Source: Helicobacter rodentium ATCC 700285 (GTDB lineage Bacteria; Campylobacterota; Campylobacteria; Campylobacterales; Helicobacteraceae). From it: a DNA stretch of 64,000 nt. The stretch is from the NCBI RefSeq assembly GCF_000687535.1, contig NZ_JHWC01000005.1, forward strand, positions 62,001-126,000. Direction: 5' to 3'. Shown piece after piece: positions 1 through 64,000 of the stretch. A model generated the notes under the pieces. It made no database searches. It was not told where the DNA came from and saw nothing but the letters and a program-made list of their open reading frames with translations. The stretch's first letter is position 1, and each line of letters opens with the position of its first letter. Made by a program: the position numbers and the translations under genes.

Positions 1-1
1 C

Positions 2-520
2 CGCCCGACACATTTAAGCGATGATTACATAGGGACGCGTGAGGTGATACTCCACGCGATAGATTTGTTACCGACATTTTTTGCAATGGGCGAGGAGGGC
101 GATTGCGGTGAATTGCTTGACGCCACACAAATTTGGGTGTGCTGCTTGTATGCCACCGCACCATTGCTGGATTTCCGCACTTTGCAAGGCGCATTACAAA
201 GGGCAAAAGAGGAGGCACAGGAGTGCTACTGCTTTAGCGCGGTGGAGTATGACTACTCTCCCTTCCGTGCCTTTAGCATTCAAGAGGGCAAAAATGCAAT
301 GCTTTTTAAAGAGCATTTTGCTAAACGCTCACAAGATTTAGAGAAAATCTACCACGATGCGGGGCAATTTTACTTCGCTACCGCGCAAACTTGGTGGAAT
401 CGTGAAAATATCTTTGAGGATTCTGTGAGTATCGTGCTACCCCCTATGCGTGTGCAGGATATTGACACATTAGAGGATTGGAAACTTGCGGAGCTGAAGT
501 ATCAGCTATTGAATCCTTAA
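2..520 (+). CDS. pseF: CMP-pseudaminic acid synthase PseF, C-terminal part (5' end outside window)
   Basis: The frame is open from base 2 to a TAA at 518-520, giving about 172 residues; the family is about 230 residues long, so roughly the first quarter lies outside the window. The visible part begins with an RP-x2-LSDD segment followed by a T-R-E-V stretch, and it ends with VQDIDTLEDWKLAELKY, the typical end of PseF/NeuA-type cytidylyltransferases. By family, the enzyme couples CTP to pseudaminic acid in the cytoplasm, making the CMP-sugar donor for flagellin glycosylation. This fits the pseH genes at 29.8-31.6 kb and the Maf glycosyltransferase at 32-34 kb. A GTG at 44 is only an internal codon. 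The gene is convergent with the sulfatase-like pseudogene, one base away. PseF rather than NeuA/LegF is inferred from context. Confidence 0.82.
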   Translation, partial: RPTHLSDDYIGTREVILHAIDLLPTFFAMGEEGDCGELLDATQIWVCCLYATAPLLDFRTLQGALQRAKEEAQECYCFSAVEYDYSPFRAFSIQEGKNAMLFKEHFAKRSQDLEKIYHDAGQFYFATAQTWWNRENIFEDSVSIVLPPMRVQDIDTLEDWKLAELKYQLLNP

Positions 521-521
521 T

Positions 522-2397
522 CTAATGTTTTTGTAAATTAATCAACCTATAACGCAATTGAGTATCAAGCAGTTCTTCGTAAAGTTTGCGAAATTCTAAA
601 TGCCAAGTATCAAGCTCAAAACCCTTGCTAGAATTCAAAAGACTTTCTGTATCGGCAAAGGGATAACCAAGTGTAGAATCATTTGGGTAAATTCCCTGCT
701 CATCAATCCACACACTGCGATTATAGGCAAATTCAAGTTTGTCGGATTCTATTTTGCCAAGCATATTGCGTCCTCCAAGATTGAGGGTTTCTACCCCGCT
801 TAAAGTTAAAGCATATAGGGTTGGAAAAATATCTTTGTGTGAACCTACTCTTGTTTTGTTGTATGTAATGTCTTTTTGGTAGGGTTTGGGGATATAAAGA
901 TAAAAAGGAACACCAAAACCAAAAGCTTTTTCTGTACCAAAGTCTATTTTTAAATCTCGCACCCTATGATCTCCTGTTGCAGCAATAATGGTATTATCTT
1001 TCAGTGTGCTTTGTTTGATTTTGTTTAAGAATCTTGCAAATTCGTTATTGGCATAAACATAAGTATTAAGGATTGCGGAAGTGTTTTTGGGTATTTTGTC
1101 AAAAATTTCTAACGGGATTTGCTCTTTAGAAAATAAAATCGGCACTTCAGGATAAGGAGGATGGTTTGAGATGCTTAAAGCAAGAATCAAAAGCGGTTCT
1201 TTTGTGTTAGATAAGAGCTCCAATGCTTTTTGATACATAAACTCATCGCCTACTCCATAATGAGGATTATAATGTATTTTGCTTGATATTGGATAATCTT
1301 GAAGCAAAGTAATTTCATCAATGACTTCATCAATGCCTTGTGCTTTCATAAAAAAGCCTAAATCAAACCAAGTTGAATTGCCTGCTGTAAGAAAAATCAC
1401 TCTATAACCTTGCTGCTTATAAACGTCTATTGGGCTAAAGGGTAAATAATGTTTCTTATATTTTGATTTTGAAAGAACAATGGGGCTTTGAAAAAACAAA
1501 CAAAAGAAACTTGAGGCTGTGCCATTTTGACAAGGTAAAAAACGTGTCCATACAAAATCCTCTTCAAAATGTTGAGCAAGTTCTCCTAGCAGATTCAAGT
1601 TTTCCCCTTGCAAAGACAGCATTTGTGTGCCAAAACTTTCCATTAAATTAACCATAATATGCGGTTTATTGGCTAATGCAAAATCATTTTTGGGACTTGT
1701 GGCAAAAAGAGGAAAAATTTTTTCTAATTCCTCCAATCTCTCCATATTTGCAGGTTTTAAATCTAAAGTGTCTTTTTTGTAATCTCTTAATGCAAAATTA
1801 AAACTCATTAAAGGATTGAGGGCGAGAGCATTAAAATTTTCTAAATTAGAAAAACGATAATTTCCAGCTCTCATTGCAACATAGCTAAAATGTCCTCTTA
1901 AAGCTACAATGTAAAGCGCAAGGAAAATTAAAAGCAGAGCTAAAACAACAGGAAATTTCAAGTTAACACTAGGTAAATTTAAATTTAAAATTTTCTTATT
2001 TAGCCAAACGCAAAAAGCACTAAAAGCTAATGCGATAAGCAATAAAACTCCTAAAGGATAATCCTTAAAAACTATGTCCAAAATCGCTTGGGTATTGTCG
2101 TCTTTTAGCCCGAAAATAAAAATATCAATTTTTGTGTGATAAAGTTCGTATATAATTTGAGTATTTAAAAGATTTTAAAATACTTAGAGTCATTGCAACC
2201 AAAAGCGGCAAAAATGTGGTAGAAATAAGTCTTAAATCGCTAATAGCACCCAATGAAAAAAGTTTTATTGTATCTTTTAGATTGTCTTGCATTAATTCAA
2301 TGCCAAGAAATTCTAAGCTCATTGTCAAGCGCATTAAGCAAAAAAGCAGGAGAAAAAGAAATGTAAAAATAATAATTTGAAAAAAGATAAAACGCAT
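522..2397 (-). pseudogene. LTA synthase/sulfatase-family membrane phosphotransferase, frameshifted
   Basis: Two minus-strand frames appear to be parts of one gene. The upstream piece (2125-2397, 90 aa) has a membrane segment and a second hydrophobic stretch, then runs into a TGA. The downstream piece (522 to about 2150) continues in the next frame with residues resembling QIIYELYHTKIDIFIFGLKD, joined directly to the catalytic part; the TTG at 2081 is therefore probably not a real start. The catalytic region shows alkaline-phosphatase-superfamily landmarks: NLMESFGT (metal ligand Glu), NGTASSFF (likely nucleophile Thr), TGDHRVR and GSHKDIFPTL. The family acts on the periplasmic face, moving phosphoglycerol, phosphoethanolamine or a related group. 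The shift lies between 2125 and about 2160, near a TCTTTTAAA run. A small deletion is also possible because the membrane region looks short. A sequencing error cannot be excluded. Confidence 0.7.
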
Positions 2398-2465
2398 TTA
2401 AAGAACCCTTTAATTTTTAGTAAAATTGTATAATACAGAAAGTATGTTAAAGATTTAATGAAGCA

Positions 2466-2494
2466 TTGACAATTAAGCTTTTAAAAAGTATAAT
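2466..2494 (+). promoter_or_regulatory. Consensus sigma-70 promoter for the tRNA-Pro/tRNA-His unit
   Basis: TTGACA at 2466-2471 and TATAAT at 2489-2494 are separated by 17 bases, a perfect match to the housekeeping consensus. It lies 19 bases before tRNA-Pro. A clear -35 box is uncommon in Helicobacter, which suits strong stable-RNA expression. Confidence 0.85.
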
Positions 2495-2513
2495 TGCGCT
2501 TCTTTATTTTAGT

Positions 2514-2591
2514 CGGGGCGTAGCGCAGTCTGGTTAGCGCACTTGGTTTGGGACCAAGGGGTCGAAGGTTCGAATCCTTTCGCCCCGACCA
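2514..2591 (+). tRNA. tRNA-Pro (anticodon TGG)
   Basis: The acceptor arms CGGGGCG (2514-2520) and CGCCCCG (2581-2587) pair perfectly. Discriminator A2588 and an encoded CCA (2589-2591) follow. The anticodon stem CTTGG/CCAAG encloses a loop with TGG, which reads proline codons. The T-arm contains GGTTCGAATCC. It is probably cotranscribed with tRNA-His, 18 bases downstream. Confidence 0.96.
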
Positions 2592-2610
2592 TTTTCTATT
2601 TGTATCAATG

Positions 2611-2687
2611 GTGGGCGTAGCTCAGTCGGTTAGAGCATCAGATTGTGGTCCTGAGGGTCGTGGGTTCGATTCCCATCGCCCACCCCA
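2611..2687 (+). tRNA. tRNA-His (anticodon GTG)
   Basis: The acceptor arms GTGGGCG (2611-2617) and CGCCCAC (2677-2683) pair fully. C73 at 2684 faces an encoded G-1 at 2610, the histidine identity element. CCA is encoded at 2685-2687. The anticodon loop TTGTGGT carries GTG. The closing pair of the anticodon stem is A opposite C instead of the usual A-T. Confidence 0.95.
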
Positions 2688-2783
2688 TTGAATCTTAAGA
2701 ATGAGCCACATAAACCTCTATTTTAAATCAATCTTTTTAAATTTACTGCTGCTTAAGCTAAAATTTGGCTACAATTCCATCTT

Positions 2784-3203
2784 ATGAATGAAAGAATAAA
2801 AAACTTTATTAAAAATCATCATTTGTTAAGTTTGGCTGTCGTGGAGGAAAAATCCAAGACGCTTGAAGTGTATAGTGCAAGTTGTTATTACGCATTTGAT
2901 GAGGCAAAGCTTAGCCTACTTTTCAAGAGTGAATGCGATTCTAAACATATTCAGCTTTGTATCTTAAATCCTAAAGTGGGTGTGATTATCGCAAAGGATT
3001 CCAAAAAACTTGTCGACATTCAAGGTTTGCAAATCAAAGCATTGTTTAAACCCGCAATAAAAGAGCAAAAGAGTATTTATTATGCCCTCTATCCTTTTGC
3101 AAAACTTGGAAGTGGAGAGATTTACTCACTAGAGATTCTATGGGCAAAATATACCGATAATCATCTCTTATTAAAAGAGAAATTAACATATATTAAGGAA
3201 TAA
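2784..3203 (+). CDS. Pyridoxamine 5'-phosphate oxidase-like (split-barrel flavin-fold) small protein
   Basis: This 139-aa cytoplasmic protein resembles the small FMN-binding split-barrel proteins (PNPOx-like, UPF0306/YhbP type). It has a short N-terminal helix, a SLAVVEE strand, then YSASCYYAFDEAKLSLLF and a later NPKVGVIIAKDS strand. No catalytic motif settles a substrate, so the function is unknown. It ends three bases before mnmA and is likely transcribed with it. A TACAAT -10-like hexamer at 2770-2775 sits only eight bases before the ATG and no Shine-Dalgarno is visible, so the message may be leaderless or nearly so. The family assignment rests on overall pattern only. Confidence 0.65.
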   Translation: MNERIKNFIKNHHLLSLAVVEEKSKTLEVYSASCYYAFDEAKLSLLFKSECDSKHIQLCILNPKVGVIIAKDSKKLVDIQGLQIKALFKPAIKEQKSIYYALYPFAKLGSGEIYSLEILWAKYTDNHLLLKEKLTYIKE

Positions 3204-3206
3204 GAT

Positions 3207-4265
3207 ATGAAAAAAGTTTTATTGTTAATGAGTGGAGGCGTAGATTCAAGTTATTGCGCTTATTTATTGCAAAAGGCAGGATACCTCGTGTATGGAGTGT
3301 ATTTGAAACTGCACGACAAAGAGGAAAAACATCAATACTATGAAAAGAATATTCAACAATGTGCGGAGAAATTAGGAATCTCTTATGAAATTGTAGATGA
3401 GCGGGAGCTTTTTAAAAAAGCAGTTTATGATTATTTTGTAGAATCGTATGCTAAGGGACACACACCAAACCCTTGTGCTTTATGTAATCCGCTTGTGAAG
3501 TTTGGAATCGCATTTAAACTAGCGGATAAAATGGGCTGTGATTATGTCGCCACAGGGCATTATGCGCAAATCAAAAATGGCTATATAGCACAGGGTGTAG
3601 ATACGACAAAAGACCAAAGCTATTTTTTGTTTGGATTAAAAAAACAATGGATTCCACGCATTCTCTTTCCTTTGGGAGATAAAATCAAGGCAGAAATAAA
3701 GCCTCTTGCGCTTAAAGAACTCCCTTGGCTTGGAAGCTTGGAGAGTTATAAGGATTCGCAAGAAATTTGTTTTGTGGAAAATACTTATATTGATGTGTTA
3801 AAAAAACATTTCAATGTGGAATCGCAAGGCAAGGTGCTAGACACGCAAAATAGGGAAATAGGCACACACAAAGGTTATATGCAATATACGATTGGCAAAC
3901 GCAAGGGCTTTAGCGTCAAAGGTGCGCTTACTCCGCATTATGTGTTAAAAATCAATCCGCAAGACAACACGATTGTTGTGGGAGAAAAAGAGGAGTTGGC
4001 AACCCACCAAGTGTGTGCGTTAAATTTTTCCTTGCCTCAAGAAATTTTTGGGGATAAGGAGGAGCTAGAATGCGAAGTAAAGATTCGTTATAGAAGTCAT
4101 AAGGCAAAGGCAAAAGTGCAATTAACGCAAGAATTGGATACGCAAGGCAATCCAAGAGAGATTTTGGTTGCGAATCTGCAAGAACCAACTTATGGTGTTG
4201 CAAGCGGACAGGCTTTAGTATTATATCAAGAGGATAAGGTGTTGGGGGGAGGGTTTATTCTCTGA
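3207..4265 (+). CDS. mnmA: tRNA-specific 2-thiouridylase MnmA
   Basis: A 352-aa enzyme that activates U34 of Lys, Glu and Gln tRNAs with ATP and inserts sulfur. The PP-loop MSGGVDSS is at residues 8-15. The catalytic cysteine pair lies in NPCALCNP (about residue 92) and SQEICFVEN (about 188), and the tRNA-binding GHYAQ and DQSYFLF motifs are present. Length is normal for the family. An AAGGA ribosome site lies before the ATG. The gene follows the flavin-fold gene with a three-base gap, suggesting cotranscription. Nothing looks damaged. Confidence 0.96.
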
Positions 4266-4363
4266 TGTAGAATCTGCAAAGGCAAGAATGGATTAAAATT
4301 GCCGTAAAACTAGAGGATTCTATTCCTTAAGTGCGCACCGCTTAAGGTGCGAGGTTTTATAGC

Positions 4364-4402
4364 CTTAAAAGCAAGGGTAGTTTTGTTCGCCTTGCTTTTA
4401 AG
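4364..4402. repeat. Perfect 13-bp inverted repeat between mnmA and the lipoprotein gene
   Basis: CTTAAAAGCAAGG at 4364-4376 is matched by its exact complement at 4390-4402, leaving a 13-base loop. It lies between convergent genes, so it may act as a bidirectional terminator, but no clear T-run follows on either side. A smaller repeat, CCTTAAG/CTTAAGG, lies at 4325-4347. Confidence 0.6.
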
Positions 4403-4421
4403 AGTTGGAATCTTTGAGATT

Positions 4422-4940
4422 TTATTTTTTAGAGTTTTCCTCTTTTTGCGCTCTTGCTTTTAATTCTTTGGTAAGATTTTGAAATTCTTGACTTGCTTTT
4501 CTATTGTTATACTCGGCTTTGTAAATATCGTATTCTGCTTGATTTTGGATATATTTAGCAAGTGTATAATTTAGTTCCGCACAAGTTTTATTGTATTTTT
4601 CAACCTCTTCTTCGGATAGTTGATACTCGCCCATTTCTTTTTCTAGGGTTTTTTGTTTTTTGGCTAAAGATTCTAATTCGGAAGCAGAGCCGATTTTCCT
4701 TGCCTTTTGGTTAATTTCTTTTATTTCATCTATATAGGATTGCACAAGTTCTTTGTGATAGGGATTGCCCCATACGCCATAAGTAACAACCTTTTCACAT
4801 TCCGCCACTTGCTTTTTAAAAGTCCCAAAATCATCGGAAAATTTATCCACCAAATTTGCTTTTGTCCCACTTGCACCACAACCCACTAAAACGATTCCTA
4901 ATGCACCTGCCAATGCGAGATTTGTTAAGAATTTTTTCAT
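4422..4940 (-). CDS. Putative lipoprotein, coiled-coil, unknown function
   Basis: A 172-aa protein with a lipoprotein signal: Lys-Lys, a hydrophobic stretch and the lipobox LVGC with the acylated Cys near residue 21. The mature part is charged and helical, with repeated Lys/Glu-rich heptad-like stretches (EIKEINQKARKIG, KKQKTLEKEMGEYQL) and two further cysteines, at about residues 48 and 120, that could form a disulfide. I do not recognise the family. It is likely anchored in the periplasmic face of a membrane. A GGAGG ribosome site precedes the ATG. It is monocistronic, with AT-rich DNA upstream and a repeat block beyond. Confidence 0.75.
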   Translation of the reverse strand: MKKFLTNLALAGALGIVLVGCGASGTKANLVDKFSDDFGTFKKQVAECEKVVTYGVWGNPYHKELVQSYIDEIKEINQKARKIGSASELESLAKKQKTLEKEMGEYQLSEEEVEKYNKTCAELNYTLAKYIQNQAEYDIYKAEYNNRKASQEFQNLTKELKARAQKEENSKK

Positions 4941-5087
4941 TCATTACCTCCAAAATTTAAAAATAATTTCGGTATAATATTAAAAATATATTAAAAATAT
5001 AATTTAATTAATTAAGTTAAAATATTTATTATATTATTTTTTAAAAGATAAGTATCAATGCGTTGTTTTGTTTTTCTGCTGTATAAC

Positions 5088-5310
5088 ATTATGGATTGCC
5101 ACGAATGCTACGCATTCTCGCAATAACAAAAAGTCGGCTGCTTCGTCATTGCGAACGGAGTGTTGCAGTCCATAATCAAGCATAATGTAAATATAGCAAT
5201 GGAAGCTGTAAGGTAATTCAAAGTATGGATTATCGCAAGATTCCAATGAAGCTTGCGCAATGATGAAGTGGTAAATCTTTAAGCGTTTGCGGATTGCCAC
5301 AATTCTACAA
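5088..5310. repeat. Dispersed REP-like hairpin repeats, block 1
   Basis: This block fills most of the gap between the lipoprotein gene and flgG. The first unit has outer ATTGC (5095-5099) and GCAAT (5120-5124), with an inner stem GAATGC (5103-5108), loop TAC and GCATTC (5112-5117). A second unit in reverse orientation follows (GTCATTGCGAA ... CCATAATC, to 5177), then degenerate copies to about 5310. Bases 4941-5087 are AT-rich and probably hold the lipoprotein promoter. I see no gene here. Confidence 0.8.
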
Positions 5311-5360
5311 GTGGAATCCTACAAGGGTAAAGTAATGAGTGTTAAACACTTCTCACAAAG

Positions 5361-5381
5361 GCAAAAGGCTAATTAAGCCTT
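5361..5381 (-). terminator. Rho-independent terminator of flgG
   Basis: Read on the minus strand, AAGGCT-loop-AGCCTT (arms 5365-5370 and 5376-5381) is followed by TTTTGCC. The hairpin overlaps the flgG stop codon, as is common in compact genomes. The stem is short, so strength is uncertain. Confidence 0.6.
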
Positions 5382-6165
5382 AGTTCCTCTTAAGCTGATT
5401 AACGATTTGGAGCATAGAATCCGCGGTTTGAATGGATTTAGAATTTGCTTCATAGGCTCTTTGTCCAACGATTAAGTCTGTCATCTCCTCTACTAACTTT
5501 ACATTACTCGTCTCTACAAACCCTTGTCTTAGTTGCCCAAAGCCATTTAATCCCGGAGTTCCTACGATAGGGTCTCCTGAAGCATTGGTATTCAAATAGA
5601 GATTATCGCCTAATGCGTGCAAACCTGCGGGGTTGATGAAATTCACGGTTTCAATCTGTCCTAGTTGGTTTGTATCTGCTCCTTGCACAACAGTTACCGT
5701 TCCATCTACTCCGATAGTTAGCTGTGTTGCGTCGTCGGGGATTGTAATATTTGGCACAAGCAAGTAACCTTGAGAATTGACAACATTCCCCTCATCGTCC
5801 CTTTTGAATGAACCATCGCGTGTATAGGCAATCGTCCCATCAGGAAGTTCAATTTGAAAAAATCCATTTCCTGTGATTGCAACATCAAGGCTTTGCTCGG
5901 TTTCTTTGAAGTTTCCTTGAGAAAATAACTTTTGCACCGAAGTAGGGCGCACACCTAACCCCACTTCAATCCCTGTTGGGCTAAGTGTAGTTTCTGAAGT
6001 GCTTGAACCTGCATATTGAATCACTTGATGAAACAAGTCTGCAAATTCTGCTCTTTCTTTGCGATAACCAAATGTATTAACATTAGAAATATTGTTTGAA
6101 GTAACATCAATAAATAATTGCTGTCCTAACATACCTGTTGTTGCGGTGTAGAGTGCTCTCATCAT
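5380..6165 (-). CDS. flgG: Flagellar distal rod protein FlgG
   Basis: A 261-aa rod protein that links the basal body to the hook. The N-terminus MMRALYTATTGMLGQQL and the SNNISNVNTFGYRKERAEF segment are the classic rod/hook N-terminal domain. The C-terminal VETSNVKLVEEMTDLIVGQRAYEANSKSIQTAD matches the family's conserved end; the two ends form the coiled coil of the rod. Length equals the usual 260-262 residues. It has no signal peptide, being exported by the flagellar type III apparatus. It lies 12 bases after flgG2 and is probably read from that gene's sigma-54 promoter. The paired arrangement matches flgG2-flgG of Campylobacter. Confidence 0.95.
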   Translation of the reverse strand: MMRALYTATTGMLGQQLFIDVTSNNISNVNTFGYRKERAEFADLFHQVIQYAGSSTSETTLSPTGIEVGLGVRPTSVQKLFSQGNFKETEQSLDVAITGNGFFQIELPDGTIAYTRDGSFKRDDEGNVVNSQGYLLVPNITIPDDATQLTIGVDGTVTVVQGADTNQLGQIETVNFINPAGLHALGDNLYLNTNASGDPIVGTPGLNGFGQLRQGFVETSNVKLVEEMTDLIVGQRAYEANSKSIQTADSMLQIVNQLKRN

Positions 6166-6177
6166 TGGGAATCCTTT

Positions 6178-7011
6178 TTATGCTTTTGCTGCTAATTTTG
6201 TGATTGCTTCTGTGTTTAGCTCGTCCATGTGTGTTTTTAACACTTTAGAATAAGCTTCCACTAAACGATTGGTTTCAATCAATCCTGTCATTTCATAGAC
6301 AACATTGATATTACTTTTTTCCAAAAACCCTTGACGCACTGCGCCACTTTGTTCTAACGCTTCGCGTTCATTGCTTCTCTCTTGCGGATAGGCATAGAGA
6401 TTATCGCCCACTTTTTTAAGATATTTTGGATTCTCAAAAGAGACAATACCAATATTTGTGAGTAATTCCATTTCGCTAATTCCCTCATTGTTTAAGTCTC
6501 TTGTATAGATATTTCCGTGTGTATCCACTTCAACTTGGAATCCGTCAATAAATTCAATGTATTGTGGAGCGTCTAAATATTCGCGTGGCAATACAGGAAA
6601 GCCCTCTTTATTAACCAATCTCCCTTGTTCATTTAAGACAAAAGAACCATCACGCGTGTAACGAATCCCATCGGGTGTTTCAATCATAAAATACGCATTT
6701 TCTCGCCCAAGTGCGAAATCAAAGGTATTGTCTGTTTGCATCATTCCACCCAGTGAGCGGTCTGTAAATTCCTCCACGATGTGTGGCACACGATTTAAAG
6801 AGCGGTTGTAGAATTTTGCAGCATCTTTTGTCTGCTCATCAATAGGTAAAAACTCTTTGTGTTGCTCATAAAGTCTTAAAAAATCGCCAATCACAACATC
6901 ATCGCGTTTGAATCCGGTTGTGTTTGCGTTTGCAATATTGTTTGCAATTACATCTAGGCGGTTGATTTGTGTAACCATACCGCCAACAGAACTATAATAT
7001 CCACCTTGCAT
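6178..7011 (-). CDS. FlgG-like/FlgF-type flagellar basal-body rod protein (FlgG2)
   Basis: A 277-aa paralogue of FlgG. It starts MQGGYYSSVGGMVTQINRLDVIANNIANANTTGFK in outline, carrying the rod-family ANNIANANTTGFKR motif, and ends with an EMTGLIETNRLVEAYSKVLKTHMDELNT-type C-terminal helix. It corresponds to the second FlgG/FlgF-type gene of Helicobacter and Campylobacter and is expected to build the proximal rod, exported by the flagellar secretion system. It is first of a two-gene unit with flgG (12-base gap). A good sigma-54 site lies 35-50 bases upstream of its ATG. Whether it should be named FlgF or FlgG2 cannot be settled from sequence alone. Confidence 0.9.
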   Translation of the reverse strand: MQGGYYSSVGGMVTQINRLDVIANNIANANTTGFKRDDVVIGDFLRLYEQHKEFLPIDEQTKDAAKFYNRSLNRVPHIVEEFTDRSLGGMMQTDNTFDFALGRENAYFMIETPDGIRYTRDGSFVLNEQGRLVNKEGFPVLPREYLDAPQYIEFIDGFQVEVDTHGNIYTRDLNNEGISEMELLTNIGIVSFENPKYLKKVGDNLYAYPQERSNEREALEQSGAVRQGFLEKSNINVVYEMTGLIETNRLVEAYSKVLKTHMDELNTEAITKLAAKA

Positions 7012-7045
7012 TGTATGCCTTTTGTTAAACTTTTGTGGAAGTTAA

Positions 7046-7061
7046 AGCAAAAGGTGTTCCA
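7046..7061 (-). promoter_or_regulatory. Sigma-54 (RpoN) promoter of flgG2-flgG
   Basis: On the minus strand the sequence is TGGAAC, five bases, TTGCT, matching the -24/-12 consensus (TGGCAC-N5-TTGCW) with exact GG-to-GC spacing. The expected start is about 23 bases before the ATG. RpoN control of rod genes is the rule in Helicobacter and Campylobacter. Confidence 0.85.
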
Positions 7062-7082
7062 AAATTCTCTTTGCATTGATTG

Positions 7083-7520
7083 CGTTGTGAGATTCCATAT
7101 TGCACTCCACTTCGTCATTGCAAGACTTCGTAGAAGTTGTGGTATGCTTTTGTGTAAGTATTTGCGTCCGACTTAGTGTAAATCTATAATTTGCCATTGT
7201 GTCATTGCGAAGCCTTTTTAAAAGGCTGTGGTAATCTATAATCTAGCATATTTTAGGTTTTACAATGGAATCTTTAAAAGGTTTGAAGCTGTAGAGTGAT
7301 AGGCGAGATTCTGCATTATGGATTGCTTCGGCTTCGCCTCGCAATGACAAGGTGGCTAGTTTTCGTCATTGTGAGAATGCGTAATATTCGTGGTGTGCGT
7401 TGCGTAAGCAACTCACCCGCTTTAGCGCAAATCCATAATCTTAAATCGCTTTAAAGATTCCATTGTAAAAATAAGGTTTGTTAAGATTACAAATTGCTTC
7501 GTTACACTCGCAATGACGCA
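7083..7520. repeat. Dispersed REP-like hairpin repeats, block 2
   Basis: Several units occur in both orientations. Examples: ATTGC-AAG-ACTTC-GTA-GAAGT near 7118-7140; the unit from 7202 with inner stem AGCCTTTT/AAAAGGCT (7211-7218 and 7220-7227); GATTGCTTCGGCTTCGCC ... CGCAATGAC near 7320-7350; and a further unit ending at 7520. Associated CAATGGAATCTTTAAA-type blocks lie between them. The block fills the 550-base gap between the flgG2 promoter and flhX. No gene is evident. Confidence 0.8.
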
Positions 7521-7563
7521 AGGGGTTCTCACCTTTTTGTATCCGCTTCCTTAAAAATGGAAA

Positions 7564-7851
7564 TTAATTTTTATTGCTCATTTGCGCTTTGTTTTCAGTT
7601 TTATAGAGCCAAATAAACACTTCCACGACTGCTTTATAAAGTTGAGGCGGAATCTCCTCATCTAATTCTAAGTTAATCAGTGAATCCACAAGTGCTTTGC
7701 TTTGAAATAAAGGAATTTCGTATTCTTTAGCTTTTTCAATGATTCTTTGCGCAAGGAAACCCTCGCCTTTAGCGATGACTTTAGGTGCGCGTTGTTTGTT
7801 TTGCTCATAGGCGAGTGCGACTGCTTTTTGATTAAGAGGAAGTGGCGACAT
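7564..7851 (-). CDS. flhX: FlhB C-terminal domain paralogue (FlhX-type)
   Basis: A 95-aa soluble protein resembling only the cytoplasmic C-terminal domain of FlhB/YscU export-gate proteins. It has the sequence of the post-cleavage part (LNQKAVALAYEQNKQRAPKVIAKGEGFLAQRIIEKA in outline) and lacks the NPTH autocleavage motif, starting just after where it would lie. In Helicobacter and Campylobacter such stand-alone proteins can partly replace the FlhB C-terminal fragment in flagellar type III export. Its stop overlaps the start region of ribE, the same neighbour as in H. pylori, so the two form an operon with ribE first. Confidence 0.85.
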   Translation of the reverse strand: MSPLPLNQKAVALAYEQNKQRAPKVIAKGEGFLAQRIIEKAKEYEIPLFQSKALVDSLINLELDEEIPPQLYKAVVEVFIWLYKTENKAQMSNKN

Positions 7852-8489
7852 TAATAGCTCCCTAAGATTCTATCCACTGCTTCCCAGCTTAGGTTTTGAG
7901 CAGTGTTAGAATCCTTTATTGTTATGGAATTTGTATGCAAAAAATGCCATACCATACGCGCAAGGCAATCGGTTTCTATATTGACGCGCATTCCTACTTT
8001 GTAATTTTTAAAAAGCGTGGAATCAAAGGTATGCGGAATAATCGTTAAGCGCAAGGAGTCTTGCAGGATTTCATTAATGGTTAAACTAATGCCTTGAATC
8101 GCAATGCTTCCTTTTGGCACACAGAGTGCAAGGATTTTAGGGGTGGTGCGGATAAAAAAGTCTGTGCCGATTCTATGGGATTCTATTCTTGTAATTTCTC
8201 CGATTCCGTCAATATGCCCTTGCACAAGATGTCCATCTAATCTATCGCTTAGGAGCATAGCAGGTTCAATATGCACCAAATCTTTGTAGCTTTCTAATGC
8301 AAGTTGTTGTTGTGTTTCCTCACTAAGTTCCAATACAAAACCCTTGTTTAAAACTTGAATTGTGGTAAGACAAGCACCATTTACAGCAATAGAATCTCCA
8401 ATTTTTGGCTTGTATTTTGCATTGATAGTGAGTTTTGCATTTTGCAAGGATTCCACTTTTCCAAACTCACGCACAAGTCCTGTAAACAT
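7851..8489 (-). CDS. ribE: Riboflavin synthase, alpha subunit
   Basis: A 212-aa enzyme that dismutates two 6,7-dimethyl-8-ribityllumazine molecules to riboflavin. It starts with the family hallmark MFTGLVREFGKVESL and has two lumazine-binding repeats (about residues 1-90 and 91-185). Each carries a G-x-S-I-A-V/I-x-G-type motif: GDSIAVNGACLT and KGSIAIQGISLTINE. The GHLVQGHIDGIGEI strand is present. The C-terminal helix that drives trimer formation follows. It overlaps flhX by one base and is divergent from the TatD-family gene across a 60-base gap that must hold both promoters. Confidence 0.95.
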   Translation of the reverse strand: MFTGLVREFGKVESLQNAKLTINAKYKPKIGDSIAVNGACLTTIQVLNKGFVLELSEETQQQLALESYKDLVHIEPAMLLSDRLDGHLVQGHIDGIGEITRIESHRIGTDFFIRTTPKILALCVPKGSIAIQGISLTINEILQDSLRLTIIPHTFDSTLFKNYKVGMRVNIETDCLARMVWHFLHTNSITIKDSNTAQNLSWEAVDRILGSY

Positions 8490-8549
8490 TTACAACCTTT
8501 AAGTAAAATTGCATTAAAATTTGCAAATTGTAGCATAAAAAGGAGTAAT

Positions 8550-9344
8550 ATGCAGCTTTGTGATACACATTGTCATTTAGATGATGAAAGATTTGTGGAG
8601 GATTTTCCTTTAATGATAGAACGCGCGAAAGTTGCAGGAATCACGCGTTTTATTATTCCAGCAGCGCACCCAAGCGATTTGTTAAAAGCGCAAAAACTAG
8701 CACATAGTTATGAGGGCGTGTATTTTGCCACGGGGATTCACCCTGATGCAGCGTATCTTTATGATGAGAAATTTATACGGGGATTTTTGGAGGATTCTTT
8801 GTGTGTTGCTATTGGTGAATGCGGATTGGATTATTATAGAATGGAAGAGAAGTTGCAAAGCTTTAACACAGAGGATAAAGAAGAAATAAAAGCAATCCAA
8901 AAGCGTGTGTTTCTTGCCCAGATTCATCTTGCTATGGAATCGCAAAAGCCTTTGATTGTGCATATTAGAGACGCTTCGTTGGATAGCTTAGAGATTCTGC
9001 GTGAATTTGCGCCAAAGCTTAAGGGCGGAATCCTGCATTGTTTTAATGCAGATTTCCAGCTTCTATCTCTAGCGAAATTTAATTTTTATTATGGAATCGG
9101 AGGGGTTTTAACCTTTAAAAACGCAAGAAAGCTTGTAGAAATATTGCCCAAGATTCCACTAGAATCTCTTTTGCTTGAGACAGACGCTCCCTACCTCACG
9201 CCTCACCCTTATCGTGGGAAGCGCAACGAGCCAAGTTTCATTCCTTTAGTATTAGAAAAAATGAGTGAAATTTTAAATTTACCCCAAGAAACTTTAGCAA
9301 ATCAAATCCGACAAAATACTGCAAGGCTCTTTGGAGTGTTATAA
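8550..9344 (+). CDS. TatD-family metal-dependent hydrolase
   Basis: A 264-aa TIM-barrel hydrolase of the TatD/YcfH DNase family. Metal ligands are visible: DTHCHLD at residues 4-10, the Glu of IGECGLDYYR (about 91), HIRDAS (about 138), LHCFNAD (about 163) and the Asp of ETDAPYLTP (about 211). The chosen start at 8550 has AGGAG at 8541-8545; an upstream start at 8355 would run through the ribE promoter region and adds residues unlike the family. The gene pairs with ribE/flhX as in H. pylori. The physiological substrate is unknown; 3'-5' DNase activity is known for relatives. Confidence 0.9.
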   Translation: MQLCDTHCHLDDERFVEDFPLMIERAKVAGITRFIIPAAHPSDLLKAQKLAHSYEGVYFATGIHPDAAYLYDEKFIRGFLEDSLCVAIGECGLDYYRMEEKLQSFNTEDKEEIKAIQKRVFLAQIHLAMESQKPLIVHIRDASLDSLEILREFAPKLKGGILHCFNADFQLLSLAKFNFYYGIGGVLTFKNARKLVEILPKIPLESLLLETDAPYLTPHPYRGKRNEPSFIPLVLEKMSEILNLPQETLANQIRQNTARLFGVL

Positions 9345-9354
9345 GGGGCAAGGA

Positions 9355-10119
9355 TTAAAAAATCCCTGAAATCTGTGTAGAGATTTTATCCTCTAACACA
9401 GGAATCGCCTCTTGCAAAGTAAGGTTTAGCTTAGTTGCTTCCGCAAAAAGTTTGGTGGATTTTTCGGAGTAATTTCCTGTATAGGTCTGTCCGCTATATT
9501 GGACTTGATTGGAATTAAGCTTGCCCCCACCTTGTGTGCTAGCAACATTCCCGCCAAAGCTATTCATAAAACCAGCCCTTTGTCCATCACGCACACTTGA
9601 TTGTCCGCTATCGGTTGCATTATAATTAATTGTGCCACCCTCAATTCTTTGTCGCACATTAATATCTACCTGCATTTGAAAAATTGTATCTTCGGTAAGT
9701 TTGCCCAAAAGCGCACCTGTCGCCGCACCTGCTAATCCACCGACAACCGTTCCTGTTGCAGAATGGTGATTATATCCTCCTACACCTGCACCCACGGCAC
9801 CACCTAATACCCCCGCACCTACGGCGTTATTTTCTTGCTTTATATCACAATAAAGCACATTAGCTTGTAAGATGAAATTTGCTTTCTCTGGGTCATCTAC
9901 AACTATGTAGCCTTTGCTTTGGAGTTTTTGTAAGATTTTAGATTCTAAATTTATTTCTTGTCCGCTTGTGTTGCGTAGTGCAACAAAAATTGTTTGTTTA
10001 GATTTTGCCACAGGGTCAATAAAAATACTTTGCGACATCGTAGCTTTGGTTTGAAGATTTGTTGTTAGACAACCGCTTAATGCTAGAGCGCACACGATAG
10101 GAATCCATATTGTTTTCAT
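9355..10119 (-). CDS. traT: TraT-family outer-membrane lipoprotein
   Basis: A 254-aa lipoprotein resembling the TraT complement-resistance/surface-exclusion protein of conjugative plasmids. The signal ends in the lipobox LSGC (Cys near residue 17). It is followed by the TraT-like MSQSIFIDPVAKSKQTIFVALRNTS stretch, the GYIVVDDPEKANFILQANVL segment, a glycine/alanine-rich glycine-zipper-like region (about residues 100-140) and a C-terminal KLNLTLQEAIPVLEDKIS. Nothing conjugative surrounds it, so it appears to be a chromosomal homologue, perhaps for serum resistance or surface barrier function. It is tail to tail with the TatD-family gene. Confidence 0.88.
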   Translation of the reverse strand: MKTIWIPIVCALALSGCLTTNLQTKATMSQSIFIDPVAKSKQTIFVALRNTSGQEINLESKILQKLQSKGYIVVDDPEKANFILQANVLYCDIKQENNAVGAGVLGGAVGAGVGGYNHHSATGTVVGGLAGAATGALLGKLTEDTIFQMQVDINVRQRIEGGTINYNATDSGQSSVRDGQRAGFMNSFGGNVASTQGGGKLNSNQVQYSGQTYTGNYSEKSTKLFAEATKLNLTLQEAIPVLEDKISTQISGIF

Positions 10120-10199
10120 TGTTTGCCTTTCATTAGATTGAAAATTTGAGCAAAATTATACTAAATTTTCTTTGCAATGTAACTTTATTAAAGAAATAC

Positions 10200-10660
10200 A
10201 TTATTGTAGATTTGCGCTGAAGCAGGTGAGTTGCTTGACGCAACACACGCTAAGTATTGATAAAGCAATTCTCGCAATGACATACTACCACCTCGTCATT
10301 GCGAGGAACGAGCAAAGCAAATGACGAAGCAATCTATAATCTTATCTTTCTTGCGCGATTCCATTGCAACCATTAATGACTTCTTTTATTTATAGATTGC
10401 CACGATTCTACTAACGCAGAATCTCGCAATGACAGAATATCTTATCCCTCCGTCATTGCGAGGCAAAGCCGAAGCAATCCATAATCACAAACTTCTTTAA
10501 AGATTCCATTGCTGAATCTGATTTTTGCATAATTATAGATTGCCACGACTTCTTACGAAGTCTCGCAATGACGGGAAGCAGTAAAGCATAAAATATAAAG
10601 TATGCAGGATTATAGATTTGCAAATGTGGGTGCGTGTTGCGCTAACAACTCACCCAAACT
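10200..10660. repeat. Dispersed REP-like hairpin repeats, block 3
   Basis: Four or more units lie in the gap between traT and htpG. One has inner stem GATTCT (10404-10409)/AGAATC (10418-10423). Another has GACTTC (10547-10552), loop TTAC, GAAGTC (10557-10562). Both sit inside the same outer ATTGC...GCAAT stem. The segment around 10325-10400 is nearly the reverse complement of block 4. No gene is evident in 10120-10702. Confidence 0.85.
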
Positions 10661-10702
10661 TGCACAATTCCCTTGCAATGGCACATAATTGTAGCGATTT
10701 AA

Positions 10703-12586
10703 TTAAAGGCTATTTTGCAAAAGCATATTGAGTCGCTTCACAAACGCCTTCACATCTTTGAGTTTGCCGCCCTCTAGCAGTTTGGCTTCTTCAAGCAGTA
10801 AATGCGCCACTTCCTCTTGCCTTTGGGATTCCGCGTCTAGCAGTTTTGTTAGAATCGCGTGGTTTGGATTTAGCTCCAAGATTGGCTTAGGCTCTGGAAT
10901 CTCTGCGCCCATACCCATTGCGCCCATTTGTCTCATCATTTTCATCATCGCAGAATTTGGGTCATCTGGGTCGCTTACAATGACTGATGGCGCATCAATG
11001 AGCCTAGCACTCAAGCGCACTTCCTTGACTTCCTCGCCCAAAGTTTTGCTAAACTTCTCTAAGAGTGGCTTAAACTTCTCTTTGGTTGCTTCCTCAATGT
11101 TTTCCTCGCCTAAATCCTCTAATGCCTCCTTAGAAGTGATAGAACGCAAAGGAGTTTTATCAAATTCTTGCACCATTGGCATTACGATTCCGTCAATCTC
11201 CTCGCCAAAGAGTAGCACTTCAAACCCTTTTTTGTTGAACGCGTCTAAAAGTGGAGAATTTTTAAGTAGCTCCAAATCCTCGCCCTGCAAGTAATAAATC
11301 GCCTTTTGTCCCTCACTCATACGCTCTTTGTAGGTTTTAAATGCGATTTCCTTGCCCTCGCTTTTGGTAGATTGGAATCGCAAAAACTCTAGCAACTTCT
11401 CTTTGTTTTCAAAGTCGCTATAAACGCCCTCTTTAATGCAGCGTCCAAACTCTTTGTAAAATTTAGTGTATTTTTCCTCATCTTTTTGCAATGCTTCTAT
11501 TTCGCTTAAGATTTTTTTAGTGGAAGCGGATTTAATCGTGGCTAGGATTCTGTTTTGTTGTAGAATCTCACGGCTGACATTAAGCGGTAAATCCTCGCTG
11601 TCAATGATTCCGCGCACAAATCGCAAGTAAGAGGGTAAAAGCTCCTTGTCATCATCGGTGATAAACACGCGCTTAACATAGAGTTTCACGCCACTTTTGT
11701 AATCCACGCGATACAAGTCAAAAGGCGCAGTTTGTGGGATATAAAAAAGCGTGGTGTATTCCAATGTTCCCTCAACTTTTGTGTGAATCCAAGAGAGTGG
11801 CTCGGTGGAATCGTAACTCAAGTTTTTGTAAAACTCCTTGTATTCCTCGTCTTTTAAATCTTTTTTAGAGATTCTCCAAAGTGCGGAGGCTTTGTTGATT
11901 TGCTCATTTTTCTGTTCTATAATTTCTTTTTTATTCTCGCCCTCTCCCTCACTTTTTATCTCTGTGTAATGCAAGAAAATCGGGAATGGAATGTGGTCGG
12001 AGTATTTTTTTACAATTTCCTCAATCCTCCAACGGCTTGTAAATTCCTTCTCGTCCTCTTTTAAATAAAGTTTAATCTCGCTTCCGTGCGATTCTTTTTC
12101 GCATTTTTCAATCTCAAATTCCCCGCTTCCATCGCTAATCCAAGCATAAGCTTGTGTTTCACCTGCTTTTTTGGTTGTTACGATAATCTTGCTTGCCACC
12201 ATAAAGGCAGAATAGAATCCCACGCCAAATTGCCCAATGAGTGCAGAATCCTTTTTCTTATCCCCGCTTAATTTAGAGAGAAAGTTTTTTGTCCCACTCT
12301 TAGCGATTGTGCCTAGATTCTCTATTAAGTCTTGCTCGTTCATTCCGATTCCACTATCGCTAATGGTTAGGATATTTTTTTCACTCTCAAAAGAGATGTC
12401 AATTTTGGGGGTAAAATCCAAATTTTTGAGCTTATCGTCTGTAAGCGTTAAATATTGTAGTTTATCAAGCGCGTCTGAAGCGTTGCTAATGAGTTCGCGC
12501 AAGAAGATTTCTTTATTAGAATATAAAGAATGAATCATTAAGTCCAAAAGTTGATTGACTTCGGTTTGAAAAGTATGTTTTGCCAT
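10703..12586 (-). CDS. htpG: Molecular chaperone HtpG (Hsp90 family)
   Basis: A 627-aa Hsp90 homologue. The N-terminal GHKL ATP-binding domain shows EIFLRELISNASDALDKL (Glu and Asn of the ATP site, about residues 25-42), DSGIGM (about 79) and GQFGVGFYSAF (about 117). The middle domain includes NVSREILQQN (about 340), and the C-terminal dimerisation domain follows. A methionine-rich patch MMKMMRQMGAMGMG lies near residue 550. Length matches the bacterial family. It is cytosolic and folds client proteins in an ATP cycle. A consensus promoter precedes it. The long antisense open frame within it is a coding shadow. Confidence 0.97.
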   Translation of the reverse strand: MAKHTFQTEVNQLLDLMIHSLYSNKEIFLRELISNASDALDKLQYLTLTDDKLKNLDFTPKIDISFESEKNILTISDSGIGMNEQDLIENLGTIAKSGTKNFLSKLSGDKKKDSALIGQFGVGFYSAFMVASKIIVTTKKAGETQAYAWISDGSGEFEIEKCEKESHGSEIKLYLKEDEKEFTSRWRIEEIVKKYSDHIPFPIFLHYTEIKSEGEGENKKEIIEQKNEQINKASALWRISKKDLKDEEYKEFYKNLSYDSTEPLSWIHTKVEGTLEYTTLFYIPQTAPFDLYRVDYKSGVKLYVKRVFITDDDKELLPSYLRFVRGIIDSEDLPLNVSREILQQNRILATIKSASTKKILSEIEALQKDEEKYTKFYKEFGRCIKEGVYSDFENKEKLLEFLRFQSTKSEGKEIAFKTYKERMSEGQKAIYYLQGEDLELLKNSPLLDAFNKKGFEVLLFGEEIDGIVMPMVQEFDKTPLRSITSKEALEDLGEENIEEATKEKFKPLLEKFSKTLGEEVKEVRLSARLIDAPSVIVSDPDDPNSAMMKMMRQMGAMGMGAEIPEPKPILELNPNHAILTKLLDAESQRQEEVAHLLLEEAKLLEGGKLKDVKAFVKRLNMLLQNSL

Positions 12587-12622
12587 TTGTGATTCCTTTT
12601 AAAGCTATAAAAATTTGGCGCA

Positions 12623-12650
12623 ATTATAGCAAAAGTTTTGATAATGTCAA
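12623..12650 (-). promoter_or_regulatory. Sigma-70 promoter of htpG
   Basis: Read on the minus strand: TTGACA (12645-12650), 16 bases, TATAAT (12623-12628), about 37 bases before the ATG. Near-perfect match. I see no CIRCE element. Confidence 0.8.
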
Positions 12651-12753
12651 TAAAGTTGATACTATTATTATAAAGTTTCATTATATTATTACTATAAAAG
12701 TAATAATTTAGAATCTAGTTTTTGTTTGAATTGCAACTTTTAATAAAAGGATT

Positions 12754-12762
12754 TGTTATAAT
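12754..12762 (+). promoter_or_regulatory. Extended -10 promoter of uvrA
   Basis: TGT immediately before TATAAT (12757-12762) forms an extended -10 element 30 bases before the uvrA start. No good -35 box at normal spacing, as is usual in epsilonproteobacteria. Confidence 0.65.
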
Positions 12763-12792
12763 TAGCGGTTAATTTAAAAATAAAGGTTTATT

Positions 12793-15630
12793 TTGGATTC
12801 AAAAGTTTCACCTCTTGATTATATTATTATTACCAATGCTAAAGAAAACAACTTAAAAAATATTCATTTAAGTATTCCCAAGAATAAGCTTGTTGTCTTA
12901 ACAGGGCTTAGCGGAAGTGGCAAAAGCACTTTGGCGTTTGATACGCTTTACGCAGAGGGGCAACGTCGCTATATAGAATCTCTTTCAAGCTATGCAAGGC
13001 AGTTTTTAGACAAAATCGGCAAACCCGATGTGGATAAAATAGAGGGATTAACCCCAGCCATTGCCATAGACCAAAAGACAACAAGTAAGAATCCGCGTTC
13101 CACCGTTGGCACAATTACAGAGATTTATGATTATTTTCGTTTGCTTTTTGCGCGTATAGGAGTGCAGCATTGCCATTTATGTGGTAAGCCAATTTCAAAG
13201 ATGAGCGCAAGTGATATTATTGCAGAAGTGTTGAAGATAAAAGAAAATACAAAAATTCTAATCCTAGCCCCCATTATCCGAGAAAAAAAGGGAAGCTTTA
13301 ATGACAAGTTGGAATCCTTGCGACAAAAGGGTTATATTAGGGCGCAGATTAATGGCGTGTTGGTGCGGTTAGATGAAGAGATAAATCTAGCGAAAACAAA
13401 AAAGCACACGATAAAAGTTGTGATTGACCGCGTAGTTGTAAGCACAGAGAATAAGGACAGAATCGCAGAGGATATTGAAAAGGCATTAAAAGAATCCTAT
13501 GGTGAGGTAGAAATTGAAATTTTGCCAGAGGATAAGGAGGGCAAATCTACTCTAGTGCATTATAGTGAGCATTTAGCGTGTTTTGATTGTAAGGTATCTT
13601 TTAATCCCTTAGAACCCCTTAGCTTTTCTTTTAACTCTCCCAAAGGTGCTTGTCCTAAATGTGATGGGCTAGGCATACGTTACACAATGGATACAAAAAA
13701 GGTAATAGATTCTAGTTTGCCCTTAAGTGAGGGGGGAATTAAGATTATTTATGGCTTTAATAAAAGTTATTATAATGAGCTATTTCGCGCCTTTGCTTTA
13801 GCAAATCATATCAATCCAAAATCTGCTTTTGAGGATTTGAGTGAGCATCAGCAAAAATTAATTTTGTATGGAAGCAGTGAGGAAGTGGAGTTTAGTTGGA
13901 AAAATTCCAAACTAAAACGTCCTTGGGCGGGTGTGATTTCTATTGCCTATGATATGTTTAAAGATAATAAGGATTTAGGCGATTATATGAGTGAGAAAAC
14001 CTGTGAGGCTTGTGGTGGGCATAGGCTTTTGCCCGAATCCTTAGCGGTTAAGGTTGCAAACAAAAGTATAGCAGATTTGCTAGACTTGCCTATTGAGGAA
14101 TGCTATGGTTTTTTTGCAAATCCTGCACATTTTGAGCATTTGGATACCCAAAGTGCAATGGTTGCTGCTCCTATTTTAAAAGAGATTTGCGAAAGACTTT
14201 ATTTCTTGTATGATGTTGGGCTTGGATATTTAAGTTTAGGACGTGATGCGCGTAGCATTAGTGGAGGAGAATCCCAACGCATTAGAATCGCAAGTCAAAT
14301 TGGTAGTGGATTAACGGGCGTAATGTATGTGTTAGATGAGCCAAGCATTGGGTTGCACGAGAGAGATACATTAAAGCTTATTAAAACTTTGCGGAGCTTA
14401 CAGCAAAAAGGCAATTCAGTGATTGTTGTAGAACACGACAAAGAAACGATTGAACACGCAGATTTCATTGTGGATATTGGACCAGGAGCTGGTAAATATG
14501 GTGGAGAAGTAGTGTTTAGCGGGAATCTCACACAATTATTAAAAAGCAAAACACAAACCGCTCAATATTTAAGTGGGGCAAAAAAGATAGAATATTTTAT
14601 CCGCAGGAATCAAGAAGAATGGATTGAGATTTTAAATGTCAATATTAACAATATCCACAATTTAAATGTTAAGATTCCCTTAAAGAACTTTGTGTGTGTA
14701 ACAGGTGTGAGCGGGAGTGGCAAAAGCTCTCTTGTGTTGCAAACTCTATTGCCTGTTGCGCAAGAGTTGTTAAACAATCGCAAGAAAGTGAAAAAAGTAG
14801 ATGGTGTGGAAATTGTAGGCTTAGAAAAATTAGACAAAGTTATTTACTTAGACCAAAGCCCTATTGGACGAACTCCACGCTCAAATCCTGCAACCTATAC
14901 GGGAGCAATGGACGAGATTCGTTTGCTTTTTGCACAGACAAAAGAAGCCCAGATTCGTAATTATAGTGTTGGTCGTTTTAGCTTTAATGTCAAGGGTGGA
15001 AGATGTGAAAAATGTATGGGAGAGGGAGAAATCAAGATAGAAATGCATTTTTTGCCGGATATTTTGGTGAAATGTGATGCGTGTAATGGCACAAGATATA
15101 ATGCTCAAACTTTAGAAGTAAGCTATAAGGGAAAAAATATAGCACAAGTGTTGAATCTTAGCGTAGATGAAGCGTGTGAATTTTTTGCCAAGATTCCACG
15201 CATTTATCAGAAACTAAAGACTTTACAAGATGTGGGATTAGGATATATTACTTTGGGGCAGAATGCTGTTACTCTAAGTGGTGGTGAAGCACAGAGAATT
15301 AAACTTGCTAAGGAATTAAGTCGCAAGGATACAGGAAAGACACTTTATATTTTAGATGAGCCAACCACAGGTTTGCATTTTGCGGATGTAGATAGACTTG
15401 TGCGTGTGTTGCATCATTTGACAGAGTTAGGGAATAGCGTGATTGTGATTGAGCATAATTTGGATATGATTAAAAATGCAGATTTTATTCTTGATATTGG
15501 ACCAGAGGGCGGGAGCAATGGTGGAAATATCGTGGATAGTGGCTCACCTGAACGCGTTGCAAGACGTCATAAAAAAACAGCAAGTCATACAGGCAAGTTT
15601 TTGGCTAAGGAATTAAATATAAAAGCCTAG
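12793..15630 (+). CDS. uvrA: Excinuclease ABC subunit A (UvrA)
   Basis: A 945-aa ABC-type ATPase that recognises bulky DNA lesions in nucleotide excision repair and loads UvrB. Two P-loops are visible: GLSGSGKST (about residue 37) and GVSGSGKSS (about 638). Two ABC signatures occur: SISGGESQRI and TLSGGEAQRI. Zinc-binding cysteine sets are present (CFDC ... CPKCDG near 265-295; CEKCMGEG ... CDACNGTR near 740-765). The start is TTG at 12793, with AAAGG upstream and an N-terminus that fits the family. It is divergent from htpG and meets the chemoreceptor tail to tail one base apart. Confidence 0.97.
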   Translation: MDSKVSPLDYIIITNAKENNLKNIHLSIPKNKLVVLTGLSGSGKSTLAFDTLYAEGQRRYIESLSSYARQFLDKIGKPDVDKIEGLTPAIAIDQKTTSKNPRSTVGTITEIYDYFRLLFARIGVQHCHLCGKPISKMSASDIIAEVLKIKENTKILILAPIIREKKGSFNDKLESLRQKGYIRAQINGVLVRLDEEINLAKTKKHTIKVVIDRVVVSTENKDRIAEDIEKALKESYGEVEIEILPEDKEGKSTLVHYSEHLACFDCKVSFNPLEPLSFSFNSPKGACPKCDGLGIRYTMDTKKVIDSSLPLSEGGIKIIYGFNKSYYNELFRAFALANHINPKSAFEDLSEHQQKLILYGSSEEVEFSWKNSKLKRPWAGVISIAYDMFKDNKDLGDYMSEKTCEACGGHRLLPESLAVKVANKSIADLLDLPIEECYGFFANPAHFEHLDTQSAMVAAPILKEICERLYFLYDVGLGYLSLGRDARSISGGESQRIRIASQIGSGLTGVMYVLDEPSIGLHERDTLKLIKTLRSLQQKGNSVIVVEHDKETIEHADFIVDIGPGAGKYGGEVVFSGNLTQLLKSKTQTAQYLSGAKKIEYFIRRNQEEWIEILNVNINNIHNLNVKIPLKNFVCVTGVSGSGKSSLVLQTLLPVAQELLNNRKKVKKVDGVEIVGLEKLDKVIYLDQSPIGRTPRSNPATYTGAMDEIRLLFAQTKEAQIRNYSVGRFSFNVKGGRCEKCMGEGEIKIEMHFLPDILVKCDACNGTRYNAQTLEVSYKGKNIAQVLNLSVDEACEFFAKIPRIYQKLKTLQDVGLGYITLGQNAVTLSGGEAQRIKLAKELSRKDTGKTLYILDEPTTGLHFADVDRLVRVLHHLTELGNSVIVIEHNLDMIKNADFILDIGPEGGSNGGNIVDSGSPERVARRHKKTASHTGKFLAKELNIKA

Positions 15631-15631
15631 C

Positions 15632-17581
15632 CTAAAACTTTTTATTGCTTGTCTCGTTTAAGACTTCTGTAGCTAGGTTATCTACAACTTCAGAAATCTC
15701 TGCACAAGAATTTGCAATGGATTCATTTTTTTGTGTGAGTTGCTCTAGTTTTTCTACTACTTGGCTGATTTGCTCTACGCTTTTAGTCTCCTCTTTGACA
15801 GATTCACTCATATCGTTAATGCCTTGCACTAAAATATTCACATTTGCTTCAATCTCATTGAGTGATTTTCCGGTGCGTTCGGCTAGTTTTCGGACTTCAT
15901 CAGCAACAACTGCAAAGCCTCTACCGTGTTCTCCAGCTCTTGCCGCTTCTATTGCAGCATTTAAAGCAAGCAAGTTTGTTTGGTCTGCAATGTCTTTAAT
16001 GACACTGACGACATTTCTAATATCATCACTTTGGGCAATTACTTCACTGCTTTTGTTTGCAACATTCTGCATAGATTCTGTGATTTCTGTTACCGCAGTA
16101 TTGGTTTGGAGCAAAGATTGCGTTTGAGCGTGAGAGGATTCTTGCAGATTGGCTACGCGTTCTTGTAGAGTGCTAGAATGTTGTTTGAGGGTTTGAGCAA
16201 TTCCGCTAGAGTGTTTTAGCATTTTTGAAATATAACTTCCCAAATCATTAATATTTTCTACGACACGGAGTAATGCGCCCTTGCTATCGTGTGTTTCCGC
16301 AATATGGGTAAAATCGTCCCCCTTATAACTTGTCAATGCTTTTTCTATTGTTTCAAAATTTTGATTTAAATCCTGAAGTGTTTGATTGAGGTAGAGTTTG
16401 ATATTGTTTAGTTGTTTGTTGTTGGATTCTGTTTTTATAAAATGTCCAAAATCTCCGTCTTTAGCAAACTCAAGGGATTCCAATGTTTCTTGAACGCAAG
16501 TGCGTTCTTTTTCCAAATTGGTTTGAATCTCTTTGATGTTTGCGTTGATAGCTCTTGCCATTTCTCCTAGCTCATCGTTTGTGTTAATGTGCAATAGCTT
16601 GACGCTAGTGGTTTTTAAATGCAAATAATCAAAAAATTCTAAAATTCCTTTTCTTAAGGATTCAATGGGTTTTAAAACTTTTCTAGTAGAGAGATTAATA
16701 AGCGCAATAAGGAGAATCGCGAATACAATCAAAGAAATTGCCAAAAATGTAGCATTTTTATGAACGACTTGATAAAGAGTATTTTCATCTCCTACTAAAC
16801 ATACATTCCAAGATGTAAGGGGGTTTAAGGAGCAGATTCCAAATTGTTTTTTATTGTCTTGAACAAAAAAGATAAACTGATTTTGGTGGTTTTTAGATTT
16901 TTCTACTAATAATTTAGAGACTTCACTCTGATTTAGAATCTCATCGGGATTTTGTGAAAGCACAATTTTGCCACTTGGGTCTGTTGCAAAGAATGTAAGA
17001 TTTTCTTCCTTTTGTAGGGATACCAAGTAGTCGTTAAGAGGTTTTAACGCAATATCTCCACTCACAACACCATAAAAATTTCCCTCATAGTGGAGAGGAA
17101 CGCCAAATCCAAAAACAGGAAGCTTTTTACTTGCTTGTAACCAAGCATTGTTGAGTATAATGGATTTATTTTGTGCTTTGGTTTCAGAATACCAACTCCG
17201 TTTGCGCGGGTCATAGCCGCTTTCTGGAAATACATGGTTTCCATTGCTGCGCAACATTCTCCCATTGGTTTCTACGCCAAAATACACAAGGTTGAATCCT
17301 CCTGTTTTTTCAACCAATTCCAAGCTTTTTGCGATGGATTGTTCGTCATTTAAATGGTTAGCAATATCCTCTTGGAGGCGATGGATAGCAATTTGTTTTT
17401 CATTGATGTAAGAGACAAGCAAAAGTTGAATGGAGTTTAATTTGCCTTGATGACTTTTTTCTTCGGTTTGTAGAGTGGTATTTTTTGTGGTTTGATATTG
17501 TAAAATCCCAAAAATTAAAAACCCAATGATAGCCGTAATTGTAATGCTTAATATTACTTTTAGCCCTAAAGTTAGCTTCAT
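15632..17581 (-). CDS. Methyl-accepting chemotaxis protein with dCache-type sensor
   Basis: A 649-aa inner-membrane chemoreceptor. Transmembrane helix 1 is at about residues 7-28. A periplasmic double-Cache-like sensor follows to about 275 and contains YDPRKRSWY, part of the Arg-x-Trp-Tyr amino-acid-binding signature, and SGDIAL. TM2 is at about 283-303, then HAMP and the signalling coiled coil. The hairpin tip [19 protein letters not shown] ... [16 protein letters not shown] lies near residues 532-570 and should contact CheA and CheW. No C-terminal CheR-docking pentapeptide is present. The ligand is unknown; only part of the amino-acid motif is conserved. GAGAGAGG before the ATG is the ribosome site. 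Confidence 0.93.
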
Positions 17582-17745
17582 TCTTCAATCCTCTCTCTCC
17601 CTAAGCTAGTATGAAGTTTAATCTTATAATAAAATAAATTAAGATTTCTTTAATTCTAAAAAAGAGAATATTTCATCTTGGTGCTACATTGTTACACAAA
17701 AATGAGAGCAAAATTTTGCAATTTTGTAGTTACAAGGGGAATTAT

Positions 17746-17753
17746 GCTATAAT
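17746..17753 (+). promoter_or_regulatory. -10 element of the tatA-argS unit
   Basis: TATAAT at 17748-17753 with GC just before it, about 30 bases ahead of the tatA ATG and an AAGGA ribosome site at 17772-17776. No clear -35. Confidence 0.6.
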
Positions 17754-17783
17754 CCAAAAAATTTCATTTATAAGGATTCAATA

Positions 17784-18017
17784 ATGGGAATAGGTTGGCA
17801 ACAATTACTGATTATATTATTAATCATTCTTGTGTTATTTGGAGCAAAAAAGATTCCAGATTTGGCTAAGGGCTTGGGTTCGGGAATTAAAAATTTCAAA
17901 AAAGCGGTTAAAGAGGACGATGAAGAAAATATAGCGCAAAATACTAAAATTGAGCAAGAGAATAAAGATTCTGTGAAAAATTCTTCTACTGAAACTACTG
18001 AAAAGACAAAAGTATAA
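17784..18017 (+). CDS. tatA: Sec-independent protein translocase TatA
   Basis: A 77-aa single-span membrane protein that forms the variable pore of the Tat pathway for folded proteins. It has a short N-terminus (MGIGWQQ), a hydrophobic helix (about 8-20), the [24 protein letters not shown] hinge and amphipathic helix typical of TatA, and an acidic, low-complexity tail. It lies four bases before argS, the same pairing as in H. pylori, so the genes are probably cotranscribed. Confidence 0.95.
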
Positions 18018-18021
18018 CCCA

Positions 18022-19641
18022 ATGACTCAAACCATTAGACAAATTGTAGATGAGACATTAAATCTTTCTTGCGTTTTAGAAAAGCCACGCGATAAAAAGT
18101 TTGGACATTTTGCTTTGCCAACTTTTAGTTTTGCTAAAACTTTGCGTAAGAATCCACAGGCGATCGCGCAGGAGTTTGCACAGAAGTTGGAATCCCTTCC
18201 ACAAATTGCAAGCGTTAATGTAATGAATGGATATGTCAATTTTAGTTTGAGTAATTCATTTTTGTCTGAATGCGCGTGGAAGTTTTTGCAGCAAGATTCT
18301 TCAAATCAACAGGCAAAAACAGAATCTCAAAATGTTAGAGAGCATATTTTGTTAGAGTATGTGAGTGCAAATCCAACCGGTCCATTACATATCGGACACG
18401 CGCGTGGAGCAGTTTTTGGCGATAGTTTGGCGCGTATTGGTAGATTTTTGGGCTTTTGCATTACGACAGAATATTATATCAATGACGCAGGAGTGCAGAT
18501 AGAGAATCTTGGCAAATCCATTTATTTTAATGGGAGACATTTGTTTTTTAATGAATCTTGTGCGTTACCAGAGGATTGTTATAAGGGCGAATATGTGTTG
18601 CAGTTAGCCCAAGAAGCAAAAGAGTCTCTAGGGTTGGAAATTTTTAAAGATTCCTCCAATATCGTAACCTTAAGTGTTTTTGGCAAAGACAAGATGTTAG
18701 AGGAAATTAAAGCAAATTTGGCGCAAGTTGGCATTGTGTTTGATAATTATGTCAGCGAAAAAGAGCTTTTTGAAAATTGGGATTCTACTTTGGAATCCCT
18801 TAAGGAGCATTGCGGTGTTTATGAAAAAGAGGGGAAGTTATGGTTAAAATCCAGTGAGTATGGCGATGAAAAAGATCGTGTGATTGTGCGCGAGAATGGA
18901 GAACCAACTTATCTTGCAGGGGATATTATTTATCATAGGGATAAATTCATCCGTTCTTTTGAAAGATATATCAACATTTGGGGGGCAGACCACCACGGAT
19001 ATATTGCGCGAATCAAAGCAGCCATTGCCTTTTTGGGTTATGATAGCGGTAAGCTTGAAGTATTATTGTCTCAAATGGTTGCTTTGTTAAAGGGTGGGGA
19101 AGCTTATAAAATGAGTAAGCGCGCAGGAAATTTTATCTTAATGAAAGACATTGTGGAGGAAGTGGGAGCAGACGCATTGCGTTTGATTTTTTTGAGTAAA
19201 AAAGCCGATACACATTTAGAATTTGATATTGAGGAATTAAAAAGACAAGATGCAAGTAATCCTGTGTATTATATTAACTATGCACACGCAAGGATTCACA
19301 CTTTGTTTGCAAAGTCGGATTTTAATATCAAAGATTTTGAGAATCTTCCCCAAGAAAAATATATAGAATCGTTAGGGCAAATGGAAGAGAATTTGCGTGA
19401 TTTATTGGTTTTGGCACTTGGATTGGATAAGGTTTTATTGGATTCTTTTGCGCAAAGATCTCCCAATAAAGTAGTGGATTTTCTAAAAACGCTCGCAGGA
19501 GAATTTCACCGATTTTATAATGAAACAAAAATTCTAAATACCGCAAAACAAGAACAGATTTTAAAAGTATTAGTGGTGGTTGCGAAGTCTTTAAGTTTAG
19601 GACTTGCACTGCTTGGTGTTACCGCTAAAAAAAGTATGTAA
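18022..19641 (+). CDS. argS: Arginyl-tRNA synthetase
   Basis: A 539-aa class I synthetase that charges tRNA-Arg. The HIGH motif is HIGHARG at about residue 123 (after SANPTGPL), and the KMSKS-type loop reads KMSKRAGNF at about 363. The N-terminal Add-1 domain contains KPRDKKFGHFALPTF, and the C-terminal DALR domain contains NPVYYINYAHARIHTLF. Length is normal for epsilonproteobacteria. The ATG follows tatA by four bases. Confidence 0.97.
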   Translation: MTQTIRQIVDETLNLSCVLEKPRDKKFGHFALPTFSFAKTLRKNPQAIAQEFAQKLESLPQIASVNVMNGYVNFSLSNSFLSECAWKFLQQDSSNQQAKTESQNVREHILLEYVSANPTGPLHIGHARGAVFGDSLARIGRFLGFCITTEYYINDAGVQIENLGKSIYFNGRHLFFNESCALPEDCYKGEYVLQLAQEAKESLGLEIFKDSSNIVTLSVFGKDKMLEEIKANLAQVGIVFDNYVSEKELFENWDSTLESLKEHCGVYEKEGKLWLKSSEYGDEKDRVIVRENGEPTYLAGDIIYHRDKFIRSFERYINIWGADHHGYIARIKAAIAFLGYDSGKLEVLLSQMVALLKGGEAYKMSKRAGNFILMKDIVEEVGADALRLIFLSKKADTHLEFDIEELKRQDASNPVYYINYAHARIHTLFAKSDFNIKDFENLPQEKYIESLGQMEENLRDLLVLALGLDKVLLDSFAQRSPNKVVDFLKTLAGEFHRFYNETKILNTAKQEQILKVLVVVAKSLSLGLALLGVTAKKSM

Positions 19642-19651
19642 AGGAGTAATT

Positions 19652-20572
19652 TTGAGTATAGGAGTGATTTTTCCCGGTCAAGGCAGTCAAAGTGTCGGAA
19701 TGGGTAAAGACTTATTTGAAAATAGCGTAGAAGTGAAAAGATATTTTGAACAAGCAAGTGATATTTTAAAAGAAGATATGGTAAAGCTATGCTTTGAAGA
19801 AAACAAAAAGTTAAATTTAACTCAATACACTCAACCTGCAATTTTGTTGGTGAGTTACAGCGTTTTTTCGCTTGTTTTGCCAAAGATTAAAAACCAAATT
19901 TCTTTTGGCTTAGGACATTCTTTGGGAGAATTTAGTGCGCTTTGTGCAAGTGGAGCTTTAAGCTTTGAACAAGCAATCTCTTTGGTTAGCAAACGCGGTT
20001 ATTTAATGGAAGAATCTTGCAAATCCAAAAAAGCTGGAATGATGGTTGTGCTTGGTTTGGAAGATGGGATACTAGAGGAGTTTTGCGCTAAGAGGCGTAA
20101 TCAGGGGCTTAAGGTTTGGTGTGCAAATTATAATGGCGATGGACAAATGGTGCTTGCGGGCAGCAAAGAGGATTTGTCTGCACTAGAGGTGGAGATTAAA
20201 GGGCTTGGGGCAAAACGCGCCTTAATGCTTCAAATGTCTGTGGCGAGCCATTGTCCTATTTTGCAAGGAATGTGCGCAGACTTTAAGGTGTTATTAGAGG
20301 AATCGTTGGGAGATTCTTTTGAATTTCCTATCATTTCTAATGTAAATGCAAAGCCTTATCAAAGCAAAGTACAAGCATTAAATTTACTTGCCGAGCAGTT
20401 AATTTCTCCTGTGCTTTACAAGCAATCTATCAAAGATAACGATAAAGAGATTGACATCTTTATAGAATGCGGTGGCAATGTCTTAAAGGGATTAAACAAG
20501 AGATTAAGTCAGAAAGAAACCATTTCTTTGCAAAATTATGCAGAGATTCAAGATTTTTTGCAAAAGGATTAA
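19652..20572 (+). CDS. fabD: Malonyl-CoA:ACP transacylase FabD
   Basis: A 306-aa enzyme that moves malonyl groups from CoA to ACP to feed fatty acid elongation. VIFPGQGSQSVGMG lies at the N-terminus, the nucleophile elbow GHSLGEFSAL has its Ser near residue 91, and the catalytic His is in VASHCPIL near 200. The chosen start is TTG at 19652, with AAGGAG at 19641-19646. An upstream ATG at 19604 lies inside argS and adds residues foreign to the family. The fabD-mtnN order is shared with H. pylori. This housekeeping FabD could also supply malonyl-ACP for the ketosynthase III at 49.2 kb. Confidence 0.94.
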   Translation: MSIGVIFPGQGSQSVGMGKDLFENSVEVKRYFEQASDILKEDMVKLCFEENKKLNLTQYTQPAILLVSYSVFSLVLPKIKNQISFGLGHSLGEFSALCASGALSFEQAISLVSKRGYLMEESCKSKKAGMMVVLGLEDGILEEFCAKRRNQGLKVWCANYNGDGQMVLAGSKEDLSALEVEIKGLGAKRALMLQMSVASHCPILQGMCADFKVLLEESLGDSFEFPIISNVNAKPYQSKVQALNLLAEQLISPVLYKQSIKDNDKEIDIFIECGGNVLKGLNKRLSQKETISLQNYAEIQDFLQKD

Positions 20573-20573
20573 A

Positions 20574-21254
20574 ATGATACTCGGAATTATCGGTGCTCTC
20601 CCAGCAGAAATTGCTCCTTTATTGGCGCATTATAAAGATTATGAAACGATAGAATTTGGTGGCAATACCTTTTATAAGGTAAAATTGGCAAACAAAACTG
20701 CCATCATTGCTAAAAGTCGTATTGGCAAAGTGCATTCTGCTTTGACCGCTAGTAGTATGATTTTGCATTTTGGTTGTGAAAAAATAGTCTTTAATGGAAT
20801 CGCAGGTGCGCTTAATCCAACTTATAGGGTAGGAGATTTGCTCTTTGCAAGTAAGCTGTGTCAGCACGATGTGAATTTGAGTGTTTTTGGCTATCCGTAT
20901 GGATTTATTCCAGAGAGTGAGACATTTGCCTCAAGTGATTCTACTCTTAATGCTGTTGCAAAGCAAGTTGCAAAGGAGCTTGGAATCTGTATTTATGAGG
21001 GTATTGTTGCTTCAGGCGACCAGTTTATCAACCATAAGGATAAAAAACAATGGATAAGAGAGACTTTTAAAGCAGATGCAGTAGAAATGGAAGGGGCTAG
21101 TGTGGCGGTGGTGTGTGAAAATCTTAATGTGCCTTTTTGCGTTATTAGAACCATATCTGATAGTGTAAATGATGAGCATTTAGAGGAATACAACGAAGAA
21201 GAAAGTGGCAAGAGAAATGTGGCTTTCATCATTAAAATGGTAGAAAAAATTTAA
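20574..21254 (+). CDS. mtnN: MTA/SAH (and aminodeoxyfutalosine) nucleosidase
   Basis: A 226-aa N-glycosidase that splits adenine from 5'-methylthioadenosine and S-adenosylhomocysteine. In epsilonproteobacteria it also acts on 6-amino-6-deoxyfutalosine in menaquinone synthesis. Signatures: IGALPAEIAPLL with the general acid Glu near residue 12, VFNGIAGAL, VEMEGASVAVVC near 172 and the catalytic Asp in ISDSVND near 195. The start at 20574 comes one base after the fabD stop. The dual role is family knowledge, not shown by this sequence. Confidence 0.94.
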   Translation: MILGIIGALPAEIAPLLAHYKDYETIEFGGNTFYKVKLANKTAIIAKSRIGKVHSALTASSMILHFGCEKIVFNGIAGALNPTYRVGDLLFASKLCQHDVNLSVFGYPYGFIPESETFASSDSTLNAVAKQVAKELGICIYEGIVASGDQFINHKDKKQWIRETFKADAVEMEGASVAVVCENLNVPFCVIRTISDSVNDEHLEEYNEEESGKRNVAFIIKMVEKI

Positions 21255-21269
21255 ATTAAGGAGGTTTAG

Positions 21270-21740
21270 ATGAGGTTAATTTTAGTGCGACACGCAAAAG
21301 CGGAGGACAGAGAAAAGTGGGTTGGTGAAGACGATTTGAAACGACCTCTTACTAAAAAGGGTATTAAACAAGCAAAAAAAATTGCAAAATATATTGGGAA
21401 AAAATATCCTGATGTAGATGCAATTATTTCATCTCTTGCTTTACGCGCTTGTGATACAGCGAAATATATTTCCAAGAAGCAATCCAATAGCACATTTTTT
21501 GTGAATCCAGATATTAATCCAGAGGAAGGGTTGCAGGGGTTTTTGGAACACAAAGATGAGATTGAAGAGGATTGGCAAACGCTTGTAATTGTAGGACACG
21601 AGCCAAGCATTAGTGAGCTTGTGCGATTTATTTGCGCGAAAGGGACTTTAAATTTGCGCGTAGGTAAGGGTTGTGTGGTAGAATTAGAGAGAGAAAGCGA
21701 AGAAGAGGATTGGTTGCTTGTAGGTTTGCATAATTTCTAA
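21270..21740 (+). CDS. sixA: Phosphohistidine phosphatase SixA-like
   Basis: A 156-aa histidine phosphatase of the phosphoglycerate mutase fold. The N-terminal RHAKAED holds the phospho-accepting His (residue 8). A second catalytic His is in VGHEPSISEL (about 110), and the conserved Arg lies in SSLALRACDTA. SixA dephosphorylates His-containing phosphotransfer proteins; the partner here is unknown. GGAGG precedes the ATG. It is probably in the fabD-mtnN transcription unit. Confidence 0.88.
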   Translation: MRLILVRHAKAEDREKWVGEDDLKRPLTKKGIKQAKKIAKYIGKKYPDVDAIISSLALRACDTAKYISKKQSNSTFFVNPDINPEEGLQGFLEHKDEIEEDWQTLVIVGHEPSISELVRFICAKGTLNLRVGKGCVVELERESEEEDWLLVGLHNF

Positions 21741-21749
21741 GGGGATTCT

Positions 21750-22262
21750 ATGTTTTTGGGCTATTTACCAGATATTGCAAGTAAATTTAAAAAGAATGAG
21801 GTGTTAGGGAGGGTTTTTGGCTATCTCTTTGATGTGCTAGATGAAAATAGTGAAGCGCATAAACGCATCACTTCTCTAAAACCTCAAGAGGAATTTATCG
21901 TGCATTTTGATGGTGGGGCAAGGGCTATTGAACAAGCCTATTATACAAAAACCCCCCAAGAGGCTTTTTATGAAAGCCACAGCGAAATGGTGGATTTTCA
22001 AATGGTTGTCTGTGGCAAGGAGATTTTTTTTGTTGCGCCCCATAGTTTGTGTAAAATTAAAAGCCCTTTGGATTCCACAAAAGATTTGATTGAATATTGT
22101 CCTAGTGCTTTTCTTTCAAGCATTCAGTTGTTTGCGGGGAATCTTGCAGTGTTTGAAGCAATAGATGTCCATGCAGGTGGAATCTCAACCAATGCAGAAT
22201 CCACATTGGTGCAAAAGGTTGTGGTAAAAGTTCCAAAGCAATTTGTGAAATTGAATTTCTAA
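21750..22262 (+). CDS. YhcH/YjgK/YiaL-family protein (DUF386)
   Basis: A 170-aa cupin-like protein. It carries the family's metal/substrate residues in EEFIVHFDGGARAIEQAYYTKT, YESHSEMVDFQMVVCG and VFEAIDVHAGGIS. Relatives act on sugar anomers, including sialic acid anomers (YhcH/NanQ), or are linked to sugar catabolism, so a role in handling nonulosonic or other sugars is possible but unproven. It follows sixA by nine bases and is convergent with the Fur-family regulator. Confidence 0.8.
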   Translation: MFLGYLPDIASKFKKNEVLGRVFGYLFDVLDENSEAHKRITSLKPQEEFIVHFDGGARAIEQAYYTKTPQEAFYESHSEMVDFQMVVCGKEIFFVAPHSLCKIKSPLDSTKDLIEYCPSAFLSSIQLFAGNLAVFEAIDVHAGGISTNAESTLVQKVVVKVPKQFVKLNF

Positions 22263-22288
22263 AGGCTCTTGTGTAAGAATCTATTTGT

Positions 22289-22693
22289 TTAGCTTTGGCA
22301 TTGTGGGCAAATACCAAGCAGAACAACAGAAGCTTCTTTAACCTCAAAAGAAGAAGCATTAGCACAAGTTTTTTTCAGGCTCTCAAGAGAACCATTCAAC
22401 TCCATATCTACAATTTTTCCGCAATTTTCACATATAAGATGAATGTGTGGATTTTTCGTCAGCTCATAACGTTGTTTCTGATTAGGCAATTTTACTTCAT
22501 CAATAATTTTGGCTTCTTGCATAGAGGCAAGATTCTTGTAAATTGTGGCAAGAGACATAGAGGGATTACTTTCTTTAATGTTTTCATAGATTTCATCAAT
22601 GCTAATATGCCCAAATTTTTGAATCTCTTTTAAAATAGCCAAACGTTGTGGCGTAATTTTTAAATGGTTGTCTTTTAAAATTTTTTCAAACAT
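22289..22693 (-). CDS. Fur-family transcriptional regulator (PerR-like)
   Basis: A 134-aa metalloregulator. The N-terminal winged helix (about residues 1-80) has TPQRLAILKEIQKFGHISIDEIY and the recognition helix SLATIYKNL. The C-terminal dimerisation domain has the HIHLICENCGK metal site and two CxxC pairs (CENC and the terminal CPQC) that form the structural zinc site. The short N-terminus and lack of a long His-rich tail fit PerR better than Fur, but the assignment between the two is uncertain. It is divergent from aspS across about 200 bases of very AT-rich DNA, where an autoregulatory operator would be expected. Confidence 0.85.
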   Translation of the reverse strand: MFEKILKDNHLKITPQRLAILKEIQKFGHISIDEIYENIKESNPSMSLATIYKNLASMQEAKIIDEVKLPNQKQRYELTKNPHIHLICENCGKIVDMELNGSLESLKKTCANASSFEVKEASVVLLGICPQCQS

Positions 22694-22892
22694 TTTAAAT
22701 TTCCTAAAAACTTAATAGTTAAAATTATTATTTTTTAAAATTTATATTTTACTAAAAATTATTTTTATTATCAATAATTATTTAAAGATACAACTTATTT
22801 TTTACCAATTTAAAATAAATTGATTTAATTTAGCCTTATTATTTTTTGGATACAATCACAAATTATTTTGTAAAATTTTAGGAGTGAAAGCT

Positions 22893-24644
22893 GTGAGAAG
22901 CCATTATTGTGCGGATTTAGGAGAGCAAAATATCGGAGAAGTGGTGCAGTTGTGCGGTTGGTGTAATACCTATCGCGACCACGGAGGCGTTGTTTTTATT
23001 GATTTGCGCGACCGCAGCGGACTTGTGCAACTTGTATTTGACCCAAAAGATAGCGGGGAAGCACATAAAATTGCGAGTGAAGTGCGTGATGAGTATGTTT
23101 TGATTGCAAAAGGAAAGGTGCGTTCAAGGGGTGAGGGGCTAGAGAATCCCAAGCTCAAAACAGGCAAAATTGAAGTGCTTGTAGAATCACTAGTGATTGA
23201 AAATAAAAGTTTAACGCCGCCCATTGCCGTAGGCGATGAGAGTGTGGGCGAAGATGTGCGTTTAAAATATCGCTACTTGGATTTGCGCAATCCGCGTTTG
23301 CAAGAGATTTTTATTATGCGCTCCAAAGTAGCACAAGCCACGCGCAATACTCTAAGCAACTTAGGATTCCTAGAAGTGGAAACGCCCATTTTGACAAAAG
23401 CCACTCCAGAGGGTGCAAGGGATTATCTCGTTCCTAGCCGTGTGCATCACGGGGAATTTTACGCGCTTCCACAAAGCCCACAACTTTTTAAACAGCTTTT
23501 AATGGTAAGTGGGTTTGATAAATATTTTCAAATTGCAAAGTGCTTTAGAGACGAGGATTTACGCCTTGATAGGCAGCCGGAATTTACACAGATTGATATT
23601 GAGATGAGCTTTTGTAAGCAAGAAGATGTAATGGCGGTTGCAGAGGAGGTTTTAAAGGCGATTTTTGGAGTCTGTGGAATTGCTGTGCAAACGCCTTTTG
23701 AGCGTCGCACTTATAAGGAAGTAATGGAATCTTATGGAAGTGATAAGCCGGATTTGCGCTTTGATTTACCGCTTGTGGAAGTGGGAGATTTGTTTGTGGA
23801 TTCTAGTAACGATATTTTTTCTTCCATTGCGAAGGATTCTAAAAAGAATCGCTTTAAGGCTCTTTGCGTTAAGGGCGGAGATTCTTTCTTTACGCGCAAG
23901 ACTTTAGGAGAAGCAGAGGAATTTGTGCGTAAATTTGGCGCAAAAGGTTTGGCGTATATCCAAATTAAAGAGGAAGGCGCAAAGGGACCGCTTGTGAAGT
24001 TTTTAAGCGAAACAAGCCTTAAAACCTTATTAGAACGCGTAGGCGCAAGTGTTGGGGATATTATTTTCTTTGGCGCGGGAGAGAAAAAAATCGTGTGGGA
24101 TTATATGGGACGCTTGCGTCAAAAAGTCGCACAGGATATGGGGTTAGTAGATGAGAATCAATACAGATTCCTATGGGTTGTGGATTTTCCTATGTTTGAG
24201 CGCAATGATGATGGCAGTATCTCGGCACTACACCACCCTTTCACAATGCCCAAAGATTTAGATGTAGAGGATTTGGAGGATATTAGCTCTGTGGCGTATG
24301 ATGTGGTGTTGAATGGTTTTGAGATTGGTGGAGGAAGCATTAGAATCCACAAGCAAGAGATTCAAAGTCGCGTATTTACATTGCTTGGAATCTCTAAAGA
24401 GGAAGCACAGAGTAAATTTAGCTTCCTGCTTGAAGCTTTGCAGTTTGGTGCGCCTCCGCACGGCGGTTTAGCCTTTGGAATGGATAGAATCATTATGCTA
24501 CTAAGCCGTGCAAATTCTATTCGTGATGTGATTGCATTCCCTAAAACACAAAAAGCAACTTGTCCGCTCACAGATGCACCAAGTGCGGCGGGTGAGGAGC
24601 AACTAAGAGAGTTGCATATCAAGGTAAGAGAAACCAAAAAATAA
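22893..24644 (+). CDS. aspS: Aspartyl-tRNA synthetase (Asp/Asn type)
   Basis: A 583-aa class IIb synthetase. The N-terminal OB-fold anticodon domain contains [22 protein letters not shown]. Motif 2 contains [19 protein letters not shown], motif 3 is [10 protein letters not shown]-like near the C-terminus, and the [15 protein letters not shown] segment is present. GTG at 22893 is chosen because AGGAG at 22880-22884 sits 8 bases before it and the protein then begins RSHYC as in relatives; the GTG at 22884 overlaps that ribosome site. Helicobacter enzymes of this type also charge tRNA-Asn with Asp for later amidation. The aspS-adk-ppa order is conserved. Confidence 0.95.
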
Positions 24645-24653
24645 GGAGATGAA

Positions 24654-25226
24654 ATGAAAAAATTATTTTTAGTTATTGGCGCACCCGGCAGTGGTAAAAC
24701 AACAGATGCGGAAGTTATTAGCAAAAACAATAGCGAAAGTATGGTGCATTATTCCACAGGAGAATTGCTCCGCGCAGAAGTGGCAAGTGGAAGTGAGCTT
24801 GGAAAATTGATTGATAGTTACACAAGCAAGGGGAATCTCGTGCCTTTGGAGATTGTTGTTAAAACGATTGTAGATGCGATTTCTAATGCAATAAAGGATA
24901 TTGTGCTAATTGATGGTTATCCTAGAAGCGTGGAGCAAATGGTGGAGCTAGATAAGATTCTACAAAACAAAAGCGATATTGCGCTTGTGAGTGTGATTGA
25001 AGTGGAGGTGAGCGAAAAAACTGCGTGCGATAGGGTGCTTGGACGCGCAAGAGGTGCAGATGATAATGTAGAAGTCTTTAACAATCGTATGAAAGTTTAT
25101 CAAACGCCGCTTCAAGAGATTCAGGATTTTTATAGCAAAAAAGGAATCTTAAAGAAAATCAATGGTGAGCGCACAATTGAGGAAATTACTGCCGAAATGG
25201 AAGCGTTTATTAAGAGCAAGATTTAA
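24654..25226 (+). CDS. adk: Adenylate kinase
   Basis: A 190-aa kinase interconverting 2 ADP with ATP and AMP. The P-loop GAPGSGKT is at residues 8-15, the AMP-binding STGELLRAE at about 33 and LIDGYPRS at about 85. The LID is of the short type (GRARGADDN) without zinc cysteines. AAGGAG precedes the ATG. It lies nine bases after aspS. Confidence 0.95.
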
Positions 25227-25236
25227 AGGAGAAAAT

Positions 25237-25755
25237 ATGGATTTAAGTAAAATTGAAGTGGGAGAAAACCCTAGCAAACTTAATGTGGTAATTGAGATTC
25301 CTTATGGAAGCAATATTAAATACGAGATTGACAAGGAATCCGGTGCGGTGGTTGTGGATAGAGTGATGTATAGCGCAATGTTTTATCCTGCAAATTACGG
25401 GTTTGTGCCAAATACTTTGAGTGATGATGGCGATCCTGCGGATGTGCTTGTGTTAAATGAATATCCACTCCAAGCTGGAAGTGTGATAAAGGCGCGTTTG
25501 ATTGGCGTTTTGATTATGGAAGATGAAAGTGGAATGGACGAAAAGCTCCTCGCAGTGCCTATTTCTAAAATTGATCCAAGATATGATAGAATCCAAAGCC
25601 TAGAGGATTTACCGCAAATCACATTGGATAGAATCAAAAATTTCTTTGAAACCTATAAAACACTAGAGCCTAACAAATGGGTAAAAGTCAAGGAATATAA
25701 AGATTTAAATGCGGCAAAAGAGATTTTGGATAAGGCGATTAAGAATTATAAATAA
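25237..25755 (+). CDS. ppa: Inorganic pyrophosphatase (family I)
   Basis: A 172-aa soluble pyrophosphatase that pulls biosynthetic reactions forward. The signature DDGDPADVLVLNEYPL holds the metal-binding aspartates (about residues 65-72). Substrate residues lie in IEIPYGSNIKYEIDK and the C-terminal EPNKWVKVKEY. The start at 25237 has AAAGGAG at 25225-25231; a longer upstream frame would overlap adk. It is last in the aspS-adk-ppa unit. Confidence 0.96.
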   Translation: MDLSKIEVGENPSKLNVVIEIPYGSNIKYEIDKESGAVVVDRVMYSAMFYPANYGFVPNTLSDDGDPADVLVLNEYPLQAGSVIKARLIGVLIMEDESGMDEKLLAVPISKIDPRYDRIQSLEDLPQITLDRIKNFFETYKTLEPNKWVKVKEYKDLNAAKEILDKAIKNYK

Positions 25756-25787
25756 GTTTGGGGATTTTAAAGATTAAAGCTGATTGA

Positions 25788-25892
25788 AGTAGAATCTTTT
25801 GTGTGTAACTCACAAACAAGAGAAGGAGAACCTAAATTTAACAAGTAAATTTGTCCTTATTGCTTGTTCGCTACACATAAAAGGATTCTACT
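25788..25892. repeat. Imperfect 20-bp inverted repeat spanning 105 bases
   Basis: The left arm at 25788-25807 (starts AGTAGAATCTTTTG) and the right arm at 25872-25892 (ends AAAAGGATTCTACT) are complementary except for a one-base bulge and one mismatch. The 64-base interior holds AGAAGGAGAACC, two AAATTT copies and TTGCTTG. It lies between ppa and the TRAP operon. It could be a terminator-like RNA structure, a small RNA or a decayed mobile element; no T-run is obvious. Confidence 0.5.
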
Positions 25893-26043
25893 GATTTAGC
25901 GATTGTTTCAAAAAGTAATTTTTAACACGCAAGATTGTGGGTTCTTAAAGGAATCGCAAGAGATTTTTAGTTTTTTATCTTGTGTTTATTCCAAAACCTT
26001 GTAAAATAGTTTATCTTAAAAATATCATTTAAAGGAGACGATG

Positions 26044-27066
26044 ATGAAAAAAATCATTTTAGCTTCAGTATTAGTGGCATTTGCGCTAGTTGGTTGTGGT
26101 GGCGAGAATAAAGAGGCAGCTGCGAGTGCAGCGGGTGATAAAAAAGTGTATGAAGTGAAGTTTGCGCACGTTGTTAGCGCGAACACTCCTAAGGGGAGAG
26201 CGGCAGATTTCTTTGCTAAAAGAGTAGAGGAGCTAACCGATGGGCAAATTAAAGTGCATGTATTTCCTTCTGCGCAATTAGTAGATGATGATAAGGTGTT
26301 TCAAGAATTAAAGCGCAACAATGTGCAACTTGCAGCACCAAGCTTTTCTAAATTCACGCCTTTTGCAAAAGAGTTTAACCTTTGGGATGTGCCTTTTATT
26401 TTCCGCGATACAGACCATTTACATAAAGTAATGGACGGAGAGGTAGGAAAAATCCTAAAAGATGTGATTTCTAATAAAGGATATATTGCGCTTGATTATT
26501 GGGACGCTGGATTCAAGCAATTTAGCACAAACAAAAAGCCCATCATCGTGCCAAGTGATGCGGAGGGGCAAAAAATGCGCATTATGAGTTCTAAGGTGCT
26601 AGAGGAGCAAACAAAAGCAGTTAAAGCGATTCCACAAGTGTTGCCTTTTGGTGAAGTGTATTCGGCTTTGCAAACCGGTGTTGTTGATGCAGCAGAGAAT
26701 CCACTCTCTAACCTCTATAATTCTAAATTCTATGAAGTGCAAAGCTCTATTACAATCTCTAATCACGGGTATTTAGGCTATTTGGTTGTTGCGAGTGAAA
26801 AATTTTGGAAAGAATTGCCACAAGATTTGCAAGAAAAATTTACTGCTGCAATGCGTGAGGCAACGATTTTTGAACGCGAAGAGAGTGCAAAAGAAGAGGA
26901 AATGCTACTCAATAAGCTTAAAGCAGACGATAAAACAAATACAACGATTTACGAGCTAGACGAAAATCAAAAGAAACAATGGCAAGATATTATGGTAGCC
27001 ATTTATCCTAAATTCTACGATTTAATCGGTAAAGAGTTGATTGACAAAACACTAAACACAAAATAG
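26044..27066 (+). CDS. TRAP transporter solute-binding lipoprotein (DctP family)
   Basis: A periplasmic binding protein of about 340 aa for a TRAP carboxylate transporter. The signal ends in a lipobox (FALVGCGG, Cys near residue 18), so it should be membrane-anchored. The DctP domain shows FAHVVSANTPKG, the conserved Arg in SDAEGQKMRIMSS that binds the substrate carboxylate, VLPFGEVYSALQTGVVDAAENPLSN and a helical C-terminus. Of two adjacent ATGs, the second (26044) has better spacing from AAAGGAG at 26031-26037. The three genes dctP-dctQ-dctM form one operon. Substrate class (C4-dicarboxylate or another organic acid) is not readable. Confidence 0.9.
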   Translation: MKKIILASVLVAFALVGCGGENKEAAASAAGDKKVYEVKFAHVVSANTPKGRAADFFAKRVEELTDGQIKVHVFPSAQLVDDDKVFQELKRNNVQLAAPSFSKFTPFAKEFNLWDVPFIFRDTDHLHKVMDGEVGKILKDVISNKGYIALDYWDAGFKQFSTNKKPIIVPSDAEGQKMRIMSSKVLEEQTKAVKAIPQVLPFGEVYSALQTGVVDAAENPLSNLYNSKFYEVQSSITISNHGYLGYLVVASEKFWKELPQDLQEKFTAAMREATIFEREESAKEEEMLLNKLKADDKTNTTIYELDENQKKQWQDIMVAIYPKFYDLIGKELIDKTLNTK

Positions 27067-27099
27067 TTTGTCCATTTTGAATTGATAAAAGGGCTTAAT

Positions 27100-27720
27100 A
27101 TGCGTGGTTTATTGTTGATGATTCAAAAACCTTTTTTGTGGGCACATAAAGACCCTAGCGTGAATAAAATGTTTGCGATTCTTGATAAAATTATCGCAGG
27201 GGTTAATAAAAATGTCGCTGTGGTTGGAATGGCACTTGGAATCCTCATCACCGCCATTAATGTGAGTATGCGCTATATTGCGGGATTCTATCCCGAGATT
27301 GGCTCTCTCACTTGGGCGGAGGAAGTGGCGCGGTATTGTTTCTTGTGGTCTGCATTTTTTGGCGCAGCGTATGGCTTTAGAAAAGGGGTGCATATCTCGG
27401 TAACAATGCTTGTTGAAAAATTCCCACCCGCACTTGCTAAGACTTGCGTTATTTTGACACATATTTTAAACTCTGCGTTTTTGGGTTTTATGTTTTATGC
27501 AAGTTTGATGGTTTGCTATCTAAACTATGAAATGGGCTATATGAGTGAGGCATTGCACGAAGTTCCCTTATGGGTTTTCTTGATGTGTTTGCCGATTGCC
27601 TTTTTGGGTGCAACTTATCGTTCTGTGGAAAAAATCTATGAGGTTTCTTGGACAGATGCGGATAAAGTCGTTAAAAACGCAGAGGAAGAGATGATTCACG
27701 ATTCCGTGGTGAAAGATTAA
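27100..27720 (+). CDS. TRAP transporter small membrane subunit (DctQ family)
   Basis: A protein of about 206 aa with four predicted membrane helices (around residues 40-60, 80-100, 110-132 and 148-168 from this start). It contains the family segment ITAINVSMRYIAGF...LTWAEEVARYCFLWSAFFGAAYGFRKG. It pairs with DctM to form the sodium-coupled symporter. ATG at 27100 has AAAAGGG just upstream; the TTG at 27082 is less likely. The charged C-terminal tail (EEEMIHDS) is cytoplasmic. Confidence 0.9.
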   Translation: MRGLLLMIQKPFLWAHKDPSVNKMFAILDKIIAGVNKNVAVVGMALGILITAINVSMRYIAGFYPEIGSLTWAEEVARYCFLWSAFFGAAYGFRKGVHISVTMLVEKFPPALAKTCVILTHILNSAFLGFMFYASLMVCYLNYEMGYMSEALHEVPLWVFLMCLPIAFLGATYRSVEKIYEVSWTDADKVVKNAEEEMIHDSVVKD

Positions 27721-27735
27721 GGGGGGTTGGAGTTA

Positions 27736-29010
27736 ATGAGTGTAGCCTTTTTACTCATCGTATTATTTGGTTTATTGTTAGTGGGTGTGCCTGTTGCCAT
27801 TTCGCTAGGTGTTAGCGCGGTTCTCACGATGCTTGTCTTTACCTCCTACGATATTATGGGTGTGCCAGAGATAATGCTTAATGGCTTAAAACCCGCGTTA
27901 ATGGCGATTCCAATGTTTATTTTAGCGGGTTCGCTAATGAGCAAAGGAAGTTCCGCACAAAGAATCGTAGATTTTGCTAAAAGTATCGTAGGGCATTTGC
28001 CCGGCGGTTTGCCAATGAGTGCGATTCTTGCTTGTATTATCTTTGCTGCTGTGAGTGGAAGCTCTCCTGCAACGGTTGTGGCGATTGGCTCTGTAATGTT
28101 TGCAGCTTTAAATAGTGCGGGGTATCCTAAAAGCTATTCTGTGGGTGCAATCACTTCAGCAGGAAGTCTTGGAATCTTGATTCCGCCTTCTGTTGTGATG
28201 ATTGTGTATGGGGTAACGGCGGAAGTTTCGATTGAAAAGCTTTTTATGGCAGGTGTTGTTCCGGGCGTGATGATTGGCGGAATGATGCTAGTTTATGCGT
28301 ATTTTGGGGCAAAACGATTAGGTTTTAAGGCAACAAAACCAGAATCTCTAAGCAGTCGTTGGAAAAAGTTTAAAGAAGCTTTTTGGGCGTTGCTCATCGT
28401 TTTGGTTGTCATTGGTGGAATCTATGCAGGGATTTTTACTGCCACAGAAGCAGCGGGAATTAGTGCGGTTTATGCCTTTATCATCTCTGTTTTTGTGTAT
28501 AGAGACATTAAGATTAAAGATTTGTATGGCGTGTTGTTAGATGCAGCCATTACCACAGCGATGATTTTCTTTATCATTGGTTTTGCGGTTGTGTTTGCGC
28601 ATTTCTTAACAAGCGAGAGAATCCCGCATATGATTGCAGAATCCCTTGTCAATATGAATATGAGTTGGTGGGTATTCTTGATTTTGGTTAATATTGCGCT
28701 TTTCATAATGGGGCAGTTTATGGAACCTAGCTCTGTAATTATGATTATGACGCCTTTGCTTTTGCCAATTGCCTTGCAGCTAGGCATTGACCCCATTCAC
28801 TTTGGAATCGCAATGATTGTGAATATGGAGCTTGGAATGCTAACGCCACCTGTGGGGTTGAATCTCTTTGTTGCGAGTTCTCTTACCGGTTTAAGCCTAA
28901 AAGATGTTACAATCTCCGTGCTTCCGTGGCTTTGCGTGTTACTTTTTGGTTTAATCCTTGTCGCGTATGTGCCTAGCATTTCGCTTTGGTTGCCTAGTTT
29001 GTTGGATTAA
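27736..29010 (+). CDS. TRAP transporter large permease (DctM family)
   Basis: A protein of about 424 aa with 11-12 membrane helices; the ion-transporter-superfamily pore subunit of the TRAP system. Family marks include GVPVAISLGVSAVL near the start, SPATVVAIGSVMF, a SAGSLGILIPPSVVMIVYG stretch and NMELGMLTPPVGLNLFV near residue 380. ATG at 27736 is preferred over TTG at 27727. The unit follows dctQ by about 15 bases behind a purine-rich AAGGGGGG. Confidence 0.92.
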   Translation: MSVAFLLIVLFGLLLVGVPVAISLGVSAVLTMLVFTSYDIMGVPEIMLNGLKPALMAIPMFILAGSLMSKGSSAQRIVDFAKSIVGHLPGGLPMSAILACIIFAAVSGSSPATVVAIGSVMFAALNSAGYPKSYSVGAITSAGSLGILIPPSVVMIVYGVTAEVSIEKLFMAGVVPGVMIGGMMLVYAYFGAKRLGFKATKPESLSSRWKKFKEAFWALLIVLVVIGGIYAGIFTATEAAGISAVYAFIISVFVYRDIKIKDLYGVLLDAAITTAMIFFIIGFAVVFAHFLTSERIPHMIAESLVNMNMSWWVFLILVNIALFIMGQFMEPSSVIMIMTPLLLPIALQLGIDPIHFGIAMIVNMELGMLTPPVGLNLFVASSLTGLSLKDVTISVLPWLCVLLFGLILVAYVPSISLWLPSLLD

Positions 29011-29012
29011 GG

Positions 29013-29765
29013 TTGAAGGTGGAAGAATCACTGCTTGGGCTTTTTGAGAGTGCGCCCCATTTGATGAGCCTATTTGCAGGGATTCTAACCTTTATTAGTC
29101 CTTGCATTTTGCCACTGATTCCTGCTTATTTCTCCTATATTTCTGAAATTTCATTGCAAGAAATGAAAGATTCTAAAAGTTTGGATTTAAAGAAGCGATT
29201 TAGAATCCTAAGAAGTGCAATCTTTTTTATTTTAGGCTTTGGAATTATTTTTGTGCTATTTGGTGCGGTTGCGGCGAGGATTTTACAAGGTGGGATTCTT
29301 TTAAGCCCGATTTTACGCTATTTTGCTGGTGGAATCCTTATCGTCTTTGGTTTGCATACTTTAGGGGTGCTTAGGATTCCATTTTTAAACTACACCAAAA
29401 GCTTACATATCAAAGGCGAATTTGGAATCTTAAAAGATTTTTTTACTCCCTTTCTGCTTGGTATGAGCTTTGCGCTTGGTTGGACGCCTTGTGTTGGTCC
29501 GATTTTAGCAAGTATTATCGCTCTTGCAAGTTTAGATGGGCAAAGCGGAATCGCATTGTTAGCGATTTATACGCTTGGGCTTTCGCTCCCTTTCTTGCTT
29601 TGTGCGGTGTTGATTGGTTATGCGTTTGCTTTCTTGGAATGGATTAAGGCTTATTTTAAATGGATTGAATGGTGTGCCGGTGGGCTTTTGATTTGTATTG
29701 GAATCCTTGTTGCAAGTGGGGGAATGAGCGCATTATCTGCTTATCTTGTAGGAATTTTAGGCTAG
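29013..29765 (+). CDS. ccdA: Cytochrome c biogenesis protein CcdA
   Basis: A 250-aa polytopic membrane protein (about six helices) that carries electrons from cytoplasmic thioredoxin to periplasmic thiol-disulfide proteins. The redox cysteines sit in FISPCILPLIPAYF (about residue 28) and GWTPCVGPIL (about 156), each in the family's proline-rich setting. The start is weakly defined (TTG 29013 or GTG 29019). It follows dctM by two bases, so may be cotranscribed with the transporter. No thioredoxin-like partner lies next to it in this window. Confidence 0.9.
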   Translation: MKVEESLLGLFESAPHLMSLFAGILTFISPCILPLIPAYFSYISEISLQEMKDSKSLDLKKRFRILRSAIFFILGFGIIFVLFGAVAARILQGGILLSPILRYFAGGILIVFGLHTLGVLRIPFLNYTKSLHIKGEFGILKDFFTPFLLGMSFALGWTPCVGPILASIIALASLDGQSGIALLAIYTLGLSLPFLLCAVLIGYAFAFLEWIKAYFKWIEWCAGGLLICIGILVASGGMSALSAYLVGILG

Positions 29766-29774
29766 GATTCTGTG

Positions 29775-30239
29775 ATGATATTGAAAAACTTTGTGGATTT
29801 AAACGAAATTGAAAAGGTTTTGGTGTTTGGGTGGCGCAATCACCTAAAAATCGCTCCTTTGATGAAAACACAGACGATTACACTAAAAGAACACTTGCAA
29901 TTTATGGAATCCTTGAAGCAGGATTCCACGAAGCAATATTTTTTGGCTTTGCAAAACGATGAAATCTTGGGTGTGCTTTGCTTTATAGACATTCAGCGCG
30001 GAATCTCTTGTGAGTTTGGAATCTATCAAAACCCAGACTTAAAAGGAAATGGAGCGGCATTAATGCAAAAAATGCTACAATACGCACAAGAGACGCTAGG
30101 GGTTAAGAGTATTTATGCTTGTGCATTAAACACGAATCAAAAAGCAATTTCTCTTTACCAAAGATTTGGTTTTCAATTTACAAATAAGGACGCGCAAATG
30201 AGTTATTTCGTATTCTCTGCGGGGGGGGGGGATTTGTAG
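29775..30239 (+). CDS. pseH: PseH-type GNAT N-acetyltransferase, copy 1, with poly-G tract near its 3' end
   Basis: A GNAT protein of about 154 aa that by family acetylates the 4-amino group of UDP-4-amino-4,6-dideoxy-AltNAc in pseudaminic acid synthesis. Signatures: VFGWRNHLKIAPLM (the WRN motif), ITLKEHLQFMESLKQD and the acetyl-CoA loop region EFGIYQNPDLKGNGAALM. In this copy a G11 tract (30221-30231) leads to AGGGDL and a TAG at 30237-30239. With G10 or G13 the frame would run a further 57 residues to a TAG that directly abuts the ATG of the next gene. Which form is native is not known. The catalytic domain precedes the tract, so this form may still be active. The short gap after ccdA suggests read-through. 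Confidence 0.82.
   Translation: MILKNFVDLNEIEKVLVFGWRNHLKIAPLMKTQTITLKEHLQFMESLKQDSTKQYFLALQNDEILGVLCFIDIQRGISCEFGIYQNPDLKGNGAALMQKMLQYAQETLGVKSIYACALNTNQKAISLYQRFGFQFTNKDAQMSYFVFSAGGGDL
30221..30231 (+). repeat. Poly-G tract, G11
   Basis: Eleven consecutive G in the last codons of pseH copy 1. Slippage here would choose between a stop after AGGGDL and a 57-residue extension. Confidence 0.9.
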
Positions 30240-30405
30240 CCTTAAAAGCCACTTTACTCCATTTTTTTACCACACAAACTACAATTTTAGCCATACGGGA
30301 TTCCATACTTTGCAAAATACACAAATCCTTGAAAAATGCGGAATCGCAAAGCTTAAGGGCGATTCCAAGTTCATTTTCAAGCCTGTGCGCGTAAAGGCGG
30401 CATAG
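30232..30405 (+). other. Alternative-frame C-terminal extension of pseH copy 1
   Basis: With one G fewer (or two more) in the preceding tract, this segment reads as 57 codons in frame with pseH. It contains SHFTPFFYHTNYNFSHTGF and KLKGDSKFIFKP and ends at a TAG (30403-30405) immediately before the formyltransferase ATG. The stretch is free of stops only in this frame, its composition resembles coding DNA, and the exact stop-start junction suggests it is, or was, part of the gene. I do not recognise the peptide. Confidence 0.55.
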
Positions 30406-31065
30406 ATGAAAGTGGCGATTCTCACCTCACCAAACCAGTGGTTTATCCCCTATGCTAAGGAGCTAGAGGGCAAGATTCCTAACTCTAGGTTGTATTTCTC
30501 CCATTGTGAAATCCAAGAGCCTTATGATATTGTTTTTATCCTTTCTTACCACCAATTAATCGCGCAAGAATTTTTAGATTTACACACATATAATTGTGTG
30601 ATTCACGCGTCCGCATTGCCTAAGGGCAAGGGTTGGTCGCCTCTGTTTTGGCAGGTACTAGAGGGCAAAGATTCCATTGTTTTTACGCTTTTTAATGCAG
30701 ATGCAAAGGCGGATAATGGCGCAATTTATTTGCAAGAGACTTTGCATTTAAGCGGGTTGGAGCTTTATGAGGAGTTGCGCGAAAAACAAGCTAAGATGTG
30801 TCAAAAGCTATGTTTGGAGTTTTTGGAAAATTTTCCAACTTTAAGCCCAAAGGCGCAGAGTGGAGAGGAGAGCTTTTATCCCAAACGCACACCTAAAGAT
30901 AGTGAGCTAGATATGACTAAAAGTTTGGAATCGCAATTTAATCTCTTAAGGATTGTGAGCAATGAGGAGTTTCCCGCGTTTTTTGTTAAAGATGGCAAGA
31001 AATTTGTGCTAAAAATCTATGCGCACGATTCTGCTGATTCTGTGGGGGGGGGGGGAATAATTTAG
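30406..31065 (+). CDS. Formyltransferase-family enzyme (PseJ-like), fused or separate depending on a poly-G tract
   Basis: 219 aa, with the methionyl-tRNA-formyltransferase-type fold: the NCVIHASALPKGKGWSPL motif (catalytic Asn and His near residues 63-67), the Asp in KADNGAIYLQ near 105, and a small C-terminal domain with KRTPKDSELD and FNLLRIVSNEEFPAFF. It would transfer formyl from N10-formyl-tetrahydrofolate to a sugar amine. Lying between two pseH copies, it could formylate the same amine that PseH acetylates, as PseJ does in the Pse5Ac7Fo pathway. AAAGG at 30393-30397 precedes the ATG. A G12 tract ends it with VGGGGII and TAG; G13 or G10 would fuse it to pseH copy 2. The function is inferred. 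Confidence 0.78.
   Translation: MKVAILTSPNQWFIPYAKELEGKIPNSRLYFSHCEIQEPYDIVFILSYHQLIAQEFLDLHTYNCVIHASALPKGKGWSPLFWQVLEGKDSIVFTLFNADAKADNGAIYLQETLHLSGLELYEELREKQAKMCQKLCLEFLENFPTLSPKAQSGEESFYPKRTPKDSELDMTKSLESQFNLLRIVSNEEFPAFFVKDGKKFVLKIYAHDSADSVGGGGII
31044..31055 (+). repeat. Poly-G tract, G12
   Basis: Twelve G at the end of the PseJ-like gene. G12 gives a stop at 31063-31065. One more G opens the frame into the pseH copy 2 coding region through GGGGNNLEILCLEIE. Confidence 0.9.
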
Positions 31066-31076
31066 AGATTCTTTGC

Positions 31077-31601
31077 TTGGAGATAGAGGATTATGTTGTT
31101 TTAAGTGATTTGGAGAAAAAAGAGGTTTTACAATGGCGCAACCACCCTGAAGTTGCCAAAAACCTCTACAATCAAAAGGAAATTTCACTGCAAGAGCATT
31201 TAGTATTTATAGAATCTTTAAAACAGAATCCTAAAAAACAATATTTTCTTTTGCGATTCTGTGGGGTTGGATTGGGGAGTATTAATTTTACCAAGAAAAA
31301 TAGCAAGGAAGTGGAGTTTGGATTCTTTAGCAATCCAAACTTAAAACTTAGTGGAATCGGACGTGTTTTGGAGCAAGCGAGTTTATTTTATGCCTTTAAT
31401 GTATTGAGGGCTAGAAAGTTGTGCTTAGAGGTTTTTGTAAGTAATAAGCAGGTGATAAACTTGCACAAGAAGTTTGACTTCCAAATTATTGGCAAAAAGG
31501 AAGTCAAGGGTGAAAAAGTGTTGGAGATGTGCAAGGATAACACAAGAATCTTGCCACTTCGTCATTGCGAGAAACACGCAGTGTTTCGTGGCAATCTATA
31601 A
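31077..31601 (+). CDS. pseH: PseH-type GNAT N-acetyltransferase, copy 2 (likely fusion partner of the upstream formyltransferase)
   Basis: 174 aa; the second pseH, with VLQWRNHPEVAKNLYNQ, ISLQEHLVFIESLKQNPKKQ, EFGFFSNPNLKLSGIGRVLEQ and EVFVSNKQVINLHKKFDF. The only start in frame is a TTG at 31077 without a ribosome site, which suggests the domain is made mainly as the C-terminal half of a fusion when the upstream poly-G has 13 or 10 G. The last 16 or so codons (LPLRHCEKHAVFRGNL) are derived from a REP-like hairpin repeat that has replaced the native end. Copies 1 and 2 share the WRNH motif but differ widely elsewhere. Catalytic status unknown. Confidence 0.75.
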   Translation: MEIEDYVVLSDLEKKEVLQWRNHPEVAKNLYNQKEISLQEHLVFIESLKQNPKKQYFLLRFCGVGLGSINFTKKNSKEVEFGFFSNPNLKLSGIGRVLEQASLFYAFNVLRARKLCLEVFVSNKQVINLHKKFDFQIIGKKEVKGEKVLEMCKDNTRILPLRHCEKHAVFRGNL

Positions 31602-31790
31602 ACAAAAGAAGTTGTTAATGGTTGCAATGGAATCACGCAAGAAAGATTAGATTATAGATTGCTTCGGCTTTGCCTCGCAATGACGAAAGTAGTGGGATTG
31701 ACGAAAAACTACCCTTTGTCATTGCGAGATTCTGCGTTAGTAGAATCGTGGCAATCTATAATCTTATCAACTTTTGATTCAACAATGGAA
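31556..31790. repeat. Dispersed REP-like hairpin repeats, block 4
   Basis: Three units. The first has inner stem GAAACAC (31571-31577), loop GCA, GTGTTTC (31581-31587) and overlaps the 3' end of pseH copy 2. The second is the GATTGCTTCGGC...CGCAATGAC type near 31660-31684. The third has inner stem GATTCT (31728-31733)/AGAATC (31742-31747), identical to a unit in block 3. An associated CAATGGAATCTTAAAAGG block follows. Bases 31602-31939 hold no convincing gene. Confidence 0.85.
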
Positions 31791-31939
31791 TCTTAAAAGG
31801 TGAGATTCTACATTATGTGTCGCAAAAAGCCTAAAGATTTTCTTGTAATGGCAAGAGAAGTCTCTTTGGGCTGTCCTTTAGTGTGGGTTTTTGTTTGCAA
31901 AGGCAAAGTAAATGTGAATGGTAATAAATTATTATCAAA

Positions 31940-33889
31940 CTATGCTTTTGCCTCTGTTGTATCATATTTTTTTGGAATCTTCATCCAAAGTTTTGCGTTG
32001 CGCTTGACAATCTCTAAAGTTGCGTCCATTCCTCCCGCAAGAGAAAAAAGCCAAAATTTATGCGCATAGAGCCAATCAATTTGTTTGACTTGTTTTTCAA
32101 TTTTTGTATAGACGGGACGCACGACAATTTTTGCAAATTCTAATTCTTGATGCACGATATAGGATTGCACGGCGTCAATGAAAACCTTAACAAAAGTGTC
32201 TTCTAAAAAGAAATTTTTAACATCATCAATCTCCTCTAGTAGTAAATCCATTTTTGCAAAATTGATTTTTTCTAGTTTGTTTGCGCGATTGAGTCGCTCC
32301 AATTCCTCTGTCATTTTGACAACTTTCAAGAAAAGTTTTTCCACAATTTTTTTCTTTTTGTAGCCGTAATCCAATAATTCTTTTACTTTTGCTTCCATTT
32401 GTTTTTTGTTGGCAGTAATTTCTGCTTTGGTAGGTGGTGTAAGCTGGATAAGAGATTTTTTTACTTTTGGTAGAGATTCTAGCACTTCTTGGAAGGGAAT
32501 CTCTTTTGTCCCTTCAATCCTCGCTCCGCCCTCTGTGGAGTTAATCACTTCTAAGTCATAAGGTGTTTCTGCAATGTCTTTTTCAAAAAAGTTTAAAAAC
32601 ATTTTCCACACAACACTTGTTTCCACAAAGCCATTGCCACCATAGGCTGGAATCAAAATTTTTTCCAATACGTTGTCGGATTTTTTGTATTGGGATTCGT
32701 TTTCGCCAAAAATCGCGTCTTTAGAATGCGTTCTGCCATCGGGAGCAAAGGCTAAATCCTGCCCGATAAAAATACACCTCTCAAACTTGCTATGCACAAT
32801 CAGCTCATAAGCCATATTTGCGGCACTCATTCCGATTCCTGCATAACCATATTCTTGTAAATCAAAGAATCGCGTATAGCCAAAGGGGCGCATACTAAAG
32901 CTTTTGATTCCTTTTGTGATTGCCTTTGTCGTGGCTTGATGCACAATGCTTGTGAGTGCAAAGATAATATCTTTTTGCGCTGCTTTGGGAGTCTTTTTAT
33001 AAAAGTCCGCCGTGGGTTCTACACGCTCTAAGGTTACGACAATATCGGGTTTGATTCCGTGCTTAGTAAGAATCGGGAAAGACGCATCTACGCAAAAAAT
33101 TGTGAGATAAGGTGCGTATTCTTTCAGCAAAGGGAGCTGTTTATAAAGTGAAGGTCCTGTGGAGACAATCACGGCAGTGTTTGTATTCTTGGATTTTGTA
33201 ATGAGTTCTTTCATTGAGGCAGTTGTAATCATTTCGGGCAAGTTTTGTAAGTGGTGTTCTAGCCCAATGAGTGCGTCTGTGGAATCGTTACCCACAGAAA
33301 TAACATGGTGTCCTAATGAGCGCGTGATAATGGAGTTAAGATTCAAGCATTCCTCACTATATCGCCCATAATAGCTATTATAAAGGTGTAAATTATAAAT
33401 GCGTGAATAAATCCATTGCCCATCACTTGCCAAATGCGCGTCTAATTCTCCAAAATTTGTTGTCCCTGTCCAAAAAATCAAGAGTTTTCTTTGTGCAATT
33501 TCCTCACTAAAATCCGCGAAATTTAACGCAATATAGATAATCTCCAATTCGGGTTCAAAGATAAAGAGTTTTTTAAGGTTTTTTGCATTTTCATTGAGTA
33601 GCAAACGATAAAAGACTCCATTGCCAAAGCCAAAAAAATACAAAAAAGGATAGAGTTTAAGAGGTTCAAATTCTTTGATTTTCTCTAATGTTTGCACAAG
33701 TGGTTCTCTAGCATAAAGCGCAAGCTTATTTTCTTTGTCGTAAATGTTGATATTCAAAGGGTCTTGTCCGATATAAACTTCATATTTTTTATTGGGTTCT
33801 AAAATTTGGAGTTGTGCGGCAAGGAGGGGATTAACCTTAAAAAGTGCTTCAAGATTTTTATTAAATCGGGAGTTTAGAGATTGAGACAT
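31940..33889 (-). CDS. maf: Motility accessory factor (Maf) flagellin glycosyltransferase
   Basis: A 649-aa protein of the Maf/DUF115 family (MptE-like core). The central domain contains VSTGPSLYKQLPLLKEY, FCVDASFPILTKHGIKPDIVVTLE in outline, and IGQDLAFAPDGRTHSKDA, as in family members. A flanking N-terminal domain with FGFGNGVFYRLLL and a helical C-terminus complete it. Maf proteins transfer pseudaminic or legionaminic acid from the CMP-sugar to Ser/Thr of flagellin in the cytoplasm. It lies directly downstream of flaB on the same strand, but the flaB terminator and its own TATAAT (33924-33929) suggest independent expression. Confidence 0.92.
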   Translation of the reverse strand: MSQSLNSRFNKNLEALFKVNPLLAAQLQILEPNKKYEVYIGQDPLNINIYDKENKLALYAREPLVQTLEKIKEFEPLKLYPFLYFFGFGNGVFYRLLLNENAKNLKKLFIFEPELEIIYIALNFADFSEEIAQRKLLIFWTGTTNFGELDAHLASDGQWIYSRIYNLHLYNSYYGRYSEECLNLNSIITRSLGHHVISVGNDSTDALIGLEHHLQNLPEMITTASMKELITKSKNTNTAVIVSTGPSLYKQLPLLKEYAPYLTIFCVDASFPILTKHGIKPDIVVTLERVEPTADFYKKTPKAAQKDIIFALTSIVHQATTKAITKGIKSFSMRPFGYTRFFDLQEYGYAGIGMSAANMAYELIVHSKFERCIFIGQDLAFAPDGRTHSKDAIFGENESQYKKSDNVLEKILIPAYGGNGFVETSVVWKMFLNFFEKDIAETPYDLEVINSTEGGARIEGTKEIPFQEVLESLPKVKKSLIQLTPPTKAEITANKKQMEAKVKELLDYGYKKKKIVEKLFLKVVKMTEELERLNRANKLEKINFAKMDLLLEEIDDVKNFFLEDTFVKVFIDAVQSYIVHQELEFAKIVVRPVYTKIEKQVKQIDWLYAHKFWLFSLAGGMDATLEIVKRNAKLWMKIPKKYDTTEAKA

Positions 33890-33923
33890 AGGGATTCCTT
33901 AAAATTGGATAAAAGATAAATGT

Positions 33924-33929
33924 ATTATA
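33924..33929 (-). promoter_or_regulatory. -10 element of maf
   Basis: TATAAT on the minus strand (GCTATAATAC context) about 35 bases before the maf ATG, immediately after the flaB terminator. Confidence 0.6.
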
Positions 33930-33931
33930 GC

Positions 33932-33955
33932 AAAAAGCCCAAAGAAATTGGGCTT
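33932..33955 (-). terminator. Rho-independent terminator of flaB
   Basis: On the minus strand AAGCCCAA, loop of five, TTGGGCTT, then a run of T (33932-33936), three bases after the flaB stop codon. Strong, well-formed stem. Confidence 0.88.
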
Positions 33956-33958
33956 GTA

Positions 33959-35539
33959 TTATTGGAGAAGTTTAAGAACATTTTGTTGCACTTGGTTTGC
34001 TTGAGCCATTGCAAAGCTTCCAGATTGTGCAAGAATGTTTGTCTTAGAGAAGTTAGCGGATTCACTTGCAAAATCCACATCACGGATTTGAGATTCTGCA
34101 GCTTTGACATTGACTTGTGTTACGGTGATGTTGTTAATGGTAACTACGAGTTGTTGTTGCACAGAACCCAAGTCCGCACGGATTCTATCTAGATGTTCTT
34201 GTGCGGATTGTGCCATATCCATAACCGCCATTGCACCTTCCATACTTGTAACACCTGCTCCGATTCCATTTGCATTGACGGCTGCAACGGCGGTGTTATA
34301 GTTTGCACCGATTGCAGAGGCAATGTTTGCGCCAAACTCTCCATTGACGCTACGGAGATTCACGGTGTATTGTGCGATTCCAGAACCTGCTTGAATATTG
34401 GTGGCTCCAGAATGTAATCCCACTTGAGAGAAATTTGCACCAGAGACTAAAATATCTCTTGCGTTGAGACGAATCAAAGTCAAGCGTCCGACAATCGCGT
34501 GTGTTGTGCCTGAAATTCCTGCAAACGAACCACCCGGAACGGCAGCTCCATTGGCATCAACGCCATTAAGAACGGAAGAGCCACTTGTTACGCTAACAGA
34601 AATAGCGCGTCCGTCATTGCTCGTGAGTTGTAATGCGCCGGAGATGCTAAGGGAGGCTTGCACACCTGTGCGCTCCTTTTGGGAGTTAATCGCATTAATC
34701 AATCTACCATCATAGTCGTTTCTTTGCACATCATTAATATCGCCAATTTGGATTCCATTAATCGTAAGTCCGCGCACGGTTCCAGAACCAATTGGAGCTG
34801 AACCTTGTCCTTGAACAACATAAGTCGCACGCACTCCTAGTGTATCAGAGTTTTTATTGATAGCTTCTGCAAGAGCCCCGATTCCTGTCCCTGCTGAAGT
34901 AGAGATTTTAATAGATTCAATAGAATAGTTATTTGTGCCATCTGTATTTAAGAATTTAAGTGTAACTTCTGAAAAACTATCTGCACCCGCACTTACAGAC
35001 ATTTCTGCGGCAGTCTCATAGCGAACATGCCCAATTTTGTGGGAGTTTGTAGGCTGAATAGAGGCTTTAACGGTGGTGTTAGAATATGCACCAATTTGGA
35101 ATTCTTTGTTTGTGAAGGCACCTGAAAGCATTTGTTGCCCGTTGAAACTTGTGGTGTTTGCAATATTATCTAATTCTTCCATAAGTCTTAGAATATCGCT
35201 TTGAAGCGCATTTCTTGTTGTTCTAGTTTGTCCATCTTGTGCCGCTTGGGTTGCTTTGGTTTTGATTAAATCTAAGATTTTGATTTGCTCGTCCATTGCT
35301 TTATCGGCAGTTTGAATCATACCGATTGCGTCATTGGCGTTGTTGGTCGCTTGTCCAAGTGCAGCAGCTTGAGAGCGCAAACTATCGGCGATTGCCATTC
35401 CTGAAGCATCATCGGCTGCTTTGTTGATTCGTAAGCCAGAGCTTAACTTCTCTAGCGATTCCGCCATATTGCGATTATTCACAATTCCTGAAGTGTGTGC
35501 GTTTAACGCATTCACATTGGTGTATATCCTATAACTCAT
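33959..35539 (-). CDS. flaB: Flagellin, FlaB type
   Basis: A 526-aa flagellin with conserved D0/D1 ends. The N-terminus contains [20 protein letters not shown] and [15 protein letters not shown]; the C-terminus contains [15 protein letters not shown] and [25 protein letters not shown]. Internal segments ([44 protein letters not shown]) match FlaB rather than FlaA of Helicobacter, and the sigma-54 promoter upstream agrees. It is exported by the flagellar apparatus and glycosylated on surface-exposed D2/D3 Ser/Thr; the middle region is rich in Ser, Thr and Gly. It ends in a clear terminator and is followed by maf. No FlaA is in the window. Confidence 0.93.
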
Positions 35540-35578
35540 TATGCATCCTTTGCAAAAAATTGAATTTGCAAGTGATAA

Positions 35579-35594
35579 AGCAAATGGTGTTCCA
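35579..35594 (-). promoter_or_regulatory. Sigma-54 (RpoN) promoter of flaB
   Basis: Minus strand TGGAAC, five bases, TTGCT, with exact -24/-12 spacing, 40-55 bases before the ATG; the six- and five-base elements are identical to those at flgG2. RpoN control is typical of flaB but not flaA. Confidence 0.88.
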
Positions 35595-35657
35595 CTTTTT
35601 GAAATTATGTTGTAAAAGAGGCGGTTTTGTCTGTTGTTGCGGGGATTGTTGCGCCTA

Positions 35658-35965
35658 TTATTGCGAGGACTTTGCCTGAAGCAATCTATAATGCTGAAAT
35701 GCTTTTAGGCTTTCTACTTTGTCATTGCGAGAAAACCGCAGGTTTTCGTGGCAATCTATAATCTAGCAAATAGAAACCTTTGCAATGGAATCTTTAATGA
35801 AGTTCCTTATTATGGATTGCTTCACTTTGTTCGCAATGACGAAGCGGGTGAAAATGCTAACGCATTCGCACGCCACAAGATTTTACAAATCTCTCGTAAG
35901 CAATGGTTAGGCTTTCGTCATTACTAGGAATAAACGAAGACGAGAGACGAAGCAATCTATAATCA
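35658..35965. repeat. Dispersed REP-like hairpin repeats, block 5
   Basis: Units include ATTGCGAGGACTTTGCC...GCAATC; one with inner stem GAAAACC (35731-35737), loop GCA, GGTTTTC (35741-35747); GATTGCTTCACTTTGTTCGC..; and a last unit ending CGAAGCAATCTATAATC near 35965. Bases 35966-36065 hold a weak TAAAAT -10 (36021-36026) for the glycan cluster. No gene is seen in this 526-base gap. Confidence 0.8.
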
Positions 35966-36065
35966 AGCAAAAAGTAGCTTCAGCAATGGCAAAAATTTTT
36001 GATTTTAACTAAAGTTTTGCTAAAATCCGCCGATATTTACAGAATCCTAAAACTAAAGACAAAGA

Positions 36066-38141
36066 ATGCAACCTACACAATTAATTGGACAAGAAATTTT
36101 AACAAAATTAAAAGCAGCAAGTCATAAGATAGCACTTGATGAGGTCATCTTGCTGATTCGCTCTCTTGGGAAACAAGGGCAAGAGGAATTAGAGTTGGCA
36201 ACGCGGTTAGAAATTATTGCGTTGTTGCGGCAAAAAATATTGGATTTGATTTATAACAAAGGCGATATTCCTGATTATAATTTTTTATGGTGTTTTGGAA
36301 TCTTTGGGGATTGTGGAGCGGATTATAAGATTCCGCAAGATACGCGTTTTGATGGCTTTATAGATTTGGCAAGTTATGTCAAAAGCACGGAATCTGATTA
36401 TGAGCGGTTGGTGTTTATTAACTGCATTAGCGTGGCAATGTTGCTTAGGGGGGATAGGGAAGAGGCGATTAAGTTTTTCTTGCGGCATATTATTTATTTG
36501 GATTTGGTTGAGCAATATATGGAGGGGCTAAATACCTTTGTGCTAGATTTTTGCTTTTATTACCAACTCCCTGTTGAGTGGATTTTAAAGATTCAAAAAG
36601 AGGCTTTGGAGGAGGAGTATTTTTGGCAGATTTCAGATAGGAAGAAAAAATCCATTTTTCTGTGGAGTATGCATATTTTTTGGAATGTCAAGCATTATTT
36701 TAATGACTTAAAATGGCGCGAGAATTTTCCTGTGTGGCTTGGAGTTTTAAAGCGGCTTTTGGAGCAGGGAAATTTGGATTTGGCAATGTATGTGGAATTT
36801 TACATTTACCATAAATTTGGAAATTCTGCGCAGACACAGGAGGATTGGCAGGAATATAATGATAAGGTTGTGAAGCTTGTAGAGCCTCATTTTGTGGAGT
36901 ATGGCAAGGCATTACCCAAATGTAAAGAGGCGGTGGATAGGAGTGCGGGGCGCAAAATAAAAATTGGAATCTTAAAGGATAGAATTGTTGCAAATTCGCC
37001 TTATAAAGTGGAGTATTCTTTGATTAAGGCGTTGCTAAGTGAGGAGGAGTTTGCAAGTCAATATGAAATTGTGGTGTATTCTATGGCATATATTCAAAAA
37101 AGCATTGATGATGTTAAAGCAATGCAATCTTTGGTGGAGATTGGCGCGTCTGTGGTGAGTCCCGCTTTTGGTTTGGTGCAAGAGCATAGCTATTATGTCC
37201 CGCATTTGCAAAAGGCGATGATACTTAGGAATAGAATCCTTGCTGATGAAATAGATATTCTCATCTCCACAGGCACGATTGATGGGAGTGATTTTCTCTT
37301 TGCTACAAGAAGTGCGCCTAAGCAAATCTTTTGGAGTCACGGGAATGGCAGGTATGATATTAGCGGGATTGATGAGAGGATTTCACACGCTCCGCCGCCA
37401 AGTTCCCCTTATATATTTAAAGACTTTAAAGTGCCTATGGATAGGGATAGATTCTATAATCCACCCCGCGCACCCGAAGTGATTGCAGCAGAGAAAGCTA
37501 AGTATCCTATTGGGGAAGATACGATTGTGCTAGGCGTGATTGGAAGGCTTGTAAAAGTAGATAGTGATGCGTATTTAGGGGCGATTGCGGAGGTAATGCA
37601 AAAGCACAAAAATACGATTTTCATTGCGGCTGGGGCTGGGAATATTCCTGTGATTAGACAAAAGGTGGAAAAGCTTGGAATCTCGGAGCGGTTCTTTATG
37701 CCCGGATTCGTAGATCCGCATATTTATGGGCATATTATTGATATATTTTGTGATACTTTTCCAATGGAACAAGGAGAATCTAGAACAGAATTTACATATA
37801 AATTCAGAGGTGTTTCTTGTACGGCGCGTTTAAGTATATCAAAACAAGAACTACATAATATCCGCTTACAATCCATTGAGGTATGCAAGCAAAATTTCTT
37901 TTTGGCGGAAAATTCTCCTTTATCTTTTAAAGAATTTGAAAAGTATTTTTGGTTGGCAGATAATACTTGGTATAGCAATACTTCAGAATGTATTGAAAAC
38001 CTAAACAACATAATAAATATTTTTAATGATGTTAAAAAAAGAGAAAAATTCATTAGCTTTTTTAGGGTGCATTATGGTTTATATCATAAAATAGAGCAAA
38101 ATAATTTTATGAAATTGATTTTGGAGGTATTAGCAGTATGA
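36066..38141 (+). CDS. Large glycosyltransferase (GT-B, resembling GT41/HMW1C-type), first gene of the glycan cluster
   Basis: 691 aa. The N-terminal 290 residues are helical. A GT-B-like region follows: [34 protein letters not shown], a [15 protein letters not shown] segment, [24 protein letters not shown], and a donor-site-like [16 protein letters not shown]. These resemble soluble bacterial O-/N-glycosyltransferases with a TPR-like front, so a cytoplasmic protein acceptor such as flagellin is plausible. The last 120 codons (from about 37770) are more AT-rich than the rest and look less like the family, suggesting recombination. The stop overlaps the next start (ATGA). Donor and acceptor are unknown. 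Confidence 0.7.
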
Positions 38142-39460
38142 CGCCAATTATATTACAGGAATTATTTAGCGAGTTAAGAAAAGAGAATCTTTCTTTTTGC
38201 ATAACCAACTTGAATTATAATAAGGTAATAATGAATCGTGAGTCCCAAGTGCAAGATAGCGGGGGGGGGGGCATTATTAGCGCTATCGTTTATCCCTATG
38301 AAGAATTATTGGGAGAAATTGGGGATTTTGAGGAAAGAAATGCGTTTGAGGGTGAAGCTCCTAAAGTTGTACCTAAAGAATTGGCGGAAAAAATCGCAAT
38401 GCATTTATTGAAATATGCAAAATTAAAAACAATTTATTTGCAAGTAACTACAAAGTGTAACTATGTCTGCCCTATGTGTCCGTTCCACGGGGAGGGTTAC
38501 GAGGGAAAATACTTCAAGGATAATCCAAGCTTAAAACCTCAAAATATGCCCTTAGAGGAAGCTAAAAGTTATGTGGATAAAATAGCGGATTATGGTGCGA
38601 ATATGGTTGCAATGTCTCCTAGTGGAGAATTTTTTGTCTATCCTCATTGGAAGGAAATTAGTCGTTATATTAAATCAAAGGGTTTAAAGATTTCTGCAAC
38701 GACTAATGGCTCTTTTCTCACAAAAGAGGTGATTACTGAACTTAAGGATATGGGATTTGATGAGTTGATTTTCTCTATTGATTCTGTCAAACAAGAAACT
38801 TATGCTAAGGTGAGAAGTCCAAAGGAAAAGGATTATGAAACCGCTATTAATGCTCCAATTCTTGCAGCAGAAGCAGGAATTTATACGCACGTGCATTTTG
38901 TCCAGCAGCAGCCAAATAGTGGAGAAAAGCAAGAGGTGCTTAAATTTTATGAAAATTCTAATGTGAAATTTATTTCTTGTGGCATTGAATTACATACAGA
39001 TTGCGATAAGGAAATGACGATTCTGCCAATTAATAGACAGCAATATATCCATGGATTGTGTGGAGCTTATAATAATATTGTGATTTTAATAGACGGAAAT
39101 CTCGTTACTTGTTGTGGTTTTGCGAATCGCTATAAATATATAAAGCATAAACTAGATATTTGCTCCTTAAAAGAACATTCCATAAAGGAAGTAATTTCTT
39201 ATCAACATTCCTTAATGGTAGATAAAGATGCAGATGTGATGAAGTTGTGTTGTAATTGCGATTTGTATCAAATGACTTTTAAAAGACAAAAAGAAATGTC
39301 TATTGAGGGCAAATATCTTGCTATAAACGAACAAGAATTTAAACAATATTTTAAGATTCCAAAAGAATTGCAAGGCACCCCAAATCATATTTTATTATGG
39401 TTGTATCAAAACAATCTCGTTACCAAAATGAAGCAAGATGGAATCCTAAAGCCAAATTAA
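38138..39460 (+). CDS. Radical SAM/SPASM protein, phase-variable, frame ON in this copy
   Basis: 440 aa. A radical SAM core with the CNYVCPMC iron-sulfur motif (CxxxCxxC, about residues 107-114) and a C-terminal cysteine-rich SPASM-like region ([19 protein letters not shown]). A G11 tract (38261-38271) encodes four glycines near residues 42-45, before the catalytic core, so a one-base change abolishes the enzyme; here the frame is open. Related proteins modify peptides or sugars by radical chemistry. The setting in a glycan operon, coupled by ATGA to a glycosyltransferase, suggests sugar or glycoprotein modification, but the reaction cannot be named. Confidence 0.8.
38261..38271 (+). repeat. 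Poly-G tract, G11
   Basis: Lies at codons 42-45 of the radical SAM gene, in frame at this length. Other frames should truncate before the iron-sulfur motif. Confidence 0.9.
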
Positions 39461-39519
39461 CATTGTTTTTTTTAAGTTATCTTGTGAGATAATAAAAGCC
39501 AAATTATAAAGGTTTTTAT

Positions 39520-40017
39520 ATGGTTTTTATTCATTCTACTGCAAATGTTGCAAAAGAGGCAAAGATTGGAGAGGGAACGAAGGTTTGGCAGAATGTTCAA
39601 ATCCGTGAGTTTGCTAATATTGGCGAAAAATGTATCATTTCCAAAGATGTATATATTGCTGAAAATGTTTCCATTGGCGCAAGATGCAAGATTCAAAATA
39701 GTGTCTCTATTTTTCAGGGGGTTACTTTAGAAGATGATGTGTTTGTTGGACCCAATGTTGCTTTTACAAACGATAAGATTCCTAGAGCTTTCAATGAAAA
39801 TTGGGAGATTACACCAACTTTTGTGAAAAAAGGAGCAAGCATTGGCGCAAATGCCACGATTGTTTGCGGTGTTACGATTGGCAAGTATGCAATGGTGGCT
39901 GCAGGTAGCGTAGTAACTAAAGATGTAGAAGATTATAGTCTTGTAATGGGAAATCCAGCAAAACATTATAGTTATATTGATAAAATGGGGAATAAGGTCA
40001 ATGTTAAGCCAAACTGA
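39520..40017 (+). CDS. Hexapeptide-repeat sugar N-acetyltransferase (WbpD/WlbB-like)
   Basis: A 165-aa left-handed beta-helix protein with repeated [IV]G-x4 hexads (AKIGEGTKVW, ANIGEKCIISKDVYIAENVSIG, GASIGANATIVCGVTIG) and the family's NVAFTNDKIPRAF and VMGNPAKHYSYIDKMG. It resembles enzymes that acetylate the 3-amino group of UDP-sugars. A 59-base gap with a short hairpin (39477-39492) and a TTATAAAG stretch before it may hold a secondary promoter. It overlaps the next gene by 17 bases. It is set 1 of three such cassettes here. Confidence 0.82.
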   Translation: MVFIHSTANVAKEAKIGEGTKVWQNVQIREFANIGEKCIISKDVYIAENVSIGARCKIQNSVSIFQGVTLEDDVFVGPNVAFTNDKIPRAFNENWEITPTFVKKGASIGANATIVCGVTIGKYAMVAAGSVVTKDVEDYSLVMGNPAKHYSYIDKMGNKVNVKPN

Positions 40018-40963
40018 TAAATGGATAAAAATCGGCTTACTAGGTGTAGGTAGAATGGGGCAGAATCATCTGCGTATTTTATCTATGTTAAAGCATGTTG
40101 AGATTAGTTTTATTTATGATATTGCAGAAGATTCTGCTAGAGAGATTGCCGAACAATATCAAGTGCCACTTTCAACAAATCTTGATGAGGATTTGAAAAA
40201 GGTAGATGGTGTGATTATTGTAACGCCAACTTTTACGCATAGTGATTATTTCTTTAAAATTGCTCCATTGGTAAAAAATATTTTTATTGAAAAACCTTTG
40301 GCGCACACTTTGGAAGCAACTAGGGAAATTGCTCAATATGTCCAACAGCACAAGATGTGCTTACAAGTAGGTTTTATAGAGCGTTATAATCCAGCAGTTA
40401 CCGCCTTAAAAAAAGCAATCCACAATAGTCAAGCAGTGATTAATATGGATTTTACGAGGACAAATAAAATTAGCAGTCGTATTACCGATGTAGATGTTGT
40501 GTTAGATTTGATGATTCACGATATTGATTTAGCATTGTATCTCAATGGAGCAGTGGATAAAATTTATGCTTATGGTTGTTGTGAGAGAGAGATGATAGAA
40601 TTTGCAAGAGCAATCATTACACATAAAAATGGCGTGTTTTCTTCTATTACTGCTAGTCGTATCACAGAAAAGCGTATGCGATACATTAGTGTTACTTGTG
40701 ATAATATGTATGTGGATTGCAATCTTTTAAGCAAAGAAGTTTTTGTGAATAAACAATCTTTAGAGCAGTATCTTGAAAATGTTTCTATCACTTCTAAAAT
40801 GGAAACTATTGATGTGAAGCCAAGAGAAGCACTTTTGCTAGAATTGATTGATTTTATTGAAGTTTGTAGGGGTAATCAAAGAGAGATTATTCAAGCAAAA
40901 GATGCTTTAGCAGCTATGGAAGTTGCTTATGAGATTCAATCCCAAATTAAAAGAGCATTATAA
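40001..40963 (+). CDS. Gfo/Idh/MocA-family sugar oxidoreductase
   Basis: A 320-aa NAD(P)-dependent dehydrogenase. The Rossmann motif GLLGVGRMGQNHLRIL is near residue 10, the conserved EKP of FIEKPLAHT near 95, and VGFIERYNPAV and LMIHDIDLAL hold the catalytic region. ATG at 40001 with AAGG upstream is chosen; the ATG at 39977 would overlap the acetyltransferase further. By analogy it oxidises or reduces a UDP-sugar at C3 before transamination by the DegT enzyme at 41.9 kb. It is joined to the epimerase by a one-base overlap. Confidence 0.82.
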   Translation: MLSQTDKWIKIGLLGVGRMGQNHLRILSMLKHVEISFIYDIAEDSAREIAEQYQVPLSTNLDEDLKKVDGVIIVTPTFTHSDYFFKIAPLVKNIFIEKPLAHTLEATREIAQYVQQHKMCLQVGFIERYNPAVTALKKAIHNSQAVINMDFTRTNKISSRITDVDVVLDLMIHDIDLALYLNGAVDKIYAYGCCEREMIEFARAIITHKNGVFSSITASRITEKRMRYISVTCDNMYVDCNLLSKEVFVNKQSLEQYLENVSITSKMETIDVKPREALLLELIDFIEVCRGNQREIIQAKDALAAMEVAYEIQSQIKRAL

Positions 40964-41931
40964 TGGAATCTTTAAGAAAGCCCATTTGCGATAGCGTGAT
41001 TCTTGTTACAGGTGGAGCTGGGTTTATTGGCAGTCATTTGATAGATAGATTGCTCAAAGAAGGAGCAAAGCAAGTTATTGTGGTTGATAATTTATTTTTG
41101 GGTGATGAAGAAAATCTAAAATCTGCTATTCAAAAAGGAATTATTTTTTATAAAGACGATATGGAGATTCTTTCGTCTGTGGAATATATTTTTGAGCGAC
41201 ATAAAATTGATATTGTTTTTAATTGTGCCACCAAAGCTCTTAATTATTCATTTGTGAATCCAAAAAATAGCTTTAGTGTCAATAGTGCGATAATACTCAA
41301 TCTTTTAGAAGCGCAGAGAAAGGGCTCGTTTAAAACTCTCGTGCATTTTTCAACTTCAGAAGTCTATGGTAGTGCAGTTTATGAGCCAATGGACGAACAG
41401 CACCCCATTAACCCAACAACAACTTATGCAGCAGGCAAGGCTGCTGCTGATATAGCTTTAAAAAGTTGGGTGTCTATGTTTGGGTTAGATTCTTTTATTG
41501 TGAGACCTTTTAATAATTATGGACCTAGACAAAATTATAAGGGTTATTTAGCAGGAGTGATTCCCATTACAATTTATAGGATATTAAAAGGAATCTCGCC
41601 AGAGATTTATGGAAGTGGTTTGCAAAGTAGAGATTTTATTTATGTAGAAGATACGATTGATGCAATTATTAAAGTTTATCCTTTGATGCAAAAGGGAGAA
41701 AGTGTCAATATTTCAACAGAGGGGCAAATTTCTATCCAAGAAGTTATCAATAAAATTGCAAAGTTTATGGATTATAAGGGGGAGATTTTAAAAAAACCTC
41801 CTAGAAATTCTGATGTAGAATGCCATAATGCAAGTAATGCGAAAATTAAATCTTTAATTGACTATCAACTAACCCCTTTTGATGAAGGCTTAAAACGAAG
41901 CATACAATGGTATCGGGAGCATATTAAATGA
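40963..41931 (+). CDS. NAD-dependent sugar epimerase/dehydratase (extended SDR)
   Basis: 322 aa. The cofactor motif GGAGFIGSHL is near residue 17 and the catalytic Ser-Tyr-Lys set lies in STSEVYG and TTYAAGKAAAD. Substrate-domain segments RPFNNYGPRQNYKG and GLQSRDFIYVEDTIDAI are typical of 4,6-dehydratases and 4-epimerases of nucleotide sugars. With the aminotransferase and acetyltransferase it forms a path to an acylamino-deoxy sugar. Which nucleotide sugar it uses cannot be read. The stop overlaps the aminotransferase start (ATGA). Confidence 0.87.
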   Translation: MESLRKPICDSVILVTGGAGFIGSHLIDRLLKEGAKQVIVVDNLFLGDEENLKSAIQKGIIFYKDDMEILSSVEYIFERHKIDIVFNCATKALNYSFVNPKNSFSVNSAIILNLLEAQRKGSFKTLVHFSTSEVYGSAVYEPMDEQHPINPTTTYAAGKAAADIALKSWVSMFGLDSFIVRPFNNYGPRQNYKGYLAGVIPITIYRILKGISPEIYGSGLQSRDFIYVEDTIDAIIKVYPLMQKGESVNISTEGQISIQEVINKIAKFMDYKGEILKKPPRNSDVECHNASNAKIKSLIDYQLTPFDEGLKRSIQWYREHIK

Positions 41932-43010
41932 TAAAGTTAATTCAACCTTATATTTGTTTTGACGAAGTCAAGGAAGATTTTAAAGAGATTTTTGATTCTG
42001 GTTGGCTGACAAAGGGTAAATATATTCAGCAGTTTATGCAAAATTTAAAGGATTATATGAATATCCAATACGCCTATGCAACAACATCGGCAACTACTGC
42101 TTTGAGTATTTGCCTTAAGGCTTTGAATCTGCAAAGTCAAGATGAAGTCATTGTATCAGACTTCTCCTTTCCTGCTACTTCAAATGTATTGGAAGATTTA
42201 GGAATTAAGCCTATATTTGCGGATGTTTGTTTATCTACTTTTAATATGCTTCCAGAGGAGCTTGAAAAGAAAATCTCTAAAAAAACCAAAGCAGTTGTTT
42301 TTGTGCATGCATTAGGGAACCCTAGTGGTATTTCTAAGATTCAAGAAATATGTCGGCATTATAAGATTCCATTGATAGAGGACGCAGCTTGTGCGATAGG
42401 CAGCAGTGAGTATGGTAAAAAAGCCGGCACATTTGGTGAGTTGGGTTGTTTTAGTTTTCACCCTAGAAAACTCTTAACAACAGGAGAAGGCGGGGCAGTT
42501 GTTTTTAATAAGGAAAGTTTTAAGGAATTTTTTGAAATCAAATTGAATCACGGAGCAGTGTTTCATCAAGATAAATTTGACTTTGTGGATTTTGGTTATA
42601 ATTATAGACTTCCAGAATTACAAGCTGTGATGGGTATCAAGCAATTAAAGAAGTTGGACAATATAATTCAAGAAAGAAACCAAATCAGGGAAGCATATAT
42701 TCAATATTTGAATCCTTTAGGATTTCAAGCTCAAGAAATTAATAAAGAAGTAGTTTTTAATGTGCAGTCTATGGTTTTTGTCGTCCCAAAAAATATTTGT
42801 AGAGATGATTTAATTGCTTATTTATATCAAAATGGTATAGAAAGCACTTTGGGCACTTATTGTTTAAGCAACACAACTTTTTGTAAGAATAAATACAATG
42901 CGATTCAAAAGAATGCAAAATTTTTAGAAGATTCTACTTTGACGCTTCCTTGTTATAAAGGGGTTGATGTAGAGTATATTTCTAAAACTATTCAAAAGTT
43001 TTTAGCATAG
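41928..43010 (+). CDS. DegT/DnrJ/EryC1-family PLP sugar aminotransferase, set 1
   Basis: A 360-aa PLP enzyme that converts a keto sugar nucleotide to an amino sugar with glutamate as donor. The PLP lysine is in FHPRKLLTTGEGGA (about residue 180). EDAACAIGSSE (about 150) holds the cofactor-binding Asp, and TTSATTALSICLKAL forms the phosphate pocket. It is not of the PseC or LegC subtype by its N-terminus. ATGA-coupled to the SDR gene upstream and seven bases from the acyltransferase downstream. Confidence 0.9.
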   Translation: MIKLIQPYICFDEVKEDFKEIFDSGWLTKGKYIQQFMQNLKDYMNIQYAYATTSATTALSICLKALNLQSQDEVIVSDFSFPATSNVLEDLGIKPIFADVCLSTFNMLPEELEKKISKKTKAVVFVHALGNPSGISKIQEICRHYKIPLIEDAACAIGSSEYGKKAGTFGELGCFSFHPRKLLTTGEGGAVVFNKESFKEFFEIKLNHGAVFHQDKFDFVDFGYNYRLPELQAVMGIKQLKKLDNIIQERNQIREAYIQYLNPLGFQAQEINKEVVFNVQSMVFVVPKNICRDDLIAYLYQNGIESTLGTYCLSNTTFCKNKYNAIQKNAKFLEDSTLTLPCYKGVDVEYISKTIQKFLA

Positions 43011-43017
43011 GAAAATA

Positions 43018-43635
43018 ATGAAAAATAAAAATGTTTTAAAACAGAGAGGAAAGATATTTGGTTTCTTTTCTCGCTTGAGGGATAGAAAAAAGATAAAATA
43101 CAATAGAGTTTTGCCCTTGAATGAATATTTGGGCAATCGTTGGGAAAAGGCAAGTTATTTACAATGGGGAGAGGGGAGTAACTGCTATGATAATGTCTAT
43201 ATTTTTGGCGATGTGCAAGTAGGAGAAAATACCTTTGTTGGTCCTTTTTGTATTCTTGATGGAGGCGGAGGGTTAAGAATTGGCAAGTTTTGTTCTATTT
43301 CTGCTGGGGTGCAGATTTATACACATAATAGTGTGCAGTGGTCTCATCAAGGAGGAGGCTCACTTGAGTATGCTCCTGTTGTAATAGAGGATTATTGCTA
43401 TATTGGTCCAAATTCAGTCATTAGTATGGGTGTTACAATCGGTAAAGGGGCTATTGTAGGGGCTTGTAGCTTTGTAAATAAAGATGTTCCTCCTAATACA
43501 AAAGTTGCAGGTTGTCCTGCAAAAATTATTTCAACAAATACAGGAGGAAATATGAAAGATATAAATATTAGTGCGGGGGGGGGGGGTAATTCCCTTAATT
43601 GCAAACACGATTCCACCTTTCTCTGTGTGGCATAG
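43018..43635 (+). CDS. Hexapeptide acyltransferase with C-terminal poly-G tract
   Basis: 205 aa with a basic N-terminus (KKIKYNRVLPL) and a left-handed beta-helix (VQVGENTFVGPFCILDG, IGKFCSISAGVQIYTHNS, YCYIGPNSVISMGVTIG) ending in VAGCPAKII, as in sugar O- or N-acetyltransferases. The fold is complete before the G12 tract (43575-43586). After it, this copy reads NSLNCKHDSTFLCVA and stops. G11 would give a different 20-residue tail ending in a TGA that overlaps the next GTG start (GTGA); G13 stops at once. An AGGAGG and in-frame ATG at 43552 could also start a small separate product. Confidence 0.8.
   Translation: MKNKNVLKQRGKIFGFFSRLRDRKKIKYNRVLPLNEYLGNRWEKASYLQWGEGSNCYDNVYIFGDVQVGENTFVGPFCILDGGGGLRIGKFCSISAGVQIYTHNSVQWSHQGGGSLEYAPVVIEDYCYIGPNSVISMGVTIGKGAIVGACSFVNKDVPPNTKVAGCPAKIISTNTGGNMKDINISAGGGGNSLNCKHDSTFLCVA
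43575..43586 (+). repeat. Poly-G tract, G12
   Basis: At the 3' end of the hexapeptide acyltransferase, about 60 bases before the sulfotransferase start. Its length sets whether the upstream frame ends early, at 43635, or at the GTGA overlap with the sulfotransferase. Confidence 0.9.
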
Positions 43636-43644
43636 GAGGGTGGC

Positions 43645-44574
43645 GTGAGAACTCCTAATTTTATTATTGGTGGCACTGCCGCAGGTGGAACAAGTTATTT
43701 ATATGAACTTCTAATCCAACACCCCGAAGTTTATTTGCCCAAGCAAAGAATTCCAGAACCTCATTATTATTACAAAAGTTGGGAATATGCAAAGGGTTTA
43801 GAATGGTATTTAAAAGAATATTTTAATGATGTGCCAAAAGATAAAATAGCAGTTGGCGAACGCTCTAGCTCTTATCTCTATGGTGGTGCAAAGGTTGCAC
43901 AAAGAATCGCTAAAGACTTTCCGCAAATGAAATTTATCTTTATGCTACGCAATCCTATCCAAAGGGCTTGGGGTAATTACCGCTTTACTGCACTGCAGGG
44001 TTTAGAGGAATTGAGTTTTCAAGATGCAATCAAGCAAGAAAAAATTAGAATCAAAGAATCACAGGGGATTTGGAGCGAGATTCAACCTTATGATTACACA
44101 GGCAGAGGATTTTACGCCAAGCAGTTAAAAGAGTTTTTAGAGTTTTTCCCAAAAGAGCAGATTTTATGTATTAAATCAGAGTCTCTCTCTAATGAGAATT
44201 TAGAACCTCTTTTTAAAATTTATCGTTTTTTGGGGCTTTTGGATACTTCTTTTATGCCTCTTCCTGCTCCAATTCACGCAAGCCCAAGTGTTGTAAGTGC
44301 TAAAGCGCAAAAGGAGCTAAGAGATTATTTTGGGGGAGATAAATTTAGCTTTTTAATGAATAATATTCGCAAAGAAGAAAATGTGGAGATTCAAGATAAA
44401 CAAAAATATTTACAACTTCAAGAAAATCTTAAAGGCAAAAAAGAAGCAATACCACAAGATTGTGAAAAGATTTTGCAAGAGGTTTTTAAATCTGACATAG
44501 AAGAATTAGAAAAAATGGTGGATTTTGATGTGAAATCTTGGCAAACAATTTCTGCGGGGGGGGGGGGCTTTTAG
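43645..44574 (+). CDS. Sulfotransferase-family protein with C-terminal poly-G tract
   Basis: 309 aa, similar to PAPS-dependent carbohydrate sulfotransferases. The N-terminal PAPS-loop region FIIGGTAAGGTSYLYELL is followed by QHPEVYLPKQRIPEPHYYY, and the 3'-phosphate-binding segment is FMLRNPIQRAWGNYRF near residues 95-110. The PAPS-loop lysine common in the family appears to be Ala here (TAAGGT), so activity should not be assumed. AGGAGGG at 43634-43640 makes the GTG start strong. A G12 tract (44556-44567) ends the protein as AGGGGF; G13 would add 19 residues into the next gene's start. An APS kinase lies in the same cluster at 63.5 kb. Confidence 0.82.
   Translation: MRTPNFIIGGTAAGGTSYLYELLIQHPEVYLPKQRIPEPHYYYKSWEYAKGLEWYLKEYFNDVPKDKIAVGERSSSYLYGGAKVAQRIAKDFPQMKFIFMLRNPIQRAWGNYRFTALQGLEELSFQDAIKQEKIRIKESQGIWSEIQPYDYTGRGFYAKQLKEFLEFFPKEQILCIKSESLSNENLEPLFKIYRFLGLLDTSFMPLPAPIHASPSVVSAKAQKELRDYFGGDKFSFLMNNIRKEENVEIQDKQKYLQLQENLKGKKEAIPQDCEKILQEVFKSDIEELEKMVDFDVKSWQTISAGGGGF
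44556..44567 (+). repeat. Poly-G tract, G12
   Basis: At the 3' end of the sulfotransferase gene. G12 stops at 44572-44574, G11 stops four codons after the tract, and G13 extends to a TGA at 44625-44627, overlapping the following ATG at 44617. Confidence 0.9.
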
Positions 44575-44616
44575 CTGATAATTCTTTTCGTTGCTTTTCA
44601 GTTTGCGAGGTGCGTT

Positions 44617-45612
44617 ATGCGAGTTGAAAAGCTACATCCTCATTTGCATAACTCTTATAATGCGTTTTTAGAGTCTATGCCAACGATGCTTTATTATTCT
44701 TTAAATTTTAAAAAACTTCTAGAAGATATTTTACATTGTGATTCGCATTATATGGTTGCTTTAGAGGGGGATAAGGTTTGTGGAATTTTGCCTTTGATGT
44801 CTAAAAGTGGCTCATATGGAGAAGTTTTAAATTCTTTACCATTTTATGGGAGTAATGGAGGGATTATCGCAAATAATATGGAAGCTAGTTTTATTTTAAG
44901 AGAATGCTATAATCAATTTGCTTCTACATTCGCAAGTACAAATTATATTCAAAACCCATTAACAATAGAATCTAGCGGTATTTTGCACGATTTTGTAGAT
45001 AGGCGACTTTCGCAATGGACTAAACTAAAGGATAAAGACGCTTTGTTTGCTTCGTTTGCATCTAGTGCAAGACGCAATATCAAAAAATCTCTTAGGGAGA
45101 ATATAAAAGTTACTACGACAAAAAAGATTGACTTTTTGTATCAAACACATAGAGAAAATATTTTAGCCAACAATGGAATCCCAAAAGAAAAAATATTTTT
45201 TGAAAAAATCTCTAAATGTTTTAAAGATGGAGAGTATAAAATTTATGCGGCATTTTACAATGATAAGCCCATAGCGGCTTTGCTACTCTTTTATTTTGGG
45301 GGAATTGTGGAATACTATACCCCGGCTACCTTGCTAGAGTTTAGGAATCTACAAGCTCTCCCTTTGTTGGTTTATATTGCTATGGTGGATGCTTATGAAA
45401 AAGGTTACCAGTGGTGGAATTGGGGTGGGACTTGGGGAAGTCAGGAAAGTTTATATAGATTTAAAGAAAAATTTGGTGCAATAGAAAAGCATTATAACTA
45501 TTATTGCAAATTGAACAATCAAGATATTTTGAATGCCAAAGCTTCGGAATTATTGAGGGAATATCCTTATTTTTATGTTGTTCCATTTAGTGCTTTAAAG
45601 GAGAGTGAATGA
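44617..45612 (+). CDS. FemAB/GNAT-like acyl- or aminoacyl-transferase
   Basis: 331 aa with the double-GNAT (BioF2/FemAB-like) pattern. The N-terminal half has HYMVALEGDKVCGILPLM, then SARRNIKKSLRENIKV. The C-terminal half has IYAAFYNDKPIAALLLFYFGG, NLQALPLLVYIAMVDAYEKG and WWNWGGTWGSQESLYRFKEKFG, the usual tail of the family. Relatives add amino acids or acyl groups to amines of peptidoglycan or sugars. In this cluster it could acylate an amino sugar. GAGG at 44607-44610 is the ribosome site. ATGA overlap with the next gene. Confidence 0.75.
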   Translation: MRVEKLHPHLHNSYNAFLESMPTMLYYSLNFKKLLEDILHCDSHYMVALEGDKVCGILPLMSKSGSYGEVLNSLPFYGSNGGIIANNMEASFILRECYNQFASTFASTNYIQNPLTIESSGILHDFVDRRLSQWTKLKDKDALFASFASSARRNIKKSLRENIKVTTTKKIDFLYQTHRENILANNGIPKEKIFFEKISKCFKDGEYKIYAAFYNDKPIAALLLFYFGGIVEYYTPATLLEFRNLQALPLLVYIAMVDAYEKGYQWWNWGGTWGSQESLYRFKEKFGAIEKHYNYYCKLNNQDILNAKASELLREYPYFYVVPFSALKESE

Positions 45613-46280
45613 ATATCGCATTTTTTTGCACAGGAGAGGGTTCGTTTTTTAAATTTATTTGGAACAATAAACATTTGTTAAGAATTGATAAAATCATTTT
45701 GTTATCCGATAGGGATTGTGGAGTAATGACATTTTTGCAAGATGAGAAATTGAGCAAAACAATTTATGCTAAAAAATGTGGAGATAAGGAGTTTGAATCA
45801 CAAGCAAAAGAATGGTTTTTAAGTGAAAAAATAGATTATGTTTTTCTGTCTTGCAATAAAATTTTGCGTTACGATTTATTAGAGTGTTATGGGAATAATC
45901 GCAAAAGAATGTTTAATTTTCACCCAAGTCTTTTACCAAAATATATTGGGCTAAATTCCATTCAACAAGCCTTTGATAATCAAGATAAATTCTATGGAGC
46001 AAGCATTCATTATGCAATCAAAGAAGTAGATTGTGGAGAGATTCTTGCGCGTTGCGTGGTAGAAAGAGCAGAAGAGGACTTTGACTCATATCGTCATAGA
46101 TTATTTGTGAATCAAGCGGTTTTGGGGCTAGACTTTATTTATAAATTGTCTTTAGGCAAAACATTTCACACGCTTAAAGGTGTAGCGCAAAAAACAGGAT
46201 TTGATCCGCAATTAACAATTCCAATAGAATCCATAGAATTTTTTAATGTAATGGATTACAAATTACTCCAAATATTTTGA
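45609..46280 (+). CDS. Formyltransferase-family enzyme, second in window
   Basis: 223 aa of the PurN/formyltransferase fold: MNIAFFCTGEGSFFKFI start, MFNFHPSLLPKYIGLN with catalytic Asn and His near residue 98, and the Asp in IKEVDCGEIL near 138. It should use N10-formyl-tetrahydrofolate, probably on an amino sugar. This copy has no poly-G tract, unlike the formyltransferases at 30.4 and 55.0 kb. It starts inside the stop of the FemAB-like gene, so the two are translationally coupled. Confidence 0.8.
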   Translation: MNIAFFCTGEGSFFKFIWNNKHLLRIDKIILLSDRDCGVMTFLQDEKLSKTIYAKKCGDKEFESQAKEWFLSEKIDYVFLSCNKILRYDLLECYGNNRKRMFNFHPSLLPKYIGLNSIQQAFDNQDKFYGASIHYAIKEVDCGEILARCVVERAEEDFDSYRHRLFVNQAVLGLDFIYKLSLGKTFHTLKGVAQKTGFDPQLTIPIESIEFFNVMDYKLLQIF

Positions 46281-46317
46281 TATAATTAAGGCTTTAATTT
46301 AAGTCTTTGGGTTTAAT

Positions 46318-47045
46318 GTGGTTTTTGGCAATATAGGTGAAATTAATTTAGAGAATCCTAGCTCATATCAAAAGATATTTTTAACCTTTGATATAGATTG
46401 GGCAAGTGATTTTGTGTTGGATTCTTGCATTAATCTTGTAGAATCTGTGGGTGTAAAAGCGACTTGGTTTGTAACGCACGAAACTCCACTCTTGGAGCGG
46501 TTACGCGCAAATCCAAATTTCGAACTTGGAATCCATCCTAACTTCAATCCTTTGTTAGAGGGAGATTTTGCCTATGGAAAAAATTATAAAGAAGTATTAA
46601 GGTATTTTTTAAATATTGTCCCAGAGGCTAAATCTATGAGAAGCCATTGTCTCGGAATTTCTAGTAGAATCTTGCAAGAGGCTAAAAATTTAGGTATCAC
46701 ACACGAGAGCAATATTTGTATTCCTGCTATGGCTGCGGGGGGGGGGGCTTTTTGAAGCCTTATATTAATTGGGATAGATTGATTCGATGTCCTTATCATT
46801 GGGCAGATGATGTGGCTTGTATGTATGAACAAAAAATTGATTTTACGCAATTTTATTTTTTAAAAAATCATTACTTTATTATTTCTTTTCACCCAATTCA
46901 CTTGTTTTTAAATACAGAATCTCTAAGCCGTTATGAAAGTGCAAGGAATCACTTTTATGATTATAAGCAGCTTAAGAAGTATCAAGGGGATTCCCCTATA
47001 GGGAGTCGCAGCATTTTAAATAGTTTTTTAAATCAATTCAAGTGA
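46318..47045 (+). CDS. Polysaccharide deacetylase-like protein, phase-OFF (split by poly-G) in this copy
   Basis: Two frames join across a G11 tract (46737-46747). The first (from GTG 46318) has FLTFDIDWASDF, with NodB-type metal aspartates, and GIHPNFNP, the variant His motif of WbmS-like deacetylases. It now reads AAGGGAF and stops at 46755. The second continues FLKPYINWDRLIRCPYHWADDVACMYEQ to 47045. With G12 or G9 they form one 242-residue protein. The family removes N-acetyl groups from sugars, which would free an amine for the acyl- or formyltransferases nearby. The GTG start is weakly supported. Confidence 0.78.
46737..46747 (+). repeat. Poly-G tract, G11
   Basis: Splits the deacetylase-like gene. 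G12 or G9 restores one open frame from 46318 to 47045; G11 leaves it truncated after about 145 codons. Confidence 0.92.
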
Positions 47046-47062
47046 TATTACGGGGGTAAAAT

Positions 47063-47953
47063 ATGGTTTCACATTTAGATATGAATAGAATTTCTCTTGA
47101 ACAATGGGGTGTAGAGTATCTTGGTGCAGTAGAATCTATGGTTGAGAATACATTAAGCTATGCCGAGAATAAAACATTTTTTTTAAAGGCGGTTGCTAAT
47201 CCAAATATTATAATTCTTCTTACAACAGAATCTGTTTATTTGGAGTTGAAGCCTTACATTAAAAGAGAAATTTTAATCCTCCTTACAAGTAACCCAAAGT
47301 TTTATTTTTGGAGTATTCATAACCAATATGGTTCAAGATTTAAAGAGCATATTTGCCATATAGAAAGCTATCGTGGCATCAATGTGAAAATTCACCCAAC
47401 TGCATATATTGAAGAGAATGTTTATCTAGGAGATAATGTAGAAGTGGGTGTGAATGCTTATGTTGCGGCAAATTCTTATGTAGGGAATGATTCTTATGTG
47501 GGGAATGGCGTGGTTGTTGGCGCACAAGGGTTAGAGATGGCTTATAATGGTTATGAAAAGATTGCTATTAAACGTTATGGGGGTGTAAGAATTGCAAACG
47601 ATGTGCATATTATGGATAATAGTGTTGTGAGTAAGTCTGTGTGGGGGATTACGGAATTACAGGATTCCGTATCCGTGTCGGTTCTTTGTAATATTGCGGC
47701 AAATTGTAGTATTGGTAAGCTTACACGAATGTCAGGGAATTGTTTGGTAGGTGGAAGTGCAAAGCTTGGAGAAAATGTGATTTTAGGACCTTCTGTAACG
47801 ATTAAGGACGGAATTAAGATTGGTGCAAATTCAAGGGTTAGAATCGGCAGTGTTGTCGTGCAAAATTATCCTGAAAACTCCGATATTTCTGGAAATTTTG
47901 CATATGAACATATTAAAAATGTTCGCAATTTTGCGAGGCTTAGAAATGGATAA
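47063..47953 (+). CDS. LpxD/PglD-like hexapeptide acyltransferase
   Basis: 296 aa. An N-terminal Rossmann-like or mixed domain (about 1-105, ending with HICHIESYRGINV) is followed by a long left-handed beta-helix: HPTAYIEENVYLGDNVEVGVNAYV, SYVGNGVVVGAQGLEM, VHIMDNSVVSKSV, AANCSIGKL and GENVILGPSVTIKDGIKIG. The HPTA and NGVVVGAQG-type features resemble LpxD, which uses acyl-ACP. With the ketosynthase III and ACP 1-2 kb downstream it may N-acylate an amino sugar with a custom acyl chain. It overlaps the next gene by eight bases. Confidence 0.72.
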   Translation: MVSHLDMNRISLEQWGVEYLGAVESMVENTLSYAENKTFFLKAVANPNIIILLTTESVYLELKPYIKREILILLTSNPKFYFWSIHNQYGSRFKEHICHIESYRGINVKIHPTAYIEENVYLGDNVEVGVNAYVAANSYVGNDSYVGNGVVVGAQGLEMAYNGYEKIAIKRYGGVRIANDVHIMDNSVVSKSVWGITELQDSVSVSVLCNIAANCSIGKLTRMSGNCLVGGSAKLGENVILGPSVTIKDGIKIGANSRVRIGSVVVQNYPENSDISGNFAYEHIKNVRNFARLRNG

Positions 47954-48575
47954 ATTTCAACCAATTTTGCTAGATGATTTGTATTATTTAGGCGATAGAA
48001 ACTATATTCAAGGTGGGACGATTTATGAGCTTTTTTTGCCAAAGCTTTTGCAAAGATTTCCCAAGATAAAAAGCTTGGACTTTACTTATCGTTCCATTAT
48101 TAATCAAAACCTTATTTTTTTTGATAAGCAACAAGATAACAGCATAATCAAAGTTGTTTTAAGTTTGAAATGTGCAGATAGCACTCGCAAGCTTTACGGC
48201 TATCATCAAGAGGAGATACAAACAATTCAAGAAAGAATCCCTTATGACGAAAAAGAGATTCTAAAAACAGCAATAATCCACAATAACGATATTTATTTAA
48301 ATGCTCCTTTTCAAAAAATTTCTGTTGTGCGTTATGCGATTGCAATGAATAAAGAATTGCTTAATTCTCTATTTAAAAGTGAAGTTAAAAACTTTAAATG
48401 GTTTCTTTCAAGATTAACACTTAATCAGGTGATAGAGGAAAATCAGATTCAAGAAATTCATTTGCAATATTTGTCAAGGTTTGAATTTCAAATTGTTAAA
48501 ACAGAAATTTTTATCAATCAAAAGAGTGTGGGATTCATCTATTTTTCGCTTAAAGGAGAGGATTATGTGCTTTGA
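47946..48575 (+). CDS. Unknown protein, first of a tandem paralogous pair
   Basis: 209 aa; no family recognised. It shares a clear pattern with the next gene: L-G-D-R-x-Y-x-x-G-x-x-I-Y near the start (YLGDRNYIQGGTIYELFL), a LxF strand, the shared block R-I-P-Y-D-E (ERIPYDEKEIL), then A-x-x-x-NK-x-L-L and a C-terminal G-x-I-Y-F-S. The short strand-helix-strand layout and position before a ketosynthase III and an ACP suggest a role in acyl-thioester chemistry (possibly a hotdog-like fold), but this is a guess. ATG at 47946 chosen because it follows the frame logic and overlaps the upstream stop by eight bases. Confidence 0.7.
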   Translation: MDKFQPILLDDLYYLGDRNYIQGGTIYELFLPKLLQRFPKIKSLDFTYRSIINQNLIFFDKQQDNSIIKVVLSLKCADSTRKLYGYHQEEIQTIQERIPYDEKEILKTAIIHNNDIYLNAPFQKISVVRYAIAMNKELLNSLFKSEVKNFKWFLSRLTLNQVIEENQIQEIHLQYLSRFEFQIVKTEIFINQKSVGFIYFSLKGEDYVL

Positions 48576-49155
48576 GAATCTTTATAGTGATTTTGTGTTT
48601 AAGGGTGATAGACAATATGTACACGGCACGAGCATTTATGATTTTCTACTAGAAAATGTTGGCGGGGGGGGGGGCATTTTGCAGCTTGATTTAATGTTTT
48701 ATCATCTTGCAAAAAGAAATCTTTGTTTTACGATAGATAAACCAAAGGATTTGACAGAGATTCTGTGCGTGGCAAAATTTAAAGATGAAAAAAGAAGGAG
48801 TTTTAAAGTTTTTGGAATAGAATACGAAAAGGAAATCACAAAAAGAATCCCATACGATGAGAGTGTAATTATAAAAGAAGCCATATTCAATGGCGAGGAA
48901 GCAAGTGTCTCCAAAAATAGTCAATATTCTTTCATTGAGCACCTTGTTTCTTTAAATAAGTCTTCACTTTCTAAAATTTTTGACGATATTAAGGGAAAGT
49001 TTTACTTTTCGCGCCTTGAGCTTAAAAATGGCTTTATTAAGGATTTTGAAACGATACGACTTTGTTTCAAGACGCATTTTAATTATCAGTTAATGCAATC
49101 AGTCGTATCTGTTGATGGACAAGAAGTAGGGCAAATTTATTTTTCTTGCAAGTAA
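48565..49155 (+). CDS. Unknown protein, second of the tandem paralogous pair; poly-G tract, frame ON
   Basis: 196 aa. Paralogous to the preceding gene: VFKGDRQYVHGTSIYDFLL aligns with its start, TKRIPYDESVIIKEAIF with the middle, VSLNKSSLSKIF next, and GQIYFSCK at the end. A G11 tract (48664-48674) encodes a glycine run at residues 34-38, just after the shared first motif, where the paralogue has an ordinary linker; G10 or G12 would truncate the protein at about 35-40 residues. AAGGAG precedes the ATG at 48565. Function unknown; the pair may form a heterodimer with one member switched on and off. Confidence 0.72.
   Translation: MCFENLYSDFVFKGDRQYVHGTSIYDFLLENVGGGGGILQLDLMFYHLAKRNLCFTIDKPKDLTEILCVAKFKDEKRRSFKVFGIEYEKEITKRIPYDESVIIKEAIFNGEEASVSKNSQYSFIEHLVSLNKSSLSKIFDDIKGKFYFSRLELKNGFIKDFETIRLCFKTHFNYQLMQSVVSVDGQEVGQIYFSCK
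48664..48674 (+). repeat. Poly-G tract, G11
   Basis: At codons 34-38 of the second paralogue. In frame (ON) at this length. Confidence 0.92.
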
Positions 49156-49186
49156 GAAAATTGAGAAATTATAAGGATAACTTAAA

Positions 49187-50101
49187 ATGATAGGGATAGT
49201 AGGGATTGCAGGTTATATTCCCGAAAATAGAGTTTCTAACAAAGTTTTAGCAAAAGAATATGGCTTAGAAGAAAGATTTTTGCACGATAAAATAGGAGTG
49301 CTTAATCGCTCTATAATGGATAAAAGTGAGACTGCTTTAACGATGTGTTTAAAGGCATTTGAGGAATTAAAGCATCAAGTAAATATAGAAAAGATTGATG
49401 TTGTCGCAGTGGTTACACAGAATCCTGATTATAGTGTGCCTCATCTTTCTGCTTTATTGCATAAGGAACTAGGATTGGACAAGGATACTGCTTGTTTTGA
49501 CATTTCTTTAGGGTGTTCAGGGTATGTTTATGGCTTGTCCATTTTGCAATCTTTTATGCTTTGCAATGGATTTAAAAGTGGGTTGCTTTTTACGGCTGAT
49601 CCTTACTCGCGGATAGTGGATAAAAAGGACAAGGATACCGCTTTGCTTTTTGGTGATGCTGCTTCTGTTACCCTTTTAGGCGAAAAAGCAATTTTTTATC
49701 CTAAAAAAACTTTATTTGGTAGTGATGGCGTTTTGGGTTGGGATTCTTTGATTTGCCGCAATCAAAAATTGGAAATGAACGGAAGACAAGTGTTTAGCTT
49801 TGCCGCCACAGAAGTGCCAAAACAGATTCAACAGCTTTTGACGAGGGAGAATCTAAACATTCAAGAGATTGATTTATTTATTTTGCATCAAGGAAGTCGC
49901 TATATCGTGCAAACGATTCAAAAGCGTTTGGAAATAGAAGAGGAGAGAGTGCCTTATGAAATTTTAGATTATGGTAATACAATCTCCTCTTCTATTCCAT
50001 TAGTTTTAAGGAATCATCTTCACGCAAATGCAAGAAAAATTGTAATCAGTGGTTTTGGTGTTGGATTTTCTTGGGCAAGTTCAATTTTAATAAAGGAGTA
50101 A
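49187..50101 (+). CDS. 3-oxoacyl-ACP synthase III (FabH-like) of the glycan cluster
   Basis: A 304-aa thiolase-fold ketosynthase with the KAS III triad: Cys in SLGCSGYVYGL (about residue 109), His in LHQGSRYIV (about 233) and Asn in YGNTISSSIPL (about 264). The N-terminus (GIAGYIPENRVSN) and the GFGVGFSWAS end are typical. It condenses an acyl starter with malonyl-ACP. It is next to its own ACP, away from the housekeeping fatty acid genes, so it probably builds a special acyl group for sugar decoration. FabH/ACP pairs also occur in the flagellar glycosylation locus of C. jejuni. Confidence 0.9.
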   Translation: MIGIVGIAGYIPENRVSNKVLAKEYGLEERFLHDKIGVLNRSIMDKSETALTMCLKAFEELKHQVNIEKIDVVAVVTQNPDYSVPHLSALLHKELGLDKDTACFDISLGCSGYVYGLSILQSFMLCNGFKSGLLFTADPYSRIVDKKDKDTALLFGDAASVTLLGEKAIFYPKKTLFGSDGVLGWDSLICRNQKLEMNGRQVFSFAATEVPKQIQQLLTRENLNIQEIDLFILHQGSRYIVQTIQKRLEIEEERVPYEILDYGNTISSSIPLVLRNHLHANARKIVISGFGVGFSWASSILIKE

Positions 50102-50103
50102 AA

Positions 50104-50343
50104 ATGGAAATTAGTAAAGAAGCAATTAGAGAGATTCTTAAGGAGATTGATATTTTAAGTGAAGTTGATGGGTTATCCGATGAGTTAGGGCTTGTAGAAC
50201 AAGGTGTAGATAGTTTGGATATGGCAAATCTATACCTTAAACTAGAGGAAAAGTTTAAGATTAAGATTCCAGATACTGATTTGCATTTGGTGCAGAGTAT
50301 TAATGGAATTTATGAATATCTGCAATCAAAAAGAGAAAGTTAA
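50104..50343 (+). CDS. Acyl carrier protein of the glycan cluster
   Basis: A 79-aa four-helix carrier. The phosphopantetheine serine is in VDSLDMANLYLKLEEKF, near residue 37. The protein is acidic, as usual. ATG at 50104 has AAGGAG at 50094-50099. It begins two bases after the ketosynthase and its stop overlaps the next start (TAATG). It is likely a dedicated acyl donor for the LpxD-like or FemAB-like transferases rather than the general fatty acid ACP. Confidence 0.92.
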   Translation: MEISKEAIREILKEIDILSEVDGLSDELGLVEQGVDSLDMANLYLKLEEKFKIKIPDTDLHLVQSINGIYEYLQSKRES

Positions 50344-51617
50344 TGCGCATTTTGCTCGGATTAGACGAAATTTCAAATGATTTACAAAATCTCAAAAGAG
50401 GGTTTGATTTAGTGGGGGTTTCTAGTGATATTATTTTGCTTAGTGATTATAAATTTGGTGTAGATGAAAGTTTAATTACGCAAAATTGGAATATTATTCT
50501 AGCTAAATATGCAATTAAAATGTATAGCAAATATAAAAAAAAATCATTATTAAAGCATTTTTTTTCACTTTTTTCTTGGTCTGCAAGATTTGTTTTATTT
50601 GTGCGTTGTTTGCTGACCTATGATGTGTTTATTTTAATGGCTTATTCAAGATTTTTAGGTTACAAAGAATTGCCTATTTTGAAAATTTTTAACAAAAAAG
50701 TTATTTTTCAGGTTATGGGTTCTGATTTTAGACCTCCTTACTTGAATGGTTCTTTTGCTGAAGCGAATATAGCGGATATTTATCAATTAACCTTAGAAAC
50801 AAAAAGAAGAGTTGAAATGATTGAAAAATACGCCTCATATATTATTAGTTATAAGGCGGCATCACATTTTCAAACTTTACCCTATATTGACTATCGTTAT
50901 TTTGGATTACCCACAGATTATAGCTATATTCAAATGAAAAATATTCCCATATCTTATCACAAAAAGCGAACCGTTAAGATTGTGCATGCTCCGACAAATC
51001 AGGCTGCAAAGGGAACTTCAGTCGTTGTAAATACGATTGAATCTTTAAAGAAAAAGTATGATATAGAATTTGTTTTGCTCTTTAATATGAGCAATCAAGA
51101 AGTCTTATGCCATATAGCAACTTGCGATTTTGCGATTGACCAGATTTATTCTGGTGGTGGATATATGGCAGGATTTTCAAGAGAGGTAGCCTTTTTCAAA
51201 AAGCCTGTTATTGTAACGGGTTATGATACTCCATATTTTTATGATGGTTTTGAGGATAAAGAAAAAATACCTCCTGTAGTATGCGGATTACCAGAAGAGT
51301 TGGAAAGTTTAATTGTGCGTTTGCTTGAAGATAAGCAATATTGCATAGCAATGGGAGAAAAGGCTTATCGGTTTGTTATGGGGGAGTGGAATCCTCTTGC
51401 GATTGTTAAGAAAATTAAAAAATTAATTGATGGGGATGTTCCTAAAAAGTGGTGGTGCAATCCATTAGAAAATGAGAGGCTTTGGCATTATGGTAGGAGT
51501 AACCAAGCAGCACAAGAATTTTTGAGGGAGTATATAACAGAAAAAGGTAAATGCGCTCTATTATTAAAACATAATCCAAAATTAGAAAAAAATGTATTGG
51601 ATTTTTGTGAGATTTAA
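50343..51617 (+). CDS. Putative glycosyltransferase (GT-B type)
   Basis: 424 aa. The layout suggests a GT-B fold: LLGLDEISNDLQNLKRGF start, a hydrophobic FVLFVRCLLTYDVFILMAYSRF patch that may touch the membrane, the VIFQVMGSDFRPPYL segment, then VKIVHAPTNQAAKGTSVVVNTI and a donor-side block with CDFAIDQIYSGGGYMAGFSREVAFFKKPVIVTGYDTP. An A9 run at 50535-50543 lies early in the gene. Donor and acceptor unknown. Coupled to the ACP by a one-base overlap. Confidence 0.72.
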   Translation: MRILLGLDEISNDLQNLKRGFDLVGVSSDIILLSDYKFGVDESLITQNWNIILAKYAIKMYSKYKKKSLLKHFFSLFSWSARFVLFVRCLLTYDVFILMAYSRFLGYKELPILKIFNKKVIFQVMGSDFRPPYLNGSFAEANIADIYQLTLETKRRVEMIEKYASYIISYKAASHFQTLPYIDYRYFGLPTDYSYIQMKNIPISYHKKRTVKIVHAPTNQAAKGTSVVVNTIESLKKKYDIEFVLLFNMSNQEVLCHIATCDFAIDQIYSGGGYMAGFSREVAFFKKPVIVTGYDTPYFYDGFEDKEKIPPVVCGLPEELESLIVRLLEDKQYCIAMGEKAYRFVMGEWNPLAIVKKIKKLIDGDVPKKWWCNPLENERLWHYGRSNQAAQEFLREYITEKGKCALLLKHNPKLEKNVLDFCEI

Positions 51618-51633
51618 ATGAGGAGAATAAATT

Positions 51634-52758
51634 ATGAAATATCAAATTTGTAGTCGTTGCGTAATGGATACAAGCGACCCTTTAATATATTTTGATGAAA
51701 AGGGTGTGTGTAACCATTGTCATAGGTATGACGATTTTGTGATACCGCAATGGCAAAATTGCACCAAAGAAAGGTTGGATTCCAAAATACAGCAAATCAA
51801 AGAGGAATGCAAAAACAAACCATATGATTGCATTATTGGTTTAAGCGGTGGAGTGGATAGTTCATATGTGTTGCATTATATGAAAACAAATTATGACTTG
51901 CGTATTTTGGCGGTGCATATTGATGCGGGTTGGAATACCCAAATAGCAAATGAGAATATCAAAAAACTTGTCAATAAACTTCAGATTCCATTACATACAA
52001 TTACAATTAATTGGGAAGAAATGCGGGATTTACAAGTAGCATTTCTGAAAAGCGGTGTAGCAAATTGTGATACACCGCAAGACCACGCATTTTTTGCTAG
52101 TCTTTATGGTTACGCAGTTGAAAATAATATTCGCTATGTTTTGAGCGGATTTAATTTGGCTACAGAGTCTATATTTCCAACCTCTTGGGTGCATTCCAGT
52201 ATTGATTCTATGCAACTTAAGGACATTCATAAAAAGTTTGGAAAGATACCTTTAAAGACTTATCCTATTGTAGGATTTTTTAAATATTGGTTTTATTATC
52301 CTTTTGTTAAAAAATTTCGTATTATTTCTCCATTAAACTATATCAATTATAATAAAAAAGAGGCTATTTCTATATTAAATGCGAGTTATAATTGGCAAAA
52401 CTATGGAGAAAAACATGAGGAATCCCTTTGGACGAAATTTTTTCAATCTTACTATTTGATGAAAAAATTTGGTTATGATGTTAGAAAGCCTTATTATTCA
52501 AGTATGATTCTATCAGGAGGAATGAGTAGAGAAGAGGCTTTAAATCAGCTGTTAGTTATGCCGACTGAAGAATCTTTACGGCAAGACTTAAACAATATTC
52601 TTGATAAATTACAGCTAACTCCTGCACAATGGCAAGCTATTATGGAATCACCCAAAAGGGATTATACAGAATATGCCAACAATCATAAATTGTATCTTTT
52701 AAAACAAAAGTATTTTGATGTTTATTTTCCATTTTCTTATTTTTGGATTACTGATTAA
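51634..52758 (+). CDS. N-acetyl sugar amidotransferase (PseA/WbpG family)
   Basis: A 374-aa ATP-PPase-type enzyme. The N-terminus has two cysteine pairs (CSRCVMDTSD and CNHCHRYD), the PP-loop is [13 protein letters not shown] near residues 67-78, and GVANCDTPQDHAFF and SGFNLATESIFP follow, as in PseA/WbpG. The family converts an N-acetyl group of a sugar to acetamidino using an amine donor. No HisH/HisF-type glutaminase partner lies nearby, as with PseA of Campylobacter. It implies an acetamidino sugar, perhaps the pseudaminic derivative Pse5Ac7Am. TAATG-coupled to the next gene. Confidence 0.85.
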   Translation: MKYQICSRCVMDTSDPLIYFDEKGVCNHCHRYDDFVIPQWQNCTKERLDSKIQQIKEECKNKPYDCIIGLSGGVDSSYVLHYMKTNYDLRILAVHIDAGWNTQIANENIKKLVNKLQIPLHTITINWEEMRDLQVAFLKSGVANCDTPQDHAFFASLYGYAVENNIRYVLSGFNLATESIFPTSWVHSSIDSMQLKDIHKKFGKIPLKTYPIVGFFKYWFYYPFVKKFRIISPLNYINYNKKEAISILNASYNWQNYGEKHEESLWTKFFQSYYLMKKFGYDVRKPYYSSMILSGGMSREEALNQLLVMPTEESLRQDLNNILDKLQLTPAQWQAIMESPKRDYTEYANNHKLYLLKQKYFDVYFPFSYFWITD

Positions 52759-53882
52759 TGAAAAAAATTTTAATTTTGCATTTTCATCATCATAATGACC
52801 CGCGCGCAAGAAGGGAATATGATATTTTAAGCAACAAGTATCATTTGAGTGGATTGGGTTATGGCATAAGTCAGAAATTTGATTTTATTATGGTTTCTAA
52901 ACCCAAATGGACATTCAAGAGGAAGCTAATCCAAAGGTTTTGGCTATTTTTTAAATGTTATGAGAAAGTCTATTGGAATCTACCGCAGGTAAAAGAAGCA
53001 GAGGAGAAACTAAAAGATAAAGAATTTGACGCCATTATCGCGCATAATGAGGAATCCCTGCCGCTTGTGCTAAAATACAAAAAGAATGCAAAAGTTATTG
53101 TGGATATGCACGAGTATGCTCCAAAAGAGTTTGAACATTCTTTTTGGTGGAGATTTTATTTTGCTCCTTATAAACATTATCTTTGCCAAACCTACCTCCC
53201 CCAAGCCGATTATGTCTATTCTGTTTCACAAGGAATTGCAGAGGAATATACAAAAAATTATGGCATTAAGTGCGATGTAATAACCTCTGCTGCCTATTAT
53301 TTTAATCCACCTCAATTCAGTATCCAAGACTCTAAAAATATTAAAATAATTCATCACGGCTATGCTTCGCCAGATAGGGTGATTGAGGGAATGATTGAAA
53401 CAATGGATTATGTAGATCCTAGATTCCATCTTGATTTAATGCTTGTTCCAAATCATCAACAAGATTATTATCAAACGCTCCAAGCAATGGTAGAGAAAAG
53501 AAAAAATGTCCGCATAATCCCTCCTGTGCCTTTTGAAGAGATTATTCCTTTTAGCGCACAATATGATATTGGAATCTTTTTATGCCCTCCAACGACTTTT
53601 AATCTTGCAAATTGCCTCCCCAACAAATTCTTTGAATTTATCCAAGCAAGACTAATGGTTGCTATTGGTCCAAGTCCTGAAATGGCAAGACTTGTTAAAC
53701 AATATGATTTAGGAATCATTGCAAAAGACTTTAGCCCACAAGAAATGGCAAAGTCCCTAAACTCTCTTAGCAAAGAGCAGATTCTACAATACAAAGAAAA
53801 TGTTAATAAAGCAGCCGAGATTCTAAACGCAGAAAAAGAGGGAGAGAAATTACTTAAGATTTTAGAAGAAGTGTTGGGGTGA
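52758..53882 (+). CDS. Glycosyltransferase family 4-like protein
   Basis: 374 aa. Starts MKKILILHFHHHNDPRARREYDIL. The acceptor-side half ends with ADYVYSVSQGIAEEY; the donor-side half has IKIIHHGYASPDRVIEGMIE, VRIIPPVPFEEIIPFSAQYDIGIFL and the LPNKFFEFIQARLMVAIGPSPEMA nucleotide-sugar site (Glu of the E-x7-E type region). Cytoplasmic GT-B enzyme; specificity unknown. It is the last gene before a break that holds an epimerase remnant. Confidence 0.8.
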   Translation: MKKILILHFHHHNDPRARREYDILSNKYHLSGLGYGISQKFDFIMVSKPKWTFKRKLIQRFWLFFKCYEKVYWNLPQVKEAEEKLKDKEFDAIIAHNEESLPLVLKYKKNAKVIVDMHEYAPKEFEHSFWWRFYFAPYKHYLCQTYLPQADYVYSVSQGIAEEYTKNYGIKCDVITSAAYYFNPPQFSIQDSKNIKIIHHGYASPDRVIEGMIETMDYVDPRFHLDLMLVPNHQQDYYQTLQAMVEKRKNVRIIPPVPFEEIIPFSAQYDIGIFLCPPTTFNLANCLPNKFFEFIQARLMVAIGPSPEMARLVKQYDLGIIAKDFSPQEMAKSLNSLSKEQILQYKENVNKAAEILNAEKEGEKLLKILEEVLG

Positions 53883-53900
53883 ACCTTATTGAATTTGTAA

Positions 53901-54068
53901 CAACAAAAATCACATTTGCGGGGAGCAAATAAGGAGAAAATTATTCAAGGTTTTTTAAAAATTGCCGATAATAGTTCAATAGAATTTTGCAAAACACTCT
54001 ATGGTGAGGGTAAGGCAGCAGAAATCATTATACAAACAATCAAAAAAGAGATTTGTAAGGGATTGTAG
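53901..54068 (+). pseudogene. C-terminal remnant of a UDP-N-acetylglucosamine 2-epimerase (WecB/WbpI-like)
   Basis: A 55-codon open stretch without a start, ending at TAG 54066-54068. It reads RGANKEKIIQGF ... TLYGEGKAAEIIIQTIKK, matching the C-terminal end of WecB/WbpI/NeuC-type epimerases (the NPYGDGKA motif, with Leu for Pro here). Nothing upstream encodes the rest; an in-frame TAA lies at 53898. A WbpI-type epimerase belongs with the WbpB, WbpD and WbpE homologues that follow, so the gene seems to have been lost from this cassette. Confidence 0.68.
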
Positions 54069-54080
54069 AAAGGAGAAAGA

Positions 54081-55037
54081 ATGAAAAAGTTTGGGCTAAT
54101 TGGTGTGGCAGGTTATATTGCCCCACGACATTTAAGGGCAATCAAAGAAACCAATAATGCGCTTTTGTGTGCATTAGACCCAAATGATAATGTGGGAATT
54201 ATGGATAGTTATTTTCCTAATGCGGATTTTTTTACAGAATTTGAACGTTTTGATAGACATATAGATAAGTTGCGGCGCAAAGGAGAAGGGGTGGATTTTA
54301 TCTCTATTTGTTCGCCAAACTATCTGCACGATAGCCATATTCGCTTTGGGCTTAGGAATAATGCCGATGTAATTTGTGAAAAGCCTTTAGTTTTAAATCC
54401 TTGGAATTTGGACGCATTAGAAACGATTGAGAAAGAAACACAAAGAAAGGTTTATAATATTTTGCAGTTGCGGCTACATAAAAGTATCATTGCATTAAAA
54501 GAGCAGATTCAACAAATCTTGGAAAAAGAACCCAATAAAGTTTTTGATGTGGATTTGACCTATATCACCTCAAGAGGTAAGTGGTATTTTGTTTCTTGGA
54601 AAGGCGATATAAGTAAGAGTGGTGGAGTGGCTACGAATATCGGAGTGCATTTTTTTGATATGCTTTCTTGGATTTTTGGGGAGGTGCGGGAGAGCCAAGT
54701 GCATTTATTAGACGCGCAGAGCGCAAGTGGAATCCTAGAGTTAAAACACGCAAGGGTGCGCTGGTTTTTATCTGTGGATTCTAAAACTTTACCTAAAGTG
54801 GCATTGGAGCAAGAGAAACGCACCTTTAGATTGATTAGTGTCAATGGTGAATCTGTGGAGTTTAGCGAGGGATTTACGGATTTACACACAGAGAGTTATA
54901 GAGATATTTTAAATGGTGGTGGGTTTGGATTAAAAGAGGCGAGAAATTCTATCCAAATCGTGCATAAGATTCGCAATTCCGAGCCTTTAGGGCTAGTGGG
55001 AGATTACCACCCCTTTTGTAAAACAATTTCAAAATAA
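54081..55037 (+). CDS. WbpB/WlbA-like UDP-sugar 3-dehydrogenase, set 2
   Basis: 318 aa, Gfo/Idh/MocA family. The N-terminus FGLIGVAGYIAPRHLRAIKETNN is the WbpB/WlbA signature; ICEKPLVLNPWNLDAL gives the EKP motif and SGGVATNIGVHFFDMLSWIFG the catalytic segment. In the GlcNAc3NAcA pathway the enzyme oxidises UDP-GlcNAcA at C3 to feed the WbpE aminotransferase. AAAGGAG precedes the ATG. It begins a tight run with WbpD- and WbpE-like genes. The C6 dehydrogenase (WbpA) is not in the window. Confidence 0.87.
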   Translation: MKKFGLIGVAGYIAPRHLRAIKETNNALLCALDPNDNVGIMDSYFPNADFFTEFERFDRHIDKLRRKGEGVDFISICSPNYLHDSHIRFGLRNNADVICEKPLVLNPWNLDALETIEKETQRKVYNILQLRLHKSIIALKEQIQQILEKEPNKVFDVDLTYITSRGKWYFVSWKGDISKSGGVATNIGVHFFDMLSWIFGEVRESQVHLLDAQSASGILELKHARVRWFLSVDSKTLPKVALEQEKRTFRLISVNGESVEFSEGFTDLHTESYRDILNGGGFGLKEARNSIQIVHKIRNSEPLGLVGDYHPFCKTISK

Positions 55038-55046
55038 AGGAATAAA

Positions 55047-55756
55047 ATGCAAAGATTCCACAAAATAGGTATTATCACCTATCAAGCACCCCATTTAAAG
55101 ACAGAGCAAGTTTTAAATCAGCTTTTGTCAAACCCTTTGTTAGAATCTGCGGGGGGGGGGGGGATTTTATAGTGTATGCTTTGCCTTTTAAGCCAAAAGA
55201 GGAGCAAGTGGTGTTGTTTGCACATAGACCAAGGCAGAATGAGGCAGTGAGTGCGGAGGAAATTGCGCAGCAATGGAAAATTCCTTATAAAATTTGTGCG
55301 AGTGATACCGAGATTCCAAATGAATGTGATATTTATCTTATCGCAGGGTGTGGAATCGTGTCTCAAGAGTGTTTAAAGGGTAAAAAGATTCTAAACGCAC
55401 ACCCCGGAATCATTCCAAATAGTCGTGGGCTAGATTCGTTTAAATGGGCAATTTTGGAGGATAGACCCTTAGGGGTTACTTTGCATTATATTGATGAAAA
55501 GATAGATTGTGGAGAAATTGTCTCTGTGTCGCCTACACCGATTTATCCAAGCGATACTCTGCATACACTCGCAAGGCGACATTATGAAAACGAAATTGCA
55601 ATGCTTGGTAATTTTGCATTGCATTTATCCAAGCCGCAGAATCCCTTTGCGGGGATTCTACAAACAAAAAGCACTAAAAGAATGAAACCCATAGAGGAAA
55701 AGGAAATGATGAATCATTTTGAAACTTATAAGCAAAAGTGGCAGTCCAATGTGTGA
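55047..55756 (+). CDS. Formyltransferase-family enzyme, third in window, phase-OFF in this copy
   Basis: The gene starts at ATG 55047 ([20 protein letters not shown]) and meets a G13 tract (55151-55163), after which this copy reads IL and stops at TAG 55170-55172. The rest is open in another frame: [19 protein letters not shown], then the catalytic [16 protein letters not shown] and [13 protein letters not shown], to 55756. G14 or G11 restores a protein of about 236 residues. An internal GTG at 55172 might give a truncated product without the N-terminal strand. It lies between WbpB- and WbpD-like genes, so formyl may replace acetyl on the same 3-amino sugar. Confidence 0.82.
55151..55163 (+). 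repeat. Poly-G tract, G13
   Basis: The longest tract in the window. It interrupts the third formyltransferase after 34 codons; G14 or G11 would be ON. Confidence 0.92.
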
Positions 55757-56339
55757 AAAGAGAGATTATTTTGCACACCACACCGCAGTGATTGACGCAA
55801 ATATAGAAATTGGCAAGGGCTGTAAGATTTGGCATTTTAGTCATATTTTAAGCGGAAGTGTGATTGGAGAGAATTGCTCCTTTGGGCAAAATTGCGTAGT
55901 GGGTCCAAATGTTAGAATCGGAAAAGGCGTGAAAGTGCAAAACAATGTGAGCATTTACGAGGGCGTAGAATGTGAGGATAATGTGTTTTTGGGACCTTCA
56001 ATGGTTTTTACTAATGTCATTAATCCGCGCAGTTTCATCAATCGCAGAGAGGAATTTCAAAAAACCTTACTTAAAAAGGGTTGTTCTATTGGGGCAAATG
56101 TTACGATTGTTTGTGGAATCACAATCGGGGAATATGCGCTCATCGGCGCGGGAGCTGTTGTCGTGCGTGATGTGCCTGACTTTGCGCTTGTTGTGGGGAA
56201 TCCTGCAAGGCAGATAGGTTGGGTGGATAAGGCAGGATTGCGTTTGGAGTTTGATAAAAACGGAATCGCACAAGATAGCTATGATAAGACGAAATATAAA
56301 TGCAAAGATTCTATTTTGGAGGTGTTAGATGAAAATTGA
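55749..56339 (+). CDS. WbpD/WlbB-like UDP-sugar 3-N-acetyltransferase, set 2
   Basis: A 196-aa beta-helix protein. Hallmarks: [61 protein letters not shown]-like segment and [17 protein letters not shown], all as in WbpD. It acetylates the 3-amino group of UDP-GlcNAc3NA. ATG at 55749 overlaps the formyltransferase by eight bases; the upstream ATG at 55719 is rejected. It overlaps the aminotransferase by 11 bases. Confidence 0.88.
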
Positions 56340-57447
56340 TTTTGCAAATTTAAAAGAATCTCACAAAGCGCATCAAGCAGAGATTGAAGAGGCGGTTTTA
56401 AGAGTATGTAGAAATGCGCAGTTTATAATGGGAAGTGAGATAGAATCCCTAGAGAAAGAATTAGCGGAGTTTGTCGGTGGAGGCTATGCAGTGAGTTGTT
56501 CTAGCGGAAGTTCTGCGCTACTACTTTCTTTAATGGCTTTAGGAATCAAGGCGGGAGACGAGGTGATTACCACGCCTTTTACTTTTATTGCAACTTCAGA
56601 AATGATTGCGCTTTTGGGGATTAAGCCTATTTTTGTGGATATATCCTTAGAGGATTATAATTTGGATTGCGACAGGATTGAGGAAGCAATCACGCCCAAG
56701 ACAAAGGCTATTTTAGCTGTTAGCCTCTATGGACAGCCACCAAACTTAGAAAAACTTGAAGCAATCTGCCAACAAAGGAATCTTAAATTAATTCTTGATG
56801 GCGCACAAAGCTTTGGAGCGGAGTTTTTAGGGCGCAAGGATTCCACATTTGGTGCGATTGCTACGACAAGCTTTTTTCCTGCTAAGCCTTTGGGTTGCTA
56901 TGGAGATGGAGGAGCGGTTTTTACCCAAGAGGAGAGTTTGGCAAAGAGAATTGCAAGTTTGAGACTGCACGGGGAGAAGTCAAGATATGTGCATCAATTT
57001 GTTGGAATCGGTGGGAGATTAGATGCGCTGCAAGCAGCGGTTTTGAGAATCAAATTAAAGTATTTTACGCAAGACATTGCAGCAAGAAATGAAGTTGCTA
57101 AACTTTATAGCCATTACTTAGAGGGAACAAATGTCATAATTCCTAAAGTTTTAGAGGGGAGAAGCAGTGTTTTTGCGCAATACACGATTCGGGTTAAGAA
57201 TCGCTCCGCATTGCAAGAGGTTTTAAAGGATAATGGAATCCCAAGTGCGATTCATTATCCTTTAGGTTTGCATTTACAACAATGTTTCGCTCCTTTGGGC
57301 TACAAAAAAGGTGATTTTCCAAATGCGGAATTAGCAAGCGAGGAAGTTTTAAGTCTGCCGATGAATCCTTATTTGAGCGACTCACAAATTGAGCAAATTG
57401 CACAAGTGGTAAAGGAGGCAAGTGCTAAGATTGGAATCCTAAACTAA
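56329..57447 (+). CDS. WbpE-like DegT/DnrJ PLP aminotransferase, set 2
   Basis: 372 aa. The PLP lysine is in [16 protein letters not shown] (about residue 186), the Asp in [13 protein letters not shown] (about 158), and the [18 protein letters not shown] substrate segment matches WbpE. It aminates the 3-keto UDP-sugar from the WbpB-like enzyme. Its stop overlaps the asparagine synthase start by one base (TAATG-type). Confidence 0.9.
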
Positions 57448-59156
57448 TGTGTGGTATTTGCGGAGGGAATTATGCGCTAGAGATAGTGCAAAAGGCATCT
57501 GTTGCTATGCTTCATAGGGGCTTAGACGCAAAAGGGAGTTTTAGTGATGAGAAATTTTCCTTTGCGCACAATCGCCTAAGCATTATTGATTTACAAAGCG
57601 AGGCAAATCAGCCCTTTATTTCTCCCTATTGTCCGCATTTTGTGCTTGTTTTTAATGGAGAGATTTATAACTATTTGGAGCTAAAGGCGGAATTGAAAAG
57701 TCTCGGGATTCCGTTTTTTACGACAAGCGATACAGAGGTTTTGCTCCACTCTTACGCGCTTTGGGGAGAGAAATGTTTGCAAAAATTCAATGGGGATTTT
57801 GCGTTTTGCATTTATGATAAGCGCGATTCCTCCCTCTTTTTTGCGCGGGATAGATTGGGGAATAAGCCCTTGTTTTACGCGCTAAAAGGAGAGAAAATCT
57901 TTTTTGCTTCCGAGATTAAAGCGTTTTTAGCAGTGGAATCCTACGCGCTAGATTTGGAGGAAGTCTCCAAATGGTTGCTTTTTAGCAATGGGGATTCTAA
58001 AAAGAGCATTTATCAAGGAATCTTAAATTTTCCTCCCGCGCATTTTGCGCACTTTAAGCTTGGTGATAGGGAGCTAAAGTTTCAAAAATATTGGGATTTT
58101 GAGCCAGATTTTGAGGCGATTTCCAATGCGCCGAGTGATGCAAAGGCTTTGCAAAACGCGCTAGAGGAGTTGGAATCCCTGCTACAAGATTCTACTAGGA
58201 TGCGTTTGCGCTCTGATGTGCCTTTGGCTTTGTGCGTTTCTGGTGGGGTGGATAGCTCCATTTTGGCGCATTTCATCGCAAGAGAAAAAGTGGATTGTCG
58301 CTACTTTGGGTTAAACTTTAAGGACAATGCACAAGGCGATGAGAGTGCGCATATTAAGCAACTTGCGGAGGATTTAAAGATTCCAATCCATTTTGTTTCT
58401 CCAAGTTTGGATTCTATTGCAGAGGACTTGCAAAGCCTGTGTTATACGCAAGATGAGATTTTTCGTAGTTTTTCTGTTTATTCACAATTTTCGCTTTTCC
58501 GCTCCATTGCCCCTTATTGCAAGGTAAGCCTTGGAGGGCAGGGCGCAGATGAGCTTTTTGGGGGGTATTATCATCATATTGGACGCTTTTGTTTTGCGCA
58601 TTTTGAAGCTTTTAAAGAGCGCGTGAAACTCTATGGTAATGCAGCGTTTAAGGAATATGCTTTTGGGCTTAAATGTGCGCTAGATAGGGAGCTAAAGCTG
58701 CAATTATTCCAAGAGGATAATGCAAAAGATATAGAAAAATTGCAGAGCTTGGGGCTTCCAATTCCGACTTTAGAGAATCTTTTGGAGAGATTTTTGCCCG
58801 ATTTTTCGCAAGGGCTTTGGCTGGATACAATGGTTTTTAACCTCCCTAATCTCTTGCGCTATGAAGATCGCAATGCAATGGCATTTGGGATTGAGAATCG
58901 CACACCTTTTACGGATTATCGGGTAGTGGAGTTTGCCTTTAGGATTGCGGAGGGGTTTAAGGTGCAAAAGGGTTATAGTAAGTATCTTTTGCGTCTGCTT
59001 TTAGAAAAGCTTGGAAGTAAAAGCCTTGCTTGGCGGAGGGATAAAATAGGGTTTAGTGCGCCCGAGTTTTGCTTAATGCAAACTTTAGGGTATAATGCAA
59101 ACTCACTTTTGGATATTCGTTTGGCAATTTTAGAGACTTTAAAGGGTAGAATATGA
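57447..59156 (+). CDS. asnB: Asparagine synthase (glutamine-hydrolysing) family amidotransferase
   Basis: 569 aa. The N-terminal Ntn glutaminase has Cys2 as nucleophile (MCGICGG), HNRLSIIDL and FNGEIYNY. The C-terminal synthetase has the ATP loop CVSGGVDSSILAHF near residue 265 and LGGQGADELFGGYYHH near 355. In sugar clusters such enzymes (WbpS type) amidate the carboxylate of uronic acids. Next to a WbpB/D/E set that makes a diacylamino uronic acid, amidation of that sugar is more likely than bulk asparagine synthesis, but this is inference. It overlaps the DUF354 gene by four bases. Confidence 0.88.
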   Translation: MCGICGGNYALEIVQKASVAMLHRGLDAKGSFSDEKFSFAHNRLSIIDLQSEANQPFISPYCPHFVLVFNGEIYNYLELKAELKSLGIPFFTTSDTEVLLHSYALWGEKCLQKFNGDFAFCIYDKRDSSLFFARDRLGNKPLFYALKGEKIFFASEIKAFLAVESYALDLEEVSKWLLFSNGDSKKSIYQGILNFPPAHFAHFKLGDRELKFQKYWDFEPDFEAISNAPSDAKALQNALEELESLLQDSTRMRLRSDVPLALCVSGGVDSSILAHFIAREKVDCRYFGLNFKDNAQGDESAHIKQLAEDLKIPIHFVSPSLDSIAEDLQSLCYTQDEIFRSFSVYSQFSLFRSIAPYCKVSLGGQGADELFGGYYHHIGRFCFAHFEAFKERVKLYGNAAFKEYAFGLKCALDRELKLQLFQEDNAKDIEKLQSLGLPIPTLENLLERFLPDFSQGLWLDTMVFNLPNLLRYEDRNAMAFGIENRTPFTDYRVVEFAFRIAEGFKVQKGYSKYLLRLLLEKLGSKSLAWRRDKIGFSAPEFCLMQTLGYNANSLLDIRLAILETLKGRI

Positions 59157-60244
59157 TTTGGATTGATGTGGCTACGCCCAAATACGCAATGTTTTTTAGC
59201 GTGATGATTAAGGAGCTACAAAAAAGAGGACATAAATTGTTTGTAACTACGCGTTATGCTCCCAATTATACAGAGGCTAAGGAGATTTTGGAGTTACACA
59301 AGATTCCACATACCGTGCTTGGAGAATACGGCGGAGCAACTTTGCTAGAGAAGTTTGAGGCAAGAATCTTCCGCCAAAAAGAAATTTTGGATTTGTTTAA
59401 AGTGCAGGGCGTTCCTAGATTGCTAATCTGTGGCGCAGTCGTGGATAGTGTGCAAGTGGCGTATGGAATCGGGATTCCGGTGGTGAATATTTATGACACA
59501 CCTGCATTTACAAAACCCGGTGATGAGGAATGTCCGCGTGAATTAACCGCTGTTGCAAGGCTGACTTTGCCTTTTTCTAGGCTTTTTTTCTATCCCTTTG
59601 TTTTACCAAAAGAGTTAATGTTGCGTTTCGCGCTAGATGAATCCCAAATCGCTCCTTATCCTTTTATTGATGTGGCGTTGTGGATAAATCAGATTCAAAA
59701 GGAATCCAAAAATGATTTTAGAATCCGCTATGGACTAGATACGACAAAACCCACAATTCTTGTGCGTGAGGAGGAATATAAGGCGCATTATGTCAAAGAG
59801 CAAATCCCGGTGATTTATCAGGTGATTCCTTTGCTTAAACAAGCAATCCATGCAAATATTGTGATTATGCCAAGATATGAAAAAGATAGGTTAAAAAGAG
59901 ATTTTGGAGGAATCGCTACCATTTTGGAGGAGAAGCTAAAGCCCGAAGAGTTTTATCCCTTTATTGATTTGTTTATTGGTGGTGGAGGGACAATGAATTT
60001 AGAGGCAGTGTGTTATGGGATTCCAACAATCTCTACGCGTTCTCTTTGGCTGATTCACGACCAATATTTAATCAAACATAAACTAATGTTTTGGAGTCAG
60101 GATTGTGAGGAAATTGTGCGAATTGCTAAGGAAAATTTAGGCAGAAAAATAGAATCGCAAAGCTATTTTGTGCAAGGAGATTGTAATTTTAATACCATTA
60201 TTGACACAATAGAATCTAGGATTTTAAAGGAGAAAAAATGTTAG
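59153..60244 (+). CDS. DUF354-family putative glycosyltransferase-like protein
   Basis: 363 aa with the DUF354 layout: WIDVATPKYAMFFSVMIKELQKRGHKLFVTTR at the start in outline, VPVVNIYDTPAFTKPGDEE-like middle, FIDVALWINQIQ, TILVREEEYKAHYVKEQIP, and a GT-B-like donor segment FIDLFIGGGGTMNLEAVCYGIPTIST. The fold resembles MurG-type enzymes, so transfer of a sugar is plausible. ATGA overlap with asnB and a seven-base overlap with the next gene. Confidence 0.8.
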   Translation: MIWIDVATPKYAMFFSVMIKELQKRGHKLFVTTRYAPNYTEAKEILELHKIPHTVLGEYGGATLLEKFEARIFRQKEILDLFKVQGVPRLLICGAVVDSVQVAYGIGIPVVNIYDTPAFTKPGDEECPRELTAVARLTLPFSRLFFYPFVLPKELMLRFALDESQIAPYPFIDVALWINQIQKESKNDFRIRYGLDTTKPTILVREEEYKAHYVKEQIPVIYQVIPLLKQAIHANIVIMPRYEKDRLKRDFGGIATILEEKLKPEEFYPFIDLFIGGGGTMNLEAVCYGIPTISTRSLWLIHDQYLIKHKLMFWSQDCEEIVRIAKENLGRKIESQSYFVQGDCNFNTIIDTIESRILKEKKC

Positions 60245-61305
60245 GGGTGGCACTTTTGGGTTGCGGTAGAATCGCAGTGCGCCACGCGCAACTTTTAAGT
60301 AGTGGAGAGATTGCAGGGGCTAAGCTTGTTTGTGTGTGTGATATTGATAAAAGTCGCGCGGAATCCTTTGGAAAAAAACACAATGTGCCTTATTTTGTGG
60401 ATTTGGATTCTATGATGAAAGAGTGTAGCGATAAAATTGACATCGTATCCATTCTAACGCCTAGTGGCTGCCACGCACAAAACACCCTAGAAGTTGCGCC
60501 TTATAAAAAGCATATCATTGTAGAAAAGCCTATGGCTTTGACTTTGGAGGATGCCGATAAGATGATAGAAGCTTGTGATAAATTTGGGATTCGTCTTTTT
60601 GTTGTGAAACAGAATCGCTATAATCTCCCTGTGCAAAAATTGCGTGAAGCCTTAGAGGCTGGGCGGTTTGGTAAAATCGTGATGGGCAGTGTGCGGGTGC
60701 GTTGGTGTCGGGATAATGCGTATTATAAGCAGGATTCTTGGCGTGGCACTTGGGCGCAAGATGGCGGAGTATTTACAAATCAAGCGAGCCACCATATTGA
60801 TTTGTTGGAGTGGATGCTAGGCGATGTGGAAAGTGTGTTTGCAAAAAGTCGCACCGCATTAAGCGATATAGAGACAGAGGATACAGGGGTTGCTGTGTTG
60901 AAGTTTAAAAATGGAGCTTTGGGTGTGATTGAGGCAACCACTGCGACAAGACCAAAAGACTTGGAGGGTAGCCTTTCTATACTTGGAGAACTTGGAAGTG
61001 TAGAGATTGGTGGGTTTGCGGTGAATGAAATCAAGCATTGGAATTTTACAAACGCAATGGAATCCGACAAGGAAGTAATGGAAAAATATTCTGTGAATCC
61101 TCCAAATGTTTATGGATTTGGGCATAAGGAGTATTATTTGCATGTGGTGGATTCTATCTTAAATGGCACAAAGGCTTTGGTAGATGGGCTTGAGGGACGC
61201 AAAAGTTTGGAGTTAATCGTTGCAATGTATGAATCCATAGAGACAGGCAAGGAAGTGTTTTTGAGATTCCACCCGCAAAAATGCAAACTAGGACATAGAG
61301 AGTGA
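60238..61305 (+). CDS. WlbA/WbpB-like Gfo/Idh/MocA dehydrogenase, set 3
   Basis: 355 aa. Rossmann motif LLGCGRIAVRHAQLL, IIVEKPMALTLEDAD, and the family stretch VKQNRYNLPVQKLREALEAGRFG followed by VRVRWCRDNAYYKQDSWRGTWAQDGG, close to WlbA-type UDP-GlcNAcA 3-dehydrogenases. It is the third such oxidoreductase here and is paired with the acetyltransferase and aminotransferase that follow. Overlap of four bases with the next gene (GTGA). Confidence 0.87.
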   Translation: MLGVALLGCGRIAVRHAQLLSSGEIAGAKLVCVCDIDKSRAESFGKKHNVPYFVDLDSMMKECSDKIDIVSILTPSGCHAQNTLEVAPYKKHIIVEKPMALTLEDADKMIEACDKFGIRLFVVKQNRYNLPVQKLREALEAGRFGKIVMGSVRVRWCRDNAYYKQDSWRGTWAQDGGVFTNQASHHIDLLEWMLGDVESVFAKSRTALSDIETEDTGVAVLKFKNGALGVIEATTATRPKDLEGSLSILGELGSVEIGGFAVNEIKHWNFTNAMESDKEVMEKYSVNPPNVYGFGHKEYYLHVVDSILNGTKALVDGLEGRKSLELIVAMYESIETGKEVFLRFHPQKCKLGHRE

Positions 61306-61757
61306 AAAAATATCAGGCACAGATTCGGGAAGTGAAAGTGGGGGAGAATGTCAAGATTGTAGAACCTTGCAATCTCTATGAATGTGAGCTTGGAGATGAG
61401 GTATTTGTGGGTCCTTTTGTAGAGATTCAAAGCAATGTGAAAATTGGCAAAAGAAGCAGAATCCAAAGTCATAGCTTCATCTGCTCACTTGTAGATATTG
61501 GTGAGGATTGCTTCATAGGACACGGGGTAATGTTTATCAATGATTTATTTAAAGAGGGCAAACCTGCAGGTGGGGATTCTACAAAATACAAAGAAACAAA
61601 AATTGGGAATCGTGTGAGTATTGGCTCTAATGCCACGATTTTACCGGTGGATATTTGCGATGATGTCGTCATTGGCGCGGGAAGCGTGGTTACAAAAAAT
61701 ATCGTCCAAAAGGGGATTTATGCAGGGAATCCCGCACAATTTATTCGGGAATTATAA
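61302..61757 (+). CDS. Hexapeptide N-acetyltransferase, set 3
   Basis: A 151-aa beta-helix protein: VKVGENVKIVEPCNLYECELGDEVFVGPF in outline, SLVDIGEDCFIGHGVMFINDLF, KIGNRVSIGSNATILPVDICDDVVIGAGS and YAGNPAQFIREL. It resembles short acetyltransferases acting on 3-amino sugars (QdtC/WbpD type). The GTG start at 61302 overlaps the dehydrogenase stop. Confidence 0.83.
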   Translation: MKKYQAQIREVKVGENVKIVEPCNLYECELGDEVFVGPFVEIQSNVKIGKRSRIQSHSFICSLVDIGEDCFIGHGVMFINDLFKEGKPAGGDSTKYKETKIGNRVSIGSNATILPVDICDDVVIGAGSVVTKNIVQKGIYAGNPAQFIREL

Positions 61758-61766
61758 AGGAAAAAG

Positions 61767-62438
61767 ATGAGATTTGAAGAGATTGTAAGCAAAATAGAAT
61801 CGTATCGTGAAAGCTTAAAACAACAGGAAGCTTTGATAGAAGTCGTAGATTTTGGTGCAGGGAAGCCAGAGGAGAAGCGCACAAAGGAGCAAATGGAAGC
61901 GGGTGTTACACTAGAGATTCCGCTTTGTGAATTAGCGAAAATTGGTGTCAAACGCGAAAAAGCAGAAGTGATTTTTAAGATTTTTAACGATTTATCGCCG
62001 CAAAAAATCTTGGAGCTTGGCACTTGTTTGGGGTTTTCTAGCTCTTATATGGCGTATTTTGCGCCAAATGCTCAAATTTGGAGCATTGAGGGAAGCCCAA
62101 ATGTCGCGCAAATCGCTAAGGAAAATCATCAGTATTTTAATGTAAAAAACATTGAAGTTTTTATCGGACGCTTTGATAAAGTTTTGCCAAATCTCTTAGA
62201 AAAAATCAAGCTCCTTGACTTTGCTTTTATTGATGGACATCATAACAAAGAAGCTACAATTGCGTATTTTAAACAAATCCTTCCCTTTATGAAGCGGGGG
62301 GGGGGCGTTATGCTTTTTGATGATATTGCTTGGAGTAGTGGAATGCAAGAGGCGTGGAAAGAGATTTTGGAATCCCATTGCTACACAAAAGCGCAAGAGT
62401 TTGGCGAGGTTTGGAAAATGGGGGCATTATGGCTATAA
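61767..62438 (+). CDS. Class I SAM-dependent methyltransferase with poly-G tract, frame ON
   Basis: 223 aa. The SAM-binding motif I is ILELGTCLGFSSSYMAY near residue 80, with IWSIEGSPNVAQIA, FAFIDGHHNKEATI and MLFDDIAWS following. It resembles O-methyltransferases of the catechol/CmcI type. A G10 tract (62296-62305) replaces the usual KPGG turn before motif V with KRGGG; G11 would stop five codons later (after RYAF), removing the last 43 residues. In this copy the frame is open. It overlaps the next gene by ten bases. Sugar O-methylation is a reasonable guess. Confidence 0.82.
   Translation: MRFEEIVSKIESYRESLKQQEALIEVVDFGAGKPEEKRTKEQMEAGVTLEIPLCELAKIGVKREKAEVIFKIFNDLSPQKILELGTCLGFSSSYMAYFAPNAQIWSIEGSPNVAQIAKENHQYFNVKNIEVFIGRFDKVLPNLLEKIKLLDFAFIDGHHNKEATIAYFKQILPFMKRGGGVMLFDDIAWSSGMQEAWKEILESHCYTKAQEFGEVWKMGALWL
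62296..62305 (+). repeat. Poly-G tract, G10
   Basis: In the methyltransferase gene at codons 177-180; ON at this length. Confidence 0.9.
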
Positions 62439-63538
62439 AATTCTTAGACTTAAAAAAGCAATATTTGAGCATAAAAGGCGAAATAGAAACTGCAATTTCA
62501 AGTGTGGTGGAGAGTGGTGCGTTTGTGGGTGGCAGTGAGATAAGCGCATTTGAGGAGGAGTTTTCGGAGTTTTTGGGTGGTGGTGTGCGCACTCTTGGTG
62601 TGGCAAATGGCACAGACGCGCTAGAAATTGCGATAGAATCTCTTACTTTGCCCAAAGATTCTGTGGTGCTTGTGCCTGCAAATACCTTTGCGGCGAGTGC
62701 GGAAGCGGTTGTGCGCAATGGCTTAAAGCTGCAATTTGTGGATTGTGGGGCGGATTATACAATGGATTTAGCAGATTTACGCGCAAAAATCACTCCACAA
62801 ACCTCTGCGATTCTTATGGTGCATTTGTATGGACAAAGCGCGAGGATAGAGGAGATTTTGGAGATTGCAAAGGAAAAGAATCTCCGCGTAATTGAGGATT
62901 GCGCCCAAGCACACGGAGCGAAGTTTAAAGGGCAATTTGTGGGGACTTTTGGAGATATTGCTGCCTTTAGCTTTTATCCGGGCAAGAATCTAGGAGCTTA
63001 TGGCGATGGCGGAGCGATTGTAAGCCGCGATTCTGCGCTTTTGCAAAGATGTGAGGAGATTGCGCATCACGGAGGTTTGAAAAAATACGAACATAGAATC
63101 GTAGGGAGAAATTCGCGCCTTGACAATCTCCAAGCGGCAATTTTGCGTGTGAAATTGCGCCATTTAGCAGATTGGAATGCTAGGCGCAGAGAGGTAGCAA
63201 AGCTCTATTTTGAGGGATTTAAAGACTGCAAAGCAATAAGATTACCGCAGGTTAAGGAATCTTGCGAGTGCGTGTGGCATTTGTTTGTGATTTCGGTTAA
63301 GAATCGCGAAGCAGTAATGACGCATTTAAAGCAAAAAGGCATTGAGTATGGGCTACATTACCCGATTGCTTTACCCAATTGCCCTGCCTTTAATCATCAA
63401 CCCTATGTCGTGGAATCCCCTACACCCAACGCTTTTGCGTGGCAAGAGGAGATTTTATCGCTTCCAATGGGGGAACATTTGAGTGATGAGGAAGTAAAAG
63501 ATGTGATTAAGGTAGTCAAGGACGCAGTATGTGGGTGA
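62429..63538 (+). CDS. DegT/DnrJ/EryC1-family PLP sugar aminotransferase, set 3
   Basis: 369 aa. The PLP lysine is in FYPGKNLGAYGDGGA near residue 184, the Asp in VIEDCAQAHGAKF near 160, and VANGTDALEIAIESL forms the phosphate pocket. Start at ATG 62429 (AIKFLDLKKQY), typical of the family; the longer frame from 62354 lies within the methyltransferase. Its sequence resembles QdtB/FdtB and WbpE groups of 3-aminotransferases. The stop overlaps the APS kinase start. Confidence 0.9.
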   Translation: MAIKFLDLKKQYLSIKGEIETAISSVVESGAFVGGSEISAFEEEFSEFLGGGVRTLGVANGTDALEIAIESLTLPKDSVVLVPANTFAASAEAVVRNGLKLQFVDCGADYTMDLADLRAKITPQTSAILMVHLYGQSARIEEILEIAKEKNLRVIEDCAQAHGAKFKGQFVGTFGDIAAFSFYPGKNLGAYGDGGAIVSRDSALLQRCEEIAHHGGLKKYEHRIVGRNSRLDNLQAAILRVKLRHLADWNARRREVAKLYFEGFKDCKAIRLPQVKESCECVWHLFVISVKNREAVMTHLKQKGIEYGLHYPIALPNCPAFNHQPYVVESPTPNAFAWQEEILSLPMGEHLSDEEVKDVIKVVKDAVCG

Positions 63539-64000
63539 AAAATGGCAAAGGGCTTGTGCTGTGGCTTTGTGGCTTAGCAGGAAGCGGGAAAAGCACGATT
63601 GGCAAGGCGTTGTATGAGCGGATTAAGCAAGAGATTCCAAATATTGTGTATTTAGATGGCGATGAGTTGCGCGATTTACTCGGGGCTTATGGCTACGATA
63701 AACAAGGGCGGATTGAAGTTGCACTCAAGCGTTCGGCTTTTGCGCATTTTCTAAGCTCACAAGGCTTGGTGGTAGTGGTAACGACCATTTCACTTTTTGA
63801 TGAAGTGTATGCTTATAACCGCAAGACTTTGCAAAATTATTTAGAAATTTATGTAGAATGCCCTATGGAGGAGCTACAAAGGCGCGACCAAAAAGGGCTT
63901 TATAGCGGTGCGCTCAAAGGAGAGATTCAAAATGTCGTGGGGGTGGATATTCCATTTGTTAAGCCTAATGCGGATATAATTTTGCCTAACGATACTCCAA
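63529..64000 (+). CDS. cysC: Adenylylsulfate (APS) kinase CysC-like, 3' end outside window
   Basis: 157 codons visible of a P-loop kinase that phosphorylates APS to PAPS. Walker A is LCGLAGSGKSTIG near residues 13-25. YLDGDELRDLLG is the family's Asp-Gly-Asp motif, VTTISLFDEVYAYNRK replaces the common SPY-x4-R region, and GLYSGALKGEIQNVVGVDIPF is the CysC lid-like segment. The ATG at 63529 overlaps the aminotransferase stop by ten bases. In this cluster it could supply PAPS to the sulfotransferase at 43.6 kb. The ATP sulfurylase expected with it is not in the window. Confidence 0.85.
   Translation, partial: MWVKNGKGLVLWLCGLAGSGKSTIGKALYERIKQEIPNIVYLDGDELRDLLGAYGYDKQGRIEVALKRSAFAHFLSSQGLVVVVTTISLFDEVYAYNRKTLQNYLEIYVECPMEELQRRDQKGLYSGALKGEIQNVVGVDIPFVKPNADIILPNDTP

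Follow-up and report, generated by a model that had tools for sequence, protein, structure and literature searches.

Flagellin carries pseudaminic acid (Pse), which is required for motility and is recognised by host immunity and by phages. PseJ is a formyltransferase of Anoxybacillus (PDB 6ci2, 6ci4, 6ci5, and 6edk), which we take to act in the Pse pathway at the same step as PseH. For H. pylori PseH, it has been reported that Tyr138 is the general acid, and Arg30, His49, and Phe52 contact the nucleotide or the sugar in a docked model (PMC4363471). A passage in a review on phase variation in Campylobacter, which cites Kim et al. 2012, states that tracts at the 3' end of a gene may be polar. 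There, the non-truncated frame of cj0045 overlaps cj0044, and coupling may rise or translation fall (PMC8355987). The G tract of a C. fetus gene with a formyltransferase domain varies from 9 to 10 between isolates (PMC6321876), and this gene is likened to the formyltransferase described here by domain only. A literature search found no report of 7-N-formyl Pse in Helicobacter or Campylobacter. Here we describe a Helicobacter locus in which G tracts lie between a formyltransferase gene and two genes of the PseH family.

Results

The genome searched was that of a Helicobacter (1.81 Mb, 29 contigs), and the window is the whole stretch of 64,000 nucleotides that was analysed. The nearest named relatives are H. 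pullorum, H. mesocricetorum, and H. valdiviensis. As shown in Table 1, the genes were designated as PseH1, FT, and GNAT2, and the two poly-G tracts as tract A and tract B. A DsbD-like gene precedes PseH1, while a Maf/PseD-like gene and then flagellin lie beyond GNAT2 on the opposite strand. The initial annotation had described a formyltransferase between two PseH-family genes with poly-G at both junctions. The coordinates and the scores above the cut-offs for TIGR03585 and Formyl_trans_N agree with this order, and both tracts were confirmed. Equivalent tracts at the same two junctions in many relatives indicate that neither is due to chance. Both long homopolymers are at frame-critical places, and in-frame as well as out-of-frame alleles were found across species, each represented by one genome, in draft assemblies whose homopolymer lengths can be wrong. 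PseH, tract, and FT occur together in host-associated Helicobacter and Campylobacter; several free-living relatives have FT without tracts and without PseH.

Table 1. Features of the PseH1-FT-GNAT2 locus, in window positions
Feature	Position	Strand	Basis
PseH1, UDP-4-amino-4,6-dideoxy-AltNAc N-acetyltransferase family	29772..30239	+	TIGR03585, 4xpk match, general-acid Tyr
Tract A, G11, 3' end of PseH1	30221..30231	+	Sequence; same place in 18 related loci
Spacer between tract A and FT	30232..30405	+	Frames read per tract length; compared with L065
FT, sugar N-formyltransferase family	30406..31065	+	PF00551, fold search, operon context
Tract B, G12, between FT and GNAT2 frames	31044..31055	+	Sequence; in-frame fusions in relatives
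GNAT2, PseH-family domain	31056..31601	+	TIGR03585; Tyr138 replaced by His; end from dispersed repeat

PseH1 starts with GTG at 29772 (alternative ATG at 29775) and scored 137.3 bits against TIGR03585, the NCBIfam equivalog model of PseH (cut-off 93.1). It matched the C. jejuni PseH structure 4xpk with E=6e-36 and retains the general-acid Tyr, equivalent to Tyr138 of H. pylori PseH. PseH1 and GNAT2 were the only two TIGR03585 matches in the whole genome, and of these two only PseH1 has this Tyr. Comparison with the nearest relative, L065, gave dN 0.04/dS 0.27, indicating purifying selection. The catalytic fold is complete upstream of tract A, and PseH1 is therefore expected to be made at any tract length, with the tail alone differing. 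PseC and PseI are present elsewhere in the genome, and a PseG candidate scored 96.6 bits, below the cut-off of 153.55.

FT scored 33.4 bits against the Pfam family Formyl_trans_N (PF00551; cut-off 26.1) and is also under purifying selection (dN 0.06/dS 0.99 against L065). Its homologues, with 46-89% identity, were found in Helicobacter, Campylobacter, Arcobacter, Sulfurospirillum, Sulfurimonas, and a few more distant genomes. The AlphaFold model (pLDDT 91.8) matched sugar N-formyltransferases in a fold search with E of about 1e-14, the nearest being ArnA, WbkC, VioF, Rv3404c, and FdtF, together with 1zgh. None of 21 aligned FT sequences has the canonical catalytic Asn at its usual place, two residues ahead of the His. 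Only N63, H67, and D103 are invariant in that region, and Asn63 lies four residues before His67. The catalytic domain of FT is complete upstream of tract B.

Tract A and the translation of FT

Tract A is located about 175 bases upstream of FT. As sequenced (G11), the PseH1 frame stops 166 nt before the FT start. With G10 or G13, it ends at a TAG (30403-30405) that abuts the FT ATG (0 nt), and with G9 or G12 it stops 11 nt short of the FT start. The long form of PseH1 has 53-57 extra residues in the window. A direct fusion of PseH1 to FT was rejected, as the TAG precedes the FT ATG and no tract class in the window gives such a product.

We then compared the 18 related loci. The arrangement of the cj0045 type, one tract class with the upstream frame open to the downstream start, was found in 18/18, and in each of them one frame after tract A stays open to a stop at the FT start over spacers of 28-226 nt. 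Shuffled spacers gave 6.9-8.7 loci expected (P=1e-11 at an expected 7.5); with the Shine-Dalgarno region fixed and near-duplicates removed, 14/14 loci were open against 5.2 expected (P=8e-11), and the six long spacers alone were open to the FT start in 6/6 against 0.54 expected (P about 8e-9), all P values that overstate independence as the species of the 18 loci are related. Only 2/18 loci are in the coupled state as sequenced. The spacers of the window and L065 differ by indels of 8 nt and 6 nt, and both open spacer frames of this pair are free of codon-position bias (7/6/8 and 6/8/7); the genes flanking the spacer show a strong third-position bias. Since the frames are open in all loci and this closest pair has no codon-position bias, it is the end of the frame at the FT start that is conserved, and no peptide. 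Conservation of the arrival at the FT start is what would be expected for termination-reinitiation coupling, and the best reading of tract A is a switch that acts on FT by translational coupling.

Tract A could also act through the C-terminal tail of PseH1, by its stability, partners, or activity, with FT translated independently. The tails are open and part-homologous in some pairs, and LLQS-x-KNQDC is common to L038 and L047. A precedent is cj0170 of C. jejuni, whose 3'-end tract gives products differing by up to 22 residues, the shortest being functional (PMC6321876). However, the tails vary from 9 to 79 residues across the loci with little conserved sequence and show no third-position bias in the closest pair, while the conserved feature is the position where the frame ends. 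We regard this explanation as unlikely. A plausible Shine-Dalgarno of its own precedes FT in all 18 loci, and FT may be translated from it without coupling. An RNA hairpin hiding the FT start was also considered and rejected, as the folding z was -0.5, with no special sequestration.

Other G tracts and formyltransferases of the genome were also recorded. CTGC stands just before about 12 of the 43 listed G tracts (often as TTCTGC-Gn-ATTTT), for example at 30221, 44556, 46737, and 55151 of the window. This looks above chance, as if the tracts shared an origin, although no statistic was computed. Seven other tracts have a clear following gene, and five of them (window 43575, 44556, and 62296; L112:6738; L122:5812) have a frame to the next start, while two in L113 do not; the starts were chosen by eye among candidates, with no null for comparison. 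Such frames hint at a general coupling design. Two further Formyl_trans_N genes are present in the window (45609-46280 and 55172-55756). A G13 just upstream of the latter splits its open frame, and this gene looks phase-variable too.

FT in the place of PseH

The place of FT in the Pse operons of relatives was examined. The Sulfurospirillum locus L051 has the order pseB-pseC-pseF-pseG-FT-pseI, with every flanking gene above its NCBIfam cut-off. By genomic context, FT occupies the place of pseH in L051, L052, and L053. A TIGR03585 search of the whole genomes of L051, L053, and L056 gave zero PseH, and that of the L052 genome gave weak GNAT matches, none above the cut-off. The sole above-cut-off PseH of Arcobacter vandammei (L048, 4001-5098) is a domain fused to FT across G9, with the catalytic Tyr kept. 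Because FT replaces PseH in an otherwise complete Pse operon of relatives, it very probably acts at the PseH step and shares the 4-amino group with PseH. The same conclusion had been drawn in the initial annotation, and it is strengthened here by this operon context, by the sugar N-formyltransferase fold, and by the distant relationship of FT to PseJ.

We also considered that FT might use another amine, either a 2-amino group freed by deacetylation (at C5 of Pse) or the amine of some other 4-amino sugar. The lack of the canonical catalytic Asn in FT would fit this, as would the PIG-L-type deacetylase that adjoins FT in L056, L057, and L059 and the PIG-L::PseH fusion with a second formyltransferase in the locus of L038 and L044. 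However, FT of L051, L052, and L053 is in a Pse operon, the neighbouring genes displayed include no deacetylase, and no PseH scores above the cut-off. A PIG-L deacetylase search of the window's genome found none, PIG-L occurs in only 3/19 genus members, and the second formyltransferase would be its better partner. Another amine as the target of FT is therefore improbable in our view.

In L038 (1907-3819) and L044 (2109-3969), this second formyltransferase (PF21553) shares the locus with a fusion of a PIG-L deacetylase and a PseH domain. In the three genus members with PIG-L, it is near FT each time. The PIG-L::PseH fusion is in the same place in all three, and the second formyltransferase was present in both examined. 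This suggests acyl editing of a second amine.

GNAT2 as a probable domain of FT

The GNAT2 frame is open from tract B to 31601, and its best start codon is a TTG. It scored 135.0 bits against TIGR03585 (cut-off 93.1), forms a separate clade, and is under purifying selection (dN 0.09/dS 0.82 against L065). FT and GNAT2 are in one frame across a G tract in six species (L037, L039, L042, L045, L048, and L058), and in L047 they are fused with no tract between them. In the window, L038, L043, and L044, tract B puts them out of frame; one more G or two fewer at tract B of the window would fuse FT to GNAT2. Thus, GNAT2 is apparently translated solely as an FT fusion, being the C-terminal domain of FT in relatives. 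A model of the L037 fusion showed a well-folded GNAT domain after a disordered linker, with modest confidence (mean pLDDT 76.9, pTM 0.47).

The general-acid Tyr is not found in GNAT2, where His replaces Tyr138. His is at this site in the window and in every fused Helicobacter or Campylobacter copy that covers it, and Tyr was found only in Arcobacter L048. The CoA loop of GNAT2 has a two-residue insertion. The equivalents of Arg30, His49, and Phe52 are retained, and GNAT2 may bind the same nucleotide sugar. With the general-acid Tyr lost, GNAT2 is classed as a PseH-related domain and is probably not an ordinary second PseH. The earlier description of two PseH acetyltransferases stands for the family, as both genes are above the TIGR03585 cut-off, but probably not for the second gene as an enzyme of its own, which has neither the general-acid Tyr nor a good start and is a C-terminal FT domain in relatives. 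A dispersed repeat at 31547-31765 containing CGTCATTGCGAG (128 genome copies vs. 0 for the reversed control) supplies the last ~14 residues of GNAT2.

Discussion

We consider it somewhat probable that a constitutive PseH1, a slippage-tuned FT, and an optional GNAT2 domain form a phase-variable module for N-acyl transfer in the pseudaminic acid pathway. The observations are the gene order, the families, the tract positions, the fusions and the substitution of FT for PseH in relatives, and the frame that stays open to the FT start. PseH1 would constantly acetylate the 4-amino group of UDP-4-amino-4,6-dideoxy-AltNAc, and FT would compete for the same amine and formylate it. In the tract A class that opens the PseH1 frame to the FT start, ribosomes would terminate there and re-initiate, raising FT. 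In the other classes they would stop earlier, leaving FT to its own Shine-Dalgarno. Tract B would decide between FT alone and FT fused to GNAT2. Tract A thus plausibly sets the dose of FT via coupling, and tract B plausibly puts GNAT2 on or off FT. What the enzymes catalyse, how strongly and in which direction coupling acts, and true slippage at both tracts are inferred. Cells of one clone would then vary in the ratio of acetyl to formyl at C7 of Pse.

A simpler toggle, in which tract lengths choose N-acetyl or N-formyl Pse by turning PseH or FT on or off, as the initial annotation proposed, draws on the very probable use of one 4-amine by both enzymes and on the tracts at both junctions, but it is very doubtful because both catalytic domains are complete before their tracts and PseH1, the sole copy with the general-acid Tyr, is produced at every tract A length. 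For the same reason, poly-G as a classical on/off switch for PseH1 or FT was rejected.

A bolder form of the tuned module is a two-tract combinatorial acyl controller, which we offer only tentatively. Tract A would set the amount of FT by coupling it to a competing acetyltransferase, and tract B would attach a third acyltransferase domain, one whose catalytic residue has changed, and a single locus would give several N-acyl glycoforms of one flagellar sugar inside a clone. Relatives with PIG-L::PseH would extend this scheme to the other amine of Pse.

If the tuned module is true, a single N-acyl group, and not the presence of the glycan, would be varied by adjusting the balance between two enzymes in competition for one amine. 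The comparative data are the broadest evidence we found for coupling by 3'-end tracts, which has been proposed for one C. jejuni gene pair. The PseH1-tract-FT locus would be a compact system for testing such coupling.

FT and PseJ both belong to the Formyl_trans_N family, and in pse operons FT stands at the PseH step, where PseJ is presumed to act. The two are remote, with E=0.003 for the single sequence and 3e-9 for the profile, and the FT profile matches 1zgh and ArnA ahead of PseJ. Helicobacter FT also differs in its proposed regulation by tracts and in its fusion to a GNAT domain. Compared with the PseH of C. jejuni (4xpk) and H. pylori (4ri1), PseH1 is close to the C. jejuni enzyme and has the same general-acid Tyr. 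However, it has a G tract at its 3' end, and GNAT2 departs from both by the His for Tyr and the longer CoA loop. The nearest regulatory parallel is cj0045/cj0044 of C. jejuni, where the upstream gene likewise carries the tract at its 3' end, its non-truncated frame overlaps the start codon that follows, and coupling has been proposed. That case is one gene pair, whereas the type seen in the window is present in 18 species loci, and its enzymes likely compete for one substrate. Coupling by a 3'-end tract has thus been proposed before. New here are the supporting comparison across loci and the proposed use of such coupling between two enzymes that likely compete for one amine.
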